Assembly: GCA_021496505.1 (NCBI GenBank)
Contig: CP053031.1
Span: forward strand, 1,852,001 to 1,916,000
Reading direction: 5' to 3'
Length of the DNA stretch: 64,000 nt
Source: Thermoleophilia bacterium SCSIO 60948
GTDB taxonomy: Bacteria > Actinomycetota > Thermoleophilia > Solirubrobacterales > 70-9
Within the stretch, counting starts at the first letter, position 1. Every line of letters begins with the position of its first letter. Below are positions 1-64,000 of the stretch, one piece after another. The position numbers were made by a program, and so were the translations under genes. The notes beneath the pieces are model-generated. The model had not been told where the DNA came from, ran no database searches, and was given only the letters and a program-made list of their open reading frames with translations.

Positions 1-59
1 CCTACGAGCGCTTCACCGGGGGCGGCAAGCTGGGGAAGATCGTCCTCGAGATGGGCTGA
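1..59 (+). CDS. C-terminal end of a probable zinc-type alcohol dehydrogenase/quinone oxidoreductase (partial)
   Basis: Only the last 18 codons lie in the window. Reading from base 3 gives YERFTGGGKLGKIVLEMG and then TGA at 57-59. The G-G-K-x-G-K-I-V-L ending resembles the C-terminus of medium-chain dehydrogenases/reductases, where the last beta strand closes the substrate domain. The family call rests on this short tail alone and could be wrong. The next gene starts 47 bases downstream on the same strand. Confidence 0.4.
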   Translation, partial: YERFTGGGKLGKIVLEMG

Positions 60-106
60 GGCGCCGGCTACATCGGGCTTTCATCCGGCCGCGAGATGAT
101 GTCCCG

Positions 107-784
107 ATGCGGGTCCTGCTGGTCGAGGACGACTCGAAGCTGGCCGAGCTGCTCCGCGGCGGCATGCGCGAGGAGGCGATCGTCGTCGATGTCGCCGCGA
201 GCGGCGAGGACGCGCTGTGGATGGCTTCCTCGGTCGGCTACGAAGCGATCGTCCTCGACCTCATGCTGCCGGGCATAGACGGCCTCGAGACCTGTCGCCG
301 TCTGCGAGCGGATGGGGTTCGTACCCCGATCCTGATCCTGACCGCACGTGACGCCGTTCGCGATCGCGTGGCCGGGCTCGACGAGGGCGCGGACGACTAC
401 CTGACGAAGCCATTCGCCTACGAGGAGCTTCTCGCTCGGGTCCGAGCTCTCGCGCGACGCGGTCCCGTCACCCGGGCAGTGCGCCTCACCGCCGGCGACC
501 TCACGCTCGATCCAGCCTCCAGACGCGTGCTTCGCGGCGGCGAGGAGATCGAGCTCTCGGCGCGAGAGTTCACGGTCCTCGAGGCTCTGATCCGGCACCG
601 GGGCCGGGTGCTGAGCCGGCAGGACCTCCTCGACAGCGCCTGGGACATGGCCTACGAGAACCGCTCGAACGTCGTCGACTCCTACATCCGCTTCCTACGC
701 GCCAAGATCGACAAGCCGTTCGGGCGCAATGCGATCGAGACGGTCCGTGGCGCGGGTTACAGGCTGCGCGAGGACGGCGGTTGA
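107..784 (+). CDS. OmpR-family response regulator
   Basis: This is a 225-residue two-component response regulator with a receiver domain (about 1-115) and a C-terminal OmpR/PhoB winged helix (about 125-222). The acidic pocket is E7-D8-D9, the phospho-acceptor is D51 in VLDLMLPG, and the switch Thr79 and Lys101 (in LTKPF) are present, so it should be phosphorylatable. The DNA-binding half ends with the usual VRGAGYRL motif. The stop overlaps the TTG start of the histidine kinase (TTGA, 781-784), so the two are translationally coupled. The likely input is the kinase encoded next; the stimulus is unknown. Confidence 0.95.
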   Translation: MRVLLVEDDSKLAELLRGGMREEAIVVDVAASGEDALWMASSVGYEAIVLDLMLPGIDGLETCRRLRADGVRTPILILTARDAVRDRVAGLDEGADDYLTKPFAYEELLARVRALARRGPVTRAVRLTAGDLTLDPASRRVLRGGEEIELSAREFTVLEALIRHRGRVLSRQDLLDSAWDMAYENRSNVVDSYIRFLRAKIDKPFGRNAIETVRGAGYRLREDGG

Positions 785-2169
785 GTCGCCTCCCGCTGCG
801 CCTGCGAGTGACGCTCGGCTTCGCGGTCGCGATGGCACTCCTGCTCGGGGCGCTCGGGGCGTTCGTCCTGGTCCGATTCAGCGATCGCTTCGACGAGTCG
901 ATCGACGAGGCGCTCGGCACCCGTCTTGTCGACCTGGCGAATGCGGTCCGGACCGACCCATCCCGTCTGCGAGAGACATCGGGTAGCGCCCTCGCCGAAC
1001 CGGAGGACGGCTACGCGCAGCTGCTGAACCGCCGCGGCGAGATCGTCGACTCGACCGCACAGCTCGGCGAGCAGGCCATCCTCTCTCCCGCGCAGGTCGA
1101 CGAGGTACTCGATGGCTCCGCGGAGGTGACCGGCTTCGAGCGTCAGTCGCTGCCCGGGATCGAAGGTCCGTCGAGGGGTCTGGCGCGTCGCGTCGATGTC
1201 GAGGGTCGGGAGAGGGCGCTCGTGGTCGGTGTCTCCCTCGGCGACCGCGACGAGGCGGCCTCGGCGCTCGCCTACACCCTCGCGATCGGAGGCTTGGCGG
1301 CGCTGGCGCTCGCGTCGCTGGCTGGATATCTCGCCGCGGGAGCGGCGCTCAAGCCCGTCGAGGACATCCGGCGCCGCGCCGAATCGATCTCAGCGGAAGA
1401 GCTCGACGAACGCCTGCCCCTTCCGGCGGCCGAAGACGAGATCCGAGACCTGGGCCGGACGCTCAACACGATGCTCGATCGCCTGGCCGCGGGAATCGAG
1501 CGCGAGCGCTCATTCGTCGACGATGCGAGCCACGAGCTCCGGACGCCGCTCGCATTGCAAAAGACCGAGCTGGAACTGGCGTTGCGCTACGCGCGCGAGC
1601 CCGAGGACCTGCGGCGCGCGATCCGCTCGGCCATCGCCGAGGTCGACAGGCTCAGCCGGCTGGCCGAGGACATGCTCGTCGCGGCGAGGACGCGAGGCGG
1701 AGAGCTCAGCGTCGAGAGCGAGCCCGTCGATCTGGCCGAGCTGCTCGAGCGAATCCGGCTGCGCTTCGCCGCGCGAGCAGTCGATGAGCGGCGCCGACTG
1801 ACCGTAGTCGCCCCCAACGACCTCGGCGTGCTGGCTGATCCCGTGAGACTCGGTCAAGCGCTGTCGAATCTCGTCGACAACGCGCTGCGCCACGGCTCGG
1901 GCGAGGTGGAGCTCAGTGCGGATCGTGAGATGACCGACGGAGCATCACGCGTCGTGATCAGAGTTCGTGATCGCGGCGAGGGGTTTCCGCATGGCTTCCG
2001 CGATCGTGCCTTCGAGCGCTTCAGCCAGGCCGACGAAGCCCGAGGCGATTCTGGAACGGGCCTCGGCCTCGCGATCGTCAGCGCGATCGCGCGCGCGCAC
2101 GGAGGTTCGGCGGGGGCCGACAACCGACCCGGGGGTGGCGCGGAGACGTGGATCGCGATTCCCTCGTGA
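781..2169 (+). CDS. HAMP-domain sensor histidine kinase
   Basis: This is a 462-residue membrane sensor kinase. One N-terminal membrane helix (about 10-31) is followed by an extracytoplasmic domain (about 32-160), a second helix (about 164-190), a HAMP linker (about 190-242), a HisKA dimerisation helix with the phospho-acceptor H251 in DASHELRTPL, and an HATPase domain with N box (NLVDNALRHG), G1 (DRGEG) and G2 (GTGLGLAI). It starts at TTG inside the regulator stop codon. The architecture matches EnvZ/PrrB-like kinases paired with OmpR regulators. The downstream PepSY protein may be a target of the system or act with its sensor domain, which is inference. Confidence 0.93.
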   Translation: MSRLPLRLRVTLGFAVAMALLLGALGAFVLVRFSDRFDESIDEALGTRLVDLANAVRTDPSRLRETSGSALAEPEDGYAQLLNRRGEIVDSTAQLGEQAILSPAQVDEVLDGSAEVTGFERQSLPGIEGPSRGLARRVDVEGRERALVVGVSLGDRDEAASALAYTLAIGGLAALALASLAGYLAAGAALKPVEDIRRRAESISAEELDERLPLPAAEDEIRDLGRTLNTMLDRLAAGIERERSFVDDASHELRTPLALQKTELELALRYAREPEDLRRAIRSAIAEVDRLSRLAEDMLVAARTRGGELSVESEPVDLAELLERIRLRFAARAVDERRRLTVVAPNDLGVLADPVRLGQALSNLVDNALRHGSGEVELSADREMTDGASRVVIRVRDRGEGFPHGFRDRAFERFSQADEARGDSGTGLGLAIVSAIARAHGGSAGADNRPGGGAETWIAIPS

Positions 2170-2243
2170 CCGGCGGCCCCGGGCTTCACGGTCTTTTCAT
2201 CGCGTCCGCGTAGAACCTCTCGCAACCGACCAGGGAGGCATCG

Positions 2244-2585
2244 ATGAGCAAAACCAAGAAGCTGATCGCCGCCGGCGCGACCCTCGTGGTCCTTGCGGCC
2301 GGCGGCGTGGGAGTCGCGCTCGCCACCGGTGAGTCCGGCGAGGGCGACGAGACCGTGACGGGACCGGCAGCGAATAGGGCGACCGAGGCGGCGCTCTCGA
2401 TCACCGGCGGCGGGACCGCCAACTCGGTCGAGCGCGATGACGAGAACGGCGCGACCTGGGAGGTGGAGGTCACTCGTGAGGACGGACAGACCGTCGACGT
2501 CAGGCTCGACGAGAACATGAACAAGGTCGTGGTCGAGGGCGACTCCGAGGACACCGCTGACTCGGAGGATCCGAGCGACGACTGA
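2244..2585 (+). CDS. Small secreted PepSY-like protein
   Basis: This 113-residue protein has a signal peptide or anchor (about 5-28, ending A-L-A) followed by a PepSY-like fold (about 43-98). The typical pattern is present: an A-x-x-x-A-L helix, then strands reading WEVEVTREDGQTVDVRLDEN, then K-V-V. The tail is acidic. A strong ribosome site GGGAGG (2233-2238) lies 5 bases before the ATG. PepSY proteins are thought to bind or inhibit extracellular partners and often sit beside two-component systems, as here. The exact role is unknown. Confidence 0.8.
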   Translation: MSKTKKLIAAGATLVVLAAGGVGVALATGESGEGDETVTGPAANRATEAALSITGGGTANSVERDDENGATWEVEVTREDGQTVDVRLDENMNKVVVEGDSEDTADSEDPSDD

Positions 2586-2592
2586 CAGCGAT

Positions 2593-2625
2593 TGCGGCGC
2601 CCGGCCCGGGAGGCCTGGCGCCGCA
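2593..2625. terminator. Bidirectional hairpin terminator between convergent genes
   Basis: A perfect 9-bp inverted repeat, TGCGGCGCC (2593-2601) and GGCGCCGCA (2617-2625), encloses a 15-base loop. It lies between the end of the PepSY gene (2585) and the end of the convergent mutase gene (2633). There is no U-tract, as is common in high-GC actinobacteria. It could end transcription from both sides. Confidence 0.6.
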
Positions 2626-2632
2626 CGAGGGC

Positions 2633-4291
2633 CTAGTAGAACGGCGTCTCGCGGTAGGCGCCCCAGACCTCCTGGAGCGCCTGGACGATCTCGCCCTCGG
2701 TCGCCGCGGCGCGTGCGCACGCGAGCAGCGGCTCCATCAGGTTGCGCCCGTCCTCGGCGGCGCGCTTCAGCTCGGCGATCGAGCGCTCGTAGGACTCGTT
2801 GTCGCGGTTGGCGCGTGAGGCCTCGACGCGGTTGATCTGCTTGCCCTCGAGCGTCGGATCGATCTTGAGGATCGGGGTCTCGTCTCCCCCGCCCTCGGTG
2901 AAGCGATTGAGGCCGACGACGACGCGCTCGCCGGAGTCGATCGCGACCTGGAGCTCGTAGGCGGCGTCGGCGATCTCGCGCTGCGGGAAGCCCTCCTTGA
3001 CCGCCGCGACCATGCCGCCGAGGTCGTCGATGCGGCGGAAGTACTCGTACGCCGCGGCCTCCATCCGATCGGTCATCGCCTCGACGGCGTAGGAGCCGCC
3101 GAGCGGGTCGATCGTGTCGGCGACGCCCGTCTCGTGCGCGATCACCTGCTGGGTTCGAAGCGCGATCCGCACCGCTTCCTCGGTCGGCAGCGCGAGCGCC
3201 TCGTCGTAGGAGTTCGTGTGCAGCGACTGCGTGCCGCCGAGCACGCCGGCGAGCGCCTCGATCGTCGTGCGAATGATGTTGTTGAGCGGCTGCTGGGCGG
3301 TCAGCGAGACGCCTGCCGTCTGCGTGTGGAAGCGCATCAGCAGCGAGCGCTCGGACTTCGCGCCGTAGGTGTCGCGTAGCTCACGCGCCCAGATCCGGCG
3401 CGCGGCGCGGTACTTCGCGATCTCCTCGAAGAAGTCGATCTGGGCGTTGAAGAAGAACGACAGGCGGGGAGCGAACGCGTCGATGTCGAGGCCGCGCTCG
3501 ATCGCCTGCTCGACGTAGGTGAAGCCGTCCTTGAGCGTGAACGCGAGCTCCTGCTGAGCGGTCGATCCCGCCTCGCGGATGTGGTAGCCGGAGATCGAGA
3601 TCGGATGCCAGCGCGGCATCGTCTCCGTGCACCACTCGACCATGTCGCCGACGAGGCGCATCGCCGGGTCGATCGGGAAGCACCACTCCTTCTGGGCGAT
3701 GTACTCCTTGAGGATGTCGGTCTGGATCGTCCCGCCAAGCTGCTCGGGCCGGACCCCCTTGCGCTCCGCCGCGACGACGTAGAAGGCGAGCATGATCGCG
3801 GCCGGGGCGTTGATCGTCATCGAGACGGTGACCTCGGAGAGGTCGATCCCGTCGAACAGAGTCTCCATGTCGTCGACGGTGTCGACCGCGACGCCCTCGC
3901 GGCCGACCTCGCCGAGCGAGAGGACGTTGTCGGAGTCGTGGCCCATCAGCGAGGGCATGTCGAACGCCGTCGACAGCCCGGTCTGGCCGTGGTCGATCAG
4001 GTAGCGGAAGCGCTTGTTCGTCTCCTCGGCGGTGCCGAAGCCGGCGAACTGGCGCATCGTCCACGTCCGCCCCCGGTACATCGATGGGTAGACCCCGCGC
4101 GTATATGGGAACTCGCCCGGGACCCCGATCTCGGCGGGATCCGGCAGGTCGGCCTCCGTGTAGAGCGGCTCGATCGGCTCGCCCGACAGGGTCTTGAAAG
4201 GCGCGTCGCGCTCCGGGGTGCGCTCGTACGCCTCGCGCCAGAGACGCATCTGCGCGCTCTCCCGGTCGATGTCTGGCGTGGACGACGTCAT
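2633..4291 (-). CDS. Cobalamin-dependent acyl-CoA mutase large subunit, isobutyryl-CoA-mutase-like
   Basis: This 552-residue protein (from the ATG at 4291) is the catalytic barrel subunit of the methylmalonyl-CoA mutase family. It lacks the C-terminal B12-binding domain, so it needs a separate small subunit that is not in this window. The B12-contact motif ISISGYH carries H237. At the two residues that separate substrate classes it has Phe82 (RQFAGFG) and Gln200 (EYIAQKEW). Those are the isobutyryl-CoA mutase (IcmA) residues, whereas methylmalonyl-CoA mutase has Tyr and Arg. It therefore probably interconverts isobutyryl-CoA and n-butyryl-CoA, or a related acyl-CoA. A TTG 19 codons upstream (4348) is an alternative start, but the ATG fits the family length. 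Confidence 0.88.
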   Translation of the reverse strand: MTSSTPDIDRESAQMRLWREAYERTPERDAPFKTLSGEPIEPLYTEADLPDPAEIGVPGEFPYTRGVYPSMYRGRTWTMRQFAGFGTAEETNKRFRYLIDHGQTGLSTAFDMPSLMGHDSDNVLSLGEVGREGVAVDTVDDMETLFDGIDLSEVTVSMTINAPAAIMLAFYVVAAERKGVRPEQLGGTIQTDILKEYIAQKEWCFPIDPAMRLVGDMVEWCTETMPRWHPISISGYHIREAGSTAQQELAFTLKDGFTYVEQAIERGLDIDAFAPRLSFFFNAQIDFFEEIAKYRAARRIWARELRDTYGAKSERSLLMRFHTQTAGVSLTAQQPLNNIIRTTIEALAGVLGGTQSLHTNSYDEALALPTEEAVRIALRTQQVIAHETGVADTIDPLGGSYAVEAMTDRMEAAAYEYFRRIDDLGGMVAAVKEGFPQREIADAAYELQVAIDSGERVVVGLNRFTEGGGDETPILKIDPTLEGKQINRVEASRANRDNESYERSIAELKRAAEDGRNLMEPLLACARAAATEGEIVQALQEVWGAYRETPFY

Positions 4292-4376
4292 CTGAACGAG
4301 GGCGCAGGCGCCTGCGCCAAGCCTGAGTATCGCGGTTGGGACGGTCAAGCCTCGCCCGGAGCGGTCGATAGACGAG

Positions 4377-6059
4377 ATGATGGACCGGCGAGGACCAAGC
4401 CGCCGCTCGACGACCGTACGTGCCGCGGCTCAGCTCGCCGTCGCGATCGTCGTCCTCGCGGTGGCGATCTTCGGTGCCTCGCTCGCCCAGCGCAACGCGG
4501 CGGAACGGTCGCTCGACGAAGCCGAGACCGCCGAGGAGATCCTCGTCGCGCATCTCGACATGGAGACAGGGCTGCGCGGTTATCTCCAGTTCGGTCGCGA
4601 GGGGTTCCTGCGCCCGTTCCTCGACGGCCGTGGGCGCTTCAACGAGGAGCTCGCGACGATCTCGGTCCTCGCCTCGGACAGCGAGCGCCTCGAGGCGAGC
4701 ATCGACCGCCAGCGCCGGCTCTCCGAGCGCTGGCAGACCCTCGCTTCGGAGGCGATCACGCAGACCCGTGAGGACGGCGCCGGCTCGGCGACGATCTCGG
4801 GTGCGCTGCGGCGCAAGTCGATCATGGATCGGTTCAGGGCGGCCAACGCCGAGATGCGGGACATCGTCGGCGAGCGACGAGCCGCCGCCGCAGCTCAGGC
4901 GACGGCGATCTCGACGGGGCTCGTGGTCGTCATCGGGGCCCTGTTCGCAGCGTTCGGCTACCTGACCCTGATCAGGCCGGCCGGCCGGCGGGCGGCGTCC
5001 GCGGCCCGCGAGCGCGCCTACCTGCGCTCCCAGGAGGACCTCTCGAGCGCACTTCAGGTGATGCGCGACGAGCGCGAGGTCCAGGATCTCGTCCGCCGAC
5101 ATCTCGAGACCAACCTGCCCGATACGGACATCGTGGTCCTCAACCGCAACGCGAGCGAGAACCGGCTCGAGTCGGTGACACCCCTACCCGAGCGCTCCGG
5201 TCGTCCCGGGCCGCTGCAGGACGCCAAGCCCGAGTCCTGCCTCGCCGTCCGGCTGGGCCAGGAGGTGTCCGCGAGCGAGCGCAACTCGCTGTTGAGCTGC
5301 GAGCTCTGTGGGAAGGCTGCGAACTCCGTCTGCGCACCCTCGCTCGTCGGCGGGCGCGTCATCGGATCGGTCCTCGCCGTTTCGGACTCAGAGCTCGATG
5401 AGCCCGCCCGCCGGCGCCTGCGCCAGAGCGTCGAACAGTCCGCACCCGTCCTCGCGAACCTGCGCACGCTCGCGGTCGCCGAGACGCGCGCGGCGACCGA
5501 CGGGCTGACGGGTCTCGCCAACAAGCGAAGCTGCATCGAGGCTCTTCGCCGGATGGTCGCTCAGGCCGGACGGACGGTCACGCCGCTCAGCGCGATCATC
5601 GCCGACATCGATCACTTCAAGCAGGTCAACGATCGCTTCGGTCACGACGTCGGAGACGAGGCGCTCTCGGCTGTGGCCCAGACGCTCGAGGCCGGGGTCC
5701 GAGCGAGCGATTTCGTCGGCCGCTACGGAGGCGAGGAGTTCCTGATCCTGCTGCCGGACACCGACCCGTCGGTCGCGGCGGGCGTCGCCGAGAAGCTGCG
5801 CCTCGCGATCACCCGCCTCGACATCCCGGCGCTCGGACCCTCGCTGAGCGCGAGCTTCGGCGTCGCCGCGATCCCGGACCACGCGAGCGAGGGCGACACC
5901 CTCGTGCGACACGCCGACCGCGCCCTCTACGCCGCCAAGCGCGGCGGCCGCAACAGGGTCGAGATCGCCGACCGCAGCAAGGGCGATGCGGGCGATGCGG
6001 GCGATGCCGAGGTCTCCGGGACCGAGCCGTCGGCGCATACGCGAAACGGTTCGACGTAG
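4377..6059 (+). CDS. Membrane CHASE3-GAF-GGDEF diguanylate cyclase
   Basis: This 560-residue signalling protein has a membrane helix (about 17-38), a CHASE3-like periplasmic helical domain (about 40-178, with the typical ETGLRGYL motif), a second membrane helix (about 179-200), a GAF-like domain (about 225-365) and a C-terminal GGDEF domain. The active site is GGEEF (451-455), and a product-inhibition I-site RASD (442-445) sits five residues before it, so an active, feedback-inhibited c-di-GMP synthase is expected. The GAF domain carries four cysteines (288, 308, 311, 319; C-x2-C at 308-311) that might bind a cofactor or metal. The C-terminus contains three tandem GDA repeats. It is divergent from the mutase gene. 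Confidence 0.9.
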   Translation: MMDRRGPSRRSTTVRAAAQLAVAIVVLAVAIFGASLAQRNAAERSLDEAETAEEILVAHLDMETGLRGYLQFGREGFLRPFLDGRGRFNEELATISVLASDSERLEASIDRQRRLSERWQTLASEAITQTREDGAGSATISGALRRKSIMDRFRAANAEMRDIVGERRAAAAAQATAISTGLVVVIGALFAAFGYLTLIRPAGRRAASAARERAYLRSQEDLSSALQVMRDEREVQDLVRRHLETNLPDTDIVVLNRNASENRLESVTPLPERSGRPGPLQDAKPESCLAVRLGQEVSASERNSLLSCELCGKAANSVCAPSLVGGRVIGSVLAVSDSELDEPARRRLRQSVEQSAPVLANLRTLAVAETRAATDGLTGLANKRSCIEALRRMVAQAGRTVTPLSAIIADIDHFKQVNDRFGHDVGDEALSAVAQTLEAGVRASDFVGRYGGEEFLILLPDTDPSVAAGVAEKLRLAITRLDIPALGPSLSASFGVAAIPDHASEGDTLVRHADRALYAAKRGGRNRVEIADRSKGDAGDAGDAEVSGTEPSAHTRNGST

Positions 6060-6149
6060 CGGGCCGCGCGCCACCGGCCTCCAACCCGGAGCGTGCCGAC
6101 GCGTCGAGCCGATGAATGGATCGCGGGCGGCCGGGGTAGAGTGCGGCGA

Positions 6150-6247
6150 ACGCAGAGGGAAGTAGCCCCAATCCGGCACCCGTCAGCACGGCGCGCAGCG
6201 CCCGGGACCGGAGCCCACCGACTACGGATGGGCGGTCAAACCTCCGA
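6150..6247 (+). promoter_or_regulatory. Putative yybP-ykoY (Mn2+) riboswitch
   Basis: The 5' leader of the TerC-family gene contains AGGGAAGTAGCCCC (6157-6170), matching the conserved GGGGAGUAGC segment of the yybP-ykoY class. It is followed by CCGTCAGCACGG (6180-6191), matching the second conserved UCAgCAcgg segment. A GAGG/CCTC closing helix (around 6153-6158 with 6241-6246) and a GC-rich hairpin (GCCCA/TGGGC flanked by GACC/GGTC, 6206-6237) can form. This class senses Mn2+ and is repeatedly found upstream of terC/alx and mntP genes. A small hairpin AGCC-TGGA-GGCT (6266-6277) covers part of the downstream ribosome site, suggesting translational control. The motif was found by eye only. Confidence 0.72.
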
Positions 6248-6281
6248 CTGATTCCGTACCGAACCAGCCTGGAGGCTCCCG

Positions 6282-7307
6282 TTGTCTGATCCCATCGAAG
6301 CAACCGCACTCGTCTGGGGCGGGCTCGTCGCGTTCCTGATCGCGATGATCCTCGTCGACCTCAAGGTCGGCGCCGGGCGCGCCGGCCTCTCGCTGCGCCG
6401 CGCCGCGGTCTGGAGCGTCATCTGGATCGCCCTCTCCGTCGTATTCGGGATCGGGCTCTTCGTCTTCGCCGGCGGCGAGGCGGGCGAGACCTTCTTCGCC
6501 GGCTATGTGATGGAGAAGGCGTTGTCGCTCGACAACGTCTTCGTCTTCACCCTGATCTTCGCGGCCCTCGCGGTGCCGCGCGACAAGCAGCCGCGACTGC
6601 TCCTCTACGGCATCCTGATCGCCCTCGTCCTGCGGACGATCTTCATCTTCGCCGGCGCGAGCGCGCTCGAGAACTTCTCTTGGATCGCGTGGCCGTTCGC
6701 GGCGCTGCTGGCCTACACCGGCTACCGGATCCTGAGCCACGGTGACGCCGACGACCAGGGCGAGAAGATCGCCGAGCGCGTCAAGAAGCGGCTCCCGAAC
6801 GCATCCGAGGGGGCGATCGCCCTGGGCGCGATCGCGTTCGCCGACGTCCTGTTCGCGATCGACTCCGTCCCCGCCGTCCTCGCGATCACGACCGACACGT
6901 TCATCGTCTTCTCGGCCAATGCCTTCGCGCTGCTCGGTCTGCGCGCGCTCTATTTCCTCGTCGAGGGTCTCGTGCAGCGGTTCCGCTACCTCCAGGCCGG
7001 CCTCGGCGTCCTGCTGATCGCGATCGCCGCCAAGCTCGTCTACACCGAGCTGACCGGCGAGAAGGTCCCGACCTGGCTCACGCTGGCGTCGATCGCAGTC
7101 GTGCTCGCAGTGTCGATCGGCGCCTCGCTGTGGGTCTCACGCGGGGGTGGCTCGAGCTCAGGCGACGAGGGCGACGAGGGCGACGATTCGAGCGATCCGG
7201 GCGGCTCGAAGGGCGAAGCGCGCGACGAGAACTCGAACGCAAGCCCCGACGACGAGGGGCCGAACCCCCCACGCACCGCCGGCGAGGGCGCGACCGCGAG
7301 CACCTGA
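6282..7307 (+). CDS. TerC-family membrane protein (Alx/TerC, probable Mn2+ exporter)
   Basis: This 341-residue integral membrane protein spans the TerC fold (about 5-285, seven or more membrane helices). The family motifs EKALSLDNVFVF and DVLFAIDSVPAV carry the conserved acidic residues of the metal pathway. The C-terminal tail of about 55 residues is acidic and low-complexity. The start is TTG at 6282, set by a GGAGG ribosome site at 6271-6275. TerC/Alx proteins export Mn2+ or help load metals onto exported enzymes. The riboswitch-like leader supports Mn2+-dependent expression. Confidence 0.9.
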   Translation: MSDPIEATALVWGGLVAFLIAMILVDLKVGAGRAGLSLRRAAVWSVIWIALSVVFGIGLFVFAGGEAGETFFAGYVMEKALSLDNVFVFTLIFAALAVPRDKQPRLLLYGILIALVLRTIFIFAGASALENFSWIAWPFAALLAYTGYRILSHGDADDQGEKIAERVKKRLPNASEGAIALGAIAFADVLFAIDSVPAVLAITTDTFIVFSANAFALLGLRALYFLVEGLVQRFRYLQAGLGVLLIAIAAKLVYTELTGEKVPTWLTLASIAVVLAVSIGASLWVSRGGGSSSGDEGDEGDDSSDPGGSKGEARDENSNASPDDEGPNPPRTAGEGATAST

Positions 7308-7320
7308 CGCTCTCGAGCGC

Positions 7321-7366
7321 TCGAGCGACGATCGGTCGCCACCTGCTGCCGTCGATCGTCGCTCGA
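7321..7366. repeat. Palindromic direct repeat, copy 1
   Basis: This 46-base element has perfect 14-base inverted arms, TCGAGCGACGATCG (7321-7334) and CGATCGTCGCTCGA (7353-7366), around an 18-base loop. The same element, including most of the loop, recurs at 8287-8333 in the same orientation. This copy lies between the ends of two convergent genes and could also act as a terminator. A 14-base palindrome, CTCGAGCGCTCGAG (7312-7325), abuts and overlaps it. Confidence 0.85.
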
Positions 7367-7382
7367 CGCGAGCGCCGACGCC

Positions 7383-8338
7383 TCAGCGGAGTTCGAGGAG
7401 CGAGCGGATGATCGCGACGGTCTCGGAGGGTCGGCGGGTGACGTCGTCCCAGGTGCGCCGCACGCCGCGATAGCCCGCGACGGCGAGGGCGGCGTCGCGG
7501 TCGAGGTCACGGCGACGCTGGAGCGCCTCGGTGTGCTGGCATCCGTCCGTCTCGACGTAGACGCGCTGCTCGCGCCAGAGAAAATCGATCTCGAGAACCC
7601 GGCCACCGATCGCCAGCGCGGCGTTGACGGCCGGACGCGGCAGGCCGGCGGCGACGACCAGGTCCAACAACCGTCGTTCGAGCTCCGAGCGCAGGAACTC
7701 GCCGGGCTCGGCGACCGCGATGATGCGTCGCAGCGTCGCGATCCCGCGCTTTCGCCCACAGGCGCCAGCCGCCTCAGTCGCGCGAAGTCGATGAGCTCGG
7801 CGCGGTTCGCGCGCGAGAACGCCGAGCGCACGTCGTCTTCACTGAGGATCCCGGCGAGGTCGATCAGCGTTCGCTCCACCGAGGCGCACGGGACCGAGTC
7901 CACGGGCTCGATGTCGAGCAGGTCGGCGTCGGTCATCCGGTGCGACTCGATCCCGGCGAGCCGTCCCCCGCGTCGCGACGGCGTGGCGACCTCGATCACG
8001 GAGCGGTTCGTCTGGCGGAACCCGTGCTGGCTGGCCGCGGTCCGGCCGAAGAGGCATGCATTTGGCCCGCACGCCTTCACGGCGGCCATCCGGCGCCCGG
8101 AACGCGAGAGGTCACGGCTTCCGACGACGAAGACCCCCGGGTAGACGCGATGCAGCCGCCCATCGCCCGCCCGCCGGCTCATCGACCGCTGCGGAACGCC
8201 GAGCGCGGCCATCTCGGCGAGGCAGAGCACCCCGTGGGCCGAGCCCGCGACCTCGGCGAGCAGCGCGTCGATCTCCGCGCGTCGCGTCGAGCGACGATCG
8301 GTCGCCACCTGCTGGCCGTTGATCGTCGCTCGATCCAT
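7383..8338 (-). pseudogene. AbiEi-like/DUF559 nuclease-fold gene, interrupted by a frameshift
   Basis: The N-terminal part, read from the ATG at 8338, encodes an AbiEi-like winged-helix and transcriptional-regulator-type region (GVLCLAEMAALGVP, HRVYPGVFVVG, ERTLIDLAG). The frame then loses similarity at about 7745-7775. A second frame continues with the DUF559/Vsr-like nuclease domain: SELERRLLDLVVAAGLPRP, then EIDFLWREQRVYVETDG, then RDAALAVAGYRGVRRTW. Joining the frames by one base change gives a protein of about 315 residues, like the intact relative at 59465-60397. It is either a real pseudogene or a sequencing error. The first 16 or so codons lie inside repeat copy 2, and the stop is 17 bases from copy 1. 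Confidence 0.8.
8287..8333. repeat. Palindromic direct repeat, copy 2
   Basis: This second copy of the 46/47-base element has arms TCGAGCGACGATCG (8287-8300) and GATCGTCGCTCGA (8321-8333) around the loop sequence GTCGCCACCTGCTG. It differs from copy 1 by one inserted G and one C-to-T change. It overlaps the 5' end of the interrupted AbiEi/DUF559 gene and therefore encodes its first residues. Confidence 0.85.
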
Positions 8339-8472
8339 GGCCGACGATGGTCGTCGCGGGCGGCGCGCGGGTGGCGCGCGGAATGTGCCGATCGGCGGGC
8401 GTCCTCGGTTCGGTAGGACCCTCTGCCGAGCTGCCACCGCCGGGTCGGTAGCGGCTCATATCCTCGGCCGGC

Positions 8473-9405
8473 GTGAGCGCCGGCCCTGAAACCGAGTCCG
8501 GCGCGCCCGCCGCTCCGGAAGCACGCGCCGAGCCCGGTGCGCCTCGCGTCAGCCCGGCGACGGCCGGTGCGATGGTCGTCGCCGGCGTCGTCTCGGTGCA
8601 GGTCGGATCGGCGGTGGCGGTCGGTCTCTTCGACGAGCTCGGGACGAGCGGCGTCGTCCTGGCGCGCGTGCTGTTCGCGGCGATCCTGCTCGTCGTCCTC
8701 TGGCGCCCGGCGCTGCGCGGGATCAGCCGCGCGACCTGGCGGGAGCTGACGGCCTTCGGCGTCTGCCTCGCGTCGATGAACCTGTGCATCTACGCGGCGT
8801 TCGACCGGATCCCGCTCGGGATCGGCGTGACGCTCGAATTCATCGGGCCGCTGACCGTCGCGATCATCGGCTCGCGCCGCATCCTCGACCTCGTCTGGGT
8901 CGGCCTCGCGATCACCGGGATCCTGCTGCTGGCGCCCGGAATCGGTGGGTCCCTCGATCCCGTCGGCGTCGCCTTCGCGCTCGCGGCCGGCGTCTTCTGG
9001 GGTGGCTACATCGTCACCTCGCAGCGCGTCGGCGCCATCCTCCCCGGAGGCGACGGGCTCGCCCTCGCGATGGTGATCGCCTCCCTGATCGCGCTCCCGT
9101 TCGGCATCGCCGACGCCGGGACCGCACTGCTCGAGCCGCACCTGCTCGCCGGCGGGATCGCGGTGGCGATCCTCAGCTCGGCGATCCCCTACTCGCTCGA
9201 GATCGAGGCCCTGCGGCGGATACCGCGCGGCACCTTCGGGGTCCTGATGAGCCTCGAGCCGGGAGTCGCGGCGCTCGCGGGCCTCGTGATCCTCGGTCAG
9301 GACCTCGCCCTGAGCGAGGTGATGGCGATCGCCGCCGTCGTCGCGGCGAGCGTCGGGGCACTGTCGACCGCCGGGTCACGCGCGCCTCCGGTCATCGAGG
9401 CCTGA
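8473..9405 (+). CDS. EamA/RhtA-family transporter
   Basis: This 310-residue protein of the drug/metabolite transporter superfamily has about ten membrane helices in two EamA halves (about 32-155 and 165-300) after an Ala/Pro-rich cytoplasmic N-terminus. The segment IPLGIGVTLEFIGPLTVA and the second-half segment IPYSLEIEALRRIPRGTFGVLMSLEPGVAAL match the RhtA (threonine/homoserine exporter) branch. It probably exports amino acids or related metabolites; the substrate is not known. It starts at GTG (8473), because no upstream start avoids the nuclease-like gene region. Confidence 0.87.
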   Translation: MSAGPETESGAPAAPEARAEPGAPRVSPATAGAMVVAGVVSVQVGSAVAVGLFDELGTSGVVLARVLFAAILLVVLWRPALRGISRATWRELTAFGVCLASMNLCIYAAFDRIPLGIGVTLEFIGPLTVAIIGSRRILDLVWVGLAITGILLLAPGIGGSLDPVGVAFALAAGVFWGGYIVTSQRVGAILPGGDGLALAMVIASLIALPFGIADAGTALLEPHLLAGGIAVAILSSAIPYSLEIEALRRIPRGTFGVLMSLEPGVAALAGLVILGQDLALSEVMAIAAVVAASVGALSTAGSRAPPVIEA

Positions 9406-9417
9406 AGCCGCTCGATC

Positions 9418-9612
9418 TCAGGACCCGGCATCCCCCCGGCTCTCACGGACCGGCTTCCAACCGGCACAGCGAAGGACCGGGAGCGGCGGATACTTCCTGT
9501 ACCGGGCGTCGGTCTTCGAGAGCTCGCAGAGCGAGAAGCTCGACCCGCGCGTGTTGCGCACGACGCGCCGGTGGGCGCAACTCGCGCAGAGGCCTTCGGG
9601 GACTGACGCCAT
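9418..9612 (-). CDS. Small conserved four-cysteine protein
   Basis: A 64-residue protein starts at the ATG at 9612 (MASVPEGLCASCAHRR). It contains a C-x2-C pair (residues 8 and 11) and two further cysteines in the SLCELS and VLRCAGW segments, followed by a Pro-rich YPPLPVLRC motif. This pattern suggests a small zinc-binding fold. Similar short proteins are widespread in actinobacteria, but the function is unknown. It is divergent from the ABC exporter and ends close to the end of the EamA gene. An ATG 16 codons further upstream (9660) is possible but less likely. Confidence 0.7.
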   Translation of the reverse strand: MASVPEGLCASCAHRRVVRNTRGSSFSLCELSKTDARYRKYPPLPVLRCAGWKPVRESRGDAGS

Positions 9613-9688
9613 AGGGCGATTATCGCCTGTGATCCGGCCGCACTCCCCGCTCAGCCGCATTACTTCACTTCATATAGTCACGGGTCGC

Positions 9689-11470
9689 ATGGCGACCCTT
9701 CGACGTCTCATGAGCTACCTGCGCCCGTATCGGCGCACGGTCATCTGGTCGCTCGTGTTCGCCTGGGGCGCGATGGGGATGACCGTTCTGATCCCGTTCC
9801 TCGTCGGTCAGACGGTCGACCGGATCCAGGGTGCCGACGCCGCCGACGAGGCCGTCGTCGTCTGGCCGCTCGCCCTCGCGATCGTCGGCGCCGGAATCCT
9901 GCGCCTCGGCCTGACCGTCGTCCGGCGGCTGATCGCGGGCAAGGTCTCCGTCGACGTCGAGCGCGACCTGCGCGGCGACATGTACGCGCACCTCCAGAAG
10001 CTCGAGCTCGGGTTCTTCGACAGCCAGCAGACTGGCCAGCTGATGAGTCGTGCGACCGTCGATCTCCAGTCCGTGCGCTTCTTCCTCGGCTACGGGCTGA
10101 TCTTCCTCACGCAGAACATCCTCACGCTCGTCCTCGCGGCCGCCGTGATGATCGTGATCTCACCGTGGCTCGCGTTTCTCGCGCTGATCCCGGTGCCGTT
10201 CGTGATCTACGCCGCGACCCGGTTCAACCGCGTATCGCGCCCGGCGCTGCGCGAGGTCCAGCAGCGGATGGCCGATGTATCGGCCGAGGCCGAGGAGTCC
10301 GTTTCGGGGATCCGGATCGTCAAGGCCTTCGCGCGCGAGGACCACATGCTCGGACGCTTCCGCTCCAAGGTCGGCTGGCTGTTCGACCAGGCCCTCTTCT
10401 CGACTCGTCTGCGCGCGTTCTACTCGCCGCTGCTCGGGTTCCTGCCGAGCCTCGGGCTCGCCGTCGTCCTGTTCGTCGGCGGCCGCGAGGTCGTCGAGGG
10501 CCGACTCTCGCTCGGCGATTTCACCGCCTTCTACACCTACCTCGTGATGCTGGTCGGGCCGATGCGGATGATCGGCGTGTCCCTCGCGATGGCTCAGCGC
10601 GCGGTCGCATCCGGCGACCGGATGTTCGAGATCCTCGACCGCGAACCGACGATCGAGTCGAAACCGGGGGCCGGACCGCTCCCCGACGGCCCGGGGGTGG
10701 TCGAGCTGCGCGACGTCGAGCTGACCTACACGGGCGGCACCGACCCCGCGCTCGCCGACGTCGACCTGCGCGTCGAGGGCGGAAGCACGATCGCGCTGGT
10801 CGGACCGACCGGATCGGGCAAGACGAGTCTCGTCGCGCTGCTCGCCCGGCTCTACGACCCCGACCGCGGGGTGGTCGCGATCGACGGCGCCGACGTACGC
10901 GACGTCGACCTCGAGGCGCTCCGGGCCGAGGTCGCGATCGTCGCCGACGAGAGCTTCCTGTTCAGCGCGACGATCGCCGAGAACATCGCCTACGGAAAGC
11001 CCGGCGCCACACAGGCCGAGATCGGGGCGGCGGCGCGGCGCGCCCAGGCGCACGGGTTCGTCGCCGAGCTGCCCGAGGGCTACGACACGCTGGTCGGCGA
11101 GCGCGGCCTGACGCTCTCGGGCGGCCAGCGCCAGCGGGTCGCGATCGCTCGCGCCCTGATCGCCGAACCGCGGATCCTGATCCTCGACGACGCCACCTCG
11201 TCGGTCGACGCGACGACGGAGGCGCTGATCAAGCGGGGACTCGAGGAGGTGATGGCGGGACGGACGACGTTCATCGTCGCCCACCGCCTGTCGACGATCT
11301 CGCTCGCCGATGAGATCGTCGTCATGGACGCGGGCCGGATCGTCGATCGCGGCACGCACGAGGAGCTGCTCGAGAGCTCGGAGCTCTACGGCGAGATCGC
11401 CGAGTTCGGGGTCGAGACCGTCGCTCCGAAGCAGGCCTGCTCCCCCGACGAGGCCTACGCGCGGCTGTGA
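9689..11470 (+). CDS. ABC exporter half-transporter, degenerate-site subunit
   Basis: This 593-residue half-transporter has a six-helix membrane domain (about 1-310) and a nucleotide-binding domain (about 340-580). Walker A is at about 371 (GPTGSGKTS), the canonical signature LSGGQ at about 476, and the H-loop reads IVAHRLS. The residue after the Walker B aspartate is Asp501 instead of the catalytic Glu. The ATP site built on this subunit's Walker motifs is therefore expected to be degenerate. Its stop overlaps the next gene's GTG start, and together they form a heterodimeric exporter of the TmrAB/BmrCD type. The start at 9689 avoids the divergent small gene; the frame stays open upstream to 9551. 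Confidence 0.92.
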   Translation: MATLRRLMSYLRPYRRTVIWSLVFAWGAMGMTVLIPFLVGQTVDRIQGADAADEAVVVWPLALAIVGAGILRLGLTVVRRLIAGKVSVDVERDLRGDMYAHLQKLELGFFDSQQTGQLMSRATVDLQSVRFFLGYGLIFLTQNILTLVLAAAVMIVISPWLAFLALIPVPFVIYAATRFNRVSRPALREVQQRMADVSAEAEESVSGIRIVKAFAREDHMLGRFRSKVGWLFDQALFSTRLRAFYSPLLGFLPSLGLAVVLFVGGREVVEGRLSLGDFTAFYTYLVMLVGPMRMIGVSLAMAQRAVASGDRMFEILDREPTIESKPGAGPLPDGPGVVELRDVELTYTGGTDPALADVDLRVEGGSTIALVGPTGSGKTSLVALLARLYDPDRGVVAIDGADVRDVDLEALRAEVAIVADESFLFSATIAENIAYGKPGATQAEIGAAARRAQAHGFVAELPEGYDTLVGERGLTLSGGQRQRVAIARALIAEPRILILDDATSSVDATTEALIKRGLEEVMAGRTTFIVAHRLSTISLADEIVVMDAGRIVDRGTHEELLESSELYGEIAEFGVETVAPKQACSPDEAYARL

Positions 11471-13377
11471 CCGGCGCCTGGCGGAGGTTCGTCGCGGTGC
11501 TGCGGATCATCCGCGGGACCGACCAGCGCGGCCGCAAGCTGCGCTGGCTGATCGGCCTGCTCGCGCCCTACAAGGGCCGTGTCGCACTGACGGTCGTCGC
11601 ACTGCTGATCGCGACCGCGGCGGCGCTCGCTCCGCCATACCTGGCCGGCCGCGCCATCGACGACGGGATCGTCGCCGGCGACGAGACCGCGCTGCTGATC
11701 ATCGTCGGGGTCTATCTGGCGTCGGTGACGATCCTCTGGGGCGCGACCTACGTCCAGACCTACCTCGTCGGCTGGATCGGCCAGCGCGCGCTGGCGACGC
11801 TTCGCGAGCGGATCTACGCCCACCTGCAGGCGCAGTCGATCGGCTTCTTCACGCGCCGCAAGCCGGGGGTCCTGATCTCTCGCATGACCAACGACGTCCA
11901 GGCGCTCGACAGCCTCGTCACCGACGGGATCGTGACCCTGTTCTCTGGCGTCCTGACGCTGCTCGGCGTCGTCGTGATCCTGCTGGTCCTCGATCCGCTG
12001 CTGGCCGCGATCACGTTCGTGACCTTCCCGGTCCTCGCGATCGGGAGCGTGATCTTCAGGATCGCCTCGACCGGCGCCTATCGGCTGACCCGTGAGCGAA
12101 TCGCGGACATCACGGCCTATCTGCAGGAGTCGCTGTCCGGGGTGCGGGTGATCCGCTCGTTCGGGTCCGAGTCGCGCCACGTCGCGCGGATGGATGAGCT
12201 CAACGCGCTCAACCAGCAGGCCAACATGACGACCGTCTACCTCAACGCCGCCTACTTCCCCGCGGTCGAGCTGCTGTCGGCGATCGGCACCGGGGCGATC
12301 CTGCTGTTCGGCGGCTATGAGGTCACCCAGGGGAACATCGAGATCGGCGTCCTCGTCGCCTTCATCGGATATCTGCAGCAATTCTTCGACCCGATCCAGC
12401 AGATCTCGCAGCTCTACACGACCTACCAGCAGGGGATGGCCGCGCTCGACAAGATCTTCGACCTGCTCGACACCGAACCGGACATGGTCGACAAGCCCGG
12501 CGCGATCGACCCCGGCGAGCTCCGTGGCGAGATCGAGCTGCGCGGCGTCTGGTTCTCCTACGCCCCGCCGGGTGGCGAGTCCGGCAGGCGCGAGTCGATC
12601 GACGAGGACGTCGGGCTCGCTGCCGCGGGCGACACGGGCGTCGGCGACCCCGAGGCCGAGTTCGCGGAGCTCGACACCGAACCCGGCTGGGCGCTCGAGG
12701 GGGTCGACCTCGAGATCCCCGCGGGGCAGACCGTCGCGCTCGTCGGCGAGACGGGCGCCGGCAAGTCGACCCTGGCGAAGCTCGTCGCCCGCTTCTACGA
12801 CCCGCAGAGCGGCACGGTCTCGGTCGATGGGATCGACCTGCGCGACCTGCGCTCGTCGTGCCTGCGAAGCCAGCTCGGGATCGTCCCGCAGGAGAGCTTC
12901 CTGTTCTCCGGCACGATCGCCGAGAACATCGCCTTCGGCCGGCCCGACGCCTCGCCGGAGCAGATTCGCGCCGCCGCCGAGACGGTCGGCGCCGACGTCT
13001 TCGTCGACCGGCTCGACAGGGGCTTCGACACCGAGATCGGCGAGCGCGGCATCCAGCTCTCGGCCGGGCAGCGCCAGCTGATCGCCTTCGCCCGGGCGCT
13101 GATCGCCGAGCCGCGGATCCTGATCCTCGACGAGGCCACGTCGAACGTCGACGTGCGCACCGAGCGCACGATCGAGCGCGGCCTCGAGCGCCTGCTCCAT
13201 GGCCGCACGGCGATCGTCATCGCGCATCGCCTCTCGACGATCCGCCGCGCCGGCAAGATCGTGGTGCTCGAGAACGGCCACGTCCACGAGTCCGGTACGC
13301 ACGACGAGTTGGTCGAGCTCGGCGGTCGCTACGCGGAGCTCTACGGCAGTTGGCGCGCCAGCGGAGCCGCCGCGTAG
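11467..13377 (+). CDS. ABC exporter half-transporter, catalytic subunit
   Basis: This 636-residue partner half-transporter starts at GTG within the previous gene's stop (GTGA). It has the membrane domain at about 25-330 and the nucleotide-binding domain at about 350-625. Walker A (GETGAGKST, about 427) and the catalytic Glu556 after Walker B are intact, but the signature is LSAGQ (about 531) rather than LSGGQ. The consensus ATP site thus combines this subunit's Walker motifs with the LSGGQ of the partner. An acidic insertion of about 35 residues (about 375-410) interrupts the start of the nucleotide-binding domain, before the WALEGV strand. The substrate is unknown: a drug, lipid or peptide. 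Confidence 0.92.
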   Translation: MTGAWRRFVAVLRIIRGTDQRGRKLRWLIGLLAPYKGRVALTVVALLIATAAALAPPYLAGRAIDDGIVAGDETALLIIVGVYLASVTILWGATYVQTYLVGWIGQRALATLRERIYAHLQAQSIGFFTRRKPGVLISRMTNDVQALDSLVTDGIVTLFSGVLTLLGVVVILLVLDPLLAAITFVTFPVLAIGSVIFRIASTGAYRLTRERIADITAYLQESLSGVRVIRSFGSESRHVARMDELNALNQQANMTTVYLNAAYFPAVELLSAIGTGAILLFGGYEVTQGNIEIGVLVAFIGYLQQFFDPIQQISQLYTTYQQGMAALDKIFDLLDTEPDMVDKPGAIDPGELRGEIELRGVWFSYAPPGGESGRRESIDEDVGLAAAGDTGVGDPEAEFAELDTEPGWALEGVDLEIPAGQTVALVGETGAGKSTLAKLVARFYDPQSGTVSVDGIDLRDLRSSCLRSQLGIVPQESFLFSGTIAENIAFGRPDASPEQIRAAAETVGADVFVDRLDRGFDTEIGERGIQLSAGQRQLIAFARALIAEPRILILDEATSNVDVRTERTIERGLERLLHGRTAIVIAHRLSTIRRAGKIVVLENGHVHESGTHDELVELGGRYAELYGSWRASGAAA

Positions 13378-13385
13378 GCCGTCGC

Positions 13386-13403
13386 CGGGCGCTCGGGCGC
13401 CCG
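13386..13403. terminator. Short GC hairpin between convergent genes
   Basis: CGGGCGC (13386-13392), the loop TCGG and GCGCCCG (13397-13403) form a perfect 7-bp hairpin with a tetraloop. It fills the 28-base gap between the ABC exporter stop (13377) and the stop of the convergent gene (13406). Bidirectional termination is plausible, but there is no U-tract. Confidence 0.45.
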
Positions 13404-13405
13404 CT

Positions 13406-14233
13406 CTAGGGGCTGATTCCGCCCGAACCCGTGCCCGAACCGCCGCCGCTCGTGCCGCCCTCGCCGCCGGTGCCGATGCCGCCTCCGCCGGTACCCCCGC
13501 CGGTGTCGGTCTCGGGATCGGTCGGCTCGGTCGGCTCGACGGGTGCGACCTCCTCGGGCACCGGCGCGACCGGAGCCTCCGGGGTGGTGGCCTGCTCGAC
13601 CGCTTCGCCGAGGTCCGTCGGCTCGGTCGTCGGCTCGGCCGGCACGACCGCTGCCGCGTCGGCGCCGACGTCGGAGGCACCGATCGCCGCGTCGCCCTCG
13701 GCGCAGTCGCCGAAGCCGTACTCCTCGGCGGCGCGCTGAGCGTCGGCCTGGGCCGCCTCGACGTCGGCCTGCGCGGTCTCGATCGTCGCGTCGTCGCCGT
13801 TGCCGAGCCCGAGCTCGAGGTCGCCGAGCGCCTGGCCCTGAGCATCGAGCGCGTCGAGGTAATCCTGGAGCGTGTCGCGGTTCTCGCGTGGCTGGTCGAG
13901 GCGGTCGATCTGGCTGAGCTGAGCGTCGATCAGTCCGGCCTCCGTCGCGACGTCCTCGGCGCTCGGGTCATCCGAATCCGACCCGGCAGCGAGCCCGGCG
14001 ATCTCGACCTGCGTGTCCGAGCAGATCGCGTCCGCCTCGTCGATGAACTGACCGAGCTCGCCCGTCGCCCCGGTGCCGCCGGTGCCGCCGGTCGGTCCGG
14101 TCGTTCCGGCCGTCTCCGGGCCGCCACCGTCGTCTGACGAACCGCCGCTCGCGGCGACCGCGATGCCGATCCCGAGGATCGCGATCGCGAGCGCGCCGAG
14201 CGCGATCAGCCTTCTGCGCATGAACGGGTCCAT
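13406..14233 (-). CDS. Secreted or anchored protein with low-complexity tail, unknown function
   Basis: This 275-residue protein has one N-terminal membrane segment or signal (about 8-28). A Gly/Thr-rich linker precedes a helical domain (about 58-175) with two cysteines (in DAICSDT and FGDCAEG), probably a disulfide outside the cell. The rest is an Ala/Pro/Glu-rich stretch and a Gly-rich tail. Many Thermoleophilia encode proteins of this layout, with a helical domain beginning E-A-D-A-I-C. The function is unknown. It lies between the ABC exporter (convergent) and tRNA-Gln. Confidence 0.75.
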   Translation of the reverse strand: MDPFMRRRLIALGALAIAILGIGIAVAASGGSSDDGGGPETAGTTGPTGGTGGTGATGELGQFIDEADAICSDTQVEIAGLAAGSDSDDPSAEDVATEAGLIDAQLSQIDRLDQPRENRDTLQDYLDALDAQGQALGDLELGLGNGDDATIETAQADVEAAQADAQRAAEEYGFGDCAEGDAAIGASDVGADAAAVVPAEPTTEPTDLGEAVEQATTPEAPVAPVPEEVAPVEPTEPTDPETDTGGGTGGGGIGTGGEGGTSGGGSGTGSGGISP

Positions 14234-14295
14234 CTTCAGACGCCACGGTAGTGGTCGCGGCGGTCAAGTGCCTGCGTACCACCGTGATCCGAGAG

Positions 14296-14366
14296 CTGCG
14301 CCCCAGGGACTCGAACCCCGACTACCTCGTCCAGAGCGAGGCGTGCTGCCATTACACCAGGGCGCA
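14296..14366 (-). tRNA. tRNA-Gln (anticodon CTG)
   Basis: The minus strand folds as a cloverleaf. The acceptor is TGCGCCC (14366-14360) pairing with GGGCGCA and discriminator G (14296). The D arm contains TGGTGTAATGGCAGCAC. The anticodon stem CCTCG/CGAGG encloses CTCTGGA with anticodon CTG. The T arm contains GGTTCGAGTCC. The 71-base gene does not encode the 3' CCA. It reads CAG codons, which are frequent in this GC-rich DNA. Confidence 0.95.
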
Positions 14367-14419
14367 GAGCAGGGCCGTGAGGATAGCCCGCGACCCGCGA
14401 GCGCTGCGTCTCGTGAACC

Positions 14420-15652
14420 CTAGGAGACCGAGTCGAGCTCCGTGTCCGCGTCGGCGAGCACCTCGCGCTGATCGGCGAGCTCGACGGCGTCCTCCATCAG
14501 CCGTCTGGCGTGGACCATGTCCTCCGAGCGCCCGACGGTCAGCGCGCCCTGCAGCCGACCCGAACCGACGTAGAACGCGCTCCACTCGCCGGCGTCGCGG
14601 TCGCCGCGGAAGATCACCTCGTCCCAGCTCTCGGCGGGCCCCACGTACTCGATCCCGGCCCAGTCGGCGAGGTCGGAGAAGAAGTAGGGGATCTCGCGAT
14701 AGGCGCCGGTCTCGCCGAGCATCGCCCTGGCGACGTGCATCCCCTGTTGGAAGGCGACGTCCCAGTGCTCGACCCGCAGCCGCCGCCCGTGGAGCTCCGA
14801 GTGCCACGAGCACACGTCGCCGGCGGCCCAGACGTCGGCGGCCGAGGTGCGGAGGTTCGCGTCGCAGACGATCCCGTCATCGACCTCGAGGCCCGCTCGC
14901 TGGGCGAGCATCACGTCGGGTACCACTCCCGAGCCGACGACGACCATGTCGCCCTCGACCGTCTTGCCGGACTCGGTCACGACCGCGGTCGCCGCCGAGT
15001 CGCCCTCGAAGGCGCTGACGGTCTCGCCGCCGTGGAGCTCGATGCCCTTCGATGCCAGCAACTCGTGGAACCACGAGCCGGCCTCGTCGCCGAACGAGTT
15101 CGAGAGCGCGATCTCCTCGGTCATGACGAGAGCGCACTGCTTGCCCATCTCGGTCAGCGACGCCGCGACCTCGGTCGCGATGTAGCTGCCGCCGACGAGC
15201 ACTACGCGCTCGGCCGCCGCCGCCGCCTCGCGGATCGCGTCGGAGTTGCCGAACGCGCGTAGGTAGTGGATCCCGTCGAGAGCGGCGCCGTCGAGGCGCA
15301 GCAGGTTGACGTTCGCGCCGGTGGCGATCAGCGCCTGCTCGTAGGCGACCTCCACCCCGCCCTGGAGCTTGGCGACCTTCGCCTCGGGGTCGAGCGACAT
15401 GACGTTCGTCTTCGTCAGCAGCTCGACGTCGTTGTCGGCGTACCAGTCGCGCTCGTTGACGAACGCGTCCTCGCGTGTGGCCTCGCCGCGCAGGTACTCC
15501 TTCGAGAGCGGCGGGCGCTCATAGGGCGGGTCCGGCTCGCGCCCGGCGAGCAGGATCGAACCGTCGGCGCCCTTCTTGCGGAGCTCGGCGGCGCACTGCG
15601 CGGAGGCCTGGCCACCGCCGATCAGGAGATGCTGGACCTTGCGTTCTGGCAT
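14420..15652 (-). CDS. FAD-dependent NAD(P)H:ferredoxin reductase-like oxidoreductase
   Basis: This 410-residue flavoprotein has an N-terminal FAD site (about 8-40; here GGGQASAQ replaces the common GxGxxG), a second nucleotide motif VLVGGSYIATEVAASL (about 150-165) for NAD(P)H, and the FAD-contact segment VWAAGDVCS. The C-terminal reductase domain runs from about 320. It belongs to the AIF/ferredoxin-reductase branch that passes electrons to ferredoxins for oxygenases or similar. No ferredoxin gene is adjacent. It lies 48 bases downstream of the TrkA gene on the same strand and may be read through from that operon. Confidence 0.85.
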   Translation of the reverse strand: MPERKVQHLLIGGGQASAQCAAELRKKGADGSILLAGREPDPPYERPPLSKEYLRGEATREDAFVNERDWYADNDVELLTKTNVMSLDPEAKVAKLQGGVEVAYEQALIATGANVNLLRLDGAALDGIHYLRAFGNSDAIREAAAAAERVVLVGGSYIATEVAASLTEMGKQCALVMTEEIALSNSFGDEAGSWFHELLASKGIELHGGETVSAFEGDSAATAVVTESGKTVEGDMVVVGSGVVPDVMLAQRAGLEVDDGIVCDANLRTSAADVWAAGDVCSWHSELHGRRLRVEHWDVAFQQGMHVARAMLGETGAYREIPYFFSDLADWAGIEYVGPAESWDEVIFRGDRDAGEWSAFYVGSGRLQGALTVGRSEDMVHARRLMEDAVELADQREVLADADTELDSVS

Positions 15653-15700
15653 GTGCGGAAAAGTGCCCCGCCGAGCCGCCCGGGTAAACCCGGCCCTCGA

Positions 15701-16381
15701 CTAGCCCTGATCGTCGGCGCCGCGATCCGCCGCGAAGTACGCGGTCAGGTCCTCCTCGAGGTTCGGGTCGAGGACCGCGAGGATCTCGTCGCCGGGCTCG
15801 AGGACGGTGTCGGGGCCCGGCACGAAGCCCGAATCCTCGCGCAGGACCGAGATCAGGAGGCTGCCCTCGGGCATCTCGAGATCGGCGACGCGCTTGCCCG
15901 CGGCGCGGGAGTCCTCGGGCAGGAGCAGCTCGATGATCTCGAGCCGCTGCTCAGGCAGATCGAGCAGGTGGACGAGGCCGTACTCGGGCACCTCGTGCTC
16001 GATCAGCCGCAGGATCAGGTCGGTCGCCGACACCGTCGGCTTGACCCCGAGCAGCTCGAAGTGCTCACGGTTACGTGGGTTGTTCGCGCGGGCGATGATC
16101 CTGTCGACGAGGTACTTCTCCTTCGCGACCTGGCAGATCAGCATGTTGTCCTCGTCGTCGCCGGTCACGGCGATCACGAGATCGGCGCGCGAGATCCCGG
16201 CGCGCTCGAGCACCCAGAGCTCGGTCGCATCGCCGTACTGGACGTTGTGCTCGAGCTCCTGCTCGACGGTCAGGTAGCGATCGCGATCGGCCTCGATCAG
16301 CGTCACCTCGTTGCCCTTGTCGAGCAGCTCGCGAGCCAGGTTCCAGCCGACCTTGCCGGCGCCGATGATCAGGACGTACAC
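15701..16381 (-). CDS. TrkA-family K+ transport regulatory protein (RCK_N + RCK_C)
   Basis: This 226-residue cytoplasmic protein has a Rossmann RCK_N domain (about 1-125, IIGAGKVGWNLARELL, with acidic E35 after the second strand suiting NAD(H) or ATP) and an RCK_C domain (about 140-220). Such proteins gate potassium channels and transporters in response to nucleotides or c-di-AMP. The GTG start is 3 bases after the stop of a second RCK protein, and two APC-type permeases precede them. The pair resembles CeoB/CeoC of mycobacteria, which also sit beside an APC-type permease gene. Confidence 0.9.
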   Translation of the reverse strand: MYVLIIGAGKVGWNLARELLDKGNEVTLIEADRDRYLTVEQELEHNVQYGDATELWVLERAGISRADLVIAVTGDDEDNMLICQVAKEKYLVDRIIARANNPRNREHFELLGVKPTVSATDLILRLIEHEVPEYGLVHLLDLPEQRLEIIELLLPEDSRAAGKRVADLEMPEGSLLISVLREDSGFVPGPDTVLEPGDEILAVLDPNLEEDLTAYFAADRGADDQG

Positions 16382-16384
16382 CGG

Positions 16385-16846
16385 CTACTCCCCTCCGCCG
16401 CCGTTCCGCGACGCGGCGTTCTCGATCGCGGCGCGGATGTGCGATTCGGCCATCTCGATCGCGACCTTGGTCGGGCAGATCGTCTGCATCCCCTGGCGCT
16501 CGTACCACTCGGCCCGGTAGGGGTCGAGAACACGGGCGATCACGGTCGGGACGTCGAACCGGCGTTTGGCTATCTGGGCGATGACGATGTTCGTGTTGTC
16601 GCCGTCGGTCGCGGCGAAGAAGACGTCGGCGCCCTCGATCCCGGCGGCCTTGAGCGCCTCGACCTCGAGGCCGGTTCCGACCGTGAAGCGACCGCCCGAG
16701 TCCTCCCACGAGTCGTCCATGCCGATCTCGAGCCGCGCGTGGGACTCGGGGTCCTCGTCGAGGCATGACACGTCGTGGCCTTCGCGGATCATTGTCCGCG
16801 CCAGCGACGAGCCGACGCGCCCAGCTCCGACGATCAGGATGAACAC
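16385..16846 (-). CDS. TrkA_N (RCK) domain protein lacking the C-terminal domain
   Basis: This 153-residue protein consists of a single RCK_N Rossmann domain (IVGAGRVGSSLARTMI at 4-19) followed by a short helical tail and a Gly-rich end. The RCK_C domain of its neighbour is missing, so it may pair with that full-length partner as CeoB does with CeoC. It starts at GTG, 10 bases after the permease stop. It acts in the cytoplasm as a nucleotide-sensing regulator of K+ uptake, by family knowledge. Confidence 0.88.
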   Translation of the reverse strand: MFILIVGAGRVGSSLARTMIREGHDVSCLDEDPESHARLEIGMDDSWEDSGGRFTVGTGLEVEALKAAGIEGADVFFAATDGDNTNIVIAQIAKRRFDVPTVIARVLDPYRAEWYERQGMQTICPTKVAIEMAESHIRAAIENAASRNGGGGE

Positions 16847-16856
16847 GGCGGCGATG

Positions 16857-18887
16857 CTACCCCGCGGAGCGCGCCGGGGCCTCCCCCGCCCCGCCGCCCG
16901 GCCGGGCCTGCGCCGGACCGCCGTTCGGATCCGCGCCGGCGCCGTCGGCTCCGAGCGCCACCGCCTCGCCCGGATCCGGCGGCGCGGTCAGGATCACGCG
17001 GCACGGCGCGCGGCGCAGCACGTACTCGGTGACCGGCCCGATCTCGTCCGGGCGCGAGCCGCCGATCCCGCCCAGGATCGCCCCGCCACGGATCTTCGAC
17101 GGCGGCTCGGCGCCCATCACGATCACCTCGACGTCGCGCTGGCGTGCCGTCTCGACGATTCCCTGCCCGACCGCGCGGGCACGGACGAACGAGGTCGCGA
17201 CCTCGACCCCCTCGTACTCGTCGCCGACCTCCTGCGCACGCTCCATCGCCGCGTTCGCGCGCGCCATCCGCGCTTCCGGGGGCCGCGACTCGAGCGGCAC
17301 CGTGAGCGGCAGCTCCATCACGTAGACGACCTCGAGCCGCGGCGGTGGGCCGCCGCGGGACCGGTCGCTGGCGGCCGCGACGCGGCCGGCCGTCGAGACG
17401 ATCTGATCGTCGAGCGTGGTGCCGAAGATCGGGACGAGGATGTCGCCGTACTCGGCCTCGATCTCGCGCTTGTGGAGAGCCTCCTCGGGCACGTCGAGGC
17501 GCTCGAAGACACTGACGCCCTCGAAGACCCGGCGATAGACCACGTAGCCGACGAGGCCGAAGATCATCCAGCCGCCGCCGAGATAGCGCGCGCCCTCGTG
17601 GAAGACGAGGACGCTGGCGAACGCGAGCAACATCAGGACGGCCCCGATCAACGCCGGCAGCGGCAGCTCGACGCCGCGGATCCGCACGTCGCCCGGAATT
17701 CGGAACACCCGCCGCGCCCTGGGCCGGGTTCGGCGGAGCTGGAGCACCGAGAGGTGCGCGATCGCGAACGCGAGCGTCACCCCGAACGCGTAGGCGCCGG
17801 CGAGGAAATCGAGGTCGCGTGGCAGCGCCAGCGCGATCGCCATGACCGTCGCGATCAGGATCGCGATGTGCGGGGTCGAGCGCGCCTGGTTCAGCTTGCC
17901 GAGCCAGCTCGGTATCTGGCGATGGGTGGCGAGGGTGTAGACGTGGCGGGAGAGCCCCAGCATCGCCGTCGCCGCGGCGCCGCAGAGCACGATCGGCGCC
18001 GTGACCACGACCAGCGCCTGCATCACCGTCGACAACCACTCGGGAGTGAAGTTCATGACCACGCCGAGCACGGGCGCGTCGATGTAGGTGCTCCCGAGCT
18101 CGGTCTGCGGCCCCGACCCGGTCATCACGACCGGCACCGCCATCAGCGCGATCACCGAGACGCTTGCGTAGAGCAGCGGTACGAGCGCCGAGCCGGCCGT
18201 CAGCGTGCGGCGGAGGCCGAGCCCCTTCCAGCGGAAGTCGGGTGCGAGATCGGCGGCGACCTCGATCCCCGCGAAGGCGACCATCGCGACGGTGAGCGCG
18301 AACGCTAGGTCGGGCAGAGTCGGCGATCCGAACGAGTCGAACGGATCGAACTGGGCGGTCAGCGCGCTCGTGTCGAAGACGACGAACGCGCCGACGATCA
18401 CGATCGTGAGCTGGACGAGCAGATCGGCGAAGCCGAAGGCGAGGACGAGCCGGGGGCGGCGGCGCCCGGCGGCCCCGGATATCCCCACGGCCGCGACGGC
18501 GCCGATGACGAGGAGCGCGACGACGAGACCCCCGACCTCCCCGTCGAGCCCGGACCAGATCGGCTCGAGGTAGTGCGGGACGGTGATCGCGGCGATCGCG
18601 ATCACGATGATGTAGTCGATCAGCAGCGCCCACCCGGCGACGAACGAGACGAGCTCGTTGAACGCATAGCGCGCGAACGTCGAGGAGCCGCCGCGCTCGG
18701 GGAACATCGACGCCGCCTCCGAGTACGAGAGCGTCGCGAGGATGAACAGCAGGCCGGCGCCGAGGAAGACCAACGGCGTCAGGCCGAGCCCGCGCTCGGC
18801 CACGACGCCGAGCGCGAAGTAGATCGAGAAGCCGACGGTCGAGAGGACGATGCCGGCGATCAGCGAGACGCCACCGAGCCGCTTCAC
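16857..18887 (-). CDS. APC-superfamily permease with C-terminal UspA-like domain
   Basis: This 676-residue protein has about twelve membrane helices of the amino acid-polyamine-organocation fold (about 1-450) followed by a cytoplasmic UspA-like domain (about 490-650, EYGDILVPIFG near its start, VTEYVLRRAPCRVIL near its end). The architecture resembles KimA-type potassium importers, which are APC proteins with Usp-like tails controlled by c-di-AMP, but amino acid transport cannot be excluded. The GTG start overlaps the stop of the small membrane gene (GTGA). A Pro/Ala/Gly-rich stretch ends the protein. Being in one operon with two RCK proteins favours K+ as the substrate. Confidence 0.85.
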   Translation of the reverse strand: MKRLGGVSLIAGIVLSTVGFSIYFALGVVAERGLGLTPLVFLGAGLLFILATLSYSEAASMFPERGGSSTFARYAFNELVSFVAGWALLIDYIIVIAIAAITVPHYLEPIWSGLDGEVGGLVVALLVIGAVAAVGISGAAGRRRPRLVLAFGFADLLVQLTIVIVGAFVVFDTSALTAQFDPFDSFGSPTLPDLAFALTVAMVAFAGIEVAADLAPDFRWKGLGLRRTLTAGSALVPLLYASVSVIALMAVPVVMTGSGPQTELGSTYIDAPVLGVVMNFTPEWLSTVMQALVVVTAPIVLCGAAATAMLGLSRHVYTLATHRQIPSWLGKLNQARSTPHIAILIATVMAIALALPRDLDFLAGAYAFGVTLAFAIAHLSVLQLRRTRPRARRVFRIPGDVRIRGVELPLPALIGAVLMLLAFASVLVFHEGARYLGGGWMIFGLVGYVVYRRVFEGVSVFERLDVPEEALHKREIEAEYGDILVPIFGTTLDDQIVSTAGRVAAASDRSRGGPPPRLEVVYVMELPLTVPLESRPPEARMARANAAMERAQEVGDEYEGVEVATSFVRARAVGQGIVETARQRDVEVIVMGAEPPSKIRGGAILGGIGGSRPDEIGPVTEYVLRRAPCRVILTAPPDPGEAVALGADGAGADPNGGPAQARPGGGAGEAPARSAG

Positions 18888-19102
18888 GGGTTCGCGTCGC
18901 TTATCCGTATCGCGAGATAGAGCCGCCCGGCGCCGAGCAACGTGAAGACGACGCCGATCAGGAAGCCGGCCGAGGAGACACCGCCGCCGTTGGCGAGCGT
19001 GACGATCACGATCGTGATCCCGAACAGGCAGATCAGGCCGCTGAACAGCTTGGTCACGCCGCGGTAGACCTCGTCGGGCGGCGGTCGCTTGGCGGGGCTC
19101 AT
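18884..19102 (-). CDS. Small two-helix membrane protein of the permease/TrkA operon
   Basis: This 72-residue protein has two membrane helices (about 17-36 and 43-64) and short polar ends. It overlaps the preceding permease stop (ATGA, 19099-19102) and the following permease start (GTGA, 18884-18887), so all three are translationally coupled. The family is not recognised. The tight coupling suggests an accessory or regulatory subunit of the transporters on either side. Confidence 0.75.
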   Translation of the reverse strand: MSPAKRPPPDEVYRGVTKLFSGLICLFGITIVIVTLANGGGVSSAGFLIGVVFTLLGAGRLYLAIRISDANP

Positions 19103-21060
19103 GGCGTCACCGGCTCCACCGGGGACTCGATCGCCGGGGTCGAGCCCTTGACCGGGTGCGGCGTCTCGGAGCGCTCGTTCGGCGAGGTCGAGACGATCAC
19201 CCAGCACGGGCGCTTGGCGAGCACCGTCTGCAGGGTCTTGTTGTAGAGCGGCTGGCCGTCGCGGTGGCGGAGCTGCATGACGATCGCCGCCGCCTTCAGC
19301 TTCTTCGCCTTGACGATGATCGCCTTCGCCTCACCGCCGGGCCGGACGCGCTGGATCTGCCCTGTGACGCGGACGCCCGCGGCGAGCTTCGCGCGCTCGA
19401 TCTTGCGGCGCGCGATCCGGACCTGATCGTCCATCGGCTCGTCGAGCGCCATGTATGTCGGGACCTCGATCAACGAGATGACGTGGATCGCCCGCCGCCC
19501 CGGCGCCGCGAGCGCCTTGGCGGTCGCGATGTGCTCGTCGGAGAACGGCTGGCCGGGCTCGAAGGCGACCAGCACGGACTTGTACTCGACCTCCTCGACC
19601 CCGAGCGGCGTGAGCGAGGCGACCTTGACGGTCTCGGTCAGCGGCAGTCCCTGGTTGCGGCGATAGAGGACGTAGAACGCGGTGCCGGCGAGCATCCAGC
19701 CGCCGCCGGTCACGAGGATCACCGGGTCGAGCGCCATCGCGACGACGAACGCCCCGAACGTGGCGAGCCCTCCGATCACGGCGAGCAGGGGTACGTGGAC
19801 ACCGCGGATCCTGACGTTGAAGGGCGAGTGCCAGAGCTGGTTGCCGTCCGGGTCTCGCCGCCGCCCGGCGAGCGGCTGGAGCTTTCTGAGCCGGATCACC
19901 GAGACGTGCGCAACGGTGAACGAGAGCGTCGCGCCGAAGGCGTAGATCGCGCCCAGGAAAGTCGTCTCGCCGGGAAGCATCACGACCATCGCGACGACCG
20001 AGAAGACGATGATCGCGACGTAGGGCGTCTTGAAGCGCGGATGGACCTGTCGCAGGATCTCGGGCAGCTGGCGGTGCTGGCCCATCGAGAACGTGAGCCG
20101 CGAGAGCCCGATCAGCGCCGCGTTCGTCGCGATCAGCAGGATGACCGCGGCGAGGATCCCGACGTAGACCTCGAGCACGCTCGTCAGCCCGGCGCTGAGG
20201 CCGAGGTTCTCGACGATCCCGAGCACCGGGTCGTCGGCGAACGTCGTGCCGAGCTCGGTCGTGAACTCACCGTTCGGGCCCTGGGAGACCGGCATCGCCG
20301 ACAGCGCGATCATCGGCAGCAGCGCGTAGAGCCCGACGACGGCGATCACGACCGCTCCGGTTCCGCGCGGGATCGTCTTCCAGGAGGTCTTCGCCTCCTC
20401 GGACATGTTCGAGATCGTCTCGATGCCGGTGTAGGCGACCATCCCGACGGCGATGCCGAGCGCGAAGTCGCCCCAGGTCGGAACGGAGCCGAAGTCGACC
20501 TGCGAGACGAGCAGGTCGGGGTTGAAGACGATGAACAGGCCGATCGCGACGAGCACGATCTGGGTCAGCAGGTCGGCGATCGCGAGGACGAAGTTGAGCT
20601 TCGCCGACTCTTCTGTGCCCTTCACATTGAGCGCGGCCAGAGCGACGATCAGGCCGATCCCGAAGATGACGTCGCCCGGTCCGTAGCCGAGCGGCTCCCA
20701 GAACACCGCGAGGTAGTGCGGGACGAAGAAGGCCGAGATCGCGACCGTGACGATGTAGGTCAGCATCTGCGCCCAGGCGGCGAAGAACGACGCGGCCTCG
20801 TTGAACGCGTGGCGGGCGAAGCTCGACGAGCCGCCCGCCTCGGGGTAGAGGACCGTCGCCTCGACGTAGCTCGCCGCCGTGAAGGCGAAGATGATCCCCG
20901 AGATGATGAATGTGACCGGGGTCAGCCCGAGCGCGTAGAGGGCGACCAGTCCGAGGGCGTAATAGATCGACGAGCCGACGTTTCCGTAGGCGGCCGAGAA
21001 GAGCGCTCCGGTGCCGTGCACCCGGCGCAGCGCCTGCTCACGCGGATGCCGTTCTGCCAC
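19099..21060 (-). CDS. APC-superfamily permease with C-terminal UspA-like domain (first gene of operon)
   Basis: This 653-residue paralogue of the gene at 16857 has twelve predicted membrane helices (about 15-460) and a UspA-like tail (about 500-630, YKSVLVAFEPG to RPCWVIVSTS). The first helix contains SAAYGNVGSSIYYALG, comparable to the discontinuous substrate-binding helix of KimA/APC transporters. The tail lacks the G-x2-G-x9-GS ATP loop of classical UspA. It opens an operon of five overlapping or nearly touching genes. It is read as a K+ importer by context; an amino acid substrate is the alternative. A TAACAT hexamer (21074-21069) 8 bases before the GTG could be a -10 for an almost leaderless transcript. 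Confidence 0.85.
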   Translation of the reverse strand: MAERHPREQALRRVHGTGALFSAAYGNVGSSIYYALGLVALYALGLTPVTFIISGIIFAFTAASYVEATVLYPEAGGSSSFARHAFNEAASFFAAWAQMLTYIVTVAISAFFVPHYLAVFWEPLGYGPGDVIFGIGLIVALAALNVKGTEESAKLNFVLAIADLLTQIVLVAIGLFIVFNPDLLVSQVDFGSVPTWGDFALGIAVGMVAYTGIETISNMSEEAKTSWKTIPRGTGAVVIAVVGLYALLPMIALSAMPVSQGPNGEFTTELGTTFADDPVLGIVENLGLSAGLTSVLEVYVGILAAVILLIATNAALIGLSRLTFSMGQHRQLPEILRQVHPRFKTPYVAIIVFSVVAMVVMLPGETTFLGAIYAFGATLSFTVAHVSVIRLRKLQPLAGRRRDPDGNQLWHSPFNVRIRGVHVPLLAVIGGLATFGAFVVAMALDPVILVTGGGWMLAGTAFYVLYRRNQGLPLTETVKVASLTPLGVEEVEYKSVLVAFEPGQPFSDEHIATAKALAAPGRRAIHVISLIEVPTYMALDEPMDDQVRIARRKIERAKLAAGVRVTGQIQRVRPGGEAKAIIVKAKKLKAAAIVMQLRHRDGQPLYNKTLQTVLAKRPCWVIVSTSPNERSETPHPVKGSTPAIESPVEPVTP

Positions 21061-21120
21061 GAGATTCGATGTTACGCCGATCGGTTGCGGGCAACCCCGC
21101 GACGGCGCCGCTGTCTGGGG

Positions 21121-21714
21121 CTACTTCGCCAAAAAGGTGATGCCGTCGAGGGACATCCCGTAGTAGGCGTAATCCTGCTGGGGCATGTTGACGTCGCCGT
21201 TCGGCTCGATCGTCACCTCCGCCTGCCGATCGCAGTCCTCCTCGCACGACGGGTTGGGCTCGCTGATCGTTACGAACTGGAGCTGCTTCGGCGGCCGATA
21301 GGCGGGCGGCAGGATGAAGATCCGGCTGCCGCCGGAGGCGATCGAGGTCTTTACGGCCCCGCTGAGGTGGACCTCGCCGAAACCGTTCTTCCAGAAGCCG
21401 GCGGGCGCGGTCTCTCCTCCGAGGTTGCTCCAGCCGCGGTACCCACTGATCGAGTCAGCGCCGCAGAAAACACCGGTCCGCCCTTCGTTGCAAGGACTCG
21501 TCTCCCCAACCGGGTTCGGCTTGACCTTGACGAGCTTGGCGTCCTTTATGTCGCCGGCGTCGACGGTGTTCGTGCCCTTGAGCGCGACCGCGGTGCCGCC
21601 GCCCACGGCTACGCAGAGGGCGATGGTCGCAATCACTCCCGAGGCCGTGGGCCGAAACCGGCGCGGTCGTCGTTCTCTCATCCTGCACCCATCCCGTCTC
21701 GACTCCAGCGACAT
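21121..21714 (-). CDS. Secreted protein with N-terminal anchor, unknown function
   Basis: This 197-residue protein has an Arg-rich N-terminus, a hydrophobic segment (about 26-45, SGVIATIALCVAVGGGTAVA) and then KGTNTVDAGDIKDAKLVKVK. The order of hydrophobic anchor, A-x-A and I-K-[DN]-x-[KS]-L is the hallmark of a large family of Thermoleophilia exported proteins. The remainder is beta-rich with four cysteines that could form disulfides. An ATG at 21681 (residue 12) is an equally good start. The function is unknown. Confidence 0.7.
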   Translation of the reverse strand: MSLESRRDGCRMRERRPRRFRPTASGVIATIALCVAVGGGTAVALKGTNTVDAGDIKDAKLVKVKPNPVGETSPCNEGRTGVFCGADSISGYRGWSNLGGETAPAGFWKNGFGEVHLSGAVKTSIASGGSRIFILPPAYRPPKQLQFVTISEPNPSCEEDCDRQAEVTIEPNGDVNMPQQDYAYYGMSLDGITFLAK

Positions 21715-21801
21715 CTAAGCGCCGACGGCGTCCGATGTCGAGCCGGAACGCCTCGACGCAACCCGCCGCGCCGCCCTCGAGTACGACGCCCCCGGCCCGG
21801 C

Positions 21802-23427
21802 TCAGCGTTCGACGGGCATCGCCGCGCGGCAGAGCAGGCGCAGGGCGGTGCCGATCTCGCCCGGCGCCGGCGTGAACTCATCGGCGTAGAGCTCGAGCAG
21901 GTACGCGTCGCCGGCGCTCGAGGCGACGGCGCCGACGACCGCACGGACCCCATAGCGCTCGAGTAGCTCGCGCTCGGCGGGCTCGCACTCCGGATCGTCG
22001 CGCTCGTTGACGAAGAGGCCCGATCCGGCAGCCACGGCTGCCGCCGTGGTCGGGAAGTCTTCGAGCGCGTACTCGCCGGTATCGGGACCCGGCTGCACCG
22101 AGACGTAGCGCCGGCTTGCGTTCTCGCCGACCGAGAGGTCGATGAGCCGGTCGGACCCCGAAGGCGACCTCGAGATCGCCCAGGACGCGAAATCGCCGGC
22201 CTGCGAGAGGGCTCGGGCGACGGCTTCGAGACGCTCGAGAACGGGGGCCGTCGCCAGGTCCGAGTCGAGCGCATCGGCGAGCTCGGTGCTGGCTGCGCGC
22301 ACCCGGTCGGCGGGTCGTCCGCGAAAAGTTCGGCGACGGCGGTCCGCGAGCGCGGTCGCCTCCGCCGGGAAGCTCGAGACGCGGCGACCGCCCTCCTGCT
22401 TCGCGCAGTAGACGGCCGCATCGGCGGTCGCGAGGATGTCGCTGGCCGGCACTCCTGGATGATGGGCCGCGGCCCCGCACGACAACGAGACCGAACCGGT
22501 CTGCTCGCCGAGCGCTTCGATCACCTTGCCCCCGAGTTCGACGGCCGCATCGAGGTCGGCGTCGGCGAGCAGCACCCCGAACTCATCACCGGCCAGCCGC
22601 GCAGGTCGTCCGCCGACCCGCGCGCAGGCAGTCTTGAGCGTGCGGCCCACGAGTTCCAGCGCCTGGTCGCCCGCCTCGTGACCGTCGACGTCGTTCACAC
22701 GCTTGAGCCCGTCGACGTCGCACAGCAGGACGGAGAACCCGCCGAGGCCGCGATCGGCACGGTCGTGAAGCTCGTCGAGGTCGCGGCGGAACGAGCGCCG
22801 GTTCGCCAGACCCGTCAGGTCGTCCTCGTAGGCCAGCGTGGCGACGCGCGACAGCTCGAGCGCCCGCTTGACGACGATCGACACCTGTTCTGCGATCAGG
22901 CTGAGGAACGCCGCCTCACGGTCACCGAACGGCGGGACGCCGCTCGCACGAGCGGCCCAGGCCTCTCCCCAGACCTCGCCCTCTACCTCGATCGGGACGC
23001 CGAGGTCCGAGTTCTTCCCGAGCTCGCGCAGAACTCGCGCTGGCCCGGGGAGGCAGTCGGGATCTTCGAGTGTGTTGAAGTACGGCTCTCGGTCGCGGAT
23101 CAGACGCTCGACCAGCGGAAACTCGTCGAACGAGTACGTCTCATCGGCCGGATATCGCTCCTCCCCCGGCGCGAGATCGCCGACGTTGATCAGGGTGTGG
23201 ACCTCGCGCGCATCCGTCGCGAAGCTGCTGATCGAGAGCGAGGCCGCCCCCAGAACGTCCAACGCCTCCTCGGCGGCGAGCTCGAGGACCTCTTCGACCG
23301 TGTTCGCGGCCGCCGTGGCGGCGGCCACGCGAATCACGGCGTTGCGGTCGAGGTCGGCATCGAGGATCGCGGACGGGAACGCGGGCGCGCCTGAACCGAG
23401 ACTCGATCGAGAGTGGCTGCGGGCCAT
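21802..23427 (-). CDS. GAF-GGDEF-GAF signalling protein
   Basis: This 541-residue soluble protein has a GAF domain (about 25-195), a GGDEF domain (about 200-365) and a second GAF-like domain (about 380-538). The active-site loop is AGDEF in RLAGDEFGVLL, a conservative variant of GGDEF found in active cyclases. The metal-binding Asp (CDVDGLKRVND) is present, and no RxxD inhibition site precedes the loop. It probably makes c-di-GMP in response to a ligand, though activity is uncertain. It is the second c-di-GMP-type gene in the window and has no membrane helix, unlike that at 4377. Confidence 0.88.
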   Translation of the reverse strand: MARSHSRSSLGSGAPAFPSAILDADLDRNAVIRVAAATAAANTVEEVLELAAEEALDVLGAASLSISSFATDAREVHTLINVGDLAPGEERYPADETYSFDEFPLVERLIRDREPYFNTLEDPDCLPGPARVLRELGKNSDLGVPIEVEGEVWGEAWAARASGVPPFGDREAAFLSLIAEQVSIVVKRALELSRVATLAYEDDLTGLANRRSFRRDLDELHDRADRGLGGFSVLLCDVDGLKRVNDVDGHEAGDQALELVGRTLKTACARVGGRPARLAGDEFGVLLADADLDAAVELGGKVIEALGEQTGSVSLSCGAAAHHPGVPASDILATADAAVYCAKQEGGRRVSSFPAEATALADRRRRTFRGRPADRVRAASTELADALDSDLATAPVLERLEAVARALSQAGDFASWAISRSPSGSDRLIDLSVGENASRRYVSVQPGPDTGEYALEDFPTTAAAVAAGSGLFVNERDDPECEPAERELLERYGVRAVVGAVASSAGDAYLLELYADEFTPAPGEIGTALRLLCRAAMPVER

Positions 23428-23546
23428 GTGTTCGCGCTATCGACCCGACCGCGGCAGAGCGCAAGAGCTCTGGACGCACGGAATGGGCGCGGTCCGCTCA
23501 GCGAGTCCGGTGCACCGCGGCGCGCGGTCGGCGGCGGGCGCCCGGC

Positions 23547-23891
23547 TTACTCCTCTTCGGCCTGGTCCTGGCCGTCCGCTTCCTGATCGTCGTCCTCGTG
23601 GCGGCGGCGCAGCGCGGAGACGGCGGCGCTCGCCGCGGTGAGACCGACGAGCCCGCCGGCGGCGATCAGCATCGGCTTTCCGGCGCCGTTCACCTTCTTC
23701 GCGACCGTCTTCGCCCCTTCGCCGACGGTCTGAGCGGCGGACCCGACTCCATCGGCCGCCGACTCCGCGGCCTCCTTGGTTTCACTCGCGCCCTCGAGCA
23801 TCGATCGAGCCATCGAGCTGAACATCTGTCCCGCTTCGGAGTCGAGCATGTGGGCGAGCGATTCGGCGCGATCCAGGACCTTCATCATCAA
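23547..23891 (-). CDS. Small Ala-rich membrane protein, unknown function
   Basis: This 114-residue protein has an amphipathic, Ala/Ser/Glu-rich helical N-terminal half (about 1-70) that looks phasin- or apolipoprotein-like, one membrane helix (about 72-90), and a short basic then acidic tail (HEDDDQEADGQD). Its ATG overlaps the stop of the upstream coiled-coil gene (ATGA, 23888-23891), so the two proteins are probably made together and may interact. The family is not recognised. Confidence 0.7.
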   Translation of the reverse strand: MMMKVLDRAESLAHMLDSEAGQMFSSMARSMLEGASETKEAAESAADGVGSAAQTVGEGAKTVAKKVNGAGKPMLIAAGGLVGLTAASAAVSALRRRHEDDDQEADGQDQAEEE

Positions 23892-24673
23892 GCCTCGACC
23901 TTCTCGCGTGCCTCATCGACTGAGGCGGCGCGACGCTCGGCCTCCTCCGCCTGCTCGGCGGCCTCGGCCGCCATCCGCTCGGCTTCCTCTCGGGCCTCCT
24001 CGGCCCGCTCCTGGGCCGCCTGCTTGGCCTCGTTCGCCAGCCGTCGCGCTTCCTCGAGCTCCGCCTTCGCCTGCTCCGCAGCCTCGGTGGCCGCCGCGGC
24101 GGCTTCGTCGGCCTCCGCCTGAGCATCCCCGACGCGCGAATCGGCCTGCTCACGGACCTCTGCGAGATGCTCGTCGGCCTCCTCGGTGGCCTCGCTCTTC
24201 GCCTGCTCGACTGCCTCCGCTCCCTCCTTCCGGACGCGCTCGAGCTCCTCGTCGGCGGACATCTGAGCCTCGGCGACACGGCGGTCGACCTCTTCCATCG
24301 CTGCGCGCTCCTCGGACTCGACCTCGGAGCGCGCCTCCTCCTCGACGGTCGATGCGTTCGAAGCCCGCTCCTGGGCCGACTCGGCGAGCTCCAGAGCCTC
24401 CTGCTCAGCCTCCTCGGCACGCTCGGACTGCTCGCGCGCGCGCTTCATCTTCGCCTCGACCGAGTCGTCGCCGAACGGCGAGGCGTCCGCGACCGAGTCC
24501 TTGGCTTCGCGGGCCTTCCGACGCGCACCGGACGCGGCGTCCTTCACCTTGGACCCGGTGCCCTCAGGGCTCGGAGTCAACTTCGACGCGACCCAGCTCG
24601 CGTTCGCGGGCATGTCTTTGAGACCGGCCTTCGCGTGTCGCGCGAGCCAGCCCCCGGGACGGTCGGTGGCCAT
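23888..24673 (-). CDS. Long coiled-coil protein, unknown function
   Basis: This 261-residue protein is almost entirely Ala/Glu/Arg-rich helix from about residue 50 to the end, with heptad-like repeats (EEAEQEALELAESAQERA, then EEARREA-type units). It is strongly charged and has no signal peptide. A short N-terminal segment (GWLARHAKAGLKDMPANASW) is the only non-repetitive part and may be a docking motif. It forms a two-gene unit with the membrane protein at 23547. It could be a structural or stress protein, but composition alone cannot assign a family. Confidence 0.75.
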   Translation of the reverse strand: MATDRPGGWLARHAKAGLKDMPANASWVASKLTPSPEGTGSKVKDAASGARRKAREAKDSVADASPFGDDSVEAKMKRAREQSERAEEAEQEALELAESAQERASNASTVEEEARSEVESEERAAMEEVDRRVAEAQMSADEELERVRKEGAEAVEQAKSEATEEADEHLAEVREQADSRVGDAQAEADEAAAAATEAAEQAKAELEEARRLANEAKQAAQERAEEAREEAERMAAEAAEQAEEAERRAASVDEAREKVEA

Positions 24674-24834
24674 CGGATCTCCTTCTCCTCAGATGTGCGC
24701 CTCCCCTGAGCGGCCCAGGCTTCCTGCGGTCGGCCGCCGCGCACGAATCTCCCATCCGTCAGGTGCCCGCAGCGGGGCCCCGTTAACCAATCGGGCCGAG
24801 CGTCGCGGTCCGGGACCGGCGGTACAGTCGGTCG

Positions 24835-25551
24835 ATGCGCCGCGACCGAGCACCGTCCCGGTGGATCCTCGACGAACGCGCCTTCGCGGGTCGCGAGAAT
24901 CTCGACCCGGCCCACGTCTCGCAGTACGACGAGAAGGAAGACTCCGCCGCCGAAGCCGAACTCGAGCTCATTCGCTCGCTGGGGCTCGGTAGCGCTTCGA
25001 CCGTCGTCGAGTTCGGGGCGGGAACGGGGCAGCTCGCGGTGCGGGCGTCCCCGCATTGCGGGCGCTACGTCGCAGTCGACATCTCGGCGCCGATGCTGGC
25101 GCGTCTCGCGACGAAGGCTGAAGCCGCCCGGCTTGAGAACCTCGAGCTCGTCGAGGCCGGCTTCGTCGGCTACGAGCACTCCGGCCCGCCGGCCGACTTC
25201 GTCTACTCGCGGCTGGCGCTCCACCACCTGCCGGACTTCTGGAAGGGCATCGCGCTGGCGCGGATCCGGCGCCTGATGAGGCCTCGAGCCGTGCTGCGAC
25301 TCTGGGACGTCGTCTACGACTTCGGCCCGAGCGAAGCCGAGGACGGGATCGCCGTCTGGCGCGAGAGCTTCCCCGAGGTGACCGCGGAGGGCCAGTGGAC
25401 CCGAGCCGACGTAGACGAGCACGTCCGCGACGAGCACTCGACCTTCACCTGGCTACTCGAACCGCTGATCGAGCGCGCCGGGTTCGAGATCGAGGTCGCG
25501 GAGCACTCCGGCGACGGGATCTGGGCCCGGTACGTGGCACGGGCCGTTTAG
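24835..25551 (+). CDS. Class I SAM-dependent methyltransferase
   Basis: This 238-residue protein carries the Rossmann methyltransferase motifs: motif I VVEFGAGTGQLAVRA (about 57-71), the acidic VAVDIS after the second strand, and motif post-II FVYSRLALHHL (about 120-132). The C-terminal helical cap suggests a small-molecule substrate; the exact target is unknown. It stands alone on the plus strand, divergent from the coiled-coil pair and convergent with hppA. A hairpin follows 13 bases after its stop. Confidence 0.87.
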   Translation: MRRDRAPSRWILDERAFAGRENLDPAHVSQYDEKEDSAAEAELELIRSLGLGSASTVVEFGAGTGQLAVRASPHCGRYVAVDISAPMLARLATKAEAARLENLELVEAGFVGYEHSGPPADFVYSRLALHHLPDFWKGIALARIRRLMRPRAVLRLWDVVYDFGPSEAEDGIAVWRESFPEVTAEGQWTRADVDEHVRDEHSTFTWLLEPLIERAGFEIEVAEHSGDGIWARYVARAV

Positions 25552-25563
25552 CCCGCAACGACG

Positions 25564-25591
25564 AGGGGCCGCGACTCTCGCCGCGGCCCCT
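25564..25591. terminator. Bidirectional terminator hairpin
   Basis: AGGGGCCGCG (25564-25573) and CGCGGCCCCT (25582-25591) form a perfect 10-bp stem with an 8-base loop, followed by TTCGCCTGTGTCTTG on the plus strand. It sits between the convergent methyltransferase (ends 25551) and hppA (ends 25643). This is the most convincing intrinsic terminator in the window. Confidence 0.8.
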
Positions 25592-25642
25592 TCGCCTGTG
25601 TCTTGCTCGGCCGGGCGATACCCGGCCTGAGGTCCGTTCGGC

Positions 25643-27682
25643 CTAGAAGTGGACGATCGGGATGATGAGGATCGCGACGATGTTCGCGACCTTGATCATC
25701 GGGTTGATCGCCGGGCCGGCGGTGTCCTTGTAGGGATCGCCGACCGTGTCACCGGTGACCGAGGCGGCGTGGGCCTCGGAGCCCTTGCCGCCGTGCGCAC
25801 CGTCCTCGATCAGCTTCTTGGCGTTGTCCCACGCGCCGCCGCCGGCGGTCATCGCGAGCGCCATGAACAGGCCGACGACGATGACGCCGATCAGCAGTCC
25901 GCCGAGCGCCTGGACGCTGATGACACCGACGATCACCGGGATGATGATCGGGATCAGCGAGGGCAGGACCATCTCGCGCTGCGCCGAGGCGGTCACGATC
26001 GAGACCGTGTCCGCGTAGTCCGGCGTCTCGGAGCCGTCCATGATCCCGGGCTTGGCCTTGAACTGCTTGCGGACCTGCTCGACGACCTCGCCACCGGCAC
26101 GGCCGACGGCCTCGATCGCGAGCGCCGAGAACAGGTAGACCATCATCCCGCCGATCAACAGACCGATCAGGACGGCCGGATCGGAGATCGAGAAGACCAG
26201 CCCCTCGCCCCCGGGCTCGTCAGCGAGCTCGATCTCGAACGCCGCGAACAGCACGAGCGCCGCGAGTGCGGCCGACCCGATCGCGTAGCCCTTGGTGACC
26301 GCCTTCGTCGTGTTGCCGACCGCGTCGAGCGGATCGGTGACGTTGCGGACGTCCTCGGGCAGCTCCGCCATCTCGGCGATGCCGCCCGCGTTGTCGGTGA
26401 TCGGGCCGAAGGCGTCGAGCGCGACGATCAGGCCGGTCAGCGAGAGCTGGGCCATCACAGCGATACCGATGCCGTAGATGCCACCGAGCTCGTTGGCGCC
26501 GAGGATCGCGAGCGCGATCAGGATCGCCGGAGCGGCGGTCGCCTGGAAGCCCTGGGCGAGCCCCTGGATGATGTTCGTCGCGTGACCGGTCTCCGACGCC
26601 GCCGCGATCGCCTTGACCGGGCGGAAGCGGGTCGACGTATAGAAGTCGGTGATCACGAAGAACGCGCCTGTGACGGCGATTCCGATCAGGCCACAGAGCC
26701 AGAGGCGAGTCGCCTCGCCGCCGGTGGCGTCGTCCATCAGCCAGTTGGTGATCGGCAGGAACGCGATCGCCGAGAGGACGCCCGACACGATCAGGCCGCG
26801 GTAGAGCGCACCCTCGACCTTGTCGGTCTTCGTGCCGACCGACAGCGCGCCGATGATCGACGCGATGATCGCGACGCCGCCCATGACGAGCGGGAAGATC
26901 GCGACCTCACGGGCGAACTCCGGGAACGTCAGGACGCCGAGCAGCATGACCGCGACGGTCGTGACCGCGTAGGTCTCGAACAGGTCGGCCGCCATGCCGG
27001 CGCAGTCGCCGACGTTGTCGCCGACGTTGTCGGCGATGACCGCCGGGTTGCGGGGGTCGTCCTCCGGGATTCCGGCCTCGACCTTGCCGACGAGGTCGGC
27101 GCCGACGTCAGCGGCCTTGGTGAAGATGCCGCCGCCCAGTCGGGCGAAGACCGAGATCAGCGAACCGCCGAACCCGAGGCCGATCAGAGCGTCGATCGCC
27201 TCCTTGTCGCCCTCGCCGAGGACGAGCAGCAGGCCGTAGAACGCGGCGACGCCGAGCAGCGCCAGTCCGACGACGAGCATGCCGGTCACCGAGCCGCCCT
27301 TGAAGGCGACGTCGAGGGCCTTCGGCACGCCGGCGCGAGCCGCCTCGGCGACGCGCGAGTTGGCGCGAACCGAGAGGTTCATCCCGATGTAGCCGGCCGC
27401 GCCGGAGAGGATGCCGCCGAGAACGAATCCGACCGCCACCTCCCAGCTCTGCAGCACGAGCAGCACGATCGCGAGCGGTACGGCGACCGCGGCGATGATC
27501 GTGTACTGGCGGTTCAGGTAGGCGCGGGCGCCCTCCTGGACGGCACCCGAGATCTCGCGCATGCGGTCGTTGCCCGCCGGCTCGGCGAGCAGCCGCTGGG
27601 TAACCACCGCCCCATAGAGGATGGCCGCGGCGGCGCATACGAGCGCGACGACGATGCCGTAGTCAGTGAGGAAGTCCGTCAA
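25643..27682 (-). CDS. hppA: Membrane-bound H+-translocating pyrophosphatase, K+-independent type
   Basis: This 679-residue ion pump with about 16 membrane helices hydrolyses pyrophosphate and exports protons. The substrate motif [21 protein letters not shown] (192-212; shown here in part as [13 protein letters not shown]) and the [18 protein letters not shown] segment (219-236) are intact. The determinants of potassium dependence, Lys460 and Thr463 in [10 protein letters not shown], are those of the K+-independent H+ pumps. It starts at TTG (27682) with a good AAGGAG ribosome site 7 bases upstream. It is monocistronic. Actinobacteria use such pumps to save ATP. Confidence 0.96.
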
Positions 27683-27860
27683 GTGTCACTCCTTGCAAGT
27701 CAGTTGCCCGGGCACCGGGTCCGGCCGGCACGTAGGCGCTCCGCCGGATGGCGGCTCACCTAAAGGCAGCTTGAAGCGGACCCGGGGGCGGCGGGCAGCA
27801 TACCGAGAGCCGGGACGGAAACGCGACATCCCGCCGCGTCCGGCCTCCGCGAGCGTCGGT

Positions 27861-28352
27861 TCAGTCGCGTCCGGGGGTCCAGAGGCGCGGCGGCGGCTCG
27901 CCTCCGGGGCGGCGCGGCGGCTGCTGCTGCCCGGCCGCGGGAGGCGCCTGGCCGCCGGCGGGTGGCGGCACGTCGCCGCCCGGCGCGGAGACATCCTCGG
28001 GATCGCCCCCCGAGAGCTGGACGAACTGCATCTGGAGCTCCGAGAGGGCTCGCTTGACGCTCTCGGCCTGCTCGCCCTCGAGCTGGCCGACGAGGGCGCG
28101 GACGGAGTCGATACCCACGCGCGCCTGCTCGAGGTCGCGCTCGTCCTCCTTGAGCAGCCGTCGAGCCGTCAGGTTGATGATCTGGACGACGCTCTCGAGG
28201 ATCAGGTCCTGGACGCGGATCTGCCGCAGCTGTTCCTCCATCGCGGCACGGATCTCCTCCTCGGAGGGCTGCTCTCCCCCGGCTCCGGGCTGTCCCTGCG
28301 GCGGCTGGCCCGGCGGCGGGCCCTGCGGCGAAAATCCAGTCATCTCGCCCAT
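27861..28352 (-). CDS. DUF1844 domain protein
   Basis: This 163-residue protein has Pro/Gln/Gly-rich tails at both ends and a central helical DUF1844 domain (about 33-118: IRVQDLILESVVQIINLTARRLL, here quoted only as far as LTARRL, then ARVGIDSVRALVGQLEG). DUF1844 proteins are small helical proteins of unknown role, common in Actinobacteria and Acidobacteria. It is divergent from the subtilase gene and upstream of hppA on the same strand, with 178 bases between. No close operon partner is seen. Confidence 0.82.
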   Translation of the reverse strand: MGEMTGFSPQGPPPGQPPQGQPGAGGEQPSEEEIRAAMEEQLRQIRVQDLILESVVQIINLTARRLLKEDERDLEQARVGIDSVRALVGQLEGEQAESVKRALSELQMQFVQLSGGDPEDVSAPGGDVPPPAGGQAPPAAGQQQPPRRPGGEPPPRLWTPGRD

Positions 28353-28466
28353 CGAGCCTATCGGCCGCTCCTGGCGCCGCCGTCGGCGCCGTGTGCAACC
28401 CTTTCGCGTCCCTGGGCGGCGCGGAATGCCCGGTCCCGATCCGAATGCCCTATAGGGGGGTCTCTC

Positions 28467-30629
28467 GTGCGACGTCAGTTCCCTGTGCTCGCGGCCATCG
28501 CCTGCGCGCTCGCCCTTCCCGGCACCGCGGTCGCCGCCGATGAGCTCTCGCCGCGACTCGACGAGCTGGCCAAGCCCCGCCTCGCCGATGCCTCGCCCGC
28601 CGAGCAGGCCAGGGCGGTGTCGCTGACGACCGGCGGCCCGGGCAGCCTGGTCCGGCTCGGCGACGGCCTCGTCTTCGAGGCTCGGTTCACGGAGCGGGCG
28701 TTCGCGACGGCGACCGACTCGCTCGAGCGCGCGGGCGCGACGACGATCTCGGCCAGCCGCGAGTACCTGACCGTCACCGCTGTCGCCGAGCCCGGCGCGC
28801 TCGAGGCAGTCGGATCGATCCCCGGCATCGAGTACGTCGAGGAGGCCCAGCGCCCGAAGGTCGGCCGTGCCGGGGTGTTCGGCGAATCCGCCGCTGTGGC
28901 GAGCCGCGGCGCCGGGTCATGTGGCGATCGGACGATCGGCGAGGGCGACGCGCAGCTTCGAGCCGACGAGGTCCGCGACGTGCTCGGGGTCGACGGGACG
29001 GGCGCGTCCATCGGGATCCTCTCGGACTCCTTCGACACCGCCCGCTACACAGACGAGCCTCCCGAGACGACCGCGTCGCAGGACGTCGCCGACGGCGACC
29101 TGCCCGGAGCGGGCAACCCGTGCGGGCGCACCACCCCCGTCGACGTCATCCGGGAGTGGCCGGCCCCAAACAACGCCGGTACGGTCGCCGACCTCGGTCA
29201 GGTCGACGAGGGGCGGGCGATGCTCCAGATCGTCCACGACCTCGCGCCGGGCGCCCGGCTCAGCTTCGCGACCGCCAACTTCACCGAGACGCAGTTCGCC
29301 GAGAACATCGCGACGCTGGCCGCCGAGGATCCCGATGTCATGGTCGACGACGTCAACTACTTCGGTGAGCCGGTCTACCAGGACGGGGTCGTCGCCAACG
29401 CGATCGCCGACGCCGCCGACCAGGGGGTCGCCCACTTCACGTCAGTGGGCAATCAGCGCCAGGAGATCGATGGCCAGGGCGTCGGGGCGTGGGAGGCCGA
29501 CGCCTACCGGCCCGCTCCCTGTCCGGAGATCACGCCGACGTTCGGCGAGCCGCTGACGGGCGCCGACTGCATGGACTTCGATCCGGGAGCGGGCGTCGAT
29601 ACGGCGCAGAACCTCGCGCTTCAGAGCGGTTCGCAGCGGTTCTCGTTCCACTGGGCCGAGCCGCAGTACGGCGTCACGACGAACCTCGACTTCTACCTGG
29701 TGGACGAGTCCGGGAACGTCCTCGCCTCGGCCGACGCCGACGAGATCAACCAGTCCAAGCGTCCGGCGGCGAACTTCGCGATCGCCCTGTCGCAGAACCG
29801 CGAGGTCAGGCTGGTCATCCGGCGCTCGGCCGGGACCGGAACCCCGCAGCTCCTCTACGTGCCATACGGCCGGCAGACCGCTCTCCCCGAGCACTACGGC
29901 GAGGGCGACCGGTTCGCCGGCAGCGTCGTCGCCCACTACGGAAGCGAGGCCGCGCAGGCGGTCGGGGCGGTCCGCTACAACAACCCGGACCGGGTCGAGG
30001 CGTTCTCGATCCGGGGTCAGCAGACGCAGTTCTTCGCGCCGGTCGACGGCACGACGCCGGCGGCGCCGCTGCCCAGCCCGGAGACCGAGGCCAAGCCCGA
30101 CGTTGTGGCGACGAACGGCGGACTGACGAGCTTCTTCTACGAGGACGAGCCGGATGTCTTCCGCTTCTTCGGCACCTCGGCGGCGGCGCCCCACGCCGGA
30201 GCCGTAGCGGCTCTCCAGGTGAGCGCCGATCCGGACATCACTCGCGAGCTGATGATCGCGAACCAGGAATCGACGGCGCGCGCGGTCCCGCTCTCACCGC
30301 AGGCCGCCTCGGGCGCCGGCCTCCTCGACGCCTTCGAGGCCGTCAGCGCGAGCGTCGCGCCGGCGGCCAAGCCGGTGATCACGAAGCGACCGAAGCCCCG
30401 GACGAGCTCGAACCGCGCCGTCTTCGCGTTCCGCTCCACGCGGGCGGCGGGCTTCCGCTGCTCGCTCGACGGCAAGCGCGCCAAGCCATGCTCGAGCCCG
30501 GTCCGCTACACGGTGGCGAAGCCGGGGCGCCGGGCCAAGCGCCATACCTTCTCCGTGTTCGCGGTCAACGGCCTCGGCGAGCGCACCGCCGCGGCGAAGG
30601 CGAGCTGGAGCGTCCAGAAGCGCCGCTGA
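28467..30629 (+). CDS. Secreted S8-like (subtilase) protein with an altered catalytic triad
   Basis: This 720-residue protein starts at GTG (28467) and has a signal peptide (about 1-23, A-V-A-A cleavage). It has a propeptide-like region (about 40-130), a split S8 fold and a C-terminal beta module with paired Cys (FRCSLDGKRAKPCSSPVRYT, typical of Thermoleophilia). The catalytic Asp187 (ILSDSFD), the oxyanion Asn329 (TSVGN) and Ser571 (GTSAAAPHAG) are visible. Where subtilases have HGT there is E-G-R (Glu248), so the His is apparently replaced by Glu. A beta-sandwich insert lies at about 370-520. It is either a protease with a modified mechanism or a non-proteolytic surface protein. Confidence 0.85.
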   Translation: MRRQFPVLAAIACALALPGTAVAADELSPRLDELAKPRLADASPAEQARAVSLTTGGPGSLVRLGDGLVFEARFTERAFATATDSLERAGATTISASREYLTVTAVAEPGALEAVGSIPGIEYVEEAQRPKVGRAGVFGESAAVASRGAGSCGDRTIGEGDAQLRADEVRDVLGVDGTGASIGILSDSFDTARYTDEPPETTASQDVADGDLPGAGNPCGRTTPVDVIREWPAPNNAGTVADLGQVDEGRAMLQIVHDLAPGARLSFATANFTETQFAENIATLAAEDPDVMVDDVNYFGEPVYQDGVVANAIADAADQGVAHFTSVGNQRQEIDGQGVGAWEADAYRPAPCPEITPTFGEPLTGADCMDFDPGAGVDTAQNLALQSGSQRFSFHWAEPQYGVTTNLDFYLVDESGNVLASADADEINQSKRPAANFAIALSQNREVRLVIRRSAGTGTPQLLYVPYGRQTALPEHYGEGDRFAGSVVAHYGSEAAQAVGAVRYNNPDRVEAFSIRGQQTQFFAPVDGTTPAAPLPSPETEAKPDVVATNGGLTSFFYEDEPDVFRFFGTSAAAPHAGAVAALQVSADPDITRELMIANQESTARAVPLSPQAASGAGLLDAFEAVSASVAPAAKPVITKRPKPRTSSNRAVFAFRSTRAAGFRCSLDGKRAKPCSSPVRYTVAKPGRRAKRHTFSVFAVNGLGERTAAAKASWSVQKRR

Positions 30630-30654
30630 GAGACCGCCGTGAGCGTCGGCGCCC

Positions 30655-31782
30655 TCAGCCCGCGTAGCTCGCGCGGCTGATCTCGATCGACTCGCGATAG
30701 GCCTCGGCGAGCGTGGCGCCCGCGTCTACGGTGGCCCGGGCGCGCTGGGCGCCGTTCGAGGCCGGCGGGTCGAGCGTGATGCCCATCGCCTCGGCCGCCG
30801 GGCGAGCCCACTCGGCGAGCGCTTCGACCGCGGCCGCGGCGGGGACCGTCTTCCCCGTGGTGAAGTCGATCTGCTCGCCGTCGAGCCCGTAGCGGATCGC
30901 CCGCCAGAGGTTCTCCTCGATCTCGCGGCCGGCCAGCGGCTCGGGCAGGCGCCCGTCGTCGTAGTCGAGCGCGGCCTGACCGATGCAGGCGGCGATCAGC
31001 GCGGCGATCGCGTCGGACTCCGCCGCGCTCGACTGCGCCTCGCAGATCCGCAGCTCGACCGTGCCGAACGCGTGGTGCGGGCGGACGCTCCACCACAGCT
31101 GCGTCGCCTCGACGGCGCTTCGGGTGCGCTCGAGGAGGTCGACGAAGCCGGCATAGGAGCCCCAGTCGCCGAATGCGTCCGGGACGCCGCAGCGCGGGAA
31201 GCTCCGCGTGAAGATCTGGCTGCGCACGGAGTGCAGCCCGGTGTCGAGTCCGTCGAGGAAGGGGGAATTCGCCGAGGCGGCGAGCAGTGCCGGCAGCACA
31301 CCGCGCAGGTGGTCGCAGACGGCGATCGCCCGGTCGGCGCCCCGGACCCCCACGTGGACGTGCACGGACCAGGTGTTGTTGCGCTGCGCGACCCAGCGCA
31401 GCTCGTCGCGCAGGCGCCTGTAGTGCGGCGTGTCGATGATCTGCTGGTCGAGGTAGCTCGCCCACGGATGCGTCCCCATCGCCGCGAGGTCGAGCCCCTC
31501 GTCGGAGGCGAGCGCGAACAGCCGGCGCCGGCGCTCGCGCTGCAGCCCGAGCGCGTCGGCGAAGGTCTCGCCGCGACCCGAGCGGATCTCGATCTCCGTG
31601 TCGATCAGCTCGCCCGCGACCGACTCCGCCAGCACCTCGTCGGCCTCGGCCCCGCGCTGGAGGTCGAGGAAGCGATGCGCGAGGTCGAGCGTCCCGGGAT
31701 CGACGATCGCAAATTCCTCCTCGAGGCCGACCGTGAAGTCGGTCGAGGATTCGAATGCCTCGCGGGCTGCTTCGAGGTCCAT
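30655..31782 (-). CDS. YbdK-type carboxylate-amine ligase (glutamate-cysteine ligase family 2)
   Basis: This 375-residue enzyme of the GCS2 family opens with the typical VGLEEEFAIVDP segment and has the WSVHVHVGV nucleotide/metal motif and the VELRICEAQ strand. Members condense glutamate (or another carboxylate) with an amine such as cysteine using ATP; the E. coli relative YbdK is a weak glutamate-cysteine ligase. It follows rex by 11 bases in the same direction, which fits a redox theme. It is also possible that the substrate is not cysteine. Confidence 0.87.
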   Translation of the reverse strand: MDLEAAREAFESSTDFTVGLEEEFAIVDPGTLDLAHRFLDLQRGAEADEVLAESVAGELIDTEIEIRSGRGETFADALGLQRERRRRLFALASDEGLDLAAMGTHPWASYLDQQIIDTPHYRRLRDELRWVAQRNNTWSVHVHVGVRGADRAIAVCDHLRGVLPALLAASANSPFLDGLDTGLHSVRSQIFTRSFPRCGVPDAFGDWGSYAGFVDLLERTRSAVEATQLWWSVRPHHAFGTVELRICEAQSSAAESDAIAALIAACIGQAALDYDDGRLPEPLAGREIEENLWRAIRYGLDGEQIDFTTGKTVPAAAAVEALAEWARPAAEAMGITLDPPASNGAQRARATVDAGATLAEAYRESIEISRASYAG

Positions 31783-31793
31783 GGGCGCGGCCG

Positions 31794-32459
31794 CTAGGCC
31801 AGGTAGAAGTAGAGCGCGTAGAGCAGGTCGACTGCGGGCGACGACGTGTGGACGGTCACCTCCGGCGGCACGGAGAGCAGCTGCTCGGAGTAGTTGAAGA
31901 TGATCTTCACGCCGGCCGCGACGAGCTCGTCGGCGACCTCCTGGGCAGCCGCCGCCGGGACGGCCAGGACCGCGGCGACCACCTGCTCGGAGCGCACGAC
32001 CTCGGCGAGCTCGTCGGAGCGGCGGATCGGGACGCCGCCGGTGTCGCCGCCGATCAGCTCCGGATCGGTCTCGAAGATCGCGACGATCCTGAAGCCGTGA
32101 TCGGCGAAGATGTCCGACGACGCGATCGCCTGGCCGAGGTGGCCGGCGCCGAACAGCGCGATGTTGTGCTGATCGGAGGTGTGGAGGATCTTGCGGATCT
32201 CGTCGACGAGCGAGTCGATCCGGTAGCCGACGCCGCGCTTGCCGAACTTCCCGAAGCCCGACAGGTCGCGCCGGATCTGAGTCGAGTTGATGTGGGTCCA
32301 GGCGGCGAGCTCCTGCGAGGAGATCGTCTCGCGGCCCATCTTGCGGGCCTGGATCAGGACCTGGAGGTAGCGCGACAGGCGCGCGGCGACGCCGAGCGAG
32401 AGTCGCTCGCCGTCGAAGGGCCCGGGGGCCGAGTATCCGTTCGGAGTCGCTTCTTCCAT
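31794..32459 (-). CDS. rex: Redox-sensing transcriptional repressor Rex
   Basis: This 221-residue repressor has an N-terminal winged helix (about 15-90: SRYLQVLIQARKMG, then ELAAWTHINSTQIRRDLS), a Rossmann NADH-binding domain (about 90-200, ALFGAGHLGQAIASS) and a C-terminal swapping helix. Rex senses the NADH/NAD+ ratio and represses respiratory genes at high NAD+. It lies between a glutaredoxin-like gene and the YbdK-type ligase. I saw no TGTGA-type Rex operator in the 48 bases upstream, so it is probably driven from the tsa/glutaredoxin operon. Confidence 0.96.
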   Translation of the reverse strand: MEEATPNGYSAPGPFDGERLSLGVAARLSRYLQVLIQARKMGRETISSQELAAWTHINSTQIRRDLSGFGKFGKRGVGYRIDSLVDEIRKILHTSDQHNIALFGAGHLGQAIASSDIFADHGFRIVAIFETDPELIGGDTGGVPIRRSDELAEVVRSEQVVAAVLAVPAAAAQEVADELVAAGVKIIFNYSEQLLSVPPEVTVHTSSPAVDLLYALYFYLA

Positions 32460-32507
32460 CGTTTCGCGAGCCGCGTCCGAGGACCGTGGGGGCTCAGCGC
32501 CCGGACC

Positions 32508-32816
32508 CTAGTATCCGCCGCTCGCACCACCACTACCCGGCTTCGCCAAGCCGATCGCGCCCCGGACGTCATCGGCTTCGACGACCAGCTCACAGAGCTC
32601 GCGGCCATCACGGCGGACGACCGGGATCCGCTCGAGGTAGCGGCGCAGGAGCGCGTCGTCGGAGTCGATGTCGGTCTCGCTCCAGCGCAGCTCGACGCCC
32701 GGATCAGCCGCCACCTCGGCGAGCGCGGCGCGCGCCTGCTCGCACAGGTGGCAGCCCTCACGTCCGAGCAGCTCGAGCTCGATCACGGCGACCCCGTCGC
32801 CCCCTGATGCGTTCAC
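32508..32816 (-). CDS. Glutaredoxin/thioredoxin-like protein
   Basis: This 102-residue thioredoxin-fold protein has a redox-active C-x2-C pair (C22 and C25 in GREGCHLCEQ) on the first strand-helix junction and a cis-proline motif (RIPVV). The length and CHLC motif match the small glutaredoxin-like DUF836 family. The GTG start overlaps the tsaD stop (GTGA, 32813-32816); a second GTG eight codons later is possible. It has a likely role in thiol-disulfide exchange; the partner is unknown. Rex follows. Confidence 0.82.
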   Translation of the reverse strand: MNASGGDGVAVIELELLGREGCHLCEQARAALAEVAADPGVELRWSETDIDSDDALLRRYLERIPVVRRDGRELCELVVEADDVRGAIGLAKPGSGGASGGY

Positions 32817-33802
32817 GCGCGGGCGTCCCAGCCGAGGTAGGCCGGGTAGGGCGTCGGCGCGACGTGGGCCGATGCGGCGCCGATCATCGCGGCGTTGTCC
32901 GTGCACAGCGGCAGCGGGACGAGCTTCAGCCGCAGTCCGCGGCGCTCGCAGATCGCGCCGACGCGCTCGCGAAGCGGGCCGTTGGCTGCGACCCCGCCGC
33001 CGAGCGCGACGGCGGGCCACTCGCCGCCGTCGAGGGCGTGCTCGAGCCGGCCGGCGAGCTGCGCGACGACGGCTTCCTGGTAGGAGGCGGCGAGGTCCGC
33101 CCTCCGCGCCTCGGCCTCGTCGCCGAGGTCGCGCACCGCGTAGAGCAACGCCGTCTTCAGGCCCGAGAAGCTGAAGTCGAGCCCTGACCCGAGCGGACCG
33201 GAGTCCGCGCGCGGGAACGCGAAGGCCGCCGGGTCCCCGGACTCCGCCTCGCGCTGGATCGCCGGGCCGCCCGGGAACCCAAGGCCGAGCAGCCGCGCCC
33301 CCTTGTCGAGCGCCTCGCCGGCGGCGTCATCGAGCGTCCGGCCGAGAACCTCGTAGCCGTCGTGGCTCCGGACGCCCGCGAGCATGGTGTGGCCGCCGCT
33401 CGCGACCAAGCACAGGAACGGCGGTGCGAGCGGATCGGGCTCGAGGAAGTTCGCGGCGACGTGGCCGTGGAGGTGGTCGACCCCGATCAGCGGCAGCCGG
33501 CGCGCCGCCGCGATCGCCTTCGCCGTGCTGACACCGACGAGCAGCGGGCCGATCAGCCCCGGCTCACGCGTGACCGCTACGACGTCGATGTCGTCGAGCG
33601 CGGCACCGGCCTCCGCGAGGGCGGCTTCGACGACCGGGTTGATGAGCTCGACGTGGTGTCGCGAGGCGACCTCGGGCACGATGCCGCCGTAGCGGGCGTG
33701 CGCGGCGGCCTGCGAGGAGATCACGTTCGAGAGCAGGCGCTCGCCGTCGACGACGGCCGCGCAGGTGTCGTCGCAGGAGGTCTCGATCGCGAGCGTCAGC
33801 AC
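32813..33802 (-). CDS. tsaD: tRNA N6-adenosine threonylcarbamoyltransferase TsaD
   Basis: This 329-residue catalytic subunit of t6A37 tRNA modification transfers threonylcarbamoyl to A37 of ANN-decoding tRNAs. It shows IETSCDDT at the start, the Fe-binding H-x3-H motif (H110 and H114 in VDHLHGHV) and the phosphate loops LVASGGHT and ALGGGVAANGPLR. It starts at GTG (33802), 8 bases after the rimI stop. An upstream continuation of the frame runs inside rimI and lacks similarity. The tsaB-rimI-tsaD order is the usual actinobacterial one. Confidence 0.96.
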   Translation of the reverse strand: MLTLAIETSCDDTCAAVVDGERLLSNVISSQAAAHARYGGIVPEVASRHHVELINPVVEAALAEAGAALDDIDVVAVTREPGLIGPLLVGVSTAKAIAAARRLPLIGVDHLHGHVAANFLEPDPLAPPFLCLVASGGHTMLAGVRSHDGYEVLGRTLDDAAGEALDKGARLLGLGFPGGPAIQREAESGDPAAFAFPRADSGPLGSGLDFSFSGLKTALLYAVRDLGDEAEARRADLAASYQEAVVAQLAGRLEHALDGGEWPAVALGGGVAANGPLRERVGAICERRGLRLKLVPLPLCTDNAAMIGAASAHVAPTPYPAYLGWDARA

Positions 33803-33810
33803 GGCCGTTC

Positions 33811-34317
33811 TCAGGCGCCGAACGGGACTTCGCCGCGCCACATGATCAGGGCGTCCTCGCCGTTGTCGTGGTAGTAGCGACGACGGTGCCCGGCGGCGCG
33901 AAAGCCCTTGTCGCGATAGAGCGCGATCGCGGCGAGGTTCGACGGGCGAACCTCGAGCGTGTAGCTCTCCTCGCGGCCGCCGCGCTCGAGCATCGAGTCC
34001 ATCAACCTCGATGCGATCCCGAGCCTGCGCAACCTCGGGTCGACCGCGATGTTCATCAGGTGCCAGACGTCGACGTAGCGCGAGCAGACGAGGTAGCCGA
34101 CGATCCGTTCCTCGCGGATCGCCGCGAGCATCACCCCGGACGGCTTCGACAGCTCGAGGACGAACATCGCCAGCGACCACGGGGTCGTGAAGGCACGGCG
34201 CTCGATCGAGACGACCTGGGGCAGGTCCGCGTAGGCGAGCCGCCGGATCTCCAGGCCGGCCGCGTCGCCGGGCTCAGCGACGCGCTCGCTCGGTGCGCCT
34301 GTCTCGGTCTCGCTCAC
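33811..34317 (-). CDS. rimI: GNAT-family N-acetyltransferase RimI
   Basis: This 168-residue GNAT enzyme acetylates N-terminal amines, classically of ribosomal protein S18. The acetyl-CoA loop RLRRLGIASRLM (about 95-106) and the NLAAIALYRDKGFRAAG segment (about 128-144) are typical. It starts at GTG (34317) inside the tsaB gene, overlapping it by 44 bases, and is followed at once by tsaD. The N-terminus carries about 20 extra acidic residues. Confidence 0.93.
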   Translation of the reverse strand: MSETETGAPSERVAEPGDAAGLEIRRLAYADLPQVVSIERRAFTTPWSLAMFVLELSKPSGVMLAAIREERIVGYLVCSRYVDVWHLMNIAVDPRLRRLGIASRLMDSMLERGGREESYTLEVRPSNLAAIALYRDKGFRAAGHRRRYYHDNGEDALIMWRGEVPFGA

Positions 34318-34999
34318 GCCACAGCTCCGCGTCGGGTCGTCGCAGGTAGAGCGGTTCGACCGCCGTCACATCGACCCCCGGAGCGCCGGCCGCCAGCCGG
34401 ATGATCGCCGCTCCGGATGCCCTGTGCTCGGGCTCGGAATCCGCAGGGACATCGGCTCCCGCAGCCTCGGTCCACTCGCGAAATCGTAGCGCCCCCGACC
34501 CCACCGCCAACGGCCCCCCGGCTGCCCGCGCGAGCAACGCGCCGAGCTCCTCGGGCGGAGTCACGACAGGCTCGCCCGTGATCCCGGCCGCGTCCCTGAG
34601 CGCGAAGAACGTCTCGCCGCGGCGCGCGTCGATCATCGCCGCGATCGGCCGGCCGGCGGCGTCGGGACGCTCGGACGCACGCTCGGCCAGCGCGGCGAGC
34701 GACGAGACCGGCACGATCGGCAGGTCTCGCGCTTGCGCCAGCGCCCGCGCCGTCGCGACGCCGATCCGCAGGCCGGTGAACGACCCCGGTCCGACCCCGA
34801 CGGCGACCGTTCCGATGGCGTCCCACCCGCCGGCCTCCGCGACGAGCTCCTCGACCGCCGCGAGCAGACCCTCGGCGTGTCGCGGCCGCCCGCCGTCGCG
34901 TGGCTCGACTCGGCGCTCGAGCGTCTCGCCCCCCGGTCCGGCGACCGCCACGGCGGCGTCGTCGGTCGCCGTGTCGATGCCGAGGACGAAGGTCGCCAT
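34274..34999 (-). CDS. tsaB: t6A biosynthesis protein TsaB
   Basis: This 241-residue TsaD-like ASKHA protein scaffolds the TsaBDE complex for t6A synthesis. It has the N-terminal LGIDTATDDAAVAV strand-loop and the diagnostic VGVGPGSFTGLRIGVATA motif (about 68-85). The catalytic residues of TsaD are absent, as expected. It opens the tsaB-rimI-tsaD-glutaredoxin-rex-ligase gene run, with an upstream gap of 50 bases to the divergent helical-repeat gene. Confidence 0.95.
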   Translation of the reverse strand: MATFVLGIDTATDDAAVAVAGPGGETLERRVEPRDGGRPRHAEGLLAAVEELVAEAGGWDAIGTVAVGVGPGSFTGLRIGVATARALAQARDLPIVPVSSLAALAERASERPDAAGRPIAAMIDARRGETFFALRDAAGITGEPVVTPPEELGALLARAAGGPLAVGSGALRFREWTEAAGADVPADSEPEHRASGAAIIRLAAGAPGVDVTAVEPLYLRRPDAELWRERDRDRRTERARR

Positions 35000-35049
35000 C
35001 CGGCCAGCCTACGGTTGCGGACGGCCCCGGGAGACCTATCCTGTCCGGC

Positions 35050-35388
35050 ATGGGGATCCAAACGGAAGTCACGCGCGCACCGAACCGCCGCCGGAAGGTC
35101 GCGACGCTCGCGGCCACCGGCCTGATCGCGCTCGGCGGCGTCGCCTGGACGGGCTGCGGCACCGACGATGCCAGCGACGCGATCGACGACGCCCAGCAGC
35201 AGGGTCAGGACGCGATCGATCAGGGTCAGGAGGCACTCGACCAGGCCCAGGACGCCGCCGACGGCGCCAGCCAAGAGGCCCAGGACGCGCTCCAGGACGC
35301 GCAGGACGGCCTCCAGGACGCCGGTGAGCAGGCCGAGGACTCGGCCAACGACGCGATCGACGACGCCCAGGAGTCGCTCGGCAACTAG
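35050..35388 (+). CDS. Small envelope protein with helical Gln/Asp/Ala repeats
   Basis: This 112-residue protein has a basic N-terminus, a hydrophobic segment (about 17-35) ending WTGCGTDD, which is an imperfect lipobox, and then about 75 residues of near-heptad DA-x-D-x-x-Q/A repeats. These predict one long amphipathic helix, comparable to Lpp-like or apolipoprotein-like proteins. It sits on the plus strand between tsaB (divergent) and tsaE (convergent, stops sharing CTAG at 35385-35388). Its function is unknown; a surface spacer or lipid-binding role is a guess. Confidence 0.72.
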   Translation: MGIQTEVTRAPNRRRKVATLAATGLIALGGVAWTGCGTDDASDAIDDAQQQGQDAIDQGQEALDQAQDAADGASQEAQDALQDAQDGLQDAGEQAEDSANDAIDDAQESLGN

Positions 35389-35825
35389 GCCGGGCGCTCG
35401 CCGCGCTCGATCGTGACCGCGCGGCGGTCCGCGGCCACGTGCTCGAGCTCGACTCGGGCTGCCACCCGGACACCGTCGGGGAACTCCGCGCCGGCACCCT
35501 CGCCGGGCCACTCGACGAAGGCGATCCGCTCGGACGTCAGGTAGTCGTCGAGCAGACCCGGATCCTCGTCGGCGAGCGATCCGAGGCGGTAGAGGTCGAG
35601 GTGCGAGACGCAGAGGTCCCTGCCGGCATAGGACTGCCCGACCGTGTAGGTCGGCGAGGTGACGGGATCGGCGACGCCGAGGCTGCGGCAGGCACCGCGC
35701 ACGAAGGTCGTCTTGCCGCTGCCGAGATCGCCGCTCAGCAGGACGACGTCACCGGGCGCGAGCCCGGCGGCGAGCTCGGCTCCGAGCGCCTCGGTCGCCG
35801 CGGCCGACTCCGTCTCGGTCCTCAT
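35385..35825 (-). CDS. tsaE: t6A biosynthesis ATPase TsaE
   Basis: This 146-residue ATPase has the Walker A loop LSGDLGSGKTTFVRG (about 30-44), the SPTYTVGQSY segment and the HLDLYRL motif that define TsaE, which drives turnover of the TsaBD complex. The N-terminal ATG overlaps the stop of the uracil-DNA glycosylase gene (ATGA, 35822-35825), so tsaE is the last gene of an FmdB-UDG-tsaE unit. It is separated from tsaB by an opposite-strand gene. Confidence 0.95.
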   Translation of the reverse strand: MRTETESAAATEALGAELAAGLAPGDVVLLSGDLGSGKTTFVRGACRSLGVADPVTSPTYTVGQSYAGRDLCVSHLDLYRLGSLADEDPGLLDDYLTSERIAFVEWPGEGAGAEFPDGVRVAARVELEHVAADRRAVTIERGERPA

Positions 35826-36457
35826 GGCCCCGGGATGCCCGACTGGTCCTCCGTCGCGCCGGTATCGGCGGGAGGTCCCGCGATCAGGCCGGGGAGCTTG
35901 GCGAAGTCCTCGCGCATCGCCGGCATCAGCGACTGGCTTCGAAGCGCAGCCGCCGGGTGCAGGATCGGGAACAGGTAGACGTCGCGGACTCCGATCCGCT
36001 TCGCCTGCGGCCGGCCGCGGACCTTCGTGATCCCGGTCGGCGAGCCCGTCAGCAGCTTCGTCGAGAAGTTGCCGAGGGTGGCGATCACCTTCGGCTCGAT
36101 CAGTCGCACCTGCTCGAGGAGATAGGGACGGCAGGCCTCGATCTCACCGGGCATCGGGTCGCGATTGCCTGGTGGCCGGCATTTCACGACGTTCGCGATG
36201 AAGACCTCGTCGCGGCTCAGCCCGATCTCGCCGAGCAGCTGGCCGAGCAGCTGGCCGGCACGGCCGACGAAAGGGAGCCCCTGCTCGTCCTCGCTCTTGC
36301 CCGGTCCCTCGCCCACGAACATCAGGTCAGCGTCCGCATTGCCCGACCCGAAGACCACCTTGGTCCGCGTCTCGGAGAGCTCGCAGCGCGTGCAGACGGA
36401 CGCCTCGTGAAAGACGCTGACGAGCTCCTCGCGGCGCTCGGCGGCCGGGGCGCTCAC
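35822..36457 (-). CDS. Type-4 uracil-DNA glycosylase (4Fe-4S)
   Basis: This 211-residue family-4 uracil-DNA glycosylase removes uracil from DNA. Four cysteines (C22 and C25 in VCTRCELS, one in [12 protein letters not shown], one in IEACRPYL) are placed to bind a 4Fe-4S cluster. Catalytic motif 1 is [14 protein letters not shown] and motif 3 is ILHPAAAL. It overlaps FmdB upstream (GTGA) and tsaE downstream (ATGA). It completes a DNA-repair theme together with uvrA and uvrB farther along. Confidence 0.94.
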
Positions 36458-36726
36458 GCCGTGCCGCCCGGGCCGCGGTCGCGCTTGCGTCGGCGCGCGG
36501 CCTTGAAGTCGGCCTTCGTCTTCGCGTGCAGCCGCCGGTTCGCCGCCTCCTGGCGGCGTTTGTTGCCGCCCGACAGCGCGAGCTTCGGGCTCGGCGAGAA
36601 CGAGGAGAGCACGCGCCCGGCGTCAGCCTCGCCGCAGGCGGGGCAGCGGATCGCCTCCGTGCCCGTCGGCTCGAGCGACTCCGACTGCGCGCCGCAGGCC
36701 GGGCACCTGAACTCGTAGATCGGCAC
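36454..36726 (-). CDS. FmdB-family zinc ribbon protein
   Basis: This 90-residue protein starts at GTG (36726) with VPIYEFRCPACG, the signature of the FmdB/CxxC_CxxC_SSSS family. Two C-x2-C knuckles (FRCPACG and IRCPACG) bind one zinc. A basic C-terminal tail (RRRKRDRG) could bind nucleic acid. It leads the FmdB-UDG-tsaE unit. The general function of the family is unknown, with nucleic acid binding or regulation suspected. Confidence 0.88.
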   Translation of the reverse strand: MPIYEFRCPACGAQSESLEPTGTEAIRCPACGEADAGRVLSSFSPSPKLALSGGNKRRQEAANRRLHAKTKADFKAARRRKRDRGPGGTA

Positions 36727-36737
36727 AGCGGCGATCG

Positions 36738-36767
36738 TAGACGCCGCGCCGGAGTGCGATCTATAAT
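36738..36767 (+). promoter_or_regulatory. Putative sigma-70-type promoter of the pantothenate operon
   Basis: TATAAT (36762-36767) is a perfect -10 hexamer in otherwise GC-rich DNA. TAGACG (36738-36743) lies 18 bases upstream and matches 4 of 6 bases of TTGACA. Transcription would start near 36774, about 80 bases before the ATG at 36854. Confidence 0.5.
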
Positions 36768-36853
36768 CGGCTTTGCCGCGACCCCAGGTGGCGTGGACAC
36801 TCATCCGAAAAGTCGTAGAGACGCAAAGACACAGACAGCCGTCTGGTATCTCG

Positions 36854-38587
36854 ATGCGAGAACTGGAACGGGACACTCCCGCCCCCCGCGGACCACGAGA
36901 GTCCGCACCCCCGCGCGCGACGAGCATCGCGATCGTCGGCATGGGCCGTGCCGGGGGCGCCGTTGCCCGGGCCGCCCGCTCGGCCGGGCTCGATGTTCAC
37001 GCGGCGGGTCGCGACGACGCGGCCGAGGTCGCCGCGCGCGTGCCCCTCGTCCTGATCGCGGTCCCGGACGCCGCGATCGAGCAGGCGTGCGAGGCGATCG
37101 CGCCGTCACTCGCCGAGGACGCTCGGGTTGGGCACCTCAGCGGCGCCCGCGGTCTCGACGCGCTGGCTGCCGCCGCGCGGGCCGGGGCCGCGACCTTCTC
37201 GCTGCATCCGCTTCAGACCCTCCCGGACGACGGTGCCGAGCTCGCGGGCGCATGGGCGGCGATCGACGGCTCCGACGACGAGGCTCGGGCCGAGGCGAGG
37301 CGACTCGCCTCAGAGCTCGGGATGCGTCCCTTCATGGTCCCCGCGTCCGCTCGCAGCGCCTACCACGCCGCTGCCGCGATCGGCTCGAACCTGCTCGTCG
37401 CGCTCGAGGAGTCGGCGGTCGAGCTGATGGGGCGCGCCGGCGTCGAGGAGGCCCGGGCGGCTCTGACCCCGCTCGTCCTTCGCGCGGCGGCGAACTGGGC
37501 CGACCGCGGCGCGGCGGCGCTCACCGGGCCGATCGCCCGCGGCGACGAGGCCGTCGTCGGCGCCCACCGCGAGGCGATCGCGGGCCTCGCTCCAGAGCTC
37601 CTGCCGCTCTACGACGCGCTCTCCGACCGCGCCCGGCGGCTAGCGGGCAACGATTCGAAGCGCACGGCGGGGCCGCGGGTCATCCGCACACGCGCCGAGC
37701 TGCGCGCGGCGCTCGAGCCGGCCCGCCGCGATGGGCGCACGATCGGCCTCGTCCCGACGATGGGCTCGCTCCACGCCGGCCACCGCTCGCTGCTCGCGGC
37801 GGCCCGCGAGCGCTGCGACGTGGTCGTGATGAGCCTGTTCGTCAACCCGACGCAGTTCGGGCCGAGCGAGGACCTCGACGCCTACCCGCGAGACGAGGCG
37901 GGCGACCTCGCGGCCGCTGCCGCCGAGCGGGTCGACCTCGTCTATGCGCCCGCCGTCGAGGAGGTCTATCCGGACGGGTTCGCCACCTCCGTGACCGTGC
38001 GCGGCGGGTTGACCGATGTCCTCTGCGGCGACCCGACGCGCCGCGGTCCCGCCCACTTCGACGGCGTCACGACCGTCGTCGCGAAGCTGCTCGCGGGCAT
38101 CGGCCCGGACGTCGCCTTCTTCGGGCAGAAGGACGCCCAGCAGGCGATCGTGATCCGGCGCATGGTTCGCGACCTCGAGCTGCCGGTGCGGATCGAGACG
38201 ATGCCGACCGTCCGCGAACCCGACGGGCTCGCGATGAGCTCGCGAAACGCCTACCTCTCCCCCGCCGACCGCGAGCGCGCCCCGGCGCTGCGCCGCGCCC
38301 TGCTCGCCGCGGAGAGGACCCTCGAGCGCGACCGGTCGGTGCCCGCCGCGCTGGCCGCCGCGCGCGAGGTGCTCGACGCCGCCGGCATCGAGCCCGAGTA
38401 CCTGGAGGCGCGAGACGCCGAGAACCTGAAACCGGACCCGGACCCGCGCGAGCGCAGTGTGCTGATCGCACTCGCGGCCCGTGTCGGCTCCGCGAGACTC
38501 ATCGACAACGTGCTCGTCGCGCCTCCGCAGGGGGCACCGCGAGCCGACGCCGACGACCGATACCCGCGAGGAGGGATTGGATCATGA
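36854..38587 (+). CDS. panC: Fusion of DUF2520 Rossmann protein with pantothenate synthetase PanC
   Basis: This 577-residue protein has two parts. Residues about 22-270 form a Rossmann domain (IAIVGMGRAGGAVARAA) plus a DUF2520 helical domain (FSLHPLQTLPDDG, YHAAAAIGSNLLVALEE), related to ketopantoate reductase-like and ProC-like dehydrogenases. Residues about 275-577 are PanC, which joins pantoate and beta-alanine with ATP: VPTMGSLHAGH (HIGH-like His307 and His310), FVNPTQFGPSEDL, and AMSSRNAYL in place of KMSKS. The usual PanC is about 280 residues and stands alone. The frame is continuous. The ATG at 36854 is preferred; an upstream frame extension to 36773 lacks family similarity. panB follows, overlapping (ATGA). 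Confidence 0.92.
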   Translation: MRELERDTPAPRGPRESAPPRATSIAIVGMGRAGGAVARAARSAGLDVHAAGRDDAAEVAARVPLVLIAVPDAAIEQACEAIAPSLAEDARVGHLSGARGLDALAAAARAGAATFSLHPLQTLPDDGAELAGAWAAIDGSDDEARAEARRLASELGMRPFMVPASARSAYHAAAAIGSNLLVALEESAVELMGRAGVEEARAALTPLVLRAAANWADRGAAALTGPIARGDEAVVGAHREAIAGLAPELLPLYDALSDRARRLAGNDSKRTAGPRVIRTRAELRAALEPARRDGRTIGLVPTMGSLHAGHRSLLAAARERCDVVVMSLFVNPTQFGPSEDLDAYPRDEAGDLAAAAAERVDLVYAPAVEEVYPDGFATSVTVRGGLTDVLCGDPTRRGPAHFDGVTTVVAKLLAGIGPDVAFFGQKDAQQAIVIRRMVRDLELPVRIETMPTVREPDGLAMSSRNAYLSPADRERAPALRRALLAAERTLERDRSVPAALAAAREVLDAAGIEPEYLEARDAENLKPDPDPRERSVLIALAARVGSARLIDNVLVAPPQGAPRADADDRYPRGGIGS

Positions 38588-39525
38588 GCGCACACCCCCG
38601 CGAGACCACCACCACCCCTGGCGAGCGCCGAGCCCCGGTGACGGCACCGTCGCTGGCCGCGATGAAGGCCGACCGCCGGCCGATCGTCATGGTCACGGCC
38701 TACGACTTCCCGTCGGCCAAGACCGTCGACGGGGCCGGCGTCGACGTCGTCCTCGTCGGCGACTCGGCCGCCAACGTCGTCCTCGGCTACGACTCGACCG
38801 TCCCGATCGGGATGGACGAGATGATCATGCTGACGAAGGCGGTGCGCCGCGGACTCGACGGCCCGCTGCTCGTCGGGGACATGCCCTTCGGCTCCTACGA
38901 GGCCTCGAACGAGCTCGCCGTCCTGAACGCCCAGCGGTTCGTCAAGGAGGCGGGTGTCGGCGCCGTGAAGCTCGAGCGCGGCGGCGCCTCGGTCGACCGC
39001 GCCCGCGCGATCGTCCGGGCCGGGATCCCGGTGATGGGCCACGTCGGGCTCACGCCGCAGGCCGTCGCGGCTCTCGGCGGCTTCAAGGCGCAGGGCAAGA
39101 GCGCCGAGAGCGCGGCGCAGATCGCCGAGGAGGCGCTGGCACTCCAGGCCGCAGGCTGCTTCGCGATCGTCTTCGAGGCGATCCCCGCCGACGTCTGCGC
39201 GGTTCTGATGGCGAAGATGGAGATCCCGGTGATCGGGATCGGAGCCGGCGGCGCGACCGACGGCCAGGTGCTCGTCTTCCACGATCTCGTCGGGATCGGA
39301 GCCGGCCGCGCGCCGAAGTTCGTGCGCCGCTTCTCCGACACGCAGGCGGCGATGAGCTCCGGGGTCGAGGCCTACGCGGCCGCGGTCCGCTCGCGGAGCT
39401 TCCCGGGGCCCGAGCACTCCTACGCGATCGACCCGATGGAGCTCGACGACTTCCGTCGCTATCTGGACCAGGAGACCCTCGCCGGCGAGGATGCGGACGC
39501 GTCGTTCACCGGCTGGCTCGGCTGA
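38584..39525 (+). CDS. panB: 3-methyl-2-oxobutanoate hydroxymethyltransferase PanB
   Basis: This 313-residue TIM-barrel enzyme makes ketopantoate from 2-oxoisovalerate and methylene-tetrahydrofolate, the first step of pantothenate synthesis. It shows MVTAYDFPSAK, VLVGDSAANVVLGYDST (metal Asp in VGDS), GDMPFGSY and the catalytic Glu region VFEAIPADV, with GIGAG near the end. The ATG overlaps the panC stop. An N-terminal extension of about 20 residues is disordered. With the fused DUF2520 domain upstream, the operon may cover three consecutive pathway steps. Confidence 0.96.
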   Translation: MSAHPRETTTTPGERRAPVTAPSLAAMKADRRPIVMVTAYDFPSAKTVDGAGVDVVLVGDSAANVVLGYDSTVPIGMDEMIMLTKAVRRGLDGPLLVGDMPFGSYEASNELAVLNAQRFVKEAGVGAVKLERGGASVDRARAIVRAGIPVMGHVGLTPQAVAALGGFKAQGKSAESAAQIAEEALALQAAGCFAIVFEAIPADVCAVLMAKMEIPVIGIGAGGATDGQVLVFHDLVGIGAGRAPKFVRRFSDTQAAMSSGVEAYAAAVRSRSFPGPEHSYAIDPMELDDFRRYLDQETLAGEDADASFTGWLG

Positions 39526-39528
39526 GAG

Positions 39529-40152
39529 CTACCCGCCCCCGGACCCCTCGTCCGGCTCGACGAACTCGATCTCGCGGATCACCTTCGCCGGCACCCCGGC
39601 GGCGATGACCCCCGGCGGGATGTCCTTCGTCACGACGGAGTTCGCTCCGATCACGGCCCGGTCGCCGATCGTCACGCCCGGGGTTACGACGCAGTTGACC
39701 CCGAACCAGACGTTCGAGCCGATCGTGACCTCGCCGCCCGGCTTGAAGCCCTGCTCGGTGATCGGCCGCGTCGGATCGTCGTAGCGGTGATCCGAATCGC
39801 CGACGTAGCAGCCGTTGGCGAACATGACGTGATCGCCGATCGTAATCCGCTCGAGCGCGGCGAGCATCGTCTCGCGGTTGAGGAAACAGCCGCGGCCGAT
39901 CTCGATCTCGGCCTCAGGCGCCATCGTGATCCAGCAGCCGGGCTCGAGCAGGGTTCCGTCGCCGATCCGAAGCCGCCCCTCGTCGAGCGCCTCGAGCACC
40001 TCGCCCTCGACCGGATAACGGATGAAGGCGCCGCATTCGGCCATGTGCGCGTCGATCCGCTCGCGCCGCGCCGGGTCGGCGTTGCGCTCGTACCAATCGC
40101 GCTTGAGTCGCCAGAGCTCCCAGCCCGTGGGCCGCTCGGAGCCCTCGCTCAA
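39529..40152 (-). CDS. Left-handed beta-helix acyltransferase (maltose/galactoside O-acetyltransferase-like)
   Basis: This 207-residue hexapeptide-repeat acetyltransferase has an N-terminal helical cap (WELWRLKRDWYERNADP) and LbH coils from about 70 to 190 (IGDGTLLEPG, IEIGRGCFLN, ITIGDHVMFANG, VTIGSNVWFGVN, VTIGDRAVIGANSVV). The catalytic His is probably in GDSDHRYDDP. It acetylates a sugar or similar acceptor; the acceptor is unknown. The start is TTG, coupled to a tiny upstream frame (TTGA, 40149-40152). The downstream end is 4 bases from panB on the other strand. Confidence 0.85.
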   Translation of the reverse strand: MSEGSERPTGWELWRLKRDWYERNADPARRERIDAHMAECGAFIRYPVEGEVLEALDEGRLRIGDGTLLEPGCWITMAPEAEIEIGRGCFLNRETMLAALERITIGDHVMFANGCYVGDSDHRYDDPTRPITEQGFKPGGEVTIGSNVWFGVNCVVTPGVTIGDRAVIGANSVVTKDIPPGVIAAGVPAKVIREIEFVEPDEGSGGG

Positions 40153-40283
40153 CGGCTCGACGGCTGAGCGTCGACGGTACGGGGTGCTCCCGGACCCGTC
40201 GCCTTCCGCCGCCGGCGCAGCGACGCCTCACGCCGCCGCTCGGCGAGCATCGCTCGCAGTACGGCGATGTCGTTCAGGCACAT
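40149..40283 (-). CDS. Very small basic protein, tentative
   Basis: A 44-residue frame runs from the ATG at 40283 to the TGA at 40149-40151, beginning MCLNDIAVLRAMLAERRREA and ending in a basic, Pro-rich tail. It fills the space between the SnoaL-like gene and the acyltransferase and overlaps the latter's TTG start by 4 bases, which suggests coupled translation. No family is recognised, and its length leaves room for chance. Confidence 0.35.
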   Translation of the reverse strand: MCLNDIAVLRAMLAERRREASLRRRRKATGPGAPRTVDAQPSSR

Positions 40284-40293
40284 GGTGCGCAGG

Positions 40294-40698
40294 CTACCCG
40301 TCGCCCGCGGGAGCGGATTCGGCGGCGTCCGCGGCGTCGGCGCTGTCGGGGCCTTCGGGGATCGGCGTCTGCTGGTGGAGCGCGAGCTTCCAACCCCCGG
40401 ATCCAGCGCGCTCGTAGACCGAGCTCGCGAGGGCGTCGTAGAGCTCGTCGCCGCGCCAGCCCATGAACCGGTAGCTGACCAGCGCCGCGTCGCCGCCGAG
40501 ATCGATCCCCTGGGCGTCCGAGATCTCGAAGCGATCCCAGCCGCGCGCCGAGTCGATCGCCTCGATCGTCGAGTCGCGATCGAGCCGCATCCCCGGGACG
40601 ACGACGATCCCGTGCGCGAGCATGTGCTCGCGGTAGGCCTCACCGCCGCCGGTCGCCAGCTCGCGCTCGATCTCGATCAGCTCGTCTCCGACGCTCAT
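40294..40698 (-). CDS. SnoaL/NTF2-like (DUF4440-type) protein
   Basis: This 134-residue protein has the cone-shaped NTF2 fold pattern: N-terminal helices (ELIEIERELATGGGEAYREHM), then strands ending YRFMGWRGDELYDALASSVYER and WKLALHQQTPIP, which is the C-terminal motif of the DUF4440 branch. Such proteins are small-molecule isomerases or binding modules, and catalysis cannot be read from the sequence. It is divergent from glf. Confidence 0.78.
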   Translation of the reverse strand: MSVGDELIEIERELATGGGEAYREHMLAHGIVVVPGMRLDRDSTIEAIDSARGWDRFEISDAQGIDLGGDAALVSYRFMGWRGDELYDALASSVYERAGSGGWKLALHQQTPIPEGPDSADAADAAESAPAGDG

Positions 40699-40770
40699 CC
40701 GCGAGACCTACCCGATGTCGGGGTGGCCGAACTGCGGCCGGACGCTTGACCGCGGTCGTAATTTGGCCTC

Positions 40771-41916
40771 TTGGCCTCGGGCGCCTACGACACCCTCGTC
40801 GTCGGTGCCGGCTTCGCCGGCTCGATCCTCGCCCGCGAGCTGGCCGAGCGCCTCGAGCACCGGGTGCTCGTGATCGACCGCCGCGAGCACATCGCGGGCA
40901 ACGCGTTCGACCAGCCCGACGAGCACGGCACCCTGATCCACCGCTACGGGCCGCACATCTTCCACACGAACTCCGACAAGGTCGTCGAGCACCTGTCGCG
41001 ATTCACCGACTGGACCCCCTACGAGCACCGGGTCCTGGCGCGGGTCGGCGAGCGGCTGGTACCGATGCCGATCAACCGGACGACGCTGAACGAGCTCTAC
41101 GCCGCCGGACTGTCGACCGACGCCGAGGCCGAGGCGTTCCTCGCCGCCCGCGCCGAGCCGGTCGAGCGGATCCGCAACTCCGAGGACGCCGTCGTCGCAA
41201 AGGTCGGTCGCGACCTCTACGAACGGCTCTTCCGCGGATACACGCGCAAGCAATGGAACCGCGACCCCGCAGAGCTGAGCGCTTCGGTATGCGCTCGGAT
41301 CCCGGTCAGGACCGGCACCGACGACCGCTACTTCACCGACCGCTTCCAGGCGATGCCCGCCGATGGCTACACCCGGATGTTCGAGCGCATCCTCGATCAT
41401 CCGCTGATCGAAGTCGCTCTCCGCACGGACTTCGCGGCCGACATCGATGGCGAGATCGCACCCTCGCGTCTGGTCTGGACGGGTCCGATCGACGCGTTCT
41501 TCGGCCACCGGCTCGGCGCCCTGCCCTACCGCTCGCTCGAGTTCGAGTTCCAGACGCGTCCGACACCCGACGGGGGCTACGTCCAGCCGGCGACGCAGAT
41601 CAACGAGCCGAGCGAGGACGTCCCCCACACGCGGACGACCGAGTTCCGCCGGTTCCGCGGGCAGACCGGGATCTCGGCCTCGACGGTCGCCCTCGAGTAC
41701 CCGCGCGACGCGGGCGAGCCTTACTACCCGATCCCCTCACCCGAGTCGCGGGCGCTCTACCGCCGCTACGAGGGGCTCGCGGCCGAACGGCCGGACGTCA
41801 CCTTCGTCGGCCGCCTCGCCCGCTATCAGTACCTCAACATGGACCAGGTCGTCGGCCAGGCGCTCGCGGTCGCCTCGCGGCTGATCGAGCGAGAATCGGA
41901 GACGGCGTGGCGGTGA
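40771..41916 (+). CDS. glf: UDP-galactopyranose mutase
   Basis: This 381-residue FAD enzyme converts UDP-galactopyranose to UDP-galactofuranose for cell-surface glycans. It has the FAD motif VVGAGFAGSILARELA (about 9-24), HIAGNAFD, YGPHIFHT, the GYTRKQW substrate lid segment and the C-terminal QYLNMDQVVGQAL flavin contact. The TTG start at 40771 is the only start near the FAD motif, and a ribosome site is not obvious. The stop overlaps the DUF2000 gene. With wecB and a GT2 farther on, this points to a galactofuranose- or ManNAc-containing surface polymer. Confidence 0.94.
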   Translation: MASGAYDTLVVGAGFAGSILARELAERLEHRVLVIDRREHIAGNAFDQPDEHGTLIHRYGPHIFHTNSDKVVEHLSRFTDWTPYEHRVLARVGERLVPMPINRTTLNELYAAGLSTDAEAEAFLAARAEPVERIRNSEDAVVAKVGRDLYERLFRGYTRKQWNRDPAELSASVCARIPVRTGTDDRYFTDRFQAMPADGYTRMFERILDHPLIEVALRTDFAADIDGEIAPSRLVWTGPIDAFFGHRLGALPYRSLEFEFQTRPTPDGGYVQPATQINEPSEDVPHTRTTEFRRFRGQTGISASTVALEYPRDAGEPYYPIPSPESRALYRRYEGLAAERPDVTFVGRLARYQYLNMDQVVGQALAVASRLIERESETAWR

Positions 41917-42329
41917 CGGACTTCGACACGAAGGCGGCGATAGTCGTCCGCGACGACCTCGCGGCGTGGCAGCGCCTCAACGTGGCGGCGTTCCTGACCA
42001 GCGCGATCACGGCGGCGGGCGGCGACGGGACCGTTGGCGAGGTCTACGTCGATGCCGACGGAGCCGACTACCTGCCGATGTTGCGCCAGCCCGTGCTCGT
42101 ATTCGAGGCGAGCGCCGGCAAGCTGGCGACGGTCCGCGAGCGGGCGACGGCACGCGAGATACCGATCGCGATCTACACCGCGGACCTGTTCGCCACCGGC
42201 GGTGACGAGGACAACCGCGCCGCCGTCCGCGCCGTCGCGACCGCGGACCTCGACCTCGTCGGCATCGGCGTCCGGGCCCCGCATCGCGTCGCCGACAAGG
42301 TGCTCCGCGGCCTCAGGCGCCACCCGTAG
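41907..42329 (+). CDS. DUF2000-family protein
   Basis: This 140-residue protein starts at GTG 41907 (GGAG ribosome site at 41898-41901, spacing 5), with a second GTG at 41913. It shows KAAIVVRDDLAAWQRLNVAAF at the start and YLPMLRQPVLVFEA in the middle, the pattern of the DUF2000 family, which has a peptidyl-tRNA-hydrolase-like fold. The function is unknown. It overlaps glf by 10 bases and runs 17 bases into the end of the convergent LysR gene. Confidence 0.8.
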   Translation: MAVTDFDTKAAIVVRDDLAAWQRLNVAAFLTSAITAAGGDGTVGEVYVDADGADYLPMLRQPVLVFEASAGKLATVRERATAREIPIAIYTADLFATGGDEDNRAAVRAVATADLDLVGIGVRAPHRVADKVLRGLRRHP

Positions 42330-43200
42330 CGCCGAAACGCCGCCTCGCGAAGCCGAGGAACGCTTCTCCCACAGGCGACAGCGCGGCGTCGTTCCAGGCG
42401 AGCGCCGTGCGCCGGGCAAGGCTCGGACGCGTGACCTTCACGACCGCGACGTCCGCGCCCTCGGTCGCCGAGCTCGGGACGAGCGCGACACCGAGCCCCC
42501 CGGCGGCGAGGAGGACGAGCGAGTCGAGGTCCCCGGCCTCCGCGACGATTCGCGGCGTGATCCCGGTCTCGCGGCAGGCGTTCTCGAACAGTGTGCGCAG
42601 ACCACTCGCCCGGACGAGGGTGATCACCGGTCTGCCATCGAGCTCCTCGAATCGGATCTGACGGCGAGCACCGAGCGGGTCGCTCCGCTTGACGGCGAGG
42701 ACGAGAGGCTCGGTCGCGACCACCTGGGTCCGGACGCCGCTCGGGACCGGTTGCGCGCCGACACCGACGATGGCCGCATCGAAGTCGCCCGCCGCCACCG
42801 CCTCGAGCAGCGGCGAGTTCTGCTCGTGGGAGACCTTGATCTCGACGGCGGGATGCGCGCCGTGGAAGTCGGCTATCGCCTCGGCCAGGTGGTGGCTGAC
42901 AGGTCCGGCGATCGCGATCCGAAGCGTTCCGTGAAGCATTCCTCGAAGTGAGGCGATGGTGTCGCGGCCGCGCTCGGCGGCGGCCAGCGCCGCGCGTGCG
43001 TGCGGCAGCAGCGCCATGCCGGCCGCCGTCGGCCGGACTCCGTCGGCACCACGATGGAACAGCGTCTCCCCCAGCTCACCCTCGAGTCGGCCGATCTGCG
43101 CGCTGACCGCCGGCTGGGCGACGGAGACCCTCGCGGCCGCGCGTGTGAACTGCCCCTCTTCGGCGACCGCCACGAAGTATGAGAGCTGGCGCAGGTCCAT
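42313..43200 (-). CDS. LysR-family transcriptional regulator
   Basis: This 295-residue regulator has an N-terminal winged helix (DLRQLSYFVAVAEEGQFTRAA, quoted to 20: LRQLSYFVAVAEEGQFTRAA; then RVSVAQPAVSAQIGRLE) and a periplasmic-binding-protein-like effector domain (about 90-290). It is divergent from a YCII/VOC gene pair with 71 bases between starts, the classical LysR layout, so it probably controls that pair from the dyad at 43220-43245. The effector is unknown. Confidence 0.92.
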   Translation of the reverse strand: MDLRQLSYFVAVAEEGQFTRAAARVSVAQPAVSAQIGRLEGELGETLFHRGADGVRPTAAGMALLPHARAALAAAERGRDTIASLRGMLHGTLRIAIAGPVSHHLAEAIADFHGAHPAVEIKVSHEQNSPLLEAVAAGDFDAAIVGVGAQPVPSGVRTQVVATEPLVLAVKRSDPLGARRQIRFEELDGRPVITLVRASGLRTLFENACRETGITPRIVAEAGDLDSLVLLAAGGLGVALVPSSATEGADVAVVKVTRPSLARRTALAWNDAALSPVGEAFLGFARRRFGATGGA

Positions 43201-43219
43201 AACGAAGTCTTCTGCGCAC

Positions 43220-43245
43220 CATAAATGACCTGTCTTTGACTTATG
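43220..43245. promoter_or_regulatory. Putative LysR-type operator dyad
   Basis: CATAA (43220-43224) and TTATG (43241-43245) form an inverted repeat separated by 16 bases in an unusually AT-rich segment between the divergent lysR and YCII genes. A further CATAA lies at the lysR start. ATAA/TTAT half-sites are frequent in LysR-family operators. The site is proposed from position and symmetry only. Confidence 0.45.
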
Positions 43246-43271
43246 AACACGACCGCACGAGGGTCGCGGCC

Positions 43272-43568
43272 ATGAAACGATTCCTTCTGCTCTACGCGGG
43301 ACCGGCGCCCATCGGGGCTACACACGAGGGTTGGCCTGAATGGCTCGAGCGCGCCGGCGCTGCGCTCGTCGACTCCGGGTCACCGATGCGCGACGGGTGC
43401 GTCGTCCGTGCCGACGGCTCGGTCGCCGAGGACGCGGGCCGGCTTCACGGCTACGGGATCATCGAGGCCGCGGATCGTGATGCCGCGGTCGAGCTGGTTC
43501 GCGACCACCCGCTGTGGCGCTCGGGGTCGGAGTACACGATCGAACTGTTCGAAGTTCCGAGGAGGTAA
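43272..43568 (+). CDS. YCII-related protein
   Basis: This 98-residue protein starts at the ATG at 43272 (MKRFLLLYAGP) and ends YTIELFEVPRR. The ferredoxin-like alpha/beta pattern and the GYGIIEAADRDAAVELVRDHP segment match the YCII/DGPF family, small dimeric enzymes or accessory proteins of unclear function. The gene is followed 3 bases later by a VOC protein, and both are probably under the divergent LysR regulator. Confidence 0.83.
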   Translation: MKRFLLLYAGPAPIGATHEGWPEWLERAGAALVDSGSPMRDGCVVRADGSVAEDAGRLHGYGIIEAADRDAAVELVRDHPLWRSGSEYTIELFEVPRR

Positions 43569-43571
43569 ACG

Positions 43572-43922
43572 ATGAAGCCCAGCAGCATCTCGGGCGTCAC
43601 CTGCCGGGTCGCGGATCTGGAGAGGTCAGCCGAGTTCTACGAGACGATCGGATTCCGTCGCGGGAAGGAGGAGCAGGACCGCCTGACGTTCTACGTCAAC
43701 TGGTTCTTCGTGACCCTGGTCGCAGGCGGCGAGGACGGGGCGCCGGTCGGAGAGGGGATCTACCTCTACGTCAAGGTCGAGAACGCGGACGACTTCCACG
43801 CCGAGGTCCTCGCCGCGGGCCTCGAGGCCGAGAGCGAGCCCGAGCGCCAACCGAACGGGAACCGGGAATTCACCGTCCGCGACCCCGACGGCTACAGCAT
43901 CGTCTTCTTCCAGAAGAAGTAG
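43572..43922 (+). CDS. VOC-family (glyoxalase/dioxygenase-like) protein
   Basis: This 116-residue metal-dependent VOC fold protein (SGVTCRVADLERSAEFYETIGF at the start, quoted here as VADLERSAEFYETIGF; REFTVRDPDGYSIVFFQ at the end) carries the C-terminal Glu/Asp-region motif of glyoxalase, fosfomycin-resistance and extradiol families. The substrate is unknown. A good ribosome site (GAGG just before the ATG) overlaps the end of the YCII gene. A perfect 12-bp hairpin starts 24 bases after its stop. Confidence 0.88.
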   Translation: MKPSSISGVTCRVADLERSAEFYETIGFRRGKEEQDRLTFYVNWFFVTLVAGGEDGAPVGEGIYLYVKVENADDFHAEVLAAGLEAESEPERQPNGNREFTVRDPDGYSIVFFQKK

Positions 43923-43957
43923 CCGGGCGACCGAATCGCGCCGACGCCGCTCGCGGC

Positions 43958-46948
<2,991 letters not shown>

Positions 46949-46973
46949 AGCTCTCTCAAGAGCTTAGGGATGC

Positions 46974-46985
46974 GAACAGACGTTC
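46974..46985. promoter_or_regulatory. Putative LexA (SOS) box of uvrA
   Basis: GAACAGACGTTC (46974-46985) has the perfect GAAC-N4-GTTC form of the LexA/DinR box of Gram-positive bacteria, preceded by C as in CGAAC. It lies 26 bases upstream of the uvrA TTG start, where it would overlap the promoter. uvrA is a classical SOS gene. A second hairpin, AAGCTCT/AGAGCTT (46948-46965), lies between the box and the start codon. Confidence 0.72.
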
Positions 46986-47073
46986 TTGCGCGGTCGAGCA
47001 GGAGCTCCCGCAAACTGCGTGTTCATGCCGCTCGGGAGCGGCCTTGTGGCCGCCGGGACGAGCCGGACGGCGT

Positions 47074-47703
47074 CTAGCGGTTGACCCCGGCGCGGTCGAG
47101 GATCTCAGACACCAGCGCGTTGGCGTCGGCGACGTCGAAGTCGCGCTCGACGGCCTCGCGGATCGCGGCCGAGTCGGCGCCGTTGAGCGCCATGTTCATC
47201 GCCACGAGGCGAGCGCCCGCGGTGTCGGGACGGCGGCCGGACGGCACGCTTCCGTTCGAGGCAGCCGGCGTCGGGTCGACCTCCGGCGGAGTGCCCTCGT
47301 CGGGCGGTGGCGTCGGCTCGGGGATGAGCGGCGGCTCGGGCTCGGGCGTACGCTCCGGCGCCGGCTCGGGCACGGGCTCCGGGGCTGGAGCGGGGCTCGG
47401 CGCGGGCGAGGGCTCGGGCATCGGCTGCGGCGGGATCACCTCGGCGACGGTGTCGGCGAGCGACGGCTCGGCGCGCAGCTTGGCCTGGAGGTCGTCGAGA
47501 CCGCGGCGGAGCTCGTCGACCCGCTTCTGCGTGTCGGCGTCCACCTCGCTCTTCAGCTGCCGGACCTCCTCTTGGGCCTCGAGCCGAATCTGCTCGGCCT
47601 CGGCCTCGGCGGAGGCGACGATCTCGTCGGCCTCGCGGCGTGCTTCGACGAGCAGGTCGCGAACCTGATCGCCGATCTCCTTCGCGATCCTCTCTGCATC
47701 CAT
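47074..47703 (-). CDS. Coiled-coil protein with Pro-rich linker
   Basis: This 209-residue protein has an N-terminal coiled coil (about 1-75, EARREADEIVASAEAEAEQIR-type heptads), a Pro/Glu-rich linker (about 90-150) and a C-terminal helical segment (MNMALNGADSAAIREAVERD) that looks like a small interaction domain. The coiled coil resembles DivIVA/Wag31 or ATP-synthase-b-like stalks, but neither is supported firmly. There is no membrane helix. The C-terminal segment may recur in other actinobacterial coiled-coil proteins. The function is unknown. Confidence 0.75.
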   Translation of the reverse strand: MDAERIAKEIGDQVRDLLVEARREADEIVASAEAEAEQIRLEAQEEVRQLKSEVDADTQKRVDELRRGLDDLQAKLRAEPSLADTVAEVIPPQPMPEPSPAPSPAPAPEPVPEPAPERTPEPEPPLIPEPTPPPDEGTPPEVDPTPAASNGSVPSGRRPDTAGARLVAMNMALNGADSAAIREAVERDFDVADANALVSEILDRAGVNR

Positions 47704-47758
47704 ACGGTCAGAGTACCCGCCGCATCGCGAGTGTGGTGAAGGCCCGATGAAGCTGGGA

Positions 47759-49081
47759 TCAGGCTGGCAGGCGCTCGGCCTCGCCGCCCGCCTCGGCCAG
47801 CGGCTCGCGCTCGGTCTTGGCCCAGTCGCGCCGCTCGGTCAGCTGGCGCGCCGACGCGCGTGCGAGGACCGGCCAGAGCATCCACGAGTAGAAGCCGTAG
47901 AACTGCGCGATCAACAGGCCGAGCAGCCAGCCGAGGTGCCCCTGTTGGGCCTTCGCCGCGATGCAGCCGAAGACCACTGTGCCGAAGCCCAGCAGGTAGA
48001 AGAACACGAGCTGGAGAACGCTCTGGTCGGCGAAGTAGGCGGCGACCCCCGTGATCGCGAGCACCACCGACGCGACCAGGGCGAGCCCGATCAGCGCCTG
48101 CCAGATCGGCGTCAGCAGCTGGAACAGGGTCTCGATCCGCGCCGCCCGGCTGAACGGGATGTGCCAGACCTGGCCTGCGAGGCCCATCGCCTGGAGGTTG
48201 CCCTGCATCCAGCGGGTGCGCTGGCGGAGCAGCGGCCGGAAGTCGCCGAGGCCCTGCTGGTCGACGACCGCGCGAAGCTCCTGGTGGCAGCGCCAGCCGG
48301 CGATCAGCAGACGCAGGCCGAGATCCTGGTCCTCGGTCAGGCGGTCGCGCCACGGGCCTCCGTTCTCGGGATCCTCGGTGATCGAATCGAGCGCGGAGAG
48401 CCGGTTGAACTGACCGTTTCCGCCCATCCCCGCGGTGCCGACGGCGTTGCGGCCGGCCTGAAAGAGCCGCCCGAACACGGAGAACTCGATGTCCTGGAAC
48501 CACGCGAGCGGCCGCTCGCGGTTGTAGATCCGAACGAGCGCCTGGACCCCTCCCACCTCGGGGTCGGCGAAGTGGGCGCCCGCGTACTTCGGGGCGTCGG
48601 CGTGCAGGCGCCCGTCCGCGTCGACGATGACGACGATCGTGCGTTCGCGGCCGTGGTCGCCGATCCATTCGCCGAGCCGGCGGTAGGCGTAGTTGAGCGC
48701 CTCGGCCTTGCCTTCGCGGGCGTGCGGTGGATCGCGCCGCAGGACGGTGAGGTCGGGATCGTCGATCTTCGCCAGGACCTCCGGCGTCGCGTCATCGGAG
48801 CCGTCGTCGATGACGACGATGTCGCGTTCCGGGAGGTCGAGCTCCTGGAGCCGGGCGACGCTGTCGGCGATCGTCACCGCCTCGTTCAGCGCCGGGATGA
48901 AGAACACCCAGCGGAACATCCCCGGATCGACGGGGTCGGGGGCGTTTCGCGCGGCGCGCAGGCCGCGGACGAACAGCGTCGCGGTCCAGCAGAAGAGGAC
49001 CGTGATCAGGACGAGTGTGAACCCGAACCAGACCTGGAGAAACGGGTTCAGGCCCTCGAAGGGCCAGGTCAGGCCGTCCAC
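47759..49081 (-). CDS. Membrane GT2 glycosyltransferase (processive type)
   Basis: This 440-residue protein starts at GTG (49081), overlapping the wecB end by 13 bases. It has one N-terminal membrane helix (about 13-35), a cytoplasmic GT-A domain with DDGSDDATPE, the D-x-D element VDADG, TEDQDLGLR and QRTRW (the Q-x-x-R-W motif of processive synthases), then four membrane helices. The likely role is polymerising or transferring a nucleotide sugar across the membrane. Directly following wecB, it may use UDP-ManNAc or UDP-GlcNAc. Confidence 0.88.
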   Translation of the reverse strand: MDGLTWPFEGLNPFLQVWFGFTLVLITVLFCWTATLFVRGLRAARNAPDPVDPGMFRWVFFIPALNEAVTIADSVARLQELDLPERDIVVIDDGSDDATPEVLAKIDDPDLTVLRRDPPHAREGKAEALNYAYRRLGEWIGDHGRERTIVVIVDADGRLHADAPKYAGAHFADPEVGGVQALVRIYNRERPLAWFQDIEFSVFGRLFQAGRNAVGTAGMGGNGQFNRLSALDSITEDPENGGPWRDRLTEDQDLGLRLLIAGWRCHQELRAVVDQQGLGDFRPLLRQRTRWMQGNLQAMGLAGQVWHIPFSRAARIETLFQLLTPIWQALIGLALVASVVLAITGVAAYFADQSVLQLVFFYLLGFGTVVFGCIAAKAQQGHLGWLLGLLIAQFYGFYSWMLWPVLARASARQLTERRDWAKTEREPLAEAGGEAERLPA

Positions 49082-50454
49082 AGCTCGACGCCCGAGGGCT
49101 CGTGCTCGTGGGCGTGGTCCGCGTCGGGCTCCTCGGCCGCCTCCGAGGGCGTCATCGGCACCTCGTAGCCCGTGGCGGCGATGATGCCGCGGCGGGTGAA
49201 GCCGGACCCGAACTGCTGCGGCGTGCGATCGCCGTTGACCAGGTACTCGAGCGCCTTGACGATCCGCTCGGCCGCCATGCCGTCGCCGTAGGGGTTGATC
49301 GCCCGCGCGACGCGCTCGTAGGCCTCCTCGTCGCTCAGCAGGCGACTCGCCTCGGCCTCGATCCGGCTCGGATCCGAGCCGACGAGGATCAGCGTCCCGG
49401 CCGCGATGCCCTCGACCCGCTCGGTCGACTCGCGCGCGACGAGGACCGGCTTGCCGAGCGAGGGCGCCTCCTCCTGGATCCCGCCCGAATCGGTGATCAC
49501 GAGGTGGCAGGCCCCGAGCAGGCGCGCGAACTCGGCGTACTGGAGCGGCTCGGTGAGCAGCACGGTCACGCGGTCGCCGAGCTCGGCGCGGATCGTCTCG
49601 CGGACGGCCGGGTTCGGGTGCATCGGGACGATGAAGCGGACGTCGGGGTAGCGGTCGGCGAGCCGCGCGATCCCCTTCGAGATGCCGGCGATCCCGGCGC
49701 CCCAGTTCTCGCGCCGGTGCGCGGTCACGACGACGATCGGAGCACCGTCGTCGACGATCGACTGGATCGCGGGGTCCGAGAACGGCACGTCGAGCCTCGA
49801 GGCCCAGTGGAGGGCGTCGACGCCGGTGTTGCCGGTCGTGAAGATCTGCTCGACCGGGACGTTCTCGCGAATCAGGTTCTGGAGGTTGGTCGAGGTCGGA
49901 GCGAGGTGCATCGCCGCCAGGCAGCCGATGACCTGCCGGTTCATCTCCTCGGGGAACGGCGTCAGGTTGAGCCCACCGGTCCGCAGGCCCGCCTCGACGT
50001 GGATCACCGGGATCCGCATGTGGAACGCCGCCATCGCGGCGGCCATCGCCGAGCTCGTGTCGCCGTGGACAGCGACCGCGATCGGATAGCGGCCCTTCAT
50101 CGCCAGCTCGAAATGGCCCTCGCCGGGGTCGCCGTTGAACTGCTCGTCGATGAAGTCGGCGAACCGGCCCATCACCGTCGCGACGCGGTCGTTCAGGCCG
50201 GCGTGGCGCGATCCGGCATGGAGCGTCGCCTGAGTCTCGATCCCGGCCAGGTCGAAGATCTCGCTGACCATCCGATGGTGCTGCCCGGTGGAGACGACCA
50301 TCGGCTCGTACATCTCGCTGTCTCGCAGCGCGATGATGATCGGGACGAGCTTGATCGCCTCGGGCCGGGTCCCGACGATCACCGGGACCTTCAGCTTGCC
50401 GGTGCGCCGCTCGCGGCCGGACGGGGCCGGCTCGGTGAGGTCGTCGATCGACAT
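49069..50454 (-). CDS. wecB: UDP-N-acetylglucosamine 2-epimerase (non-hydrolysing)
   Basis: This 461-residue enzyme interconverts UDP-GlcNAc and UDP-ManNAc. Typical motifs are VGTRPEAIKL, VHGDTSSAMA, HVEAGLRTGG, PFPEEMNRQ, TAHRRENWG and ITDSGGIQEEAP. It is about 80 residues longer than usual, with an insert before VHGDTSS (about 103-125) and a C-terminal tail rich in His, Glu and Asp (about 420-461). The next gene is a processive GT2, so the two probably build one surface glycan. Confidence 0.94.
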   Translation of the reverse strand: MSIDDLTEPAPSGRERRTGKLKVPVIVGTRPEAIKLVPIIIALRDSEMYEPMVVSTGQHHRMVSEIFDLAGIETQATLHAGSRHAGLNDRVATVMGRFADFIDEQFNGDPGEGHFELAMKGRYPIAVAVHGDTSSAMAAAMAAFHMRIPVIHVEAGLRTGGLNLTPFPEEMNRQVIGCLAAMHLAPTSTNLQNLIRENVPVEQIFTTGNTGVDALHWASRLDVPFSDPAIQSIVDDGAPIVVVTAHRRENWGAGIAGISKGIARLADRYPDVRFIVPMHPNPAVRETIRAELGDRVTVLLTEPLQYAEFARLLGACHLVITDSGGIQEEAPSLGKPVLVARESTERVEGIAAGTLILVGSDPSRIEAEASRLLSDEEAYERVARAINPYGDGMAAERIVKALEYLVNGDRTPQQFGSGFTRRGIIAATGYEVPMTPSEAAEEPDADHAHEHEPSGVELWTA

Positions 50455-50530
50455 AGGGGGTCAGGTCCCTCATCGGCCGCTACGCGCCGTCCTTTAGCCG
50501 CGCGGGGCCCGCAATCGGACCTCTGTTCGA

Positions 50531-50560
50531 CCCCGCCGAGCTGCGCGAGAGCGGCTGGGG
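50531..50560. terminator. Probable terminator downstream of uvrB
   Basis: CCCCGCCG (50531-50538) pairs with CGGC-T-GGGG (50552-50560), an 8-bp stem with one bulged base, immediately beyond the uvrB stop (50562). No U-tract is seen. Confidence 0.4.
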
Positions 50561-50561
50561 C

Positions 50562-52562
50562 CTAGGTGCGCATCGCGTCGAGGTCGCGGCGGAGCTCCTT
50601 GAGCTCGTCGCGAATCCGCGCCGCCTGCTCGAACATCAGCTCCTCGGAGGCCGCGAGCATCTCCTCCTCGAGCTCGACGATGATCTTCTCGAGCTCGTCG
50701 GGCGAGGTGACCTCCTCGCCGTCGCGCTTGCGACGCCGGCGCTTCGAGGGCGCGGTCTTCGTGTCCATCGCCAGGAAGTCGGCGATGTCGGAGATCCCCT
50801 TCTTGACGGTCGCCGGCGTGATCCCGTGCTCCTCGTTGTAGGCGAGCTGGATGGCGCGGCGCCGGTCGGTCTCGCCGAGCGCCTTTCGCATCGCATCGGT
50901 CTCCTTGTCGGCGTACATGACGACGCGCCCGTCGACGTTGCGCGCCGCGCGACCGATCGTCTGGACGAGGCTCGTCTCGCCGCGCAGGAACCCCTCCTTG
51001 TCGGCGTCGAGGATCGCGACCAGCCCGACCTCGGGCAGGTCGAGGCCCTCGCGCAGGAGGTTGACGCCGACGAGGACGTCGTACTCGCCGAGCCGCAGAT
51101 CGCGGATGATCTGGATCCGCTCGAGGGTGTCGATCTCCGAGTGCAGGTAGCGGACCTTGAACCCGTTCTCGATCAGGTAGCCGGTCAGGTCCTCGGCCAT
51201 CTTCTTGGTCAGGGTCGTTACGAGCGTGCGCTCCTTCGCCTCGACGGCGCGCCGGACCTCGTTCATCAGGTCGTCGATCTGGTTCTTCGTCTCGCGGACG
51301 TCGACGTAGGGGTCGACGATCCCGGTCGGCCGCACGATCTGCTCGACGACCTGCCCTGATACCGAGCGCTCGTACTGCCCCGGCGTCGCCGAGACCATGA
51401 CCATCTGGCCGATCCGGCTGAGGAACTCCTCGAAGCGCAGCGGGCGGTTGTCCATCGCCGAGGGCAGCCGGAACCCGAAGTCGACCAGCGTCGACTTGCG
51501 CGAGCGATCGCCCTCGTACATGCCGCCGATCTGGGGGATCGTCTGATGCGACTCGTCGACGAAGGTGACGAAGTCGTCCGGGAAGTAGTCGATCAGCGTG
51601 TGCGGTGGCGAGCCCTCGGGGCGTCCGTCCATGATCCGCGAGTAGTTCTCGATCCCGGAGGTGAAGCCGACCTCCTTGAGCATCTCCATGTCGTACTCGG
51701 TGCGCTGGCGAAGGCGATGGGACTCGAGCAGCTTGCCCTCGTTCTCGAGCTCGGTGCAGCGCGCCTCCATCTCGGCCTTGATCTCACGAACCGAGCGCTC
51801 GAGCGTCTCCTCCTCGGTCACGTAGTGGCTCGCCGGCCAGACGGCGACGTGGTCGAGGTCGGCGATGATCTCGCCGGTCAGCGGGTCGAACTGGTGGATC
51901 CGCTCGATCTCCTCGCCGAACAGGCTGATCCGGTAGGCGGACTCCATGCTCGCGTTCCAGATCTCGAGAACCTCGCCCTTGGCCGAGAACGTGCCGCGGG
52001 TCAGCACGGTGTCGTTGCGTCCGTACTGCATGCCGATCAGCTTGCGGAACAGGTCGTCGCGATCGATCCAGTCGCCGACCTTGAACAGCTGCATCATCCG
52101 CTCGTAGAGCTGCGGCGAACCGATGCCGTAGATGCACGAGACCGAGGCGACGATCAGGACGTCGCGGCGGGCCAGTAGCGAAGCGGTCGCGGCGTGGCGC
52201 AGACGGTCGATCTCGTCGTTGATCGACGAGTCCTTCTCGATGTAGAGGTCCTGCGCCGGGACGTAGGCCTCGGGCTGGTAGTAGTCGTAGTAGGAGACGA
52301 AGTACTCGACGACGTTGTCGGGGAAGAACTCGCGGAACTCGTTGCAGAGCTGCGCTGCGAGCGTCTTGTTGTGGGCGATGACGAGCGCCGGGCGCTGTAG
52401 CTTCTCGACCGTCGCCGCCATCGTGAACGTCTTGCCGGTGCCGGTCGCGCCGAGCAGCGTGTGGAAGCGGTCGCCCGACTCGATCCCCTCGGCCAGCTGC
52501 GCTATCGCCTTCGGCTGGTCGGCGGTCGGCGAGTAGGCGGAGTTCAGCTTGAAGTCGGGCAT
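50562..52562 (-). CDS. uvrB: Excinuclease ABC subunit B (UvrB)
   Basis: This 666-residue helicase-like subunit of nucleotide excision repair has Walker [15 protein letters not shown] (about 36-49), the beta-hairpin [12 protein letters not shown] (about 91-102), the DESHQTIPQ motif, and a C-terminal UVR domain that binds UvrC ([19 protein letters not shown], about 645-663). The length is typical. I found no LexA box in the short space upstream (52563-52630); a TATCCT hexamer 13 bases before the ATG could be a -10 element. Confidence 0.97.
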
Positions 52563-52630
52563 CCACCACCAAGGATAGGAACGCGCCGGACGGGGCTTCC
52601 GGACTCCCGCGCCTGCGAGACTCCCGCGCG

Positions 52631-53062
52631 ATGAAGGTCCTTCGCCTCGTCCTCGCCGCGTTCTTCTCCGCCGCCGGGATCCTGCATTTCGTCCGCCCCG
52701 AGCCGTTCGAGGCGATCGTCCCGCCGTTCGTGCCGCTCGCCCACGAGGCGGTGCTCGTCTCGGGTGTCGCAGAGATAGCGGGCGGGCTCGCGCTGCTCAG
52801 CGAGCGCACGCGGCCCTATGCGTTCTGGTGGCTGACGGCGTTGCTCATAGCGGTCTTCCCGGCGAACATCTACATGGCCGTCGCACCGGAGGAGATCCGC
52901 GGCCTGCCGCAGACCGACGCGATGAAGGTCGCCCTCTGGCTGCGGCTGCCGCTGCAGCCGTTGCTGGTCTACGCCGTCTGGCGTTCGACCCGGCCCGAGC
53001 CCGGCCGGCCGGCGGGGCTACGGGGTGGGCTCCAGCGGCGCGGGGGCAGCGCGGCGACCTAG
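52631..53062 (+). CDS. DoxX-family membrane protein
   Basis: This 143-residue protein has four predicted membrane helices. The [18 protein letters not shown] segment after the first helix is the mark of the DoxX/DUF4345-like branch, and helices two and three ([32 protein letters not shown]) follow. The function is unclear; DoxX relatives are linked to respiration or thiol stress. The C-terminus is Arg/Gly-rich. It is divergent from uvrB, and its stop shares CTAG with that of the convergent secreted-protein gene. Confidence 0.85.
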
Positions 53063-54027
53063 GGAATCGCGGCGCTGAACGACCAGTCGCCGCTGTGGCT
53101 GCCTCCGAACCCGAACGGCTCGTCGTAGCTGCCGGAGAGCGTCGTCTGCCCCGGTGACATCGCGACGTTGGCGTTCGGGCTCCAGGTTTCGAGCGGGTCG
53201 ATCTCCTCGTCCAAGACATCATCGTGCTCATCCTGGACGCAGTCCCGGGTCATGGAGAAGCTGTAGAGGCCGTCCTCGACATAGGCGTTGTACTCGTCGA
53301 GGTCCACGCCGACCCGCAGGTACCCCTCCTTGGGTGGGACGACATCCCAGGGGTCGTTCCACGTCGAGCCGCTGCCGCTGAAGGTGCAGGCGCCCTCGCC
53401 GCTGCCGTTGGTGCCGGTGACCTCGCCGTTGACCCCACCTCGCGCCAGCCACGCGTAGTAGGGGACGCCGGACGCCCTGATCGAGCCATAGAAGTCGAAG
53501 ATGAGGTCGTCGGCGCTCGCGCTGTAGTCCGGCGGGTTGCCGGTGAAGTTGTCGGGCCCGGACGTGAAGCTGTCGACGTTCCAGGTCTGCGGGACGACCG
53601 CGAACCGGCGCTCACGAGTGCACTTCCGCTGGCAGACCCTGACCGGCTGAAGACCGAGCACGGGGAAGTCGTCGCTGAACACCTGGCGCACCCTCAGGGA
53701 CTTGCGGGGCGGGAACGGTCCGGCGCGGAAGGTCGCCGCCTCGTCGCCGTCGAGCAGCACCCTGAACTGCTTCGCTGGCACGCGTTGGCGCCCGGTGTTG
53801 CTGATCTTCAGCGAGATGCCGTAGGAGCCGGCGCCGTCAGACTCGACGACGATCGCCGGGAACGCCGGATTGACGTTGTCGTGCGGCACCGTCAGCGCCT
53901 CGAACTCGCTGGCCAGGAGCTTCGCCGACGCCGCCGCCGGAATCGCGACCAGGGCAGCTACCGCCGACAGGAGCACGATCCCTGCCCGAGGCAATCGCTT
54001 GCCGTTCCGCCCCATCCGAATCCCCAT
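53059..54027 (-). CDS. Secreted protein of unknown function
   Basis: This 322-residue protein has a signal peptide (about 14-35, ASA cleavage site) and a mature part that is probably all-beta. It contains an immunoglobulin-like segment (about 70-115, SLKISNTGRQRVPAKQFRV) and two closely spaced Cys (CQRKC), plus further Cys in EGACTFS and RDCVQDE. No family is recognised. It ends the gene series below the GT-C-like protein. An alternative start is the ATG at 54015. Confidence 0.7.
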   Translation of the reverse strand: MGIRMGRNGKRLPRAGIVLLSAVAALVAIPAAASAKLLASEFEALTVPHDNVNPAFPAIVVESDGAGSYGISLKISNTGRQRVPAKQFRVLLDGDEAATFRAGPFPPRKSLRVRQVFSDDFPVLGLQPVRVCQRKCTRERRFAVVPQTWNVDSFTSGPDNFTGNPPDYSASADDLIFDFYGSIRASGVPYYAWLARGGVNGEVTGTNGSGEGACTFSGSGSTWNDPWDVVPPKEGYLRVGVDLDEYNAYVEDGLYSFSMTRDCVQDEHDDVLDEEIDPLETWSPNANVAMSPGQTTLSGSYDEPFGFGGSHSGDWSFSAAIP

Positions 54028-54113
54028 GGCTCAGGCGACCGACCAGCGGCCGCGACCCTTGGACCGCGAGCCTACACCCGGCGACCGAGACAGCGAAGGC
54101 GTCGCGCCGGCAC

Positions 54114-56513
54114 CTAACGGTCCGGCGCCGGCTCGACCAGCTCGAGCCAATCCCAGTTGCGCGCGCAGATCTCCCGCGCCGAGGACGATCCGAGCGTGAG
54201 CACGCCTGAGAGCTGCTCGGTCGGCGCCAGCACCGCCGGCCCGATCGGCAGCGGAGGGAACCCGCTTCCCGGGTGCAGGTCGGGCCCGCCGATCTCGATC
54301 TCGACCGAGTGGTTGCCGCGGTCGAGCTCGGCACTGCCGAGCGAGATCCACGAGTCGGAGTTGTTGAGGAGCCCGCGTACCCGCCCCGTCTCCTCGCCGT
54401 CGATCGAGCCGGCGGCGCTCGAGGCGACCGACCCCTGCAGCCAGAGCTCGTACTCGCCCGGGCGCTCGACCTCGGCGCCGGTCGTGAGCGTTCCCGGGGC
54501 CCGTGGCAGCGGTGACTCCGGATGGTCGGGGCGCTCCCACTCGGCCGGGTAGTTCGTCGGCTCCACCGGCAGTTCGACGGCCGCCCCCTGGCGGTCGCCG
54601 ACCAGCTCGAGGTCGTCGCGTCTCGCGACCCGCTTGAGGCGCTCGACCTGCTCGCAACGAGGCTTCGCGGTGCGGCGCCCGGTGTCACCGAGACCGAGGT
54701 GGTAGACCGGCGCTCCCGGGCCCTCCCGCGCGCCGCCCGGGCGCTGCCAGACCTCGTAGAAGCGCTCGCGGTCGACCATCTCGTAGGGGGCCGGCGGGCG
54801 GCTGCGAACCGGTGAGCGCCTCAGGACGATCGTCTTGTATACGAGGACGGCGTCGAGGTCGAGGTCGTCGAGGTCGGCGGGCTCGCCCTGGTCGAGGACG
54901 CCGCCGCGGTCGAGCGGGATGCTGCGGCGCCGCAGCTCGGACGCGCCCTCGGGCTCGGCCTCGCGCAGGAAGTGGCGCGCGGCGTAGGGCTGGTACTCGG
55001 TCAGCAGCGTCGGTCCCTCGCCGGCGAACTCTTCGCCGATCCGCTCGAGCTCGGCGAGCTGCCCGCGCGGTGCGAGCGTGACTCCGCCGTAGGCCAGGGC
55101 GGCCGACCACCCGACCCCGACCGCCAGCGCCGTCAGCGCGACCGCGCCGCCCACCGACTCGAGTCCACGCCGCGATGCGAGAACCGCCGCGCCGAGCGCC
55201 GCCAGGAACGGGATCACGGGCGCCGCGATGGCATAGGCCTTGGCCTCGACCCACGGCGAGCCGAGCAGCGCGATCGCGGTGACCGTGGCGAGCGTGCCGA
55301 GGCCGTAGGCGAGCGGCGCGAAGGCGCGGCGGCGCAGGCAGAACCAGGTGGCGAGGAGCGCCGCGCCGACCGCGAGCGCGATCAGGGCGTAGGCCACGAT
55401 GGTGAGCTCGGCGTCGAAGCGGAAATCTCCGGCCGGCCAGATCCCCGCGAGCCGCACGGGCGAGAGCGGCTCTCCCAGGTTGCCGAGGTCGGCCGAGTCG
55501 GTGAACGAGCGCCTGAACGGCGACAGGAAGCCGGCCGCGGCGAGCCCCGCGCCGAGCGCCGTGACCGCGGCGAGCGCGCCGAGCAGCGCGGCTCGCGAGA
55601 TCCGGATCCGGCCGCGGGCGGCCGGGACCAGCGCGAGCGCGACGGCGCCGGCGATCCAGGCGACACCCGCCGGGCTCAGCGAGAGCGCGAGCGCCGCCGC
55701 GAGGACCAGCAGCACGGCGAGCACCGCTGCTCCGCCGCCGCGATCGGGGCGTGGCACGACCGCCGCGTAGGCGGTCGCGATCAGCGCCGCGGCGAGGACC
55801 TCCTTCACCCCGCCCCACATCACGTAGCCGAAGAGCAGTGCCGAGCAGCCCCCGATCAGCGCCACGGCGACCCGCAGCGGTGCCGACGGGACGAGCGAGC
55901 GCGAGAGCGAGAACAGCGCCAGCGCGAGTGCCGCCGCGCATACCGACATGTAGGGCTGAAAGGCCCAGGCCGGGTCCTGCCCGGTCAGGATCGAGCCGAG
56001 CGCGAGCGGGGCGAACGTGCCGAGGGGGTAGCCGTTGGCGAGGTTGATCGAGAGCGTCGCCTCGTAGCTCGACGGCGGCAACGCGCGCAGGTCGTCGGCG
56101 CCGCCGGCCACGTGGTCGGTCAGCGCCAGCCAGGTCGCGGTGTCGTCGAGCTTCACGTAGCCGGCGAAGGTCGCCTCCCCGCTCGCGATCACCGGCAGCC
56201 CGAAGACGACGAACGCGCCGAGCCCCGCGACGATCGCCCAGCCGATCTCCGATCGGGGCCCGCGGTCACCGCGGTCCCGTCTCCGGCGCAGCGTGAACGC
56301 CCAGCCGGCCAGCGCGAGGACGATCGACCCGGGGACCAGCAACTCGCCGATCGGGTCCCAAAGCGAGACCAGGCCGCCGAAGGCGACGAGCGCGGCCAGG
56401 CCCAGACCGAGCCTCAGCGGCGCGTCGACGCCGCGGCCGAACAGTTGCCCGCAGCCCAGCGCGAGCGCCGTGAGGACGAGCGGGAACGCGACCCACGCGA
56501 GCAGCAGGCTCAT
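54114..56513 (-). CDS. GT-C-like polytopic membrane protein with C-terminal beta domain
   Basis: This 799-residue protein has about 12 membrane helices in the first 500 residues and a soluble C-terminal part (about 510-799). After helix 3, the extracytoplasmic loop reads VKLDDTATWLALTDH, which resembles the acidic loop-1 motif of GT-C glycosyltransferases. The C-terminal half contains a carbohydrate-binding-like beta-sandwich (GEYELWLQGS, WISLGSAELDRGNHSVEIEI). A role as a polyprenyl-phosphate-sugar-dependent glycosyltransferase is inferred. It follows the lytic transglycosylase gene by 60 bases. Confidence 0.72.
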   Translation of the reverse strand: MSLLLAWVAFPLVLTALALGCGQLFGRGVDAPLRLGLGLAALVAFGGLVSLWDPIGELLVPGSIVLALAGWAFTLRRRRDRGDRGPRSEIGWAIVAGLGAFVVFGLPVIASGEATFAGYVKLDDTATWLALTDHVAGGADDLRALPPSSYEATLSINLANGYPLGTFAPLALGSILTGQDPAWAFQPYMSVCAAALALALFSLSRSLVPSAPLRVAVALIGGCSALLFGYVMWGGVKEVLAAALIATAYAAVVPRPDRGGGAAVLAVLLVLAAALALSLSPAGVAWIAGAVALALVPAARGRIRISRAALLGALAAVTALGAGLAAAGFLSPFRRSFTDSADLGNLGEPLSPVRLAGIWPAGDFRFDAELTIVAYALIALAVGAALLATWFCLRRRAFAPLAYGLGTLATVTAIALLGSPWVEAKAYAIAAPVIPFLAALGAAVLASRRGLESVGGAVALTALAVGVGWSAALAYGGVTLAPRGQLAELERIGEEFAGEGPTLLTEYQPYAARHFLREAEPEGASELRRRSIPLDRGGVLDQGEPADLDDLDLDAVLVYKTIVLRRSPVRSRPPAPYEMVDRERFYEVWQRPGGAREGPGAPVYHLGLGDTGRRTAKPRCEQVERLKRVARRDDLELVGDRQGAAVELPVEPTNYPAEWERPDHPESPLPRAPGTLTTGAEVERPGEYELWLQGSVASSAAGSIDGEETGRVRGLLNNSDSWISLGSAELDRGNHSVEIEIGGPDLHPGSGFPPLPIGPAVLAPTEQLSGVLTLGSSSAREICARNWDWLELVEPAPDR

Positions 56514-56573
56514 CTCATCCTCGGCGCTGCCACGGCCGCTCCCGCGGTCCGCTCGGACCGGCGGCGGCTCGGC

Positions 56574-57209
56574 TCAGAGGCCGAGCTCCTCGGGGTAGTT
56601 GTCGCGGTATTCCTCGCGCTTCTCGAGCACCTGCTCGACGTAGGCGCGCGTCTCGGGGAACTCGATGTCACCGAGCTCCAGGTCGGCCCCACCCCACCCT
56701 TCGACGGTCCCGGAACCCGCGTTGTAGGCGGCGAGGGCCGCGACCTCGTTGCCGCCGAAGATCCGCATCATCTCCTCGAGGTGGAACGTCCCGTAGCGGA
56801 TGTTGATGTCCGGGTCGCCGAGGTCGCGGACGCGGAAGGTCGTCCCCTGGGAGCGCTCGGCGATGTCGAGCGCCGTCGCCGGCGTGACCTGCATCAGCCC
56901 CCGGGCCCCCTTGTCCGAGCGGGCGGCCGAGTCGAAGCCGGACTCGGCCTCGATCACGGCGGCGATCAGCGCCGGGTCGACACCCTTCTCGTCGGCCTGC
57001 TGGCGGATGATGTCGTCGTGGCGGAGCGGCAACGTCACCTCGCGGATCGCGTCGGAGACGTTGATCTGACCGATCGCGACGGCCGCGCCCACGCCGATCC
57101 CGATCGCGACGAGCCCGGCGATGATCCGGCGGCGGACGATGCTGCCCCGCGATGGGGCAGGCGGCCTCGCCGCGCGTGTGGCCTTCGGCCTCGGGGCCGC
57201 CACGCTCAC
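56574..57209 (-). CDS. Lytic transglycosylase (SLT domain)
   Basis: This 211-residue peptidoglycan-cleaving enzyme has an N-terminal membrane anchor (about 25-47) and an SLT domain (about 65-185). The catalytic Glu is E89 in AVIEAESGF, followed by GARGLMQVTPATA and the AALAAYNAGSG motif. It starts at GTG (57209) overlapping the coaE stop (GTGA). The pairing with coaE is probably an accident of operon structure, but cell-wall turnover genes follow. Confidence 0.9.
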   Translation of the reverse strand: MSVAAPRPKATRAARPPAPSRGSIVRRRIIAGLVAIGIGVGAAVAIGQINVSDAIREVTLPLRHDDIIRQQADEKGVDPALIAAVIEAESGFDSAARSDKGARGLMQVTPATALDIAERSQGTTFRVRDLGDPDINIRYGTFHLEEMMRIFGGNEVAALAAYNAGSGTVEGWGGADLELGDIEFPETRAYVEQVLEKREEYRDNYPEELGL

Positions 57210-57859
57210 GACCTCCGCCCCGCCTCGCGAAGCTCAGGCCAGAGCTCGGCGAGCGCCGCCTCGAGGTCGTCGAGGCCGGAGTCGTTTCGGACGACGAAGT
57301 CGGCGCGCGAGACCTTCTCGTCCTGGCTCAGTTGTCGGCGCTCGCGACCCTCGAGCTCGTCGGTGCCGCGGGCGCCGGCACGCTCGGCGCGCAGCTCGTC
57401 GTCGGAGGCGACGACGAGCACCGCGTCGAAGCGATCGGCGAGCCCCGCCTCATAGAGCAGCGGCGTCTCGACGACGGCGAGGGTCGCGCCCTCGGGCAGC
57501 TCGCCGATCCATTCCACGGTCCGCTCGCCGACGAGCGGGTGGAGCACCGACTCGAGCCAAGCGAGCTCGTCAGGGTCGGCGAAGACGATCTGTCCGACCC
57601 TCGCGCGCTCGATCTCGCCGCCCGGCGCGACCTCTTCCCCCCAGCGCTCGACCAGGCGCTCGACGACGTCGGCGCGTCCCAGCAGCTCGTGGACGGTCTC
57701 GTCCGCCGAGAGCGTCAGCGCGCCGAGCTCGCCGAGCGCCGCGAGCGCGGCTGATTTGCCGCTCGCCATCGCCCCGGTCAGGCCGATGACCGGCGTGCGG
57801 CCGGGGGCGGTCGCAGAGGTGCCCTCCGGCGCTTCGTCGGTGGAGGGCGGCGGGGTCAC
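57206..57859 (-). CDS. coaE: Dephospho-CoA kinase
   Basis: This 217-residue P-loop kinase phosphorylates dephospho-CoA, the last step of CoA synthesis. It has Walker A GLTGAMASGKSAALAA (about 27-42), the substrate lid VFADPDELAWLESVLHPLV and VVETPLLYEAGLADRFD. The N-terminal extension of about 22 residues is disordered. It lies 9 bases after rpsA, the usual actinobacterial arrangement. Confidence 0.94.
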   Translation of the reverse strand: MTPPPSTDEAPEGTSATAPGRTPVIGLTGAMASGKSAALAALGELGALTLSADETVHELLGRADVVERLVERWGEEVAPGGEIERARVGQIVFADPDELAWLESVLHPLVGERTVEWIGELPEGATLAVVETPLLYEAGLADRFDAVLVVASDDELRAERAGARGTDELEGRERRQLSQDEKVSRADFVVRNDSGLDDLEAALAELWPELREAGRRS

Positions 57860-57868
57860 CGCCCCAAG

Positions 57869-59278
57869 CTAAGCGTTCTCGTCGGCGGCGCCGTCGAGCA
57901 CGTCGCCCGGCGCGTCGGCGTCCTCGGAATCAGCGCGCTCCTCGGCCGTAGGCTCGGAGGAGAAGACCTCCTCGGAGAGCCCGAGCTCAGGAGCCGCGGC
58001 CTCGGCACCGGCGTCCTCGGAGGACTCGGCGGATGGTGCCTCGACGGCCTCCTCACCCGGCGCCGCGGTGCCGCCGAGCTCCGGCGGCAGCAGGTCGCGG
58101 AGCGGAAGGTTCTGATTCGCCTGCGCGCGCTTGACCGACAGCGAGATCCGGCGGCGCTCCTCGTCGATCTCGAGGATGCGGACCCAGGTCTCCTGGCCCG
58201 GCTCGACGACCTCGCCCGGCGTCTCGACGTGATGCTCGGCGAGCTCGGAGATGTGGACGAGACCCTCGACGCCCGGGACGATCTCGACGAAGGCGCCGAA
58301 GGCGACGACCTTCGTGACCTTGCCCTCGAGGACGTCGCCGGCGCGGTACTCGTTCATGACCGTCTGCCACGGGTCCTCCTGGGTCTGCTTGAGACCCAGC
58401 GAGATCCGCTGGCGGTCGCGATCGATGTCGAGCACCTTGACCTGGACCGTCTCACCGATCGAGAGGACCTCGCTCGGGTGGTTGACGTGGCTCCAGGAGA
58501 GCTCGGAGATGTGGATGAGGCCGTCGATCCCCTCGAGGTCGACGAAGGCGCCGAAGTCGACGATGTTCGAGATCTTGCCCTCGATGACCATGCCGGGCTG
58601 CAGGCGCTCGAGAATCTGCTCGCGAACCTCCTTGCGCTCCTCCTCGAGGACCGCGCGGCGGCTCAGCACGACGTTGTTTCGCGACCGGTTGAGCTCGATG
58701 ACCTTGCACTCGAGCGTCTGCGACTTGAACTCGTCGAGGTTGTGGACGCGGCGGATGTCGACGAGCGAGGCGGGCAGGAAGCCGCGGACCCCGAGGTCGA
58801 GGATCAGGCCGCCCTTGACGACCTCGATGACCGTGCCCTCGACCGGCTCACCGGTCTCGGCAGCGGCCTCGATGCGGCGCCAGGCCTTCTCGAAGCGGGC
58901 GCGCTTCTTCGAGAGGAGGAGGCGACCCTCCTGGTCCTCCTTGGTGAGAACCAGCGCGTCGACGAACTCGCCGAGCTCGACCTCGTCAGCCGGATCGACC
59001 GAGCGGCGGATCGACAGCTCGTTGGCCGGGATGACGCCCTCGGACTTGTAGCCGATGTCGACGAGGACCTCGTCGCGATCGATCCGCACGACGGAGCCGT
59101 TGACGACATCGCCCTCGGAGAAGGGCTTGATCGTCGCGTCGTAGTTCGGGATCAGCTGACCGTCGACCTCGATCATCACGTCCGTGAGGCCACCCCCGTT
59201 CGAGGCAGGGGCCTCGGTCGCGGTGGGTTCGGTCTCCTCGGGAGCGGTCTCGGAGGTCTCGGTCGGCGTCGAAGTCAT
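57869..59278 (-). CDS. rpsA: 30S ribosomal protein S1
   Basis: This 469-residue RNA-binding protein has four S1 domains (about 32-105, 120-190, 206-276, 293-363), the usual actinobacterial number, then an acidic disordered C-terminus (about 385-469). Domain motifs include VEGTVIEVVKGGLILDLGVRG and IEGKISNIVDFGAFVDLEG (GAFVDL; GAFVEI). It leads the rpsA-coaE unit. Upstream lies a 9-bp hairpin (59350-59386). Confidence 0.96.
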   Translation of the reverse strand: MTSTPTETSETAPEETEPTATEAPASNGGGLTDVMIEVDGQLIPNYDATIKPFSEGDVVNGSVVRIDRDEVLVDIGYKSEGVIPANELSIRRSVDPADEVELGEFVDALVLTKEDQEGRLLLSKKRARFEKAWRRIEAAAETGEPVEGTVIEVVKGGLILDLGVRGFLPASLVDIRRVHNLDEFKSQTLECKVIELNRSRNNVVLSRRAVLEEERKEVREQILERLQPGMVIEGKISNIVDFGAFVDLEGIDGLIHISELSWSHVNHPSEVLSIGETVQVKVLDIDRDRQRISLGLKQTQEDPWQTVMNEYRAGDVLEGKVTKVVAFGAFVEIVPGVEGLVHISELAEHHVETPGEVVEPGQETWVRILEIDEERRRISLSVKRAQANQNLPLRDLLPPELGGTAAPGEEAVEAPSAESSEDAGAEAAAPELGLSEEVFSSEPTAEERADSEDADAPGDVLDGAADENA

Positions 59279-59349
59279 TTAGGTGGTCAGAGCTCTACGT
59301 GTAGGGGTCAAGGCTTCGCGACCCGGATCGGGCGCGACCGTTCATTGTA

Positions 59350-59386
59350 AGCCGGAGAGGGCGAGCTTCGCAGTCGGTCTCCGGCT
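59350..59386. promoter_or_regulatory. Hairpin between rpsA and the divergent AbiEi/DUF559 gene
   Basis: AGCCGGAGA (59350-59358) and TCTCCGGCT (59378-59386) form a perfect 9-bp stem with a 19-base loop. On the rpsA strand it is followed by TTACAATGAA, in which TACAAT (59348-59343) could be a -10 element, so the hairpin may be an operator or a transcribed structure. The role is unproven. Confidence 0.4.
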
Positions 59387-59464
59387 GGCGGCGAGACGAG
59401 TCGTCGAGGGATCGGGTGCGGACCGCAGGGGCGAATCCCCGGCCGGTGGAATCTCAGACCGGCT

Positions 59465-60397
59465 ATGACCGGCTCGAACTTCCACCGAGAGCTCGACGAG
59501 CTCGGCCCGAGAGCGCTTGCACGGCATCAGCACGACGTGATCGGGTTCCGGCAGCTCGCGGCACGAGGCATCACGCGACACGGCGCGGCGCACCGCGTGG
59601 CGACGGGGCGTCTGTTCCCCCTGTACGAGGGCGTCTACGCGGTCGGCCGTCGGGAGGTGTCGCGCGAGGGGCAGCTGATGGCGGCCGTCCTGGTGTGCGG
59701 AAGAGGGGCGCGCCTGAGTCATGAGAGCGCCGCCGACCTGTTCGGCATCCGGCGCCCGGAGCCGCCGCCCGTTCACGTGTCGATCCCTAGATCGCGCCGA
59801 GCGAGGAGACCGGGCATAGAAGTCCACAGACGCCTCCCCTCGTTGCTCGAGCCCGAGACCACCCACGAGCGCATCCCCGTCACGCCGCTCCCACTCGTCC
59901 TGGTCGATCTCGCCGCCACCCTTCCGACCCGCCACGTCGAGCGCGCGGTCAACCAGGCCGACCAGAAGGACCTGATCTCGCCGGACGCCCTGCGCAAAGC
60001 CCTCGACGAGCTGCCTGTCGTGCCGGGACTCAACGCCCTCCGTGCCCTCCTCGACAAGGACGCCTTCCTGCTCACCGAATCCATCCTCGAGCAGCGCTTC
60101 GTTCCCCTGGCTCTCGAAGCCGGCCTGCCGAAGCCCAAGACCCAGCGCTTCACCTCGGGCCATCGCTGCGACTTCACCTGGCCGGAGCTCGGACTCGTCG
60201 CCGAGACCGACGGCCTGCGCTACCACCGCACCGCCACGCAACAGCGGCGAGATCGCGAGCGCGATCACGCGCATCTGCTCGCCGGGCGCGAGTCGGTCCG
60301 CTTCACCCACTGGCAGGTGGTCAACGACCGCGATCACGTCGTGCGCACGCTGGAGGTCGCCGCGCGACGCGCGACAGCCCTCCGCCGCTCCGCCTAG
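59465..60397 (+). CDS. AbiEi-like/DUF559 nuclease-fold protein (intact)
   Basis: This 310-residue protein joins an N-terminal winged-helix/AbiEi-like region (about 1-185: FRQLAARGITRHGAAHRVATG, quoted to 20: FRQLAARGITRHGAAHRVAT; LFPLYEGVYAVGR) to a DUF559/Vsr-like nuclease domain (about 205-305: SILEQRFVPLALEAGLPKP, RCDFTWPELGLVAETDG, RDRERDHAHLLAG, RFTHWQVVNDRD). The acidic residues of the PD-(D/E)xK-like core (D in RCDF, E and D in AETDG) are present. It is the intact relative of the gene broken at 7383-8338. Many Thermoleophilia have several such genes; their role is unknown. The stop shares CTAG with mmsA. Confidence 0.83.
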   Translation: MTGSNFHRELDELGPRALARHQHDVIGFRQLAARGITRHGAAHRVATGRLFPLYEGVYAVGRREVSREGQLMAAVLVCGRGARLSHESAADLFGIRRPEPPPVHVSIPRSRRARRPGIEVHRRLPSLLEPETTHERIPVTPLPLVLVDLAATLPTRHVERAVNQADQKDLISPDALRKALDELPVVPGLNALRALLDKDAFLLTESILEQRFVPLALEAGLPKPKTQRFTSGHRCDFTWPELGLVAETDGLRYHRTATQQRRDRERDHAHLLAGRESVRFTHWQVVNDRDHVVRTLEVAARRATALRRSA

Positions 60398-61890
60398 CGC
60401 TCGACGAAGTACGCGCCCGAGCCCTGACCGTCGGAGAAGAAGCGGCTGGTGATCGTCTTCTTGCGGGTGAAGAACTCGATCGCGTCGAGGCCGTGGGCGT
60501 GGAGGTCGCCGAGGAACGAGGCCTTCCAACCCGAGAACGGGAAGAACGCGACCGGGGCCGCGACGCCGATGTTGACCCCGACCATCCCCGCCTCGACCTG
60601 GTGGCGGAAGCGCCGGACGGCCGGCGCGGACTCGGTGAAGATCGAGACCCCGTTGCCGAACTCGCTCGAGTTGACGACCTCGAGGGCCTCGTCGAGCGTG
60701 TCGACATGGACCTGCGAGAGCACGGGTCCGAAGATCTCCTCGCGGACGGCGGGCGAGTCCGGGTCGACGTCGCCGAGGATCGTCGGCGCGACGTAGGCGC
60801 CGTCGGGGGTCTCGGCGTCCGGGCCGCCGGCGAGGAGCTCCGCACCGGCAGCGACCGCGTCGGAGACCGCGCCATCGATCCGCTCACACGCCGCGCTCGA
60901 GATCACCGGGCCGACCTCGACCGATTCGTCGAGCCCGTCGCCGACGTGGAGCTCCTTCGTCGCATCGACGAGCGCCGGCATCAGCCGCTCGCGCGCCTCC
61001 CCGACCGTGACGAGGACCGAGCCCGCCATGCAGCGTTGGCCGGCGGCGCCGAACGCCGAGCCGATGATCCCGTCGACCGTCTTGTCGACGACCGCGTCGG
61101 GCATCACGACCATGTGGTTCTTCGCGCCGCCGAGCGCCTGGACGCGCTTGCCGGTCTTCGCCGAGCGCTCGTAGACGATCCGGGCGACCGGAGCCGAGCC
61201 GACGAACGAGACCGAGTCGATCCCCGGGTGGTCGAGGATCCCTTCGACGACCTCGCGGCCACCGTTGACCAGATTCACGACGCCCGGCGGGAGGCCGATC
61301 GAGTCGAGGACCTCGAACGCGATCTGCTGCGTCATCGGGACCTGCTCGGAGGGCTTCAGCACGAACGCGTTGCCGCACCCGATCGCGAAAGGCAGGAACC
61401 AGAACGGCACCATCGCCGGGAAGTTGAACGGCGCGATCGCGGCGCACACGCCGACCGGCTGGCGCACGGTCTCGCAGTCGACCCCGCGTGAGACGTCCTC
61501 GATCACGCGGCCCTGCATCGTCGTCGGGATCGCGCACGCGGCCTCGACCATCTCGATCATCCGCGCGACCTCCGCGCGGGCGTCCGGCAGCGTCTTGCCC
61601 ATCTCGATCGTCACCGACCGAGCGAGGTCCTCACGGCGCTCGTCGAGACCGGCGCGCAGCGCGAACAGCCGCCGGCCGCGTTCGATCACGCTGACCGCGC
61701 GCCACTCGGGCAGCGCCGCTCGCGCGGCGCGGACCGCGGCGTCGAGGTCGTCGGCGCCCGAGAGCGGCACGCGCGCGATGACCTCGCCGTTGGCGGGGCT
61801 CTGCACGTCGAGCCGCTCCTCCGAGCCGGCGTCGACCCAGGCGCCGCCGACGTAGTTGCGCAACACCTTCACTTCGCTCACCGTCGCCAT
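60394..61890 (-). CDS. mmsA: CoA-acylating methylmalonate-semialdehyde dehydrogenase
   Basis: This 498-residue ALDH-superfamily enzyme (ATG at 61890; an in-frame extension to 62022 has no similarity) converts malonate or methylmalonate semialdehyde to acetyl- or propionyl-CoA in valine, pyrimidine or inositol breakdown. The diagnostic GGAKNHM (Asn in place of the general-base Glu), the catalytic Cys287 in GAAGQRCMAG and the NAD segment PFNFPAMVPFWFLP are present. It is divergent from the flavoprotein gene. It may link metabolically to the isobutyryl-CoA-mutase-like protein at 2633. Confidence 0.94.
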   Translation of the reverse strand: MATVSEVKVLRNYVGGAWVDAGSEERLDVQSPANGEVIARVPLSGADDLDAAVRAARAALPEWRAVSVIERGRRLFALRAGLDERREDLARSVTIEMGKTLPDARAEVARMIEMVEAACAIPTTMQGRVIEDVSRGVDCETVRQPVGVCAAIAPFNFPAMVPFWFLPFAIGCGNAFVLKPSEQVPMTQQIAFEVLDSIGLPPGVVNLVNGGREVVEGILDHPGIDSVSFVGSAPVARIVYERSAKTGKRVQALGGAKNHMVVMPDAVVDKTVDGIIGSAFGAAGQRCMAGSVLVTVGEARERLMPALVDATKELHVGDGLDESVEVGPVISSAACERIDGAVSDAVAAGAELLAGGPDAETPDGAYVAPTILGDVDPDSPAVREEIFGPVLSQVHVDTLDEALEVVNSSEFGNGVSIFTESAPAVRRFRHQVEAGMVGVNIGVAAPVAFFPFSGWKASFLGDLHAHGLDAIEFFTRKKTITSRFFSDGQGSGAYFVER

Positions 61891-62002
61891 GAGGCGAGCG
61901 TACCGGCGCGCGAAAGCGCCGCAAAGCTCCTTTTTGGCGCAAGTTCTTCCCGCGCCGACGCCGGTCCGGCGACCACCACGTCCCGCTACTCTCGGTCGCC
62001 CG

Positions 62003-63163
62003 ATGCCGACGCGTGCCACCAAGCGCGGCGAGAGCCGTACGCAGTTCGCAGATCACGAGCGCGACCCGGACGTCCTCGTCTGCGGCGCATCGTTCGCCGG
62101 CCTGACGATCGCCCGCGAGCTCGCGGGCTCGGGCGCCCGCGTCCTCGCAGTCGACCGCTATGAGATCGGCGAGCGCCAGACGTCCGCCTGCGCCGCGCCG
62201 ACCCGCTGGCTCGAGGCGATGGGCCTCACCGAGTCGATGCGCCAGACGTTCGACACGCTCGTCATCCACACGCCGCACACGCGCGCCGACATGCGCCTTC
62301 CCTGGACCTTCTCGACCTTCGACTACCCCGAGCTCTGCCGCAGCCTGTGGAGCCAGAGCGACGAGAACGCGAGCTTCGAGACCGCGAAGGTCGAGGGGCG
62401 CGGCAAGCGCCGCAGCGACGGCCGGATCGAGGTCGTCACCGACCGCGGCACCGTCAGCGCGCCGCTCGTCGTCGACGCGCTCGGCTGGCGGCGGATCCTC
62501 TCAAGGACCCAATACACGCCGCCCGACGCACCGCTCTCGCGTGGGCTCGAGGTCCATCCCGACTCACGGCGCGACGAGCTCGAGATCTGGATCGACCGCG
62601 ACGTGATCCCGGCCGGCTACGGCTGGAGCTTCCCCGCGCGCGACGAGGTCCGGGTGGGCGTCGGCTCGTTCATCGGCCGCGACCACGTCAAACAGCCGAC
62701 CGTCGAGCTGGCCGAGGACCTCGGCGTCGACGCGGTCAACTACCAGGGCAACTGGATCCCCCACCAGCTCCGCGACGCGACCGAGGAGGGGGTCTTCTTC
62801 GCCGGCGACTCGGCCGGTCACTGCCTGCCGCTGACCGCCGAGGGCATCCGCACGGCCTTCTACTTCGCGATCGCCTGCGGCCGCGAGCTGCGCGGCGTCG
62901 TCGAGGGCCGCCAGGACCGCTCGGCCGCGCTTCGCAACTACCACGAGTTCTCGGCCTCGCACGAGTGGCAGTACCGTTGGATGCTGCGCACCCAGAAGCT
63001 CGTCCCGAAGGTCCCGCCGCGAGTGCTCGCGCGATCGATCGACCTGATGGAGTCCAAGCGCTTCGTCGACTGGTCGTTCAACCACTACCTCAACGTCGCC
63101 CACCCGTCGTTCGCCGAGGCCGGCGGGCCCCGCGCCGCCGAGCGCGAGCTCGTCGCCTCCTAG
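62003..63163 (+). CDS. Geranylgeranyl-reductase-like FAD oxidoreductase
   Basis: This 386-residue flavoprotein has the FAD motif VLVCGASFAGLTIARELAG (about 29-47) and the mid-protein VFFAGDSAGHCLPLTAEGIRTA (quoted to 20: FFAGDSAGHCLPLTAEGIRT), typical of the geranylgeranyl reductase/halogenase-like group. The segment GYGWSFPARDEVRVGVGS is also conserved in that family. It may reduce isoprenoid chains of lipids or quinones, or act on another lipid. The ATG at 62003 is the first suitable start. It shares its stop CTAG with the MFS gene. Confidence 0.87.
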   Translation: MPTRATKRGESRTQFADHERDPDVLVCGASFAGLTIARELAGSGARVLAVDRYEIGERQTSACAAPTRWLEAMGLTESMRQTFDTLVIHTPHTRADMRLPWTFSTFDYPELCRSLWSQSDENASFETAKVEGRGKRRSDGRIEVVTDRGTVSAPLVVDALGWRRILSRTQYTPPDAPLSRGLEVHPDSRRDELEIWIDRDVIPAGYGWSFPARDEVRVGVGSFIGRDHVKQPTVELAEDLGVDAVNYQGNWIPHQLRDATEEGVFFAGDSAGHCLPLTAEGIRTAFYFAIACGRELRGVVEGRQDRSAALRNYHEFSASHEWQYRWMLRTQKLVPKVPPRVLARSIDLMESKRFVDWSFNHYLNVAHPSFAEAGGPRAAERELVAS

Positions 63164-64000
63164 CCCGGCGCCTGGCGCTCGGCCGCGTCGACGGTCCCCG
63201 GGGCTCCGGCGAGGTAACCGGACAGCGTCTGGACGGCCGCGAACACAACCAGCAGCGCGATCACCAGGTCCCAGCCGCCGCTCGCATCGAAGACGAGACC
63301 GGCGAGGACCGGGCCCGCGGCGGCCAGCAGGTAGCCGATCCCCTGCCCCATCGCCGACAGCCGAGCGGCGGCGGCCGGATCGTCGGCCCGCAGGACGAAG
63401 AGGACCAGGGCGAGACCGAAGCAGCCGCCCTGACCGAAGCCGATGACCGCGACCCACGGCAGCGTCGCGGCATCGGAGAAGACCAGCAAGCCGAGGAATC
63501 CGACCGCGATGCTCGCCGAGCACAGCGCGACGTTCCAGCTCTGGCTTCGCGTCCTCCCGGCGAGCGTCGGCGCCCCGACCGTCGCGACGATGCCGATCAC
63601 CTGCATCGCGGCGAGCACCGCCCCCGCCTCGGCCGAGCTCAGTCCGCGCGAGACGAGGATCTCGGCGAGCCAGGCGATCGTCACGTAGAAGTTGAGCGCC
63701 TGGAGGGCGAAGTAGATCGTCACGGTCCAGGCGACCCGGTCGCGCAGCAGCGATCGTGAGGCGCCGGCGGCGTCGCGCTCGCCGCGGCCCCGAACCCGGC
63801 GCGCGTCCCGGGACGGCCCGATCCAGGCGATGACCGCGATGATCGCCGGCACGAGCCAGACGCCCAGGCCGAAGCGCCAGTCGCCGGTCGCCTCGGTGAT
63901 CGGCACGCTGAGCCCGGCCGCGGCGGCGGCCGAGACCACCATCGCCGTGGTGTAGAGGCCGGTCGTCAGCCCGGCCCGGGCCGGGAACGAGCGCTTGACG
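63160..64000 (-). CDS. MFS transporter, CynX/NimT-like (partial, 5' end outside window)
   Basis: The C-terminal 280 or so residues of a 12-helix major facilitator are present, and the frame is open to the right edge. The entering sequence KRSFPARAGLTTGLYTTAM is a signature of the CynX (cyanate)/NimT branch. The second half shows helices 7-12 (VTIYFALQALNFYVTIAWL to FAAVQTLSGYLAG). The substrate is unknown. The stop overlaps that of the flavoprotein gene by CTAG. Confidence 0.88.
   Translation of the reverse strand, partial: VKRSFPARAGLTTGLYTTAMVVSAAAAAGLSVPITEATGDWRFGLGVWLVPAIIAVIAWIGPSRDARRVRGRGERDAAGASRSLLRDRVAWTVTIYFALQALNFYVTIAWLAEILVSRGLSSAEAGAVLAAMQVIGIVATVGAPTLAGRTRSQSWNVALCSASIAVGFLGLLVFSDAATLPWVAVIGFGQGGCFGLALVLFVLRADDPAAAARLSAMGQGIGYLLAAAGPVLAGLVFDASGGWDLVIALLVVFAAVQTLSGYLAGAPGTVDAAERQAPG

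What the first reader, a model, noticed from the sequence alone, without database searches (positions are those of the whole stretch)
7312..8338. AbiEi/DUF559 nuclease-like gene bracketed by long palindromic direct repeats
Seen directly: a 46/47-base element with 13-14-base inverted arms occurs twice in the same orientation, once over the first 16 codons of the gene and once 17 bases after its stop. The loops are also nearly identical. A gene for a putative PD-(D/E)xK nuclease between two copies of a hairpin element recalls RAYT/REP elements, where the protein acts on its flanking palindromes. Alternatives are a duplication of the 5' end to serve as a terminator, or a recombination scar. No such link is known to me for the DUF559 family.
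Basis: partly seen in the sequence, partly recalled or inferred. Interest (0 to 1): 0.65.

Follow-up and report, generated by a model that had tools for sequence, protein, structure and literature searches.

The report
Nuclease genes paired with private palindromes
A family of bacterial genes for a DNA-cutting enzyme (DUF559) is, again and again and in distant bacteria, framed by a palindromic DNA element that is often also scattered through the same genome, which suggests that each enzyme maintains or spreads its own repeat and offers a candidate for the unknown enzyme behind orphan bacterial palindromic repeats.

Summary
The 46/47-nt palindrome flanking this AbiEi-DUF559 gene is a nine-copy dispersed family in the genome. 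The other seven copies are not next to a DUF559 gene, so a local look suggests chance. Wider searches show otherwise. Of 75 AbiEi-DUF559 genes from 12 Thermoleophilia genomes, 20 have the same gene-specific palindrome at both ends, against 0 of 1500 cross-gene pairs. Palindromes of about 49 nt sit over the 5' end, often with ATG at the exact centre. In G040 and G037 many of these genes have their own dispersed palindrome family. Mostly stand-alone DUF559 genes of Alphaproteobacteria, Deinococcus and cyanobacteria also have matching palindromes at both ends (15 of 21; neighbouring genes 5 of 48). The protein is predicted to be an AbiEi-like winged helix joined to a Vsr/EDxHD homing-type nuclease with an invariant active site. 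AbiEi binds two 23-bp inverted repeats 3 bp apart, the size of these palindromes. Best reading: a REP/RAYT-like module built on an unrelated nuclease, each protein recognising and probably spreading its own palindrome. The association is shown; binding, cutting and mobilisation are inferred.

The parts
8287..8333 (.). 5' palindrome, 47 nt, over the first codons of the gene (gene on the minus strand)
7321..7366 (.). 3' palindrome, 46 nt, same orientation, 16 bases after the stop codon
7775..8338 (-). AbiEi-like N part of the gene (winged-helix region); possible starts ATG 8338-8336 or GTG 8308-8306
   Evidence: AbiEi_4 E 2e-4, below the Pfam cut-off; tblastn to the G052 protein
7383..7751 (-). 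DUF559 nuclease part, in another frame
   Evidence: DUF559 E 5e-9; tblastn
7751..7775 (-). frameshift region
   Evidence: frame change between the two tblastn segments

Best explanation
The gene and its two palindromes are one module: palindrome, AbiEi-type winged helix fused to an EDxHD/Vsr-type nuclease, palindrome. The palindrome is the cognate site of the protein it frames. The winged-helix half probably binds it as a dimer, as AbiEi binds two 23-bp inverted repeats. The 5' copy, which overlaps the start codon, probably also controls expression. The nuclease half probably cuts at or beside the palindrome (duplex, cruciform or single-strand hairpin), and repair copies the palindrome, and more rarely the whole unit, to new intergenic places. 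It thus works like a REP/RAYT pair with an unrelated enzyme. Shown: anatomy, recurrence, gene-specific palindromes, dispersed copies, conserved pairing, predicted fold, invariant catalytic residues, and one solo copy absent in related species. Inferred: binding, cutting and copying. In this genome the gene is frameshifted, so the nine-member family may now be an orphan.
For: Same palindrome at both ends in 20 of 75 AbiEi-DUF559 genes against 0 of 1500 cross-gene pairs (16 of 69 without the loci picked for their palindrome). Strong 5' palindromes in 22 of 75 against 0 of 525 control windows. ATG at the exact centre in 8 of 29. Gene-specific dispersed families in G040, G037 and G000. Co-varying inner arms, 90 double changes against 35.6 shuffled, 0 of 500 as high. 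Invariant E, D, E, H, D. Foldseek matches AbiEi, EDxHD homing endonuclease I-Bth0305I and Vsr. AbiEi footprint 2 x 23 + 3 bp (PMC7319586) against median palindrome 49 nt. Other phyla: 15 of 21 against 5 of 48. DUF559 genes inside suf, pnt, hpa and paa clusters. A G037 solo copy absent in three congeners.
Against: No binding, cutting or movement was tested. About half of the genes have no clear palindrome or only a 5' one. Shared outer arms do not mark one protein clade. The empty site has no exact joint and no target duplication. Some neighbour genes in repeat-rich plasmids also score (5 of 48). The window gene is frameshifted. The stand-alone DUF559 genes lack the AbiEi half, so their recognition must differ.
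Confidence: 0.6

Rival explanations
1. Operator only. The palindromes are AbiEi-type operators or regulatory hairpins. The 5' copy represses its own gene, the 3' and dispersed copies are terminators or regulon sites, and the nuclease half has a separate job such as defence or repair.
For: AbiEi represses its own promoter through inverted repeats of just this size (PMC7319586); the 5' palindrome covers the start codon.
Against: It does not explain a matching copy after the stop codon, dispersed copies mostly at 3' ends of unrelated genes, or the same layout in DUF559 genes without an AbiEi domain.
Confidence: 0.2
2. Target, not cognate. DUF559 genes, or the unit that carries them, insert into or beside pre-existing palindromic repeats that something else spreads, as some insertion sequences target REPs.
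For: Some insertion sequences are known to target REPs (PMC1525189, abstract); C-rich hairpins are common in the plasmid hosts; BoxC-like repeats follow ycjD in E. coli.
Against: Paralogues in one genome have different palindromes, some have no other detected copy, and the start codon lies at the palindrome centre.
Confidence: 0.12
3. Local accident in this genome: a duplication or recombination scar gave the second copy, without function.
For: In the window the two copies are each other's closest relatives in the family.
Against: The same layout recurs with other sequences in many genes and phyla.
Confidence: 0.05

Closest known systems
REP elements with RAYT/TnpAREP (REPtrons)
   Same: A single-gene enzyme framed by palindromes that overlap its ends, with dispersed extragenic copies mainly between convergent or tandem genes.
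   Different: Y1 HuH transposase replaced by an EDxHD/Vsr-type nuclease; palindromes about 49 nt, not 20-40; copies per family 3-12, not hundreds; no GTAG tag.
[quoted passage not shown]
   Same: Winged-helix AbiEi-like half (Foldseek 6y8q) and an inverted-repeat site of the same size at the 5' end.
   Different: No AbiEii toxin gene beside the window gene; nuclease fused at the C end; copies also after the stop codon and elsewhere in the genome.
EDxHD homing endonuclease I-Bth0305I and Vsr
   Same: Fold and catalytic residues of the nuclease half.
   Different: Not inside an intron or intein; framed by full palindromes; no known methylase partner here.
Orphan palindromic repeats: E. coli BoxC/triplex motifs, rhizobial RIME, CGTC REPs
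   Same: C-rich hairpins of BoxC/RIME appearance frame stand-alone DUF559 genes or follow ycjD.
   Different: Papers report no mobility gene beside BoxC-type sites (PMC4666352) and no dedicated transposase for CGTC REPs (PMC3733652). Identity with BoxC or RIME was judged by eye; CGTC REPs were not tested.

Membership tests
REP/RAYT | Y1 (HuH) transposase gene | tested here: not met
   no PF01797 match at E up to 1 in G000
REP/RAYT | gene framed by the palindromes | tested here: met
REP/RAYT | dispersed extragenic copies of the same palindrome | tested here: met
   nine copies in G000; other families
REP/RAYT | GTAG tag at the foot of the stem | tested here: not met
   ends read TCGAG...CTCGA in full copies
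AbiE type IV toxin-antitoxin | AbiEi domain | tested here: met
   below the Pfam cut-off in the window gene, above it in three of five relatives, AbiEi fold
AbiE type IV toxin-antitoxin | adjacent AbiEii toxin gene | tested here: not met
   neighbours are TerC and EamA
EDxHD/Vsr nuclease | fold and catalytic residues | tested here: met
   invariant E207, D234, E245, H252, D261 in 57 proteins; Foldseek 3r3p and 1cw0
Homing endonuclease | cuts the allele that lacks the element and is copied into it | not testable with these tools
   needs a bench test
MITE / insertion sequence | target site duplication at insertion | tested here: inconclusive
   empty junctions too diverged for an exact joint; no common flanking duplication seen

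The most novel reading that the evidence does not exclude
DUF559 (Vsr/EDxHD) nucleases are the missing mobilising enzymes of a whole class of orphan bacterial palindromic repeats, including BoxC-type, RIME-like and cyanobacterial hairpins and possibly CGTC REPs: a non-HuH counterpart of REP/RAYT present in many phyla.
Probability: 0.35. Interest if true: 0.95.

Novelty: new variant of a known kind. Interest (0 to 1): 0.85.

Why it matters
Many abundant palindromic repeats have no known enzyme; papers say so for CGTC REPs (PMC3733652) and for BoxC/triplex motifs (PMC4666352). A nuclease family whose genes are framed by such repeats, often with one private repeat per paralogue, makes the question directly testable. 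It would also give a role to DUF559, a common domain of unknown function, and suggests that homing-type nucleases can keep and spread repeat populations.

Tried and rejected
1) Exact-pattern scan of genome contigs for the G000 element: no hit. 2) Covariance model of the G000 family over 349 class genomes: almost private to G000; only outer arms plus length found the other families. 3) Shared arms as the mark of one protein clade: not supported (quick tree). 4) Short palindrome pairs 170-435 bp apart in G040 as deletion derivatives of the unit: they look like duplicated intergenic blocks with several palindrome families and no DUF559 homology. 5) E. coli ycjD empty site: strain LS45, without the gene, has a larger rearrangement, so no clean joint. 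6) Covariation inside the G000 family: none, too little variation; in the G037 L212 family weak. 7) Alignment A2 as a related-loci query: not conserved enough. 8) Single-protein scan of genome contigs: only the G052 contig again and one distant relative, so no independent Thermoleophilia replicate. 9) No paper found that links DUF559 to repeats; the library lacks most subscription journals. 10) Integron attC cassettes were considered because the copies are direct repeats around a gene; set aside because the arms show no attC-type core, judged by eye from memory of the motif.

Full report
OBSERVATION. The window holds two copies of one palindrome, at 7321-7366 and 8287-8333, same orientation, 966 bases apart. 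They bracket a minus-strand gene with an AbiEi-like N part and a DUF559 C part. The stop codon (7385-7383) is 16 bases before the 3' copy. The 5' copy covers the first codons, with a GTG start 3 bases from the palindrome centre. The two domains lie in different frames, so the gene is broken near 7751-7775 or the assembly has an error there. The neighbours are TerC and EamA genes, with no AbiEii toxin gene.

THE ELEMENT IN ITS GENOME. G000 is one 3.42-Mb contig with nine copies: 179696, 268611, 1859321, 1860287, 2209071, 2333429, 2505823, 2773924 and 2955241; two have decayed left arms. The seven outside the window lie between genes, several just after stop codons of unrelated genes such as a biotin ligase and a histone-deacetylase-like gene. 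The genome has nine DUF559 matches, six over the Pfam cut-off; only the gene in the window adjoins this element. There is no Y1/RAYT transposase.

RELATED GENOMES. A pattern with only the outer arms and a free centre found palindromes of the same length in G016, G037, G052, G040, G003 and others, with genome-specific centres. One AbiEi-DUF559 gene is framed by two such palindromes in G016 (951 bp apart), G037 (about 1000) and G040 (924); in G003 the 3' copy has these arms and the 5' copy is a matching palindrome with altered arms; in G052 only the 5' copy is there. In G016 and G003 the flanking sequence is alike on the 5' side, so the unit seems inherited at one locus. Inner arms, which the search pattern did not constrain, co-vary strongly between genera: 90 double changes, shuffles 35.6 +/- 4.9, none of 500 as high. 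That set was chosen by eye from the hits as palindromic families, which favours pairing; the slid controls keep the same set and fall to about a quarter. What is kept is the pairing, not the sequence. G052 is a Solirubrobacteraceae MAG.

THE WHOLE FAMILY. A profile search of 12 of these genomes listed about 100 matches, and 75 genes had both flanks. The same palindrome occurs at both ends (ungapped score 20 or more) in 20 of 75, against 0 of 1500 comparisons of one gene's 5' flank with another's 3' flank. Without the six loci picked because of their palindrome it is 16 of 69, p about 3e-23. A strong 5' palindrome occurs in 22 of 75, against 0 of 525 control windows. The 29 clearest 5' palindromes are 39-53 nt (median 49; arms were capped at 26, so 53 is the ceiling); 19 hold an in-frame start codon and 8 have ATG at the centre, where about 0.5-1 is expected. 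Sequences differ from gene to gene.

PRIVATE REPEAT FAMILIES. A joined query of these palindromes showed that many are dispersed in their own genome (partly; counts made by hand from a list that was cut, so lower bounds). In G040 (one contig) seven genes have families of about 12, 8, 7, 6, 5, 5 and 3 copies; in G037 four have about 12, 9, 8 and 4; in G000 three have 9, 4 and 3. Other genes have one copy only. Of 55 solo copies from G000, G016, G037, G040 and G052, 21 lie between convergent genes, 20 between tandem genes, 3 between divergent genes; 7 fall inside a mechanically called ORF and 4 were unassigned. REPs are placed in the same way (PMC3733652). One G037 solo copy is absent at the same junction in three other species of its genus, where the genes are much closer together. 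This fits gain in G037, but the joint is not exact.

THE PROTEIN. An AlphaFold model of the intact G052 protein (pLDDT 92) matches the AbiEi antitoxin 6y8q, then the EDxHD homing endonuclease I-Bth0305I (3r3p) and, weakly, Vsr (1cw0). The fully invariant residues in 57 relatives are E207, D234, E245, H252 and D261, as expected for an EDxHD/Vsr active site, so the nuclease is probably kept active. AbiEi binds two 23-bp inverted repeats 3 bp apart, and two AbiEi-family proteins did not bind each other's repeats (PMC7319586). That footprint, 49 bp, equals the median palindrome. I-Bth0305I dimerises on nearly 60 bp (PMC3943268).

BEYOND THE CLASS. DUF559 genes found in the plasmid collection, 20 without the AbiEi half and one with it (Tsukamurella), were checked with the same statistic. 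Fifteen of 21 score 18 or more at both ends, against 5 of 48 neighbouring genes, some of which share the same repeats (p 8e-7). The threshold of 18 was set after seeing the values, and several records come from one genus, so the p-value is a guide only. Positive cases come from Sphingomonas, Azospirillum, Sinorhizobium, Qipengyuania, Novosphingobium, Deinococcus, Picosynechococcus, Pseudanabaena and Tsukamurella. Several of these genes sit inside conserved gene clusters: between sufB and sufC, within the pnt genes, and in hpa and paa clusters, which fits insertion. In E. coli the DUF559 gene ycjD is followed by BoxC-like repeats. Published work on BoxC/triplex motifs reports no mobility genes beside them (PMC4666352).

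MECHANISM. The model that fits best is a nuclease that recognises its own palindrome. The 5' copy gives self-control, the 3' copy closes the unit, and cutting plus repair spreads solo copies and occasionally the unit. The first half rests on what is known of AbiEi, the second on the conserved active site and the distribution of copies. Neither was tested at the bench. The operator-only rival explains the 5' copy but not the 3' and solo copies. The rival in which the gene inserts into old repeats does not explain different palindromes for paralogues or central start codons.

VERDICT. The single example is weak and probably decayed, but it belongs to a recurrent gene-palindrome architecture that I did not find described. 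That the gene and its palindrome belong together: about 0.85. The mobilising mechanism as stated: about 0.6.

Noticed in passing
window 59513-60355 (+): A second AbiEi-DUF559 gene lies in the same window, without a clear palindrome at either end.
   Followed up: partly
L356 4974-5384, L357 4986-5381, L358 4965-5306, L359 4968-5321: DUF559 genes sit inside conserved gene clusters (suf, pnt, hpa, paa) of Sphingomonas and Deinococcus plasmids, with matching hairpins at both ends.
   Followed up: partly
L371 2277-2997 (E. coli T7Express): E. coli ycjD is a DUF559 gene followed by BoxC-like repeats; its downstream region has a median of 13 matching places per E. coli genome.
   Followed up: partly
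L286 1583-1967, L288 1504-1975, L289 1514-1863: G040 has intergenic blocks in which palindromes of several DUF559-linked families are nested and duplicated.
   Followed up: partly
L352 904-2280 (Rhodococcus opacus pR1CP1): A true AbiEi-AbiEii pair has no matching palindromes at the two ends of its AbiEi gene, in contrast to the DUF559 fusions.
   Followed up: no
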